Positions 1 to 34,362 of a stretch of DNA of 34,362 nucleotides are shown here, piece by piece. The DNA lies in contig WLMQ01000004.1 in NCBI GenBank assembly GCA_009700145.1, positions 1-34,362 of the forward strand, given 5' to 3'. The first letter of the stretch is position 1. Every line of letters begins with the position of its first letter. The notes beneath the pieces are model-generated. The model was not told where the DNA came from and searched no databases. It worked only from the letters and a program-made list of their open reading frames with translations. Both the position numbers and the translations under genes were made by a program. This DNA is from Actinomycetota bacterium. Its GTDB lineage: Bacteria; Actinomycetota; Acidimicrobiia; Acidimicrobiales; Ilumatobacteraceae.

Positions 1-1
1 C

Positions 2-343
2 CCGAAATTGCAGATTGCCACTGTTGAACTTGGCGCTGGATGGGTTCCCGACCTGTTGCGTCGATTGAAGCGTTCGTATGGCAAGACTCCGCAGTTGTAC
101 AAGCGTGATCCAGTTGAAACATTCTGCTCAAATGTGTCGGTAGCACCGTTCTACGAAGACGACATCGCAATCTTGCGTGACCTCATTGGCGCAGATCGAA
201 TTCTTTTGGGTAGCGATTGGCCGCACCCAGAGGGACTTGCTGCGCCACGTGATTGGGTTGGCGACTTCGCTGGTTTGACCGCAGACGAACGCCGTTTGTC
301 ATTGCGTGACAACCTGCGCAAGATCTCAGGTTTGCCCCTCTAA
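2..343 (+). CDS. Amidohydrolase family protein (amidohydrolase_2-like), 5'-truncated by window edge
   Basis: Open frame from the window start to TAA at 341-343; C-terminal motif ADRILLGSDWPHPEG typical of amidohydrolase_2 proteins. Confidence 0.8.
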   Translation, partial: PKLQIATVELGAGWVPDLLRRLKRSYGKTPQLYKRDPVETFCSNVSVAPFYEDDIAILRDLIGADRILLGSDWPHPEGLAAPRDWVGDFAGLTADERRLSLRDNLRKISGLPL

Positions 344-351
344 TCCTGTGT

Positions 352-398
352 TTCTGGTGTCGTTTTAGTTGGCTATACCAAATAAAATGACACCAGAA
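352..398. terminator. Near-perfect 21-bp inverted repeat between two convergent stop codons; probable bidirectional transcription end structure
   Basis: TTCTGGTGTCGTTTTAGTTGG (352-372), loop CTATA, CCAAATAAAATGACACCAGAA (378-398); one mismatch and one G-T pair. Confidence 0.6.
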
Positions 399-1271
399 TC
401 ACGAGTGGATGGGACTGAAGGTTGCGGCGCAGGTGCTGACAACTCGTTGATTGTCGCCGACATCAATCAAGTTCATTCGCGTGCCGATTTTTCCGTCGGC
501 TCCAACGAATGCTTCACCTTGTGTAAGGAACGGGCCGATTTTTCCGCGGTTCACAAACATGACGTACCAATCGCTGATCTGCAGTGGTCGTGAACTCAAT
601 GCTTGCGCCAGTTCGGTAGAAGCCGTCTCAAGTGCGATGTGTTGAGGTCCAATATGGAGTGCGGCGTCGGGGGAGGCCATTTCATCGGTAAGTAGCGGCA
701 GTTGCCAGACACCGTGTGAGATGCGTTGAACTCCAAAGACTTGATGGAGCGGCGGCAAGTCTGGAGAATCGACTACGTCGAGCGGGGGATTGTCGATCTT
801 TTGATAACCCTCGGGAACTTCTCCGAGCGACAGCCCGACCCCCGTTGAAATCGCGATAACTCTTTCAGGGTGATCGGCATCAACGATGAGAGCGCGACTA
901 AATCCGAGGCGTCGACCGGTGTGCACATTGTCGGGCAGAATCATCAATTTTTTGACGTCACGGGCGGGGTCGAGAATCTGCATTGATGCAATCAACGGAT
1001 TTGGAACCACGACGTTGTCGTTAAATCCACCGCACTCGGGCGAGGCAACGCACAGAGGTGCCGCCATGATTCCACCTGAGGCATTACGCATATCGTGGCG
1101 CAATTTCATGAAGTGCCCTTCAGCGACATTGTTGTCAAGCGAGCCCCATTCACGGCCGAGGTAGCGGTACGTCAGCAACGATGTCCACTTCTCTTCGAAT
1201 GCTTTCCAATAATCATCGGGTGCAGTAGCGCGGATATCGCTCGGTTTGTTCGCAGCTGGCTCACTCGTCAT
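399..1271 (-). CDS. Hotdog-fold thioesterase-like protein (double hotdog), hypothetical
   Basis: 290-aa ORF with full coding character; two repeated PaaI-like segments (SGGIMAAPLC... and LQISDWYVMFVNRGKIGPFLTQGEAFV). Confidence 0.55.
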   Translation of the reverse strand: MTSEPAANKPSDIRATAPDDYWKAFEEKWTSLLTYRYLGREWGSLDNNVAEGHFMKLRHDMRNASGGIMAAPLCVASPECGGFNDNVVVPNPLIASMQILDPARDVKKLMILPDNVHTGRRLGFSRALIVDADHPERVIAISTGVGLSLGEVPEGYQKIDNPPLDVVDSPDLPPLHQVFGVQRISHGVWQLPLLTDEMASPDAALHIGPQHIALETASTELAQALSSRPLQISDWYVMFVNRGKIGPFLTQGEAFVGADGKIGTRMNLIDVGDNQRVVSTCAATFSPIHS

Positions 1272-1293
1272 ACCTAAGAGTTAGCAGATATGA

Positions 1294-1965
1294 GTGCTTG
1301 ATGTGGCAATCTTGGACATGGACGAGAAGCAAATGAATCGACTTGCCGGGTTACTAATTGCAGAGACGACCGCTGTACTCACGATGGAACTGCAAAATGG
1401 CGTCGTAGGTGCAGGTGCCCTCATGAAGGCTTTGGTTGACGAGGTTGAGCGAGTTGGTGTTCGTGCGACTGCTGGGCGACTGTGTACCGCCGCTCGAGTG
1501 CGAGGAATTCAAGTTGTTCATTGTGTTGCCGAAAATCGTCCTGATGGCCGCGGCGCTACTGATAATTGCAAAGTCTTTGCGATGAATAATCGACTCCGTC
1601 GTGAAACCGGTTCAACTCCGATTGATCAAGGAACAGTCGGGGTCAAACTCGTTGCTGAATTAGGTCCTGATGAACGCGACATAGTTGTGCCACGTATTCA
1701 CGGACTGACCCCATTTACTCAAACATCGCTCGATCAGATCTTGCGAAATATGTCGATTCGTACTCTAGTTGTCACTGGTGTTTCGGTGAACATGGGAATA
1801 TTCGGAACAGTGATGAGTGCAGTTGATCTTGGTTACAACGTGATCATTGTGCGTGATGGTGTCTGCGGTGTCCCACGAGAATATTCAGATGCAGTGTTAG
1901 AAAACTCTTTGTCGCTCTTGGCGACTATCGCCTCTGCTGACGATGTCATTGCCGCGTGGGGCTGA
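1294..1965 (+). CDS. Isochorismatase-family (cysteine hydrolase fold) protein; start uncertain
   Basis: Fold signatures TMELQNGVV..., IQVVHCVAENRPDGRG, LVVTGVSVNMGIFGTVMSAVDLGYNVIIVRDGVCG. Confidence 0.75.
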   Translation: MLDVAILDMDEKQMNRLAGLLIAETTAVLTMELQNGVVGAGALMKALVDEVERVGVRATAGRLCTAARVRGIQVVHCVAENRPDGRGATDNCKVFAMNNRLRRETGSTPIDQGTVGVKLVAELGPDERDIVVPRIHGLTPFTQTSLDQILRNMSIRTLVVTGVSVNMGIFGTVMSAVDLGYNVIIVRDGVCGVPREYSDAVLENSLSLLATIASADDVIAAWG

Positions 1966-1976
1966 GAATCGATTAC

Positions 1977-2831
1977 CTACAACAACTGATCACGCATATT
2001 GGCATAACGATCAATAAATGCCGGTACACCAGTTGGATCTTCCCATCCTTCTCGACCTGAACCCACAATGACGCGTTCAATGCCAAGATCGCGATACATC
2101 AACAACGTGTCAAGGGTTGGGTCACCAAAGGCAACCATCGAAATAGGGATGTCATCACGTCCCGCCTCGGCAGACAGTTGGCGGAATTTGTTGACTCGTT
2201 TTGTGACATCGCCCAATGTGACATCGAGTGGCATCCATCCGTCGGCCCATTCGATGGTGTGATGTGAACCGAGTTTTCCGCCTGCACCAAACCAGATAGG
2301 CGGGTGGGGCTGTTGAAGCGGCTTAGGGCGTGACCATACTTTGTCAAAGTTGAAATACTCGCCGTGAAATTCGGACTCGTCGTCGACCCAAAGCGATCGC
2401 AGTGCGCCGACGCATTCGGCGAGTGCTCGGTAACGCATTGACCATTTCACCTGACTGTGATTTGCTAACTCTTCTTGGTTCCAGCCCACGCCGACACCGA
2501 ATTGCAAACGACCGTCACTCAGCACGTCGAGAGTTGCCGCGGTCTTCGCTAGAACTAAAACATCGTGTTCGAGCGGAAGAGCAACGCCGAGGCCCAAGAG
2601 AAGATTGGTAGTGTGCTCACCAATTTGGGTGAGGCTGATAAACGGATCCATCATGGTCGTGTACTGCCATGGCATGTCTCCGCCAGTGGGATACGGCGTT
2701 GATCGAGACACCGGAATATGGCTGTGCTCGCCAATCCAAATTGAATCGAATCCAGCGTTCTCAAGCAGCGGACCCAAGATTCGTGGTGCAATATCGGCAG
2801 GAGTATTCATTGTGGTGTAGCCGATCTTCAT
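1977..2831 (-). CDS. LLM class F420-dependent oxidoreductase
   Basis: Luciferase-like motifs: GFDSIWIGEHSHIP, TLDVLSDGRLQFGVGVGWNQEE, PPIWFGAGGK. Confidence 0.88.
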   Translation of the reverse strand: MKIGYTTMNTPADIAPRILGPLLENAGFDSIWIGEHSHIPVSRSTPYPTGGDMPWQYTTMMDPFISLTQIGEHTTNLLLGLGVALPLEHDVLVLAKTAATLDVLSDGRLQFGVGVGWNQEELANHSQVKWSMRYRALAECVGALRSLWVDDESEFHGEYFNFDKVWSRPKPLQQPHPPIWFGAGGKLGSHHTIEWADGWMPLDVTLGDVTKRVNKFRQLSAEAGRDDIPISMVAFGDPTLDTLLMYRDLGIERVIVGSGREGWEDPTGVPAFIDRYANMRDQLL

Positions 2832-2889
2832 ATCGCCACACTCTCTCTGAGGAACCTCATCACCATCCCTGAAACGGTACTCTGAGTAC

Positions 2890-3783
2890 GTGCGTTTTCT
2901 TTACCAATACCCTGATGCCACGGGTCGTGACGGCGACATGATGGCGGCTGGGCGGGTCACTGAGGTCGCCAAAGCGGTTGAGGCTCATGGTTTGCACGGA
3001 TTGGCCTTCACCGAGCATCCTGCCCCGGGATCGCGTTGGCTTGACGCTGGGGGTCACCAAACTCTTGATCCATTCGTCGCTCTCGGTCACGCTGCGGCAG
3101 TGACAGAGCGCATTCGGCTGGTGACGTACCTGACGGTGATTGCGTACCGCAATCCGTTTTTGCTGGGAAAGTCCGCAGCGACTGTTGATTTGCTATCGAA
3201 CGGTCGTTTCACGCTCGGAGTCGGCGCCGGTTATCAAAAAGGAGAGTTCAAAGCTCTTGGAGTTGATTTTGAACGCCGCAATGACATCTTCGACGAGTCT
3301 CTCGAGGTGTTGCCAAAATATTGGTCTGGTGAGCCGGTGTCGTTCATTACTGATTCGTATGAGGCGCGTGAGATTATTTGTCGACCGGCGCCCCTTCAGC
3401 AGCCGATTCCGATTTGGATCGGTGGTAATTCGCAACTGACAAAGCGTCGCGTCGCTGAATCGGCGCAAGGATGGATGCCTATGTTGAGCGCCGAACTTGT
3501 ATCAAACACAACTCGCACACCGAACATCGGCGATATCAAGAAGCTTGGTGAACAAATCTCTGAAGTGAAAGAGATGGCGGGCGTTCGCGCTTCGTCCCTT
3601 GAATTTTTGACAACGTATCCAGATCACACGATTGGATCAAAGACCGACAATATTGAGTATCACCGTGAGCAAATTGAATTGCTTCGACTCGCGGGAATCA
3701 CCTGGCTGGGTATCCCTGGGTCGTCAACAACCGAGACGCAAACGCTCGAAGTGATTGAGTGTGTCGGAAAAAACTACGTTTGA
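2890..3783 (+). CDS. LLM class F420-dependent oxidoreductase
   Basis: GLHGLAFTEHPAPG, ATVDLLSNGRFTLGVGAGYQKGEF, PIPIWIGGNS; GTG start. Confidence 0.88.
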   Translation: MRFLYQYPDATGRDGDMMAAGRVTEVAKAVEAHGLHGLAFTEHPAPGSRWLDAGGHQTLDPFVALGHAAAVTERIRLVTYLTVIAYRNPFLLGKSAATVDLLSNGRFTLGVGAGYQKGEFKALGVDFERRNDIFDESLEVLPKYWSGEPVSFITDSYEAREIICRPAPLQQPIPIWIGGNSQLTKRRVAESAQGWMPMLSAELVSNTTRTPNIGDIKKLGEQISEVKEMAGVRASSLEFLTTYPDHTIGSKTDNIEYHREQIELLRLAGITWLGIPGSSTTETQTLEVIECVGKNYV

Positions 3784-3816
3784 TAACTCGGGTACAACTT
3801 GTCGTAAGGTGGCGTC

Positions 3817-4815
3817 ATGAGTTCATCCACTTTTCCCGCTTTTGTTTTCACTAACGATTCCGAAAACAGTCACCGATCGGTCGAACAAGTTTCCCTTGAT
3901 CAGATTTCACAAGACGGTGTGTTGATTGAAGTCGAATGGTCGAGTGTCAACTTTAAAGACGGATTGGCTTCGACGACAAGCGGAAAGATCTCGCGCCTCA
4001 AACCAATGATTCCTGGCATTGATATTGCCGGAACAGTTGTTGATGCTGCAGGAAGTGATTTTGCTATCGGCCAAAAAGTTATTGCCCACGGCTACGACAT
4101 CGGTGTGGCGCGCCACGGTGGTTATGCCCGTTTTGCTCGCGTTCCGGCTGAGTGGATCATGGCGTTGCCTGATGGTCTCTCAACGCGTGATGCGATGATT
4201 GTCGGGACTGGCGGCTTTACATCGGCGCTGTCGGTAGTGGCCCTAGAAGATTGGGGACTCACACCATCAGCCGGTCCTGTATTGGTCACTGGTGCTACTG
4301 GCGGAGTTGGCAGTATGGCGGTCTCGATGTTGGCTGGTCGGGGATACGAAGTTGTCGCAAGTAGTGGCAAGGCGTCAGCGGCTGAATTTTTACTTGGACT
4401 CGGGGCGTCGCGAGTCATTGACCGTGCCGAACTTTCGGCTGATGACCCTCGTCCGTTACAAACCACGACATACGCTGCTGCGGTTGATTGCGTAGGAGGT
4501 AATACCCTCGCGAATGTTCTCAAGCGTTTGAATTACGGTTCGGCCGTGGCCGCGAGTGGATTGACCGGCGGAACAACAATTCCCATCACAGTGATGCCGT
4601 TTATTCTTCGTGGAGTCGCTTTGCTAGGAATTGACTCGGTTCAGACCCCCATGGATGTTCGTCGAAGCGTGTGGGGCCGAATTGCCTCCGATCTGAAGCC
4701 AGCGGGCCTTGAAAGTATCGGTCATTCCATCGGATTGAACGACCTTGATCGTGTTTTGACGGCAATCCTTGCGGGAGAAGTTTCGGGCCGCTATGTCGTT
4801 TCGCCAACTATGTGA
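3817..4815 (+). CDS. MDR family oxidoreductase, YhdH/AcuI-like acryloyl-CoA reductase
   Basis: VEWSSVNFKDGLA, PMIPGIDIAGTV, VLVTGATGGVGSMAVSMLAGRGYEVVASSGK. Confidence 0.85.
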   Translation: MSSSTFPAFVFTNDSENSHRSVEQVSLDQISQDGVLIEVEWSSVNFKDGLASTTSGKISRLKPMIPGIDIAGTVVDAAGSDFAIGQKVIAHGYDIGVARHGGYARFARVPAEWIMALPDGLSTRDAMIVGTGGFTSALSVVALEDWGLTPSAGPVLVTGATGGVGSMAVSMLAGRGYEVVASSGKASAAEFLLGLGASRVIDRAELSADDPRPLQTTTYAAAVDCVGGNTLANVLKRLNYGSAVAASGLTGGTTIPITVMPFILRGVALLGIDSVQTPMDVRRSVWGRIASDLKPAGLESIGHSIGLNDLDRVLTAILAGEVSGRYVVSPTM

Positions 4816-4863
4816 CGTGGCTTACCTAATTCGATCTATTTGTGACTAATCTCCAAGTAACGC

Positions 4864-5868
4864 ATGTCTACAGTCTCGCAATCTCCTTCGTCGTCAATCG
4901 TCGTCCAGGGTTCTCACCTCATGGCTGGTTTGCTTGGGCATCGTGACAGTCATTTGCGGCTCATTGAATTAGCTTTTTCTGATAGCGAAATTATTGTTCG
5001 CGGTAACGAGATATCGATTCTGGGCGAATCCTCCGGGATGTTGTCCCGACTTTTTGAAGAATTAGTTCTTTTGTTGCGTCGAGGCGAAATCGTTGATGAC
5101 ACAGTCGTCAAACGTTGTATCTCCATGGTTCGGGCCGATGAAAAGCCAAGTTCGGTTTTAACTGACGAAATCCTTCGGGGTGCTAAAGGTCGAACGATCC
5201 GCCCGAAGACTGCTGGACAGAAGCGATATATCGATGCCATTCGCAATAACGTCATTACCTTTGGCGTCGGGCCAGCCGGTACTGGTAAAAGCTGGCTCGC
5301 AGTGGCGATGGCAGTTCATGCATTGCAAACCAAATCGGTTCAACGCATCATCTTGACTCGCCCAGCTGTTGAAGCTGGAGAACGTTTGGGTTTCTTGCCA
5401 GGTGACTTAATGGCGAAGATCGATCCGTACTTGCGCCCCCTATACGACGCGTTGTACGACATGGTCGATGCCGAAGGCGTTCAGAAGTTGCATGAACGTC
5501 AAGCATTGGAAGTGGCACCACTCGCATTTATGAGAGGTCGAACTCTGAATAACAGTTTCATCATTTTGGATGAAGCCCAAAACACCACACCCGAACAGAT
5601 GAAGATGTTCTTGACCCGTATTGGTTTTGGATCAAAAGTTGTGGTGACTGGTGATGCCACACAAGTGGATGTTCCGGACGGTCGAAGCGGCTTAAAAGGT
5701 CTACAACGTCTGCTTGGTGACATCGAAGGTCTGGAATTCGTTCATTTGGACACATCTGATGTCGTACGGCACCGTATTGTGGGAGACATCGTCGCTGCTT
5801 ATGAAAAAGACTCGCTACAAAAAGAGCAAATTCGAAAGAACTCCCAGGTGAAGAAGTCCCATGATTGA
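4864..5868 (+). CDS. phoH: PhoH family protein (ATPase)
   Basis: Walker A GPAGTGKSWLAVAMAV, FIILDEAQNTTPEQMKMFLTRIGFGSKVVVTGD; adjacent to ybeY. Confidence 0.95.
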   Translation: MSTVSQSPSSSIVVQGSHLMAGLLGHRDSHLRLIELAFSDSEIIVRGNEISILGESSGMLSRLFEELVLLLRRGEIVDDTVVKRCISMVRADEKPSSVLTDEILRGAKGRTIRPKTAGQKRYIDAIRNNVITFGVGPAGTGKSWLAVAMAVHALQTKSVQRIILTRPAVEAGERLGFLPGDLMAKIDPYLRPLYDALYDMVDAEGVQKLHERQALEVAPLAFMRGRTLNNSFIILDEAQNTTPEQMKMFLTRIGFGSKVVVTGDATQVDVPDGRSGLKGLQRLLGDIEGLEFVHLDTSDVVRHRIVGDIVAAYEKDSLQKEQIRKNSQVKKSHD

Positions 5869-6463
5869 GGGCCCTCCAAGGTTTCGCAAGAAGGTCAAAG
5901 TTGGTGGCGACACTGAGGCTGAGGTTTTTTGTGCAGATGAACAAACTGCGGTCACCGTTGACTTAGAACGTTGGCAGAAATTGGCCGCAGCAGTTCTCGC
6001 GGCACAAGGAGTACGAGGCGGAACTGAGTTGAGTCTCTTTTTTGTGTCAAAACATGACATGACTGAGTTGAACACCGAACACATGGGGCAAACAGGACCG
6101 ACGGACGTCTTGGCTTTTCCCATTGACGGTGGCGAAGTACTCGAAATGATTAATGGTCCCACTGGTGCAACTCGGGGCCCTGATCGTCCTCCTCCCGATC
6201 GAGGAGATTTGCCTTTGTTATTGGGCGACATTGTGATTTGCCCAGAAGTAGCGGTTGGCCAGGCTGCGAGTCATGCCGGAAATACTGATGACGAGTTTGC
6301 TTTGTTGGTCGTCCACGGAATTCTGCATATTTTGGGATGGGATCATGACACCCCAGAAAAGACACTAGAAATGCAGTCGCGTGAACGCCAATTGTTACAA
6401 GAGCATCACTGGCATGGAGATGTGCCAATGAACTTTAAACAGAGCCAGGATGAGGACGAATGA
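5861..6463 (+). CDS. ybeY: Endoribonuclease YbeY (16S rRNA maturation)
   Basis: Zn motif HGILHILGWDH; LGDIVICPEVA; overlaps phoH by 8 nt. Confidence 0.93.
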   Translation: MIEGPPRFRKKVKVGGDTEAEVFCADEQTAVTVDLERWQKLAAAVLAAQGVRGGTELSLFFVSKHDMTELNTEHMGQTGPTDVLAFPIDGGEVLEMINGPTGATRGPDRPPPDRGDLPLLLGDIVICPEVAVGQAASHAGNTDDEFALLVVHGILHILGWDHDTPEKTLEMQSRERQLLQEHHWHGDVPMNFKQSQDEDE

Positions 6464-7752
6464 TGTTGTCAATAGTGGCCGCTTTTGGTGGACTCGACTG
6501 GGCACTGCTCGGTGTCATCATTCTTCTGCTTTTCTTCTTGATCTTTCTGTCGTTGGCAGAAATGGGACTGTCCCGTATGACGAAACCCAAAGCCGCTGCG
6601 ATGGCCGAAGGTGGGGTTAAACAAGGTCGGGCGTTACAGCAGCTGGTTGGAGAGCCTGAAAAGTGGGTGAATCCCTTGCTCTTGTCGGTGAATGTTTGCC
6701 AGACAGTTCAAGCCACCTTGACCGGCGTTGTGGCATCTCGGGCATTCGGTCCACTTGGTGTTGCAATTGGTGTTTTGTTGAACGTCATCGTGTTTTTCGT
6801 ACTCGCCGAAGCAGTGCCGAAAACTTACGCTTTGCTATATCCAGAGCGGGCCGCTTTAACGACTGCCCGTGGAACGAAGCTTTTGGTTTCGTTTCCTCCG
6901 TTGAAAATGGTCTCCGGCTGGCTTATTTCTTTGACCAATGTGATTGTGAAAGGAAAGGGTCTTGAACAAGGCCCATTCGTGAGTGAACAAGAACTTCTCG
7001 GAATCGTTGAAGCCGCAATGAATGATGATGTCATCGAGGAAGAAGAACGCGATCTCATCGAATCAATCATTGAATTTGGAGACACCGTTGCCCGTGAAGT
7101 GATGGTTCCTTTGCCTGACATGGTGACGATTCCTCAGACTTTCACTTTGACACAGGCCATCGACGTAGCCATTGAACATGGTTACTCACGTTTGCCAATT
7201 CTTAATGATGATGACGATGTTGTCGGTATCACCTTTATCAAAGACCTCATTCGTCAAGAGCGAAATGGTCACGGCTCTGAAATTGTTACTTCCCACATGC
7301 GTGGGGTGATCATCATTCCAGAAAATAAGCCGGTCAATAGATTGATGCGCGAAATGCAGGAACAGAAGTTTCACCTAGCGGTCGTTGCCGACGAATACGG
7401 AAGTATCGCGGGCCTCATCACCCTCGAAGATTGCTTAGAAGAACTAGTGGGCGAAATTGTCGATGAATACGACAAGCACGAAGAAGACATCGAGCACTTA
7501 TCGGATGGTCAGTACCTGGTTGATGGGTCAACGAGTGTTTCAGATGTCAATGACAAACTTGATATAAAGATTCCAGATGAAGAATGGGACAGCGTTGGAG
7601 GGTTTGTTTTTGGAACTCTTGAACACGTTCCTGTCGTCGGTGAATCCATTGATTTTGATGGATGGCGATTTACGGTTGTGGCGGTACACGGTCGAAGGAT
7701 TCGAACAGTGCGTATTGCGTTGATCAGCGGTACTGAAACCGAAACTGTGTAG
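6460..7752 (+). CDS. HlyC/CorC (CNNM + CBS) family transporter
   Basis: N-terminal CNNM transmembrane domain, CBS pair (REVMVPLPDMVTI..., VADEYGSIAGLITLEDCLEELVGEIVDEYD), CorC_HlyC C-terminal domain; ATGA overlap with ybeY. Confidence 0.93.
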   Translation: MMLSIVAAFGGLDWALLGVIILLLFFLIFLSLAEMGLSRMTKPKAAAMAEGGVKQGRALQQLVGEPEKWVNPLLLSVNVCQTVQATLTGVVASRAFGPLGVAIGVLLNVIVFFVLAEAVPKTYALLYPERAALTTARGTKLLVSFPPLKMVSGWLISLTNVIVKGKGLEQGPFVSEQELLGIVEAAMNDDVIEEEERDLIESIIEFGDTVAREVMVPLPDMVTIPQTFTLTQAIDVAIEHGYSRLPILNDDDDVVGITFIKDLIRQERNGHGSEIVTSHMRGVIIIPENKPVNRLMREMQEQKFHLAVVADEYGSIAGLITLEDCLEELVGEIVDEYDKHEEDIEHLSDGQYLVDGSTSVSDVNDKLDIKIPDEEWDSVGGFVFGTLEHVPVVGESIDFDGWRFTVVAVHGRRIRTVRIALISGTETETV

Positions 7753-7758
7753 TCAGAT

Positions 7759-8535
7759 TCACGTAGTTTGATTAAAAGCTTTGGGGAGGTTCGGGTACCG
7801 TCCGGTGTTCCCTCCGCCATCTACTGAAACAAAAGATGCGCTCATGTACGACGACTCATCTGAGGCCAAGAACGACGCAACTGACGCAATTTCACTCGGT
7901 TGCGCAAATCTGCTTAAAGTCGCATTTTCTTTGAATTCTTCAATAATGACTGGCACTGAAAACATGCCGCTCGTTGCATTTGTTTCAACAAGTCCAGGAG
8001 CAATCGTGTTGACGCGAACACCCCGTGATCCGAGCTCCATTGCCGCTACTTGAGTAAGCATCGACACTCCAGCCTTGGCTGCACAATAGGCAGACATTCC
8101 TTGTGAAGGTTGAATAGCGTTAAGTGAAGCGATGTTGATAATCGAACCTCCATCGCTGATAACTGCTCCACCATGTTTGAGGGTCAAAAAGACGCCGGTT
8201 AAACACAAATCAATGATGCGTTTCCATTCAGTGAGGGGTAGTTCGGTGATGAGGCCGTAAGTGCCGGCGCCAGCATTGGCAACAACAATGTCTATGTGAT
8301 GAAAGGTGCTTATTCCTAAGGCGGCAAGTTGGGCGACGTCCTCTTCTTGCGTCACATCGCACAGACAGGTTGCAACAGACTCCCCAAATTCGGACCGTAA
8401 ATTTTCTAGGCCCTCTTGACTGATATCTCCGGCTACTACTCGCGCTCCGTCAGCGATAAATCGCTCGGTAATCGCTCGACCGATCCCTGAGGCTGCACCT
8501 GTGACTAAAGCAACTTTTCCGTTTAGATTTCCCAT
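7759..8535 (-). CDS. SDR family oxidoreductase
   Basis: ALVTGAASGIGRAI, NAGAGTYG, YCAAKAG, C-terminal SVDGGGN. Confidence 0.92.
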   Translation of the reverse strand: MGNLNGKVALVTGAASGIGRAITERFIADGARVVAGDISQEGLENLRSEFGESVATCLCDVTQEEDVAQLAALGISTFHHIDIVVANAGAGTYGLITELPLTEWKRIIDLCLTGVFLTLKHGGAVISDGGSIINIASLNAIQPSQGMSAYCAAKAGVSMLTQVAAMELGSRGVRVNTIAPGLVETNATSGMFSVPVIIEEFKENATLSRFAQPSEIASVASFLASDESSYMSASFVSVDGGGNTGRYPNLPKAFNQTT

Positions 8536-8562
8536 AGACGAAATGTACTGCGCAATCTGGTT

Positions 8563-9678
8563 TCAGTTGTTAGCGGATAAATCTCGTTTGATTTCGTTTC
8601 GTCGAATCTTTCCGATGGCTGTTTGTGGAATTGAATCGACGATATAGATGCTTTTTGGTACGCAATAGTTGGGCAGTGTTTGTAAGACCAGATCCCTAAT
8701 CTGTGTCAACGAAATATCTGTCCTAGTTGTTGCCACCACCACACGTTCACCCCATTCGGCGTCGGGGAGTCCGATGACAGCGAATTGTTGTGGTTCAAAG
8801 AGTGAGGCGATCGCTGTCTCCACAGCCTCTGGCCAAACTTTCTCAGCACCAGTGACTATGACATCGCCCTGGCGGCCTTGGACCTGTAGGAGTCCATCGT
8901 CAGATAGCGAACCAATATCTCCTGTGTGAAGCCATCCATCAGAATCAATGGAACTTGATCCGTCTCGGTAACTACGCATGTTCATCGGAGAACGCACCAA
9001 TATTTCGTCGTCATCGGATATCTGTATTTCAACGCCATTCAAAGGACGACCTTCATAGACAATTCCCGATCCGGTTTCGGACAATCCATATGTGGCGATC
9101 ACATTGCGAGGACGGTTCGGCGGAGGCTTGGAGCCGCCAAGAAGAATTGCGCGAAACTTTCGTGGATCAATTCTTTGCAGCGCAGTAGGAACAAGAGAAA
9201 TCAATGTGCACGAGTGCGAATGTCGTTCAACTTCGTCTGGATCGAATCTTGAAGCAATCGTGAGTTGCGTTCCCATTAACAACGATCGTGTGATAACGCT
9301 GAGTCCTCCAACATGTGCAAGCGGAAGACATGAATACCAATGATCATCAAATGTGACATCGAGGGCTAATGAACTCGCTTTGGCCGATGCGAGAACCGAT
9401 TCTTGAGTAAGTACTACGCCTTTTGGAATTCCGGTTGATCCGCTGGTTGCAACAACGAGGGCGTCACCACTTTCTACTGGCTGTCCGCCTTCAAGGGTTA
9501 CTCGACCATCAGATGAGATGATGTGGGTTGGATTGAGCTGGTTGATGAGTTGCTTCTTCGCCTCAATTGGTAGGCGTTGGTCAATGGGCAACACGGCATC
9601 GCCTTCATCCCATGCTTTTGAAAGTTCATCGACAAAACGTTGGCTTGGTTCTATGTCGAGCGCAATAAGGGCTTTCAT
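8563..9678 (-). CDS. menE: o-succinylbenzoate-CoA ligase-like AMP-binding enzyme
   Basis: ATSGSTGIPKGVVLT, ATYGLSETGSG, GWLHTGDIG, catalytic Lys motif TAIGKIRR; lies in a menaquinone gene block. Confidence 0.8.
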   Translation of the reverse strand: MKALIALDIEPSQRFVDELSKAWDEGDAVLPIDQRLPIEAKKQLINQLNPTHIISSDGRVTLEGGQPVESGDALVVATSGSTGIPKGVVLTQESVLASAKASSLALDVTFDDHWYSCLPLAHVGGLSVITRSLLMGTQLTIASRFDPDEVERHSHSCTLISLVPTALQRIDPRKFRAILLGGSKPPPNRPRNVIATYGLSETGSGIVYEGRPLNGVEIQISDDDEILVRSPMNMRSYRDGSSSIDSDGWLHTGDIGSLSDDGLLQVQGRQGDVIVTGAEKVWPEAVETAIASLFEPQQFAVIGLPDAEWGERVVVATTRTDISLTQIRDLVLQTLPNYCVPKSIYIVDSIPQTAIGKIRRNEIKRDLSANN

Positions 9679-9725
9679 AATTTCTCACGTCTTCTCCCTA
9701 ACTCAACCTACTGCAACCGACTAGC

Positions 9726-10598
9726 GTGACAAAGGTGAACAAATGGATTGTCGGAGCTCGACCTCGAACGTTGCCTGCTGCAGTTGTTCCAGTTGTTGTC
9801 GGCGCGGTGATTTGTAACGGGGTGGGCGGTGCTCACTGGTCGCGCGCAGGATTGGCATTGGTTGTGAGCGTGCTTTTGCAAGTCGGTGTCAATTACGCCA
9901 ATGATTACAGCGATGGAGTTCGAGGAACCGATGAGGTCAGAGTTGGACCAATGCGGCTTGTCGCTTCGGGGATGGCCTCTCCGCAGTCTGTGAAGAACGC
10001 CGCATTTGTCGTGTTCGGAGCTGCCGCGGGGGTTGGACTTGTGTTGGCGCTGATGACTTCGTTGTGGGTAATTCCAGTCGGTGTGGCGGCGCTGCTTGCT
10101 GGTTGGTTTTACACCGGAGGAAAGAACCCTTATGGGTATATCGGTCTAGGTGAAGTTTTTGTTTTCGTCTTTTTCGGATTAGTCGCGACGGTTGGAACAA
10201 CATACGTTGTTCTCGAAAGAATTCCGGCAATGGCATGGTTGCAAGGCGTAGCAGTCGGAAGTTTGGCGTGTGCGCTGTTGGTGGTGAATAACCTGCGTGA
10301 TATTCCGACTGATCAAGAAGTGGGTAAGCGAACCTTGGCTGTTCGTCTCGGAGATCAGCGAACACGGATCTTGTATGAGGCTCTAGTGGTCTTTGGAATT
10401 ATGTGCGGAGTCGCCGCTTCTTTTACAAGCTCTTGGTCATTGATTTTGTTGTTGTGTTTCATCCCGGCAATGAAGCCGATCAATCTTGTGCGTCGTGGAG
10501 TCAAAGGACGAGGTCTCATTGCAGTTTTGGCCGCTACTGGTCAAGTACAAATAGTTTTTGGGGCGCTATCACTGTTCGCCTTCGTCTGGGGAAGGTAG
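9726..10598 (+). CDS. menA: 1,4-dihydroxy-2-naphthoate polyprenyltransferase
   Basis: ARPRTLPAAVVPVVVG, NYANDYSDGVRGTD, NNLRDIPTDQEVGKRTLAVRLG (UbiA family Asp motifs). Confidence 0.94.
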   Translation: MTKVNKWIVGARPRTLPAAVVPVVVGAVICNGVGGAHWSRAGLALVVSVLLQVGVNYANDYSDGVRGTDEVRVGPMRLVASGMASPQSVKNAAFVVFGAAAGVGLVLALMTSLWVIPVGVAALLAGWFYTGGKNPYGYIGLGEVFVFVFFGLVATVGTTYVVLERIPAMAWLQGVAVGSLACALLVVNNLRDIPTDQEVGKRTLAVRLGDQRTRILYEALVVFGIMCGVAASFTSSWSLILLLCFIPAMKPINLVRRGVKGRGLIAVLAATGQVQIVFGALSLFAFVWGR

Positions 10599-10607
10599 TT
10601 TTTAACC

Positions 10608-10898
10608 GTGACCTCTTTACCACCACCAGAAATGCCCCGATTCGATAACAGTGGTCGGAATTCATTGAATCCCATGAAGGATCGTAAGGCTGTCGCTGCC
10701 TTGGTGTTCGGAATCCTCGGACTTTTGGTTCCAATTCTCGGTGTGGTCGCTCTAGGTTTTGGCTACACATCTCGCAAAAGTATCAAGGCGTCACAAGGTC
10801 TTTTGGTGGGCGCGGGCATGGCCAAGGCTGGGATGATCCTCGGCGCAATTGAGATTGCTTTAATGATTTTGTTTGTATCTCTAGGAGGGTCGTCCTAG
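10608..10898 (+). CDS. DUF4190-like small membrane protein
   Basis: KAVAALVFGILGLLVPILGVVALGFGYTSRKSIKASQG...AGMILGAIEI; GTG start. Confidence 0.7.
   Translation: MTSLPPPEMPRFDNSGRNSLNPMKDRKAVAALVFGILGLLVPILGVVALGFGYTSRKSIKASQGLLVGAGMAKAGMILGAIEIALMILFVSLGGSS
10881..10898. repeat. Small palindrome carrying both stop codons of the convergent 3'-overlapping genes
   Basis: CTAGGAGGGTCGTCCTAG; plus-strand TAG at 10896-10898 and minus-strand TAG at 10883-10881. Confidence 0.6.
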
Positions 10899-11678
10899 AA
10901 ATGATGCGATGACTGATTGGCAATGTTCAGGTTGTTCGAGATGAACTGAGTGCCCAGCGTTTTCAATCGCCACTAAATGTGCGTTGGGTCCAATAGCGTT
11001 CTTCATGTCGCTCCCTATCTGAAGAAACTTTTGGTCCTTCGCTCCAACAACGAGAAGCACGGGGATTTTGAGATGTTGAAGTTTGTCCCACAAAGACTCC
11101 TGTTTCCCAGTTCCACTTAGGCGCAAGCTTGAAGCGAGACCTTCTGCAGTATTGCGCAGGCGATCTTGGATCTCTTCACGACTAGATGTCAGCCCAGAGA
11201 ACATTGGAGCGCTCAACCATTTGTCAACGAAATCGGCCACTCCGATTTCAGAAATCTCACTTGCTAGTAGTTCATCGGATTGAGTTCTGGCCAGTCGCTC
11301 TTCAGGTGTTCGTAACCCGGGAGATCCGCTGACCAATACTAAACGTCGAACATTTTTAGGCTGAAGTAAGGCAATGTGAAGGGCGAGTCGGGCACCCATT
11401 GAATAACCGATGTAATCACCAAAGCCACATTGCTCAACGACCATCTGAGCTGTTGTTGTGAGATCGGCCGCCACAGTTGATGAACCGGCATGGCCTGGAA
11501 CGTCGACACGAATGATCGACTGTTGTGGGTCAATCAAATCGATGTAGCGGTTCCAGGAACGAGAAGTTTGGGTGAACCCGTGCAGCAACACCTGACTAAT
11601 CGTCGAACGATCGCCCGATTGCTCGACAAAAAGCGAACCTTTAATACTGGTCCAACTTCGAGAAGAAGAATTGCTCAT
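10881..11678 (-). CDS. menH: Alpha/beta hydrolase, probable 2-succinyl-6-hydroxy-2,4-cyclohexadiene-1-carboxylate synthase (MenH)
   Basis: LLHGFTQTSRSW, GYSMGARLALHIAL nucleophile elbow, NAGHSVHLEQP; ATG at 11678 overlaps the preceding stop (TGATG). Confidence 0.8.
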   Translation of the reverse strand: MSNSSSRSWTSIKGSLFVEQSGDRSTISQVLLHGFTQTSRSWNRYIDLIDPQQSIIRVDVPGHAGSSTVAADLTTTAQMVVEQCGFGDYIGYSMGARLALHIALLQPKNVRRLVLVSGSPGLRTPEERLARTQSDELLASEISEIGVADFVDKWLSAPMFSGLTSSREEIQDRLRNTAEGLASSLRLSGTGKQESLWDKLQHLKIPVLLVVGAKDQKFLQIGSDMKNAIGPNAHLVAIENAGHSVHLEQPEHCQSVIASFLGRPS

Positions 11679-12358
11679 CAAGCCGATCGTTCGGCAGTCC
11701 GTCGTAACACCCGTTCGAATGTTTCGGCATCTTGTGCGCCAGGGATAGACCACTGCCCGTTAATGACATATGTGGGGACACCGGTGATGCCGTGTGAAAT
11801 GGCGGTTGCCAGTTCTTCAGCGACCTCGCCTTTTCCGGCATCGCTCGCGAAAAAGGCCCGTAAGAATTCAGCGAACTCAGCGTCGTCAACTTCGTGAGGA
11901 ATCGTACGCACGCCGATAGAGATCAGTTGTTCTGAATCTCCGACGTTGACGCCATCGGTGAAATAGGCGTTCAACAAGGCTTCTTTGAGGCTTGATTGCA
12001 CTTGGAAATCATGATTGACGCCGGTCCACCACATCAACCGATGCGCAAGGATCGTGTTTGATCGTTGCCCGATGTCCATGCGAAATTCGATGCCGTCTTG
12101 AGCGGCGGTTTCTGTGAGTTGCGCAATTATTTTGTCGGCACGTTCGGTGCCACCAAACTTTTTCGCATAGACCTCACGGACAGGCGCCGATGAATTGGTA
12201 GGTGCGGTCGGGTCAAGTTGATAGGCGCGGTAGATGATCTCGATGGGCTGAGCGATGGCATCTGGGCTAGTCGTTACCTTTTCAAGGGCTGCTTCAAAAC
12301 GGCGCTTTCCGATAAAGCACCATGGACAGACCACGTCGGACCAGATTTCAATCTGCAT
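11678..12358 (-). CDS. DsbA family oxidoreductase (FrnE-like)
   Basis: IEIWSDVVCPWCFIGKRRFE, GITGVPTYVINGQWSIPGAQ. Confidence 0.92.
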   Translation of the reverse strand: MQIEIWSDVVCPWCFIGKRRFEAALEKVTTSPDAIAQPIEIIYRAYQLDPTAPTNSSAPVREVYAKKFGGTERADKIIAQLTETAAQDGIEFRMDIGQRSNTILAHRLMWWTGVNHDFQVQSSLKEALLNAYFTDGVNVGDSEQLISIGVRTIPHEVDDAEFAEFLRAFFASDAGKGEVAEELATAISHGITGVPTYVINGQWSIPGAQDAETFERVLRRTAERSA

Positions 12359-12408
12359 GTTCGTACCTTAGATGGTCTCAAGCCGGTTTTGCTCGTAGCG
12401 TAGGGCTG

Positions 12409-14133
12409 GTGGAGAGCGATCTTTTCAGTGAGCGCTTGGCCGGTCGGCCTTCTGAAGATGTTCAAGCGACCTTTTGTGCGGTGCTCGTTGACGAATGGGT
12501 GAGACAGGGGATACGTCACGTCGTCATCGCTCCAGGCTCGCGATCGACGCCTCTGGCTTTGGCTCTCACCAACCGATCTGAATTGCAGACTGAAGTGTTT
12601 CATGATGAGCGCTCGGCGGCCTTCGCTGCTCTGGGTGTTGGGCTCGCAACTCACCAGCCGGCTATTTTGCTCTGTACATCAGGAACAGCGTCAGCACACT
12701 TTTACGCCGCCATCATTGAGGCAGATTTGTCGCATGTCCCGATGTTGGTCATCACCGCTGATCGTCCGCCCGAATTGAAAGATGTTGGAGCACCTCAAAC
12801 AATCGATCAAACGAAAATGTACGGAGGCGCGGTTCGTTGGTTTCATGACCCAGGAGTCGCCGATGTTGCGGCAAATGATTCTTGGAGATCACTTGCCCGC
12901 CAGAGTTTCGCTGTTAGTAAGGGTGTTTCGCCGGGTCCAGTTCACCTCAACCTCCCATTTCGTGAGCCGTTAGTTGGTTCCGCGGTCGAGCTTCCGCTTT
13001 CACCGGTTATTCGAAATCAATTCATCGGTCGCCTTGAATTAAGTCAGGCGGATTATGAGGGAGCCGCAACAATATTGAATGCCCAGCAAGGTTTGATCAT
13101 TGCTGGGCGTGGATGTGGAAGCGCCGAAGAAATTTCACGATTGGCAAGTTTGCTGCAGTGGCCAGTGCTTGCCGATTCTCGATCAGGCTGCCAAGGAATA
13201 CCGGAAGCAGTTCCATATTTTGACGCCATCGTACGTTGTGAGAAATTTGTTGTAGCGAATCAACCCAAGGTCGTTTTACGTCTGGGTGAATCCCCGAGTT
13301 CTAAAGTGCTGAGCCAATTCGTCACGAAATCACAGGCAACCCAAGTGCATGTCAGTGCTTTTGAATCAACTGCTGACGCCGATCATCGGGTGTCTCTACA
13401 TATTTCGTGCGACCCGTCTGTTTTTTGTCGAGAATTAGAGAAATGTGTCAAGCAAAATAGTGATTCAGGTTCGCTGGTCACGTGGTTGAATGCCAACCAG
13501 GCAGCCCGAACAACTATCGAGAAATATTACGGCGATTCAGATTCGAACCTTCTTGCCCCGCGTGTGGCCCAATTGGTGGCTCAGAGTCTTGGGGATCACG
13601 ACAACCTTGTCGTTTCATCGTCGATGCCGGTGCGGGATTTGGAATGGTTCGGAGGGGATTGTTCGCGTCTCAACGTGTACTCGAATCGCGGTGCCAATGG
13701 CATTGACGGAGTCGTGGCTACGGCTATTGGAGTCGCAGTCGCCACCCAGCAAAAAACCACCGTTTTGATTGGTGATATTGCACTGTTGCATGACTCCTCT
13801 AGTTTGATCGATCTCAATCGGCGAGGCGTTGAATTGAAGATTGTTGTGACCGACAATGACGGCGGCGGAATCTTTCATTATTTACCGCAGGCGAAATCAG
13901 TCAATTCAGAAGCTTTTGAGAAATTGTTTGGTACGCCACACGGAACTGACATTTTGCAATTGGCCGTTGCTCATCATCTAGCGACATACGATTGTCGATC
14001 GGCCTCGGAACTGAAGAATGCGCTCTCTTCACCTGGAACTTGTGTGATTAGAGTGCAAACCGATCGCGACAACGAAGTCTTGACGCATCAAGAAGTCAAT
14101 GACTTGGTCGCAACTGCAATAAGCGGTCACTGA
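12409..14133 (+). CDS. menD: 2-succinyl-5-enolpyruvyl-6-hydroxy-3-cyclohexene-1-carboxylate synthase
   Basis: VIAPGSRSTPLALAL, DERSAAFAALGVGLAT, CTSGTASAHFYAAIIEA, NRGANGIDGVVATAIG; likely GTG start at 12409 rather than the ORF-track ATG at 12322, which overlaps the divergent dsbA. Confidence 0.93.
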   Translation: MESDLFSERLAGRPSEDVQATFCAVLVDEWVRQGIRHVVIAPGSRSTPLALALTNRSELQTEVFHDERSAAFAALGVGLATHQPAILLCTSGTASAHFYAAIIEADLSHVPMLVITADRPPELKDVGAPQTIDQTKMYGGAVRWFHDPGVADVAANDSWRSLARQSFAVSKGVSPGPVHLNLPFREPLVGSAVELPLSPVIRNQFIGRLELSQADYEGAATILNAQQGLIIAGRGCGSAEEISRLASLLQWPVLADSRSGCQGIPEAVPYFDAIVRCEKFVVANQPKVVLRLGESPSSKVLSQFVTKSQATQVHVSAFESTADADHRVSLHISCDPSVFCRELEKCVKQNSDSGSLVTWLNANQAARTTIEKYYGDSDSNLLAPRVAQLVAQSLGDHDNLVVSSSMPVRDLEWFGGDCSRLNVYSNRGANGIDGVVATAIGVAVATQQKTTVLIGDIALLHDSSSLIDLNRRGVELKIVVTDNDGGGIFHYLPQAKSVNSEAFEKLFGTPHGTDILQLAVAHHLATYDCRSASELKNALSSPGTCVIRVQTDRDNEVLTHQEVNDLVATAISGH

Positions 14134-14140
14134 GAAAATC

Positions 14141-15319
14141 TTAGGGGCGCACAATTGCCGAGAGCATGGCTTGAAACTTGGCCTGAGTCTCAGCTAACTC
14201 GGCGTCGGGATCTGAAGCCGCAACGATTCCCCCTCCGGCGATCAGTCGAGCAGTCTTGCGATCTTCTGATAACTCGGCGCATCGAATGGCTACGGCCATA
14301 GTGCCGTTCCCATGTGCATCGACCCAACCGACTGCACCGCCGTAGTTCTTGCGATCAAAGCCTTCAAGCTGGTCAATAATTTTTAGGGCCTCTGCTCTGG
14401 GATGACCGCCAAGAGCTGGAGTCGGGCACAACATTCGCGCAAGTTCAAGTAATGGGGGATGGTCATCCGATAAATGGCCCTCAATCAAGGTGCCGAGATG
14501 TTGAACATTTGCAACCTGTACAACCGACGGTTCGGGCTCCCAATCTAAGTACGAACAGAACGGCAGCAACATCTCATGAATGACGTCAATCACAACTCGG
14601 TGTTCAACCTGATCTTTCATACTTGAAATGAGTTTGCGAGCGAGTTCGTTGTCGGTGATTGGATCACCGGTACGAGGAGTTGTTCCTGCCAAAGGATGCG
14701 AACGAATGGTTTGTCCTGATACTTCAATCAACAACTCGGGTGATGCGCCAATAAAGCCGTTCATGGAATATCGGTAGCTATTGCCAAAGGTTGATCTCAA
14801 CCTATGTAAAACCGCATGAACATCTATTGGTTGTCCGGCCTCGACGATTATTTCTCGAGCGATAACGGCTTTTGTAATTCTTCCGTCACGAACCGCATCA
14901 CGGGCATTCGCAACTGCTTGAAGGTAATTCTCGATTGGGGTAAGTGGGCGAACGGTAAATGTATTTGTCCTCGCCACTGGAGTTTGAGAAATTTCTAGGT
15001 TGACTGATGCATCGTCAATCGTTGTTAACCAACAATTCCCTTTTTCGTCTTTGCCAACAACTTGTTTTGGAATAAAGAAATCGCCAGCAGAAGACGTGTC
15101 AAAAGGAAGAACGCCCATCGCAATCGGAGCAACATCCAAATTGGTGTGATTGTGATGTTGTATTGCTGACAGAGTTTTTTGAACTTCTGAGAATGCGACA
15201 CGTGCAGCAATTCCACGCGCTGCGAATCCGACTCCACTTCGCACGAAAAGGTATCCATCGTTTCCTGCAACATCATTCAGATCAACTGATGAATCGAAAT
15301 CAATGGTTGTGGCAATCAC
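14141..15319 (-). CDS. menF: Isochorismate synthase
   Basis: Chorismate-binding domain: ITKAVIAREIIV, GASPELLIEVSGQTIRSHPLAGTTPRTGDP, CPTPALGGHPRAEAL. Confidence 0.93.
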   Translation of the reverse strand: MIATTIDFDSSVDLNDVAGNDGYLFVRSGVGFAARGIAARVAFSEVQKTLSAIQHHNHTNLDVAPIAMGVLPFDTSSAGDFFIPKQVVGKDEKGNCWLTTIDDASVNLEISQTPVARTNTFTVRPLTPIENYLQAVANARDAVRDGRITKAVIAREIIVEAGQPIDVHAVLHRLRSTFGNSYRYSMNGFIGASPELLIEVSGQTIRSHPLAGTTPRTGDPITDNELARKLISSMKDQVEHRVVIDVIHEMLLPFCSYLDWEPEPSVVQVANVQHLGTLIEGHLSDDHPPLLELARMLCPTPALGGHPRAEALKIIDQLEGFDRKNYGGAVGWVDAHGNGTMAVAIRCAELSEDRKTARLIAGGGIVAASDPDAELAETQAKFQAMLSAIVRP

Positions 15320-15322
15320 GGA

Positions 15323-16063
15323 TCATTGATCCCTTGTGCCAAGCATCAATTGCGTGATGCCGCCCGAGAGTTGATGATGAGTGGCATTTGAAAACCCCGC
15401 CGCTTGCAGTGCACGAAGCATCTCGTCTCGAGGTGGAAGGTAGGCCACGCTCTTAGGCAGATAGCGATATGCCGCCGGATCGGAGAGCCAGCCACCGATC
15501 TTGGGAACGATTTTGCCGAAATAGATTCCGTTGCCGAAACGAATGAGACGGTTATGCGGTATTCCGACGTCAAGTAACGCGATTCTGCCGCCAGGGCGTA
15601 CGACGCGACCTAATTCGTTGAAGAAAGCTGGAAGGTCAACCAGGTTGCGTAAGGCGAACCCGCAAGTTGCACCATCAACACTTTGGTCGCCGATCGGAAG
15701 ATTCAAAATGTCGGCTTGCGAACGTGGTGAACCTGACCGATCGGCCGCCAGCATCCCAAATGACAAGTCCATTGACAAGGGGCGGATTCCCACGCGACGC
15801 AGATCGATGCACAGGTCACCGGTACCGCTTGCGAGATCGAGAACAGTGCTGCCCTGTGGAAGGTTGAGGAGTCGCACTGCTTTGCGTCTCCAGCGGGTGT
15901 CAAGACGAAAGGTCATGATCCGGTTCACTAGGTCGTAGCGCGGGGCAATGGCGTCAAACATTTCTTGCACCGCACGGACCTTTTCCTGTCCCTCAGGAAG
16001 GGCTTCAGTGTCCCAGGAAGGAACCAATGGGCGTTCGCTGGGGTTTTGGGGCACAGAGTTCAC
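15323..16063 (-). CDS. ubiE: Demethylmenaquinone methyltransferase (UbiE/MenG)
   Basis: MFDAIAPRYDLVNRIMTFRLDTRWRRKAV, VLDLASGTGDL, FALRNLVD. Confidence 0.94.
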   Translation of the reverse strand: MNSVPQNPSERPLVPSWDTEALPEGQEKVRAVQEMFDAIAPRYDLVNRIMTFRLDTRWRRKAVRLLNLPQGSTVLDLASGTGDLCIDLRRVGIRPLSMDLSFGMLAADRSGSPRSQADILNLPIGDQSVDGATCGFALRNLVDLPAFFNELGRVVRPGGRIALLDVGIPHNRLIRFGNGIYFGKIVPKIGGWLSDPAAYRYLPKSVAYLPPRDEMLRALQAAGFSNATHHQLSGGITQLMLGTRDQ

Positions 16064-16203
16064 AGGCTCAGGCTAAACGGCTTTTCGGCTTGATGGGAAT
16101 TTCGGAGTCGCCGACTTTGGTCACGATCGGGCAAGATGGGTCAAAGGGTAATTGCATCACTGTCAATCGCCCGTTCAAATGAACCGATGTATGGGGGTAA
16201 GAC

Positions 16204-17442
16204 ATGATTGATTTCACTTTGGCACCAGAGCATGAGGCCATTCGCACCAAAGTACGGGACTTTGTCGAGAATCACATCAAGCCGGCGGTAGAGCCGTTTG
16301 GACACCGCGACGAGATGGATTCCGAAAAGCATCGTCAGTATGTTGGCGAACTCATTCGTCTGCGCAAGTTGGCGGTCAAAGAAGGTCTGTGGTTGCCCCA
16401 TATGCCTAAAGAGTGGGGTGGCATGGGACTTGGTCACGTGGCCCTGGCAATGGTTCAGGCCGAAGCCGCAAAGACCCGAGTCGGTCCGTGGGTGTTCAAC
16501 TGTCAAGCTCCTGATGAAGGAAACATGCACACCTTGGTGCATTGGGCAACACCCGAACAAAAAGAGAAGTATCTCAAGCCATTGTGCGACGGTGTGTCGT
16601 CGTCATGCTTCGCCATGACCGAGCCCGAAGTTGCTGGATCAGATCCCACCTTGATTCGTACTCACGCAATTAAAGATGGTGATGAATGGATTATTAACGG
16701 CCACAAGTGGTTTATTTCTGGTGCCAACAGTGCCAAGTTCGCGATTTTGATTGCACGAACTGAAATGGATGTGCCTGAAGGTTCACGCGGTGCCAACACC
16801 GCGTTCATCATTGATCTTCCTCAACTCGGTTGGAACAATGTGCGTGAAATTGAAACAATGCATGGACCGGGTGGTCACAGCGAGATCGTGATTGAAGACC
16901 TACGAGTTCATGACTCGCAAATTTTGGGTGGACGTGGCAATGGACACCGCCTCGGTCAATACCGACTCGGACCGGCTCGTTTGGCACACTGTATGCGCTG
17001 GATTGCACAGGCAGAAACCGCTCTCGACATGATGGTGGATCGCTCATTGAAGCGTTACTCCCATGGATCATTCTTGGCGGAAAAGCAAGGCATCCAATGG
17101 TTGATCGCTGATTCGGCGATGGAGATCTACCAATGCAAGTTGATGATTTTGCACGCGGCCTACAAGATTGATCGTGGAGATGACTTCCGTACTGAAGTTT
17201 CGATGGCCAAGCATTTCGTGGCGAATAGCTTGAACCGCATCATTGACCGTGCAATTCAGGTGCACGGTGCTCTGGGTTATTCAACCGATACGCCGTTGGC
17301 CAACATGATGCAGCATGCCCGTTGGGCACGTTTCGCCGATGGAGCAGACGAAATTCACCAGATGCGAATCGCTGAAAACACCATCAAAGCATTCACTGAC
17401 CACGGCACGACGCGTACGGCGACTGGCGACTTGCCGCTCTGA
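16204..17442 (+). CDS. Acyl-CoA dehydrogenase
   Basis: CFAMTEPEVAGSDPTLIRT, YKIDRGDDFRTEVSMAKHFVANSLNRIIDRAIQVHGALGYSTDTPL. Confidence 0.94.
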   Translation: MIDFTLAPEHEAIRTKVRDFVENHIKPAVEPFGHRDEMDSEKHRQYVGELIRLRKLAVKEGLWLPHMPKEWGGMGLGHVALAMVQAEAAKTRVGPWVFNCQAPDEGNMHTLVHWATPEQKEKYLKPLCDGVSSSCFAMTEPEVAGSDPTLIRTHAIKDGDEWIINGHKWFISGANSAKFAILIARTEMDVPEGSRGANTAFIIDLPQLGWNNVREIETMHGPGGHSEIVIEDLRVHDSQILGGRGNGHRLGQYRLGPARLAHCMRWIAQAETALDMMVDRSLKRYSHGSFLAEKQGIQWLIADSAMEIYQCKLMILHAAYKIDRGDDFRTEVSMAKHFVANSLNRIIDRAIQVHGALGYSTDTPLANMMQHARWARFADGADEIHQMRIAENTIKAFTDHGTTRTATGDLPL

Positions 17443-17445
17443 TAC

Positions 17446-19089
17446 CTAGTGATCAGTTGCTGGATTAGCAATTGACTTAGCCCAGCGATAGTCGGCTTTG
17501 CCTGATGGCGAACGGACGATGTGATCGACGTAGATGAATTCTTTCGGGAGTTTGTATCGGGCGATATGTTTGGCTGCTTCTTCAGTCAGATCTTGGTTTG
17601 TTGTCGGCGTGCTGGCGCGTAGCTGCACGATCGCCACAACTTCATTGCCCCAACGTTCACTTGGTCGTCCTGTAACGACGCAATCCAAAACCGCAGGATG
17701 AGATTTGACTGCCATTTCAACTTCTTCAGCAAAGATCTTTTCGCCACCCGAATTAATCGTCACCGAGTCACGCCCGCGCAGCTCAACGTGACCGTCGGTT
17801 GTCAGAACTGCTCGATCGCCGGGAACAACGTAACGAACTCCATTGATGACTGGATAAGTCTTCGCAGTCTTTGCAGCGTCGCCAAGATATCCGAGAGCTA
17901 AACGACCACTCTTTGCTAACCATCCGGCGTCTGGATGACCAGACTCGGTGTGACCTGGTTCGAGTACCTCAGACAGATCTTCGGAAAGGACATGGTTATT
18001 CGGAGACAGCGGAAAAGTTCCAGTTGATGCACCACCAACTGCCGACATGTGCGTCAATTGTCCACCAGCTTCCGATGAGCCCAGGCCATCGATGATCATC
18101 AGATGCGGCGCAAGTTGAAGCAGTTCATTTTTGTAGTGAGCAGAAAGTGCGGCACCACCAGAGATGACGACCGTCAAACTGGAGATGTCGTACGTACGAA
18201 CTTTGAGTTGATCAATGAGGGGTCGGGCAAAGGCGTCGCCGACGATGAGAAGAAAGTCAATCTTTTCTTTCTCAACCATTGACCAAATGTCGTCAGCATC
18301 TAGGCGTTCGGGAATCGATGGTACGAAAACAGTTCCACCGGCATTCCAACTACCGAAGGCCACCCAGTGGCCAGCACCGTGCATGAATGGCGGAGCGACG
18401 AGAGCCATGCGTCCTTTAGTTTCGGCTACGAAATCTTCAACTGATTGCGCAATACGAGAACCCCCGAAGCACTCGACAAGTGCGTCACCTTGGCGCCACA
18501 TAACACCTTTGGGCATACCAGTCGTTCCGCCTGTATACAAGATGTACAAGTCGTCAGGACTTGCTGGTGACGGCACATCATCACGAGAACTTTCGAGGGC
18601 GTCTTCATACCAGATAGCCCCGGGCAATAGTTCGTTATTCGACTCATCCTTTACTTGCAGCAAAAGAGTCAATTGAGGCGCTTGCGAAAGTACTGATTCA
18701 AGAACAGGGGCGAATGTTGAGTGGAAGACGATGATTGAAGCAGCTGAGTCGTTCAGTAAGTACGTCAACTCTTCGGCCACATACCGATAGTTCACATTGA
18801 ACGGTGCAACGCGCCCCTTGAATGCCCCGAGCATGCATTCGAGGTATTCATTTCCGTTGTGTAGATAAATGGCGAGATGATCTTGGCCACTTTCTTGTTG
18901 AGCGATTTGACTTCGTTCGGTATGACATCCGTAGCCGCGGTCGTTCAAAAAGTTGGCGAGACGACGAGTTCTTTCGGTGACTTCTTGCCACGAAAAACGA
19001 CGGTCTCGGAATACCAAGCAATCTTCATCAGGTCTCGATTTAGCGATGGCTTCGTGGATTTCTCCCACAGTGAACTGCTGCACCGCCAA
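17446..19089 (-). CDS. Acyl-CoA synthetase (AMP-binding)
   Basis: ILYTGGTTGMPKGVMW, GLGSSEAGG, PSGKADYRWAK. Confidence 0.93.
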   Translation of the reverse strand: MAVQQFTVGEIHEAIAKSRPDEDCLVFRDRRFSWQEVTERTRRLANFLNDRGYGCHTERSQIAQQESGQDHLAIYLHNGNEYLECMLGAFKGRVAPFNVNYRYVAEELTYLLNDSAASIIVFHSTFAPVLESVLSQAPQLTLLLQVKDESNNELLPGAIWYEDALESSRDDVPSPASPDDLYILYTGGTTGMPKGVMWRQGDALVECFGGSRIAQSVEDFVAETKGRMALVAPPFMHGAGHWVAFGSWNAGGTVFVPSIPERLDADDIWSMVEKEKIDFLLIVGDAFARPLIDQLKVRTYDISSLTVVISGGAALSAHYKNELLQLAPHLMIIDGLGSSEAGGQLTHMSAVGGASTGTFPLSPNNHVLSEDLSEVLEPGHTESGHPDAGWLAKSGRLALGYLGDAAKTAKTYPVINGVRYVVPGDRAVLTTDGHVELRGRDSVTINSGGEKIFAEEVEMAVKSHPAVLDCVVTGRPSERWGNEVVAIVQLRASTPTTNQDLTEEAAKHIARYKLPKEFIYVDHIVRSPSGKADYRWAKSIANPATDH

Positions 19090-19138
19090 AACTTAGGGTT
19101 TATGTCGGTCCGTTTACGAGTCAGGACTGCGCCTCGGG

Positions 19139-20155
19139 ATGGCTATCGTCTGTGAGGTGAATAAAGATCAATCGCCAGTTACTGGCAAGTCACCACACGG
19201 AGTTGTCTTTGGGGTATTTATACCTCAGGGCTGGAAATTGGAATTGTCATCAATTTCTGAACCAGCAGACAAATGGAATAAGACCGTAGAGATCGCGGTT
19301 CTAGCCGATCAGTTGGGCTTCGACTCTTTGTGGGTCTACGACCACTTCCACAATGTTCCGCGACCGGCCCACGAAACAGTATTTGAATGTTGGGCAACCA
19401 TTGCCGCGATCAGTCAGCGAACCTCACGTATTCGCTTAGGTCAGATGGTTGGTTGTAATAGTTATCGCAATCCGGGACTACTCGCCAAGATTACCTCGAC
19501 TATCGACGTGATTTCTGGAGGGCGATTGGAATGGGGCATTGGTGCTGGATGGTACGAGAATGAGTATCGGGCCTATGGCTACGAGTTTCCGAAACCGAAA
19601 GATCGCATCGCTATGTTGCGCGAAACCGTCGAAATTGTTCGCAGTATGTGGACCGAGTCAGAAACCACTTACAAAGGCAAGCACTACGAAGTATTCCGAG
19701 CCAACTGTGATCCGAAGCCGTTACAAAAGCCGACTCCACCAATTTGGATTGGCGGAGGAGGAGAGCAGTTGACTCTTCGTGTTGTCGCACAATTGGCTGA
19801 CTGTTCAAACTTTGGCGGGACTCCTGAAGAATGGGCTCGTAAGCGAGAAACGCTGCTTGGTCATTGTCGGGTTGTCGGACGTGATCCGAGTGAGATTCGC
19901 ATGACATGGTCACCAGAGTTATTCATACGTGAAACAGAGCGCGAAATCATTGAACAGGCACCCAAGAGAATGTCCGACGAGTCGTTCGAAGATTGGCGCA
20001 ACGGCAATCTGGTGGGCACGCCAGATGAGGTGTCAGAAAAGATTGCGACATACCTAAAAATCGGCTGTAGCGGTTTTATACCGTGGAGCGCTGACTATCC
20101 GTCCTCTGAATCGATTGAGTTGTTTGCCAAAAAAGTGATGACGAACTTCAAGTAA
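19139..20155 (+). CDS. LLM class F420-dependent oxidoreductase
   Basis: LGFDSLWVYDHFHNVPRP, TSTIDVISGGRLEWGIGAGWYENEYRAYGYEFP, TPPIWIGGGGE; true start may be downstream of 19139. Confidence 0.9.
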   Translation: MAIVCEVNKDQSPVTGKSPHGVVFGVFIPQGWKLELSSISEPADKWNKTVEIAVLADQLGFDSLWVYDHFHNVPRPAHETVFECWATIAAISQRTSRIRLGQMVGCNSYRNPGLLAKITSTIDVISGGRLEWGIGAGWYENEYRAYGYEFPKPKDRIAMLRETVEIVRSMWTESETTYKGKHYEVFRANCDPKPLQKPTPPIWIGGGGEQLTLRVVAQLADCSNFGGTPEEWARKRETLLGHCRVVGRDPSEIRMTWSPELFIRETEREIIEQAPKRMSDESFEDWRNGNLVGTPDEVSEKIATYLKIGCSGFIPWSADYPSSESIELFAKKVMTNFK

Positions 20156-20165
20156 TTTCGTCGGC

Positions 20166-20624
20166 TCAGATGTACGAGCGGAAGATAATTTCAGCAACGC
20201 ACGATGGCTTGCTTGCGCCTTCGCATTCGAAGGTGAATTCCATTGTCATCTGAACTCCGTTGGCGATCTCTTCAACTTCGAGCAGTTTGACACCGAGCCG
20301 AATTTTCGAACCAACTGGAACGGGAGAAGGAAAACGGATTTTATTGGCTCCGTAGTTCACGCCCATGGAGAAACCTTCAATACGCACGACGGTGGGGTAC
20401 AGCATCGGTCCGAGTGACAGTGTCAAATAACCGTGGGCGATTGGCCCACCGAATGGCCCACTCTTGGCCCGCTCAACATCAACATGGATCCACTGGTGGT
20501 CGCCAGTCGCTTCAGCAAACTGGTTGACGCGTTCTTGGCTGACGTCAAAATATTCGCTATATCCGAGATGTTCTCCAACGGCGGCTTTGAGTCCATCGAC
20601 TCCGGTAATTACTCGTGCAGTCAT
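20166..20624 (-). CDS. MaoC family dehydratase (R-hydratase-like)
   Basis: FAEATGDHQWIHVDVERAKSGPFGGPIAHGYLTLSL. Confidence 0.94.
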   Translation of the reverse strand: MTARVITGVDGLKAAVGEHLGYSEYFDVSQERVNQFAEATGDHQWIHVDVERAKSGPFGGPIAHGYLTLSLGPMLYPTVVRIEGFSMGVNYGANKIRFPSPVPVGSKIRLGVKLLEVEEIANGVQMTMEFTFECEGASKPSCVAEIIFRSYI

Positions 20625-20671
20625 GTTTTTAGCCTAGTCATAGTCACCTTGATGCCACGAACAGCAAAGGA

Positions 20672-21118
20672 TTACGTATACCAAACCCTTTGGTGTTCTC
20701 GGCTGTGGGGATGAAGTAACAGCGCACAAAGTGCCGCTTCAAAGATGAATCCGATGGTGTCATTGCCAGTGATTTTGTCGAGGTTGCTGTAACCAGAGTA
20801 AGACCACAGAACCCAGATGCGCAGTGCGAAGGGCGAAAAGGCGGCGACTACGGCCAATTTGTAGCCGATCTTGCGGTCGTTGGCCATCAAGAAGCCGCCG
20901 CCAATAAAAGACCCCACGACGAGAATTCCGATGAGGCTGCCAAATGCTCCTTTGTCAACGCGGGCGTAGCCAATCCAGTCGCGTTTGTCCATAAAGCTAA
21001 TAAGAGCGAAAAAGCCATTCAGATACAGGAGCCATGTGGCGATCTGCATGGTTTGTGGTTGCATGCGGTCGAACCATTTGCGGGGGTTTAAATTCAGGTG
21101 TTTGCGACGCTCACTCAT
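20672..21118 (-). CDS. Hypothetical membrane protein
   Basis: 148-aa ORF with several hydrophobic segments; no family recognised. Confidence 0.6.
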   Translation of the reverse strand: MSERRKHLNLNPRKWFDRMQPQTMQIATWLLYLNGFFALISFMDKRDWIGYARVDKGAFGSLIGILVVGSFIGGGFLMANDRKIGYKLAVVAAFSPFALRIWVLWSYSGYSNLDKITGNDTIGFIFEAALCALLLHPHSREHQRVWYT

Positions 21119-21200
21119 TCCTTAAGAGTGCCACATATCAACGTTCGGTTGCTGTTCATAACAGATAGTTGCTCAGATAGGACGGTAGGGTAACCAGCAA

Positions 21201-22040
21201 ATGCGCTCTGGATTTGTCACTCTCGTTGGTCGACCTAATGTCGGTAAGTCGACCTTGGTTAACGCGATTTGTGGCAAAAAGATTTCGATTGTTTCGGACA
21301 AGCCGCAAACCACTCGCCGCCAGGTTCGCGGAATTCTGACTCGTCCCGATAGTCAAATCGTGTTTGTTGATACACCAGGCCTACACAAACCAGTGAGCGC
21401 TTTGGGCGAGCGAGTCAACGCGGCCGCGATTGAAAGTATCAGCGAAGTTGATGTGTCTTGTCTGGTTCTTGATGCGACGATGCCTTTCGGATCAGGAGAT
21501 CAGTGGGTTGCAGATCGCCTTGACCTATCAAAAACAATCGTGATTGTGAACAAGACCGATGTCGCGAGCAAGAAGCAAGTTGTCAATCATCTCATCGCTT
21601 CTTCAGGTCTTGACGCGCTGGCATATTTCCCGATTTCTGCGAAGTCAGGACATGGCGTCGCAGATTTAGTGGCGCACATTCTTGAGCGTATGCCTGAAGG
21701 TCCGATGTACTACCCGGACGATATTGTCAGCGACTTACCAGAAGCTGATTTCGTCGCAGAGCTAGTGCGCGAGCAGTTGCTTGCTGCAACTCATGATGAA
21801 TTGCCGTATTCAATTGCCACAGTTGTAACTGAATGGGAATGGCCACGTATTCGATGCGAGATCATTGTGGAACGCGAAAGCCAAAAGGGAATGGTCATTG
21901 GCAAGGGTGGGGCAGTGCTCAAGATGGTCGGCACCGCAGTTCGTCAGCAACTTCCACCAGGCGTTTTCATTGAACTTCATGTCAAAGTTGATAAAGACTG
22001 GCAACGCAAACCCGATCGCGTCGAACGCCTCGGCTACTGA
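21201..22040 (+). CDS. era: GTPase Era
   Basis: GRPNVGKSTLVNAICG, DTPGLHKP, NKTDV, KH domain MVIGKGGAVLKMVGTAVRQQL. Confidence 0.96.
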   Translation: MRSGFVTLVGRPNVGKSTLVNAICGKKISIVSDKPQTTRRQVRGILTRPDSQIVFVDTPGLHKPVSALGERVNAAAIESISEVDVSCLVLDATMPFGSGDQWVADRLDLSKTIVIVNKTDVASKKQVVNHLIASSGLDALAYFPISAKSGHGVADLVAHILERMPEGPMYYPDDIVSDLPEADFVAELVREQLLAATHDELPYSIATVVTEWEWPRIRCEIIVERESQKGMVIGKGGAVLKMVGTAVRQQLPPGVFIELHVKVDKDWQRKPDRVERLGY

Positions 22041-22052
22041 TTCACTGAACCC

Positions 22053-22712
22053 TCAGCATGAAAAATTGCTGGGAAGAAGATTTGCGTAATCGTCGCACGC
22101 AACCGTTGCACCTGGTGTCGATAAGTCTCCGCGACCACGTGGCACCGACTGTGGTTCATTGTTGCTCGTGAAGCGAACCTGACCGACACCCGATTGTCGA
22201 GTCAAAGTTAAGACGATCTGAGCGACGGCTAGTCGTTGCTCACCACCTGGAAGATCGGTGATGAAGGTTCCAGGAAGCACAACTGTTGCGATTCCACGTT
22301 CAACAGTCACTTCTGCTGCGAATCCGACCGGTAACGCACTTCGTAACCCGGCTGCGGCGTCGCCTTCTGGTGGACCTTCGGACAGAGCAGCTAGTACCTG
22401 AGGAGCCGCCGCTGGACTCAGTAGTAGTCGATCAATTGGTACTACTTGGGTGCCTGCCACAAAAAACATGCTCACTATTTCGACTGGGATTGTTGATGAA
22501 CTCGTTGATGTGGTCGTTTCAATCACCGGTGATGTTGTGGTGCTGGCGGGCACTGTTGTCGGAGGTGAACTTGTCGTCGTGGCATTGAGCTCGTAGGGGA
22601 TTTTGTCGGTGTCAATTTGTTTGACGGATCCGTCACCAGGCAGTGAGCAACTTGACACGACTATCCCCAACGCGATGAAGATTCCTGCGACATTCAGCAG
22701 AGTTCGTTTCAT
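22053..22712 (-). CDS. GerMN domain-containing lipoprotein
   Basis: Lipobox-like VVSSC, Thr/Ser-rich linker, GerMN-like LSEGPPEGDAAAGLRSALPVG...VAQIVLTLTRQSGVGQVRF; ATGA overlap with the upstream kinase gene. Confidence 0.82.
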   Translation of the reverse strand: MKRTLLNVAGIFIALGIVVSSCSLPGDGSVKQIDTDKIPYELNATTTSSPPTTVPASTTTSPVIETTTSTSSSTIPVEIVSMFFVAGTQVVPIDRLLLSPAAAPQVLAALSEGPPEGDAAAGLRSALPVGFAAEVTVERGIATVVLPGTFITDLPGGEQRLAVAQIVLTLTRQSGVGQVRFTSNNEPQSVPRGRGDLSTPGATVACDDYANLLPSNFSC

Positions 22713-24094
22713 GACTTCTCCCCGGGGAATTCAATGACGAAACGGGCGCCACCTGAATTGGCATCTTCAACCCATGCCGATCCACCGTGAGCTCGCGCGT
22801 GCTCGGCGACTAATGCCAATCCGAGTCCAGTGCCACCAGCACGACTACGACCTGCAGAACCACGGGCGAAACGTTCAAAAATGCGTACCCGCTCGCTTTG
22901 CGCGACTCCTGGGCCCGAATCTTCAACTGACACTCTGGTGCTCCCATCGCGTTGATTTTCAATTTCAACCAACGAAACTCCGCCTCCGTGTATTCGCGCA
23001 TTTTCTAAGAGGTTGGCCATAATTCTTTCAAAGCGGCGTTTGTCTATTTTGATAAAACTGTCGGAACCTTGGCTCACAATGATTCGAATGTCGTCAACGC
23101 CATAACGCGATGCAATCCGCCGGATAAACGGGACGATGTCAATTTCTTCTTGATTGATATCAGAAATTCCAGCGTCAAGTCGGGAAAGTTCTAGGAGGTC
23201 AAGAACCATTTGATCAAAACGTCGAATTTGGGAGACAACGACGTCGAGGGCTTGTTGAGTACGGTCGGACAAATCTGCGCGGCGCGCATCTAAAACTTCT
23301 ACCGCTGCGGCGAGCGCAGTAATGGGCGATCTCAATTCATGGCTGACATCGGAAGCAAAGCGCACTTCGCGTTCAATGCGAGTTTGTACCGCGTCAGCCA
23401 TGTCATTGAATGACGAAACAAGGCGCGACAGATCGGGGTCATTTTCTTGTTCAAGGCGTGTATCGAGTCCGCCTTCGGCGATTTCACTTGCGGCTTCGCT
23501 GACTCGCTCTAAGGGTCGCATGAGACGGCGACTGACCCAAAGGCCAACTAGTGACGACAGCGAACCAACCACCAAGATTCCGAGTAAGAGTGTTGAACCA
23601 ATGATGGTCAATGTTCGTTCTTCGTCGGTTAACGGAAAAGCCTCGAAATACTGAGCGTTGATTTCGTTTATCGAGACACCGACAGCGATAAACGGTTCGC
23701 CGTCGATTGAGAAACGCTGGCGTGAAGTAATTCCCTGCAGCGTCGAGGCGACCAATTCTGCTGGCAACAGAATCTGAGTGTGGAGAATGTCTTGGGAAAA
23801 GTAGAGGTCTTCTGGTGACACGTGCAAGATCGCGAATCCGTTCGACTCGGTGCGAACCCCAGAAATTAATTCAAAGGCTTCAGTGCGTCGAGTTCGCAAT
23901 TGTGTACGGATCAACTGAGCATTATTGAAGGCCTGACGTTCAACGATCTCTTCACGGCGTTGAAGTAGGTAGGTCCGTGCCGTGAGATAACTCGCTCCTG
24001 AAAGCAGTAAAGCAGCGACAAGACCGGTCATCAAGAACAACAGAGTCACGCGGCTACGCAAACTCAGGTGACGGGCTCGGTCGGCTAAACGCAC
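22709..24094 (-). CDS. Sensor histidine kinase (HAMP-HisKA-HATPase)
   Basis: FASDVSHELRSPITALAAAVEVL (H-box), NLLENARIHG, VEDSGPGV, GGTGLGLALV; GTG start. Confidence 0.94.
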   Translation of the reverse strand: MRLADRARHLSLRSRVTLLFLMTGLVAALLLSGASYLTARTYLLQRREEIVERQAFNNAQLIRTQLRTRRTEAFELISGVRTESNGFAILHVSPEDLYFSQDILHTQILLPAELVASTLQGITSRQRFSIDGEPFIAVGVSINEINAQYFEAFPLTDEERTLTIIGSTLLLGILVVGSLSSLVGLWVSRRLMRPLERVSEAASEIAEGGLDTRLEQENDPDLSRLVSSFNDMADAVQTRIEREVRFASDVSHELRSPITALAAAVEVLDARRADLSDRTQQALDVVVSQIRRFDQMVLDLLELSRLDAGISDINQEEIDIVPFIRRIASRYGVDDIRIIVSQGSDSFIKIDKRRFERIMANLLENARIHGGGVSLVEIENQRDGSTRVSVEDSGPGVAQSERVRIFERFARGSAGRSRAGGTGLGLALVAEHARAHGGSAWVEDANSGGARFVIEFPGEKS

Positions 24095-24159
24095 CTATGT
24101 ATCTTGCCCGATTGGCGAGCCGATATGTGGGGCGAGATTTGACATGACCGTCAGTCGAT

Positions 24160-24300
24160 GAAATAGAAAACGCCCGACTCGGACAATGTGCCAGCGAGTC
24201 GGGCGAAGAGTGGGTTCCGCTGGCCGGGGGAGATCAGGGGGAGGACGACCTCCACCGAACCAGCGTGAACAGTGGTCAGTTTCTCGGGCGTATGTGAAGG
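24160..24300 (-). ncRNA. Candidate structured small RNA or 5' leader upstream of the histidine kinase gene
   Basis: Outer stem GTTCACGCTGG/CCAGCGGAAC (24270-24260 with 24223-24214), inner hairpin GGAGG-TCGT-CCTCC (24253-24240), two CCCCC runs, then a terminator hairpin with T-rich tail; 5' end is a guess. Confidence 0.35.
24161..24205 (-). terminator. Intrinsic terminator reading on the minus strand
   Basis: Perfect 11-bp stem CGCCCGACTCG (24171-24181) / CGAGTCGGGCG (24195-24205), 13-nt loop, followed on the minus strand by TTTTCTATTT. Confidence 0.72.
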
Positions 24301-24362
24301 GACCGTGTGAATAGTGTGCGTTTTGTGTAACAAAGTGGAAATCTGAGCAAGAATATTGCCTA

Positions 24363-25055
24363 GTGAATTCTCTGCTGTTTATCGAAGATGACGATCAGAT
24401 CCGTCTGGCCCTACGCCTTGTTCTCGAGGACGAGGGTTACGAGGTTCGAGAAGCCGCCGATGGGCGGTCGGGATTGGCCGCTTTTCATGCTCTTGAGCCC
24501 GATCTTGTTTTGCTGGATATACGCCTCCCGGACATGTCGGGCTTTGATGTATGTCGCGCCCTGCGGGCGATGTCAATTGTGCCCATTGTGATGGTCACAG
24601 CTCAAACTGACACGCAAGACATGGTGACCGGGCTAGAAGCGGGTGCTGATGACTACGTCACTAAGCCAGTGGTACCGAAAGAACTTGCGGCGCGGGTGCG
24701 GGCTCATTTACGGCGGGCTCAACTACAAAATTTTTCACCGGGCGAGTCTCAGAGTGAGATTCTGGGTGACATCGATTTGCGTCGTGAGCAAGGTTTAGTT
24801 TTCAAAAACGGTCAAGAAATTTCATTGACAAAAACCGAGTTCAATTTGTTATGCGAATTTGCTGATCATCCCAATGTCGTTCTGTCGCGAGATCAATTGC
24901 TTGAACGGGTGTGGGGCTACGACTATTTGGGCGATAGCCGGCTGGTGGATGCCCACGTTCGACGCTTGCGAGTTAAAATTGAGGAACAGCCCGATGATCC
25001 GAAATTGATACTGACAGTTCGTGGCATTGGCTACCGGCTCATGCCGATTAGTTAG
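24363..25055 (+). CDS. Response regulator transcription factor, OmpR family, MtrA-like
   Basis: LFIEDDDQIR, DLVLLDIRLPDMSGFDV, GLEAGADDYVTKPVVPKELAARVRAHLRR, QLLERVWGYDYLGDSRLVDAHVRRLRVKIE...LTVRGIGYRL; GTG start. Confidence 0.94.
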   Translation: MNSLLFIEDDDQIRLALRLVLEDEGYEVREAADGRSGLAAFHALEPDLVLLDIRLPDMSGFDVCRALRAMSIVPIVMVTAQTDTQDMVTGLEAGADDYVTKPVVPKELAARVRAHLRRAQLQNFSPGESQSEILGDIDLRREQGLVFKNGQEISLTKTEFNLLCEFADHPNVVLSRDQLLERVWGYDYLGDSRLVDAHVRRLRVKIEEQPDDPKLILTVRGIGYRLMPIS

Positions 25056-25065
25056 ATAGAAAATT

Positions 25066-27003
25066 TCAGCGGGTAATCAGACGCAGAAATTCTTCCACTT
25101 CGGCACGATCAATTGATTTTCGCATCGGTGGCATTGAATCCAAAATGTCACGACGGTAACCAGCGTTTCCGAGTCGTGGATCGAATACGGCAACGACTCC
25201 GCGGTCGGTGGCATTTCTAATGAGTCGTCCAGTTGCTTGAGCAAGCAGTGTTGCGGCACGGGGAAGATCAATTTCGCGGAATGCTCGATCGCCAATGGCA
25301 TCGCGCCGAGCGCTCAGCAAAGGATCGTCGGGACGTGGAAATGGGATTCGATCAAGCGTGACCAGCGACAAAGTACGGCCTGGAATATCGATCCCCTGAA
25401 AAAAGCCAGACGTTGCAAAAAGGCACGATGATTCATCTTCGGTGAAGAGCTTGACGAGTTGTGTCTTTTGATATTCACGTTGCGACAAAATTGTATTGGG
25501 TAGTTTTTTACGCATTGCCTCTACTGCTAAGTCGAGCGCGCGGTAACTGGTAAACAGTGCCAATGTTCGGCCACCTGCGGCCGAAATGAGATGAAACAGT
25601 TCATCGTGCATCAGTTTGGTGAATTCGGCAGAATTTGGATTTGGCAAGTGCTTGGCGCAGTAAAGAACTGCGTTTGACTGATAATCAAAAGGGCTTTCAA
25701 CATTGCAGAGTTGTGTACGGGCAACAGGTAAGCCAATACGTTCTGCCATCTTGTTGGGCACTGTGGCGCTCGTCAAAATGGCTGTGGTCTTTTGCCAAAC
25801 ACCGGCATCAAGAACCGGTCCGACATCAAGCGGAGCAATATCTAGTTTTGGACGATCAACAGTGCCCGAGACATACGGAACGTACGTGTCGTCAGTTTTT
25901 AGTGCGACGTCAATGGTGTCGGCGAGACGCGAGGCCAATGTTTGAGCGCGCAGCTTGCGCTGATTACTGTCATCATCTTTGGTTTCTATGACTCGCAAGA
26001 TGTCGAGAATGCGGGCCACGAGACGTCGTCCTTCGGCTAACACCGCGGTGATCTCTAAGGGCAATGGAGCCGATATTCGTTGGTTATGCGTGGGTGACAG
26101 GACTTCATCAAGCATCATTCCGATATTGATGATGTCAGTGATCACTTTGGGATCGGCGATGATGCGTTTGACGACTCCGGCGAAAAAATTGAAATTACCA
26201 GCGTGCAAAGAAACGCCGACAGTGTCGCTCATGATGTCTTCTAATCCATGAGCTTCATCGACTATCAGAACTTCATGATCGGGCAACAGTTGTCCGCCAG
26301 AAGCCACGTGAAGTCCGTATAAATGCGTATTGACGACAACAATGTCTGCTTCACTCGCTTTGAAACGAGCGATCTCTGAAAAGCAGGTTCCTCCCACTGG
26401 GCAACGTCGAGCGCCAGGACATTCATCACTACCGACGCTGACCGCTTTCATGGCTCGTTCGGAGGGTGACCACGAGATATCGGCCATATCTCCACTTTTT
26501 GAACTCTTGACCCATTCAGAAATGAGGTCAATTTCACGTCGAACCGACTGAGACATTTCATCAACTTCAAGCAAAGTGGGTGAATCGGCCTTGCGATTCT
26601 TCTTTTCTGATTCACCATTAATTTCGGCTAACCGTTGACGGCAAACGTAATTGCTTCGGCCCTTCAAAACGGCGAAAGTGATATCTCGATTGACGTACGA
26701 ACTGAGGTGTTCGACCAAAAACGGAAGGTCTTTCTGCGCCAGTTGGTCTTGCAATGCCTTGGTCGCTGTCGTGACAATCGTTTTCTTACCTGCAACGATG
26801 ACCGGAACCAAATAGGCAATGGTTTTGCCGGTTCCCGTGCCCGCTTGGACAATCAAATGCTTACCTTCAGACAAGGCTTCATCGACTGCGTGAGCCATTT
26901 CTTTTTGGCCTGGTCGAGATTCGGACTGCGGCAGTGCAGATGTGGCGATCTCTAAGGCATCGCTGACATTGATCTTTGAACGGGGCGCTGACACAAGGTG
27001 CAA
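25066..27003 (-). CDS. dinG: DinG/XPD-like ATP-dependent DNA helicase
   Basis: VQAGTGTGKTIAYLVP, Fe-S Cys set (SNYVCRQR...ECPGARRCPVGGTC), VDEAHGLED, QATGRLIR. Confidence 0.92.
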   Translation of the reverse strand: MHLVSAPRSKINVSDALEIATSALPQSESRPGQKEMAHAVDEALSEGKHLIVQAGTGTGKTIAYLVPVIVAGKKTIVTTATKALQDQLAQKDLPFLVEHLSSYVNRDITFAVLKGRSNYVCRQRLAEINGESEKKNRKADSPTLLEVDEMSQSVRREIDLISEWVKSSKSGDMADISWSPSERAMKAVSVGSDECPGARRCPVGGTCFSEIARFKASEADIVVVNTHLYGLHVASGGQLLPDHEVLIVDEAHGLEDIMSDTVGVSLHAGNFNFFAGVVKRIIADPKVITDIINIGMMLDEVLSPTHNQRISAPLPLEITAVLAEGRRLVARILDILRVIETKDDDSNQRKLRAQTLASRLADTIDVALKTDDTYVPYVSGTVDRPKLDIAPLDVGPVLDAGVWQKTTAILTSATVPNKMAERIGLPVARTQLCNVESPFDYQSNAVLYCAKHLPNPNSAEFTKLMHDELFHLISAAGGRTLALFTSYRALDLAVEAMRKKLPNTILSQREYQKTQLVKLFTEDESSCLFATSGFFQGIDIPGRTLSLVTLDRIPFPRPDDPLLSARRDAIGDRAFREIDLPRAATLLAQATGRLIRNATDRGVVAVFDPRLGNAGYRRDILDSMPPMRKSIDRAEVEEFLRLITR

Positions 27004-27023
27004 CCGTACTGCAGGGTTAGGTG

Positions 27024-27776
27024 TCAGTTGGGTCTAGGAGCCGTGTAGGCACTTTCATTGGTTTTAAATTGCTGGGCCAATTGCAGGGCTAAATCAAGGT
27101 CTTCGGCAGAAAACTCGGGCCAAGTGTTGTCGGTGAAATAACTAGGCGCCCCAACGGCTTGCCAGAGTAGAAAATTTGAAATTCGGGTTTCTCCAGAAGT
27201 TCGAACCAAAACGTCAACTTCAGGCATGTCACGTAAGTACATCTGGTTCGACATATTGAACACGCTTGGTACTTGATGAGCCGAGATGAGCCTCCGGGCA
27301 GCGTGGGCTATCTCGGTGCGACTCCCGTAGTCAAATGCCACGGTCATCGTCATTCCGGTGTTACCAGCAGTGTCCGAAATCGCTTTACGGATGGCCCGTT
27401 GCACGTACCTAGGAGTCCTGGCAGTGGGATCGTCAAACGGCCGACCAACCCACTGAACCTTGACATTGAGGTCATTGAGCTCAGCAATTCTTCCGAAGAG
27501 TTTTTTGTGCAGTCCCAAAATGTGGCGGACCTCGCCCCGTGGCCTCACCCAATTTTCAGTAGAGAACCCAAAAACTGTGAGGTAGTCGATATTGCGGGCA
27601 ACGCTGGCGCGCACGACTGCGGCGAGGTTTTCCTCGCCTGCGGTATGGCCAGCGGTGCGGGGTAAACCCCGACGTTGGGCCCATCTTCCATTTCCATCCA
27701 TGATGCAGGCCACATGCACGTTCTTCACGGTAGTCGTCACAACTGCGCAACAAGGGTCATCCAGGAGAGTAATCAT
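27024..27776 (-). CDS. uppS: Isoprenyl transferase (UppS-type cis-prenyltransferase), catalytic-type, lacking the C-terminal RxG motif
   Basis: CIMDGNGRWAQRRGLPRTAGHTAGEENL, VFGFSTENWVRP, FDYGSRTEI, VDVLVRTSGETRISNFLLWQ; C-terminus ends ...QFKTNESAYTAPRPN. Confidence 0.92.
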   Translation of the reverse strand: MITLLDDPCCAVVTTTVKNVHVACIMDGNGRWAQRRGLPRTAGHTAGEENLAAVVRASVARNIDYLTVFGFSTENWVRPRGEVRHILGLHKKLFGRIAELNDLNVKVQWVGRPFDDPTARTPRYVQRAIRKAISDTAGNTGMTMTVAFDYGSRTEIAHAARRLISAHQVPSVFNMSNQMYLRDMPEVDVLVRTSGETRISNFLLWQAVGAPSYFTDNTWPEFSAEDLDLALQLAQQFKTNESAYTAPRPN

Positions 27777-27844
27777 CTGGCGATGTGGTCCACCGGAGTG
27801 AATGACCCCCGTAGGAAGGTCGGTATCGGCAACAATGGATATCG

Positions 27845-28420
27845 ATGGGGAAGTTTTTCAACCGCCGTACACAGGTATTAGAGACTGCGGTTGACAGCGA
27901 TGACTCCTTGCTGCATATCGCGATTGCGGGTGGTTCGTTGAGTGAATGGGCCAACTTCGATTCGCATTGGGATGCCCGTATAGAAGAATTGACCTCCCTG
28001 ATGAGCCCAATTGGAGTGCGGTTCCTCTCGCTATACCCATACGGACCAGATGTTGATGATCACAAAGTTGAAATCAAGTCATTCGATAGGAAAGTCAATG
28101 TCAATGGCATGGACGTGATTATTCATTCTTCGACTGACGGACGTGAACGTATTTGTCGAGCGTTAGAAGAACGTTCAGTTAATGAGATCGTTACTGAGAA
28201 TTTTCTTGATCAACGGTTATTTGGCAATTCTGGAGATCCAGATTTAGTTGTGGTTTTAGGACCAGCAAATTGCCTGCCGCGCTCATTGGTGTGGGAACTT
28301 GCATACAGCGAAATCGTTTTCGTTGAACAGAGTTGGACAATGTTGTCGCTTGAAAAAATTCAATCAGCAGTTCAAGAATACTTTTTACGACACCGTCGAT
28401 TTGGCGGAGTCGATACGTGA
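27845..28420 (+). CDS. UppS-fold pseudoenzyme, NgBR/Nus1-like candidate accessory subunit of cis-prenyltransferase
   Basis: RFLSLYPYGPD aligns to the UppS RYLTLYAFSTENW region; IVTENFLDQRLFGNSGDPDLVVVLGP aligns to ITEELLSRYLYT..DPDLLIRTSGE; WELAYSEIVF...AVQEYFLRHRRFGG aligns to the UppS C-terminus; catalytic motifs absent. Confidence 0.75.
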   Translation: MGKFFNRRTQVLETAVDSDDSLLHIAIAGGSLSEWANFDSHWDARIEELTSLMSPIGVRFLSLYPYGPDVDDHKVEIKSFDRKVNVNGMDVIIHSSTDGRERICRALEERSVNEIVTENFLDQRLFGNSGDPDLVVVLGPANCLPRSLVWELAYSEIVFVEQSWTMLSLEKIQSAVQEYFLRHRRFGGVDT

Positions 28421-29169
28421 CTTCACGTCTGTACCGCGACGTCGGAATCGTGCTCCGTACGTACAAGCTTGGTGAAGCAGATCGGATCATTGTTTTTCTG
28501 ACGCAAGATCACGGCAAGGTTCGTGCGGTTGCTAAGGGTGTTCGTAAAACGCGATCAAAATTTGGCGGTCGACTTGAACCACTATCTCACGTAGAAGTGC
28601 AATTGCATCGGGGCAAAGATCTTGACATTGTGAGTCAGGTCGAGAGTGTCGATACAACCTCTCCAGTTTTCGGAAACCTCGATTCGATGACTGAGGCCAT
28701 TTCGATTTTGGAAGCAGTAGATCAGTTGGTACCAGATCGCGAACCAGTGCCGCAGATGTATCGCATGTTGGTGGGGGCTCGTCAGACTTTGTTGACTCGG
28801 CCGTCACCGCTCGTGGTGCCAGCGTTCTTGTGGAAGTTGTTGTCCTCTGAGGGCTTGAGGCCTCAATTAGACCTATGCGTTTCTTGCGGCGAATCTTCGA
28901 ATATTGAGTTCGTGGCATTTGACCTTGATCTTGGTGGAGTGGTGTGCCGCTCATGCCGCAGTGGCATGGCTATTTCTTCCCCAGCACTTGAATTGATGCG
29001 CGATGTCTTAGGCGGAAAACTTGGGGAGTCACTTGATCGGGCGTACAACCCGGAGGGTCAACAGTTAAACGATCCAGTCATCAACGAGGTGTCGCAGTTG
29101 GCGACTCGGGCATTTGAGCATCACATTGAGCGCCGACTGCGGTCGGTGTCAATTTTTGAACGTCATTAG
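28417..29169 (+). CDS. recO: DNA repair protein RecO
   Basis: YRDVGIVLRTYKLGEADRIIVFLTQDHGKVRAVAKGVRKTRSKFGGRLEP; Zn Cys pairs CVSC/CRSC; GTGA overlap with the preceding ORF. Confidence 0.95.
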   Translation: MTSRLYRDVGIVLRTYKLGEADRIIVFLTQDHGKVRAVAKGVRKTRSKFGGRLEPLSHVEVQLHRGKDLDIVSQVESVDTTSPVFGNLDSMTEAISILEAVDQLVPDREPVPQMYRMLVGARQTLLTRPSPLVVPAFLWKLLSSEGLRPQLDLCVSCGESSNIEFVAFDLDLGGVVCRSCRSGMAISSPALELMRDVLGGKLGESLDRAYNPEGQQLNDPVINEVSQLATRAFEHHIERRLRSVSIFERH

Positions 29170-29242
29170 AGGTCGGGCGACACCTGTGAAAGCCATATTT
29201 TGGCGCTGATGTACTGGTCATAGCCCGTAACCTTGAAGGACT

Positions 29243-30553
29243 ATGCCGGCTAAAGATCTTGATCAAATCGTCAACCTGTGCAAGCGCCGTGGATTCGTGT
29301 ATCCATCGGCCGAGATTTATGGCGGTTTCCGTTCAAGTTACGACTACGGCCCCTTGGGCTCGTTGATGCTTCGAAATGTCCGCGAATCATGGATTCGCAC
29401 AATGGTGCAAAAGCGCGATGATGTCGTGTTGATTGACGCAGCTATTTTGGGTCCGCCACAAGTGTTCGAAGCAAGCGGACACCTAGCTAACTTCAGTGAT
29501 CCACTCGTTGATTGCAAAACCTGTAAGCAACGTTTTCGTGAAGATCATTTAGAAGATAAGTCGGTATGTCCAAACTGTGGAGCCAAAGACACTCTGACAG
29601 ACGCTCGTGCGTTCAACTTGATGTTTAAAACGTTCGCCGGTCCAATTGAGGGATCGGGTGCAGAGGTGTACCTTCGCCCGGAGACCGCTCAAGGTATGTT
29701 CGTGAACTTTGCCAACGTGTTGCAAACAAGTCGCAAGAAGCCACCGTTTGGTATCGCTCAAGTTGGAAAAAGTTTCCGCAATGAAATCACACCCGGAAAC
29801 TTCATCTTCCGAACCCGTGAATTCGAACAAATGGAACTCGAATTTTTCGTTCCTCCTGCGGAAGGTCCGAAGTGGTACGAGTATTGGTGCAAAGCGCGTT
29901 TGCAGTGGTACGTCGATTTGGGCATCCCACTCGAAATGTTGCGCTTACGTCCTCATGACGCCGATGAGTTGAGCCACTATTCAGCCGGAACCGCCGACGT
30001 CGAGTTTGCTTACCCATGGGGCTGGGGAGAACTCGAAGGAATTGCCCAGCGCACCAACTTTGACCTCAATCAACACGCCACACATTCGGGTCAAAAACTT
30101 GACTTCTTTGATCAGTCAACAAACGAACGTTACGTGCCATTTGTGATTGAACCTGCCGCTGGTGTCAACCGAGCCATGGCTGCTTTCTTGTTGGCAGCGT
30201 ATGAAGAAGACGAGATTGGTGGCGAAGTCCGTACGGTTCTTCGTCTTCATTCGCGTCTGGCGCCGTACAAGGTCGCAATTTTGCCTTTAAGCAAAAAGGA
30301 CACCTTGACTCCGTTGGCCCGCGAAATCTTTGAGAATCTAGGCGAGCGTTATATGGTCGATTACGACGATACGCAATCAATTGGCAAGCGCTATCGCCGT
30401 CAAGACGAGATTGGTACGCCGCTGTGTATCACGGTCGACTTTGATTCACTTGAGGACGGCTCAGTCACAATTCGTGACCGCGACACCACCGATCAGGTGC
30501 GAGTACCGATCGCCGATCTAGAAAATCAAGTACGTCTTCGTCTCGGGTTCTGA
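29243..30553 (+). CDS. glyS: Glycine-tRNA ligase (single-chain class II type)
   Basis: KRRGFVYPSAEIYGGFRSSYDYGPLGSLMLRNV, RPETAQGMFVNF, GKSFRNEITPGNFIFRTREFEQMELEFF. Confidence 0.97.
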   Translation: MPAKDLDQIVNLCKRRGFVYPSAEIYGGFRSSYDYGPLGSLMLRNVRESWIRTMVQKRDDVVLIDAAILGPPQVFEASGHLANFSDPLVDCKTCKQRFREDHLEDKSVCPNCGAKDTLTDARAFNLMFKTFAGPIEGSGAEVYLRPETAQGMFVNFANVLQTSRKKPPFGIAQVGKSFRNEITPGNFIFRTREFEQMELEFFVPPAEGPKWYEYWCKARLQWYVDLGIPLEMLRLRPHDADELSHYSAGTADVEFAYPWGWGELEGIAQRTNFDLNQHATHSGQKLDFFDQSTNERYVPFVIEPAAGVNRAMAAFLLAAYEEDEIGGEVRTVLRLHSRLAPYKVAILPLSKKDTLTPLAREIFENLGERYMVDYDDTQSIGKRYRRQDEIGTPLCITVDFDSLEDGSVTIRDRDTTDQVRVPIADLENQVRLRLGF

Positions 30554-30595
30554 TTGAGCTCGTTCACCGTCTACGGTTCGTCATACATTTATTAC

Positions 30596-30633
30596 TTCAT
30601 CTAACTATTTCATCTAACTATTTCATCTAACTA
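30596..30633. repeat. Three tandem copies of a 13-bp unit (third truncated to 12 bp) just upstream of a small monooxygenase gene
   Basis: TTCATCTAACTAT x2 + TTCATCTAACTA at 30596-30608, 30609-30621, 30622-30633. Confidence 0.95.
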
Positions 30634-30645
30634 AAGGGGAATGAC

Positions 30646-30951
30646 ATGTCAAAAGTTGCCGTATGGGCCAAAATTCCAGCAGCTCCGGGTAAGCGCGACG
30701 ATTTAGCCGCCGCCCTCGGAAATGCACTCGAAACTGCCAAGGCCGAGGCTGGGACCGTGTACTACATCTTGCACAACGATCCCAATGACGCCGATGCCTT
30801 GTTCATGTACGAAATGTACGAATCTCAAGATGCGCTCAACGCGCATATGGGATCCGAAGCCTTCAAGGCCCTCGGACCGGCAATCACTCCTTTCTTGGGT
30901 GGTCGTCCAGAATTGCATTTCGTCAATCCCATTGGCGGAAAGGGCGCCTGA
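30646..30951 (+). CDS. Antibiotic biosynthesis monooxygenase (ABM) family protein
   Basis: 101 aa; AVWAKIPAAPGKRDDLAAAL...FMYEMYESQDALNAHMGSEAFKALGPAITPFLGGRPELHFV; AGGGG upstream of ATG. Confidence 0.88.
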   Translation: MSKVAVWAKIPAAPGKRDDLAAALGNALETAKAEAGTVYYILHNDPNDADALFMYEMYESQDALNAHMGSEAFKALGPAITPFLGGRPELHFVNPIGGKGA

Positions 30952-30958
30952 TTCTCTC

Positions 30959-31756
30959 GTGAATCACGCTGCGACTTATCTCGATCGAATCCTTGTGCGC
31001 CATCGCGAGTTGGCGACCAAGGACGAGCGAGATGTTGATCAACTTGTTGAGCGTTGCCACACCATGGCGCCAACTCGGGGTTTTCGCCAACGCTTAATGA
31101 ATGACGCGTTGTCGGGTATCAGTGTCATTAGTGAAATTAAACGTCGTTCTCCATCTAAGGGAGATCTTGTTGTTGGGTTAGATCCAGAGCTCATTGCTGT
31201 TGCCTATGAATCAGGTGGAGCGTCTTGTCTGTCGGTTCTGACTGACGAAGAGTTTTTCGGTGGCTCAATTTCTGACTTGCAGCGGGCTTCATCGGCTTGC
31301 GAATTGCCGGTATTGCGTAAGGATTTCACCATTTCACGACACGATGTGTGTGACGCTCGATTAATGGGCGCCGACTGTGTCTTATTGATCGCTGCGGCTT
31401 TGTCGCAAGCCGAACTCCGAGAGTTCCACTCTCTCGCCACAGATGTAGGTCTTGACGTCCTGGTCGAAATCCACGATGAGCGAGAACTGGAATTTGCGGT
31501 TCAAGCAAAGGCCACTTTGATTGGCGTAAATCAACGAGATTTGGTGACGTTTCAAGTTGATCATGCTCGCGCCCTGCGTATGGCAAATCTGATACCCACG
31601 GGAGTCGCGAGGGTTGCAGAAAGTGGAGTGCGCAACACCGAAGATGCGGCTGAATTGCATGAGGCTGGATATCACGCAATCTTGGTGGGCGAAAGTCTGG
31701 TGACCGCTCCCGACCCTTCTGAGGCTGTTCGGTTATTGCGTCATGCACGCCGCTAA
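30959..31756 (+). CDS. trpC: Indole-3-glycerol phosphate synthase
   Basis: ISVISEIKRRSPSKGDL, VLRKDFTIS, LIGVNQRDL, AESGVRN; GTG start at 30959; the ORF-track N-terminus from 30722 is read-through of another frame. Confidence 0.94.
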   Translation: MNHAATYLDRILVRHRELATKDERDVDQLVERCHTMAPTRGFRQRLMNDALSGISVISEIKRRSPSKGDLVVGLDPELIAVAYESGGASCLSVLTDEEFFGGSISDLQRASSACELPVLRKDFTISRHDVCDARLMGADCVLLIAAALSQAELREFHSLATDVGLDVLVEIHDERELEFAVQAKATLIGVNQRDLVTFQVDHARALRMANLIPTGVARVAESGVRNTEDAAELHEAGYHAILVGESLVTAPDPSEAVRLLRHARR

Positions 31757-31816
31757 CAGTCAAATAACACATTAAGTATCCGCCGCCGTTTCGCTATCGG
31801 GCGGTACGGTGTCATC

Positions 31817-32476
31817 GTGTTCGTGAAAATTTGTGGCATCACGAATGAAGATGATGCGCTTCTCGCTGTCGCTATGGGAGCCGACGCCGTCGGTTTCGTA
31901 TTCGCGCCGTCAACCCGTCAAGTCTCGGCTCAAGTTGTCTATGACATCACTCGACGTTTACCTCCCGAAATCCTGACTGTCGGAGTATTCAAGGACGATC
32001 TCCCTGACCGAATTTTTGACATTGTTTCTAAGTCGGGCGTGAAGGCAGTCCAATTGCATGGTCATGAGCCCCTGTCAACAGTCGCAGCATTGGCTGACAA
32101 TGTGCGCTGGATCATTAAGGCCGTTGCGGCTGGTTCTCGAGAAGCTCGAGTGGCGAACCAGTTTGGGACTGATTTGATTTTAGTTGACGCCCCCGAGCCT
32201 GGTTCGGGCACGGTGTTTGATTGGACATTGACTGATCAAATTCCCTCGGGAGTGCGGATGATCTTGGCAGGAGGATTGACTCCTGAGAATGTTGCCGATG
32301 CGGTGCATTACGTCAACCCTTGGGGTGTTGACGTCTCCTCGGGAGTTGAATCAGCGCCTGGCAAAAAGGACGCGATCAAACTTCGCCGTTTTATTGCAAA
32401 CGCTCGAGCCGCCGCCCCGCCCGAAGATCCAACGTCGGGAACGACGGAGTTCCCGTACGATTGGGCCGACGAATAG
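31817..32476 (+). CDS. trpF: Phosphoribosylanthranilate isomerase
   Basis: VKICGITNEDDALLAVAMGADAVGFVFAPSTRQV, VQLHGHE, LAGGLTPENVADAV, GVDVSSGVESAPGKKD. Confidence 0.95.
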   Translation: MFVKICGITNEDDALLAVAMGADAVGFVFAPSTRQVSAQVVYDITRRLPPEILTVGVFKDDLPDRIFDIVSKSGVKAVQLHGHEPLSTVAALADNVRWIIKAVAAGSREARVANQFGTDLILVDAPEPGSGTVFDWTLTDQIPSGVRMILAGGLTPENVADAVHYVNPWGVDVSSGVESAPGKKDAIKLRRFIANARAAAPPEDPTSGTTEFPYDWADE

Positions 32477-32552
32477 TCGCACAAGTAACAAGACAAATTC
32501 GCTAAAGAACTAGGCAATTTGCTCGAGTGGGTGCGAACATAGAGAGTCGTTT

Positions 32553-33737
32553 GTGAGGAGTGAAGTGTCGATTTCAGATCAATCCATCATGTCTGAACCA
32601 TCCGAGTCAGGTCGCTTTGGCGAATTCGGTGGTCGTTTTGTGCCCGAGACATTGGTTCCAGCCTGTCAAGAATTAGAAGCCTCTTTCCGTGAGGCGTGGG
32701 CTGACCCGCTTTTTCGAGCAGAGCTCGATCAGGCATTGAAGGAATATGCCGGTCGTCCTTCAATGATCACTGAGTGCTATCAACTCGGAGCCAAATTAGG
32801 AATTCGTTTGGTGCTCAAGCGAGAAGATCTCAATCACACTGGCTCGCACAAGATTAATAATGTTCTCGGCCAAGTTCTTCTTGCTAAGCGCATGGGCAAG
32901 AAGCGCATCGTTGCCGAAACTGGAGCCGGCCAACACGGTGTTGCGGCTGCAACTGCTGCCGCCCTGATGGGTATGTCATGCAAGGTGTATATGGGCGCTG
33001 TCGATGTGGAACGTCAAGCACTCAACGTGTTCCGTATGAAGCTTCTCGGTGCCGAAGTTGAAGCAGTTCAAAGCGGTAGTCGTACGTTGAAAGACGCTGT
33101 GAATGAAGCGATGCGCGATTGGGTGGCTTCGGTTGAATCAACGCACTATTGCCTCGGCTCAGTCATGGGTCCACATCCGTATCCGTGGATGGTTCGTGAA
33201 TTCCATCGGGTGATCGGCAGTGAGGCCCGTGAGCAGTGCCTCGAGCGTTATGGGAGCGACCCAGACTTCGTCGTTGCTTGTGTCGGTGGAGGATCAAACG
33301 CGATCGGAATCTTCTCGGGTTTTGTTGATACGAAGGCTCGCTTGATCGGTGTTGAACCCGCAGGGGGAGCAGCGGTCGGCCGTGGTCAGCCCGGAGTTGT
33401 ACACGGCATGCGCAGTTACCTGATGCAAGACGAGTACGGCCAGGTACAAGAGGCCCACTCAATTTCGGCCGGTTTGGATTATCCAGGAGTCGGCCCTGAG
33501 CATTCGTACTTGGCGTCGATCGGACGTGCCGAATATCCGACCGTTACCGATGCTGAAGTGATTGAAGCATTTCAATTGATGGCGAAAACGGAAGGCATTA
33601 TTCCGGCCTTGGAATGTGCTCATGCCGTGGCATGGATTTCTCGAGAAGCCCCCAAAATGCAAGGTAAGACTGTGTTGATGAATTTGTCTGGCCGTGGTGA
33701 CAAAGATGTCGGTCAGATGATGGAGATACTCGGATGA
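32553..33737 (+). CDS. trpB: Tryptophan synthase beta chain
   Basis: [57 protein letters not shown] start. Confidence 0.97.
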
Positions 33738-34362
33738 CTTCGACGTCTTTGACGCCACTAGAAGTGACCTTGCGCGCCAAGCGTGACGCGGGCCGTAAAT
33801 TGCTGGTGCCGTACGTGACTGGCGGGCTAAAAGGTTGGACTGACGCGATTCGTGCTGCAGCGGCAAATGGCGCAGATGTCATTGAGATTGGTTTGCCGTT
33901 TTCCGATCCTGTGATGGATGGTCCAATTATTCAGCAAGCGTCGCAACAAGCACTTGATGACGGTGCGACTCCTGTCTCGATTCTGGAAGGTGTTCGTACG
34001 CTTGACGTCGATGTGCCTCTCGTCGTGATGTGTTATTACAACACGGTGCATCACGCCGGCCATGAGCGTTTTGCGTCGCAGTTGTTTCAAGCCGGAATAG
34101 TCGGTGCAATCATTCCAGATCTTCCTCTTGAAGAGTCTGGACCATGGTGCGCTGCAGCTGATGCTGTTGGCTTGGCGACGATCATGTTGGCAGCTCCCAC
34201 TGCTCCCGATGAGCGGCTGCCAAGGGTGTGTGCCCGAGCCCGGGGATTTGTGTACTCAGTTGGACTTCTCGGAGTCACTGGCGAACGAACCGAACTGGCC
34301 GCGACTGCCAGTCAGTTGGCCAAGCGTTTGAAGAAGATCACCGATGTACCGGTCATCGTCGG
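33734..34362 (+). CDS. trpA: Tryptophan synthase alpha chain, 3'-truncated by window edge
   Basis: Own translation from ATG 33734 (ATGA overlap with trpB): [35 protein letters not shown]...[23 protein letters not shown]...; open to the window end, so absent from the ORF track. Confidence 0.95.

Follow-up and report, generated by a model that had tools for sequence, protein, structure and literature searches.

A predicted small RNA gene was located on the minus strand at 24161..24270 of the window, the whole 34,362-nt stretch of DNA that was analysed, in the intergenic region between a minus-strand sensor kinase gene and a divergent plus-strand response regulator gene. The C-rich loop of this RNA is complementary to the ribosome-binding sites of nutrient-capturing lipoprotein genes throughout the family Ilumatobacteraceae, and the most likely role of the RNA is to reduce nutrient uptake once the neighbouring envelope sensor is active. 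That the element is a conserved structured RNA is nearly certain, and it is very probably the gene of a free trans-acting RNA that acts on the ribosome sites of lipoprotein mRNAs.

The source is a 2.06-Mb draft genome most closely related to Ilumatobacteraceae (Acidimicrobiales) of the freshwater acIV group. Several of the public records closest to the window bear the title 'Bifidobacterium breve'; the Ilumatobacteraceae metagenome genomes of L032, L033, L036, L076, and L079 carry this title and are evidently mislabelled, and L089 is titled Acidobacteria. The kinase (22709..24094, minus strand) contains HAMP, HisKA, and HATPase_c domains. A lipoprotein with a Germane (GerMN-like) domain (22053..22712, minus strand; PF10646, E = 1.5e-13) is encoded 3' of it in an LpqB-like position, and the response regulator, which is of the OmpR family, occupies 24363..25055 on the plus strand. 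MtrB and MtrA were the best-scoring NCBIfam models for the kinase and the regulator, but both proteins fell below the equivalog cut-offs (234.5 bits vs 450 and 262.1 bits vs 300, respectively) and were therefore regarded as MtrB-like and MtrA-like paralogues. An ordinary same-strand kinase/regulator pair with a more distant regulator is present elsewhere in the same genome (G000:C1), which identifies the pair in the window as a divergent paralogue. The best-scoring models and the Germane-domain lipoprotein 3' of the kinase are features shared with MtrAB-LpqB, whereas scores below the family cut-offs and a divergent arrangement that forms no operon set the window genes apart from that system.

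A preliminary description of this DNA had placed a structured RNA at 24160-24300, and the element as now delimited stays within that range and extends to 24270. Its 5' end at about 24270 and its 3' end in the T-run at 24170-24161 were predicted from a -10-like hexamer upstream and from the terminator, respectively. Folding of the 141-nt stretch gave -57.7 kcal/mol (z = -4.8), and none of 200 shuffles folded as well. The outer stem GTTCACGCTGG/CCAGCGGAAC with its two C-runs and the perfect 11-bp terminator stem CGCCCGACTCG/CGAGTCGGGCG followed by TTTTCTATTT, both described previously, were recovered in place on the minus strand. Hairpin 1 (24214..24270, minus strand), defined by folding and covariation, comprises the outer stem GUUCACGCUGG/CCAGCGGAAC and an inner stem, and the intrinsic terminator, defined by sequence and folding, occupies 24161..24205 on the same strand. 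The inner hairpin GGAGG-TCGT-CCTCC that had been proposed was rejected on energy and conservation, since it reaches only -7.9 kcal/mol against -17.0 kcal/mol for the best and conserved fold of the same segment, in which GGAGGUC pairs with GAUCUCC and GUCCUCCCCCU is left open. The core stem of the hairpin thus formed is a rigid inner stem of 13 bp, and the middle nine bases of its apical loop GUCCUCCCCCU (24236..24246, minus strand) have a probability of being unpaired above 0.9 in the predicted fold. Within the loop, which reads UCCUCCCCCU, the segment CUCCCCCU (24243-24236) is nearly invariant and, from the alignments and the target sites, is the predicted seed for Shine-Dalgarno sites of the sequence AGGGGGAG.

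Searches with covariance models detected the RNA in 149 of 201 Ilumatobacteraceae genomes (96 with model R1 and another 53 with model R2), nearly always as one copy. Desertimonas flava (L064), a cultured species, is among the carriers. The R1 match in the window, the core of the RNA family, lies at 24223..24259 on the minus strand (E = 1.5e-8) and is the single copy in its genome. No convincing match was found in the rest of the class Acidimicrobiia, where R1 gave two weak matches only; L148 was ruled out as lying inside a coding sequence, and L147 has a similarly weak score. The response regulator adjoins the RNA in all 66 fetched loci, and the divergent kinase is also present in 64 of the fetched stretches. 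Every family relative examined with a readable intergenic region had both the gene pair and the hairpin, down to kinase identities of about 49%. Two main forms of the RNA occur, one with the loop NUCCUCCCCCU on a 13-bp stem and the other with the loop AUGCUCCCCCUU and usually one bulge. A divergent kinase/regulator pair, its regulator 65% identical, also occurs in the sister family genome G040 (L185, G040:C14), but the 159 bp between the two genes contain no such hairpin; the arrangement of the genes may therefore be older than the RNA.

When long 72-nt segments were aligned with MAFFT, indels spoiled the consensus fold, and loop-anchored segments were used instead. In the resulting alignment of 27 distinct sequences, 93.7% of cells were paired, compared with 71.3% in shuffles and 36-53% for slid structures; changes on both sides had occurred in 11 of the 13 inner pairs, and covariation was 0.68 vs 0.28. 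Read on the minus strand, the stem had 47 G-U wobbles vs 5 A-C mismatches, which identifies this strand as the RNA strand. Because the hairpin recurs between these two genes throughout the family, with many compensatory substitutions, chance can be ruled out. Conservation and covariation across orthologous intergenic regions, chosen beforehand as the test on which the element was to stand or fall, were both clearly present. The predicted RNA family is absent from Rfam, specific to Ilumatobacteraceae, and previously undescribed; a literature search found no sRNA paper for Acidimicrobiia.

Two options had been left by the preliminary description, a free small RNA of 130-140 nt and an attenuating 5' leader of the kinase operon, and the comparison of lineages supports the first, with a shorter predicted length of about 105-110 nt from the -10 at 24283-24278 to the T-run at 24161. 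The putative -10 of the RNA (GAAACT, 24278..24283, minus strand) is 7 nt upstream of 24270, a conserved position, and every lineage has a -10-like hexamer (GAAACT, CATCAT, or CAGTAT) 7 nt 5' of the hairpin, which places the hairpin at the predicted start of the transcript. The kinase has a putative -10 of its own, CAAGAT (24101..24106, minus strand), 6 nt before its GTG; it is conserved in the genus and gives way elsewhere to AACACT/CACACT/AATGCT with the same spacing. Across all lineages a -10-like hexamer (CAAGAT/CAGGAT, AACACT/CACACT, or AATGCT) is present 6-8 nt upstream of the kinase start, as in leaderless mRNA. All of these putative -10 elements were assigned by visual inspection of sequence alignments. 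In L026, L059, L060, and L061 a STAS-like ORF, named by eye, with a GGAG/GGAGG ribosome site is located between the RNA and the kinase; this ribosome site could pair in cis with the RNA's own loop. The separate hexamers of the RNA and of the kinase, together with the intervening ORF in a few lineages, favour a free RNA.

A 5' leader of the kinase-lipoprotein operon, acting as an attenuator or in a riboswitch-like manner with read-through of the terminator under some condition, would fit the location of the element on the kinase strand, the terminator upstream of the kinase, and the STAS-like ORF with its ribosome site directly 3' of the hairpin in the L026 and L059-L061 lineages. It was nonetheless judged quite unlikely and was set aside, on sequence evidence only, chiefly because of the hexamer conserved before the kinase start in every lineage; moreover, the conserved part of the element is a C-rich loop with no ligand pocket or switching helices, and complementary sites that track the presence of the RNA are found in unlinked genes. 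No alternative pairing of hairpin 1 with the terminator proved to be conserved among the relatives, which also speaks against a leader; the candidate pairing of CCAGCG (hairpin 1) with CGCTGG (terminator) was dropped when it proved not to be kept in L007 or L020. The terminator stem is conserved within the genus of the window, with a T-run that is good in low-GC species and decays in GC-rich ones; no terminator or 3' end was recognisable in the aligned loci of other genera.

A predicted response-regulator box, GTTACA-n5-CGCACA, forms a 17-bp direct repeat at 24315..24331 (minus strand) that is common to both divergent promoters, and a predicted further half-site, TTCACA (24293..24298, minus strand; GTCACA in many relatives), is located upstream of the -10 of the RNA. 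The box, with small changes, and a GTCACA-like half-site upstream of the RNA are kept in all lineages. Their layout is like that of published MtrA sites, which are GTnAC-n5-GTnAC in Streptomyces (PMC13189361) and the repeat GTCACAgcg in mycobacteria (PMC2945938), and this resemblance makes control by the neighbouring regulator likely. Judged from the motifs, the RNA is probably activated by the adjacent response regulator.

Candidate target sites were sought as AGGGGGAG, the exact complement of the invariant loop, located 3-11 nt before ATG or GTG in 15 genomes. Overall counts were close to those of a reversed control, so most matches are due to chance, and some sites are upstream of unrelated genes. 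Among 13 selected loci with a real long ORF (one of them incomplete at a contig end), 8 encode substrate-binding lipoproteins, as recognised by lipobox and sequence. In 800 kb of the congener G019, the octamer is at the Shine-Dalgarno position of only 3 of 654 genes (3 of 644 in a second count), which were named by eye, with no family search, as a Liv-type lipoprotein, a branched-chain-type permease, and a sulfatase-like gene. A ranking of all start regions of this 800-kb sample by duplex energy was suggestive but noisy, the genome having 65% GC.

Of 41 orthologues of the Liv-type lipoprotein in RNA-bearing genomes, 40 have AGGGGGAG at the Shine-Dalgarno position; the remaining one (L305) has GGGGGAGG, a shifted match that still forms 8 bp with CCUCCCCC. 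None of 26 homologues from RNA-less genomes (23 from other families of the order and 3 from genus g49) has the octamer there, nor do any of four distant lipoprotein paralogues (40-46% identity) in RNA-bearing genomes. The three readable orthologues of g49 have AAGGGGAAT and GCGGGGAG instead, and four near-complete genomes of this genus lack the divergent regulator, retain only a 44-49% identical paralogue, and gave no RNA match. Near-complete genomes without a divergent MtrAB-like pair, in which the more distant regulator is kept, are G071, G088, G102, and G113 of g49 and G025 and G075 of g3; those included in the RNA searches had no match. The association of octamer and RNA gave a Fisher p of about 1e-17, a descriptive value that ignores shared ancestry, and the loss of the octamer with the RNA concerns one genus (g49) and outgroup families, that is, few independent events. 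Among Liv-type orthologues the octamer stays fixed while its flanks differ and the start codon follows at anything from about 5 to 14 nt, which argues that the octamer itself is conserved. In these comparisons AGGGGGAG is kept as the Shine-Dalgarno sequence of ABC-transporter substrate-binding lipoproteins, above all the Liv-type, only in RNA-bearing genomes, and complementarity to the ribosome sites of unlinked mRNAs, as expected of an sRNA, is conserved and tracks the presence of the RNA.

The predicted duplex between the RNA and the target in its own genome has an energy of -16.9 kcal/mol. In the window species the Shine-Dalgarno sequence is partly paired in the predicted fold of the isolated mRNA leader of the target. 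In most Liv-type leaders (L225, L226, L228, L230, L285, L287, and L380-L390) a small GC-rich hairpin, GGGGCacccGCCCC or a variant of it, precedes AGGGGGAG by about 10-25 nt, and in many a CUCC just 5' of the octamer might pair back onto GGAG. Neither the loop nor the target site varies enough for a test of compensatory change, both being nearly invariant. Loop variants were seen only in L060, L061, and L077 (CUCCCCCA and CUCCCCUU), in whose genomes no Liv-type orthologue was identified. The BMP-type lipoproteins form a second family, unrelated to the Liv-type. Of 29 genomes examined for it, 16 have an uninterrupted complementary run of 8 or more bases and 22 one of 7 or more; the corresponding background among G019 genes is 5-6 of 644 (0.8-0.9%) and 2.6-3.4%.

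There is a slender chance that the hairpin is instead bound, as DNA or as RNA, by a protein such as the response regulator, and that the match to AGGGGGAG reflects a habit of G-rich ribosome sites among strongly expressed lipoproteins. Palindromic hairpins can serve as operators, and GGAG, which is part of the ribosome site, is contained in the octamer. Sequence is conserved, however, in the loop and not in the stem, which varies by compensation with G-U pairs, a mark of RNA. In g49, which lacks the RNA, and outside the family, the homologous lipoproteins use other ribosome sites, and the octamer is rare at ribosome sites generally, as the G019 count indicates.

The earlier remark that the C-runs recall actinobacterial 6C RNAs did point to the presumed working part, the C-rich loop, but there is virtually no chance that the element is a divergent 6C RNA (RF01066): although it is actinobacterial, with a C-rich loop and a terminator, and 6C-type RNAs such as mycobacterial 6C/B11 use their C-rich loops to bind G-tracts at ribosome sites (PMC12395582), the region matched neither 6C RNA nor any other Rfam family at the gathering threshold or at E up to 5, only one loop is C-rich (C5, CUCCCCCU) and the terminator loop is not, where B11 has C6 and C9 loops and two loops of six or more C are expected, the seed is in the 5' hairpin and not in the terminator loop, and the gene neighbourhood differs, as do the known B11 targets, which are lipooligosaccharide genes. 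A 6C search of 100 genomes of the class found none; the Corynebacterium control was only weakly detected, so this search alone is not strong.

A closer functional likeness is to AbcR1 and AbcR2 of alphaproteobacteria, whose 5' hairpin loop carries UCCUCCC, and of which AbcR1 represses livK, probably by covering the ribosome site (PMC3712013, PMC8844928). Here too a loop in the 5' hairpin, CCUCCCCCU in the first hairpin of the predicted RNA, exposes an anti-Shine-Dalgarno seed (CUCCUCCC), and the ribosome sites of mRNAs for substrate-binding proteins, livK among them in the case of AbcR, are complementary to the RNA; in the present case this complementarity, as read from sequence alone, is conserved with the presence of the RNA. 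The two differ in that sequence and phylum are unrelated and that the present RNA has a rigid 13-bp inner stem with a CUCCCCCU loop and is a single copy inside a two-component locus, with no tandem sibling and no second seed. No Rfam match to AbcR was obtained, and the RNA is restricted to Ilumatobacteraceae. The best reading is that it would work like AbcR yet is no AbcR, being homologous to neither AbcR nor 6C/B11 in the tests made.

In enterobacteria the Hfq-dependent sRNA GcvB represses ABC-transporter genes for amino acids and peptides and binds close to their ribosome sites; oppA is reportedly one of its targets. The predicted action on ABC-transporter genes near ribosome sites is shared with GcvB, while sequence and structure are unrelated and the regulator is different.

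In the mechanism proposed for the free RNA, the MtrA-like paralogue next door would activate its transcription through the GTTACA/GTCACA boxes, and in the window species the terminator would end the RNA before the kinase, which would be transcribed from its own promoter. The rigid, conserved 5' hairpin presents the nearly invariant CUCCCCCU loop, which would pair over 8-10 bp with the Shine-Dalgarno sites of lipoprotein mRNAs and block ribosome binding, so that synthesis of abundant lipoproteins and nutrient uptake would fall in response to an envelope or osmotic signal sensed by the kinase.

Acidimicrobiia rank among the common bacteria of fresh water and subsist on uptake through ABC transporters. 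Genome sequences reveal the RNA together with its probable regulator and target sites, and one genus in which it has been lost naturally serves as a control. The locus offers a cheaply testable case of convergent evolution, in which the seed type of AbcR1 (an anti-Shine-Dalgarno loop) and its target class (Liv-type binding proteins) recur with an unrelated RNA, and it suggests a role for the MtrAB-like paralogue of Ilumatobacteraceae. On balance, the system appears to be a convergent counterpart of AbcR and GcvB that arose independently in Actinobacteria, and the first sRNA of Acidimicrobiia as far as searched: an envelope-sensing MtrAB-type paralogue with its own RNA effector would repress abundant substrate-binding lipoproteins through one fixed octamer as a family-wide regulon, and loss of the locus in one genus would have released the octamer from its targets.
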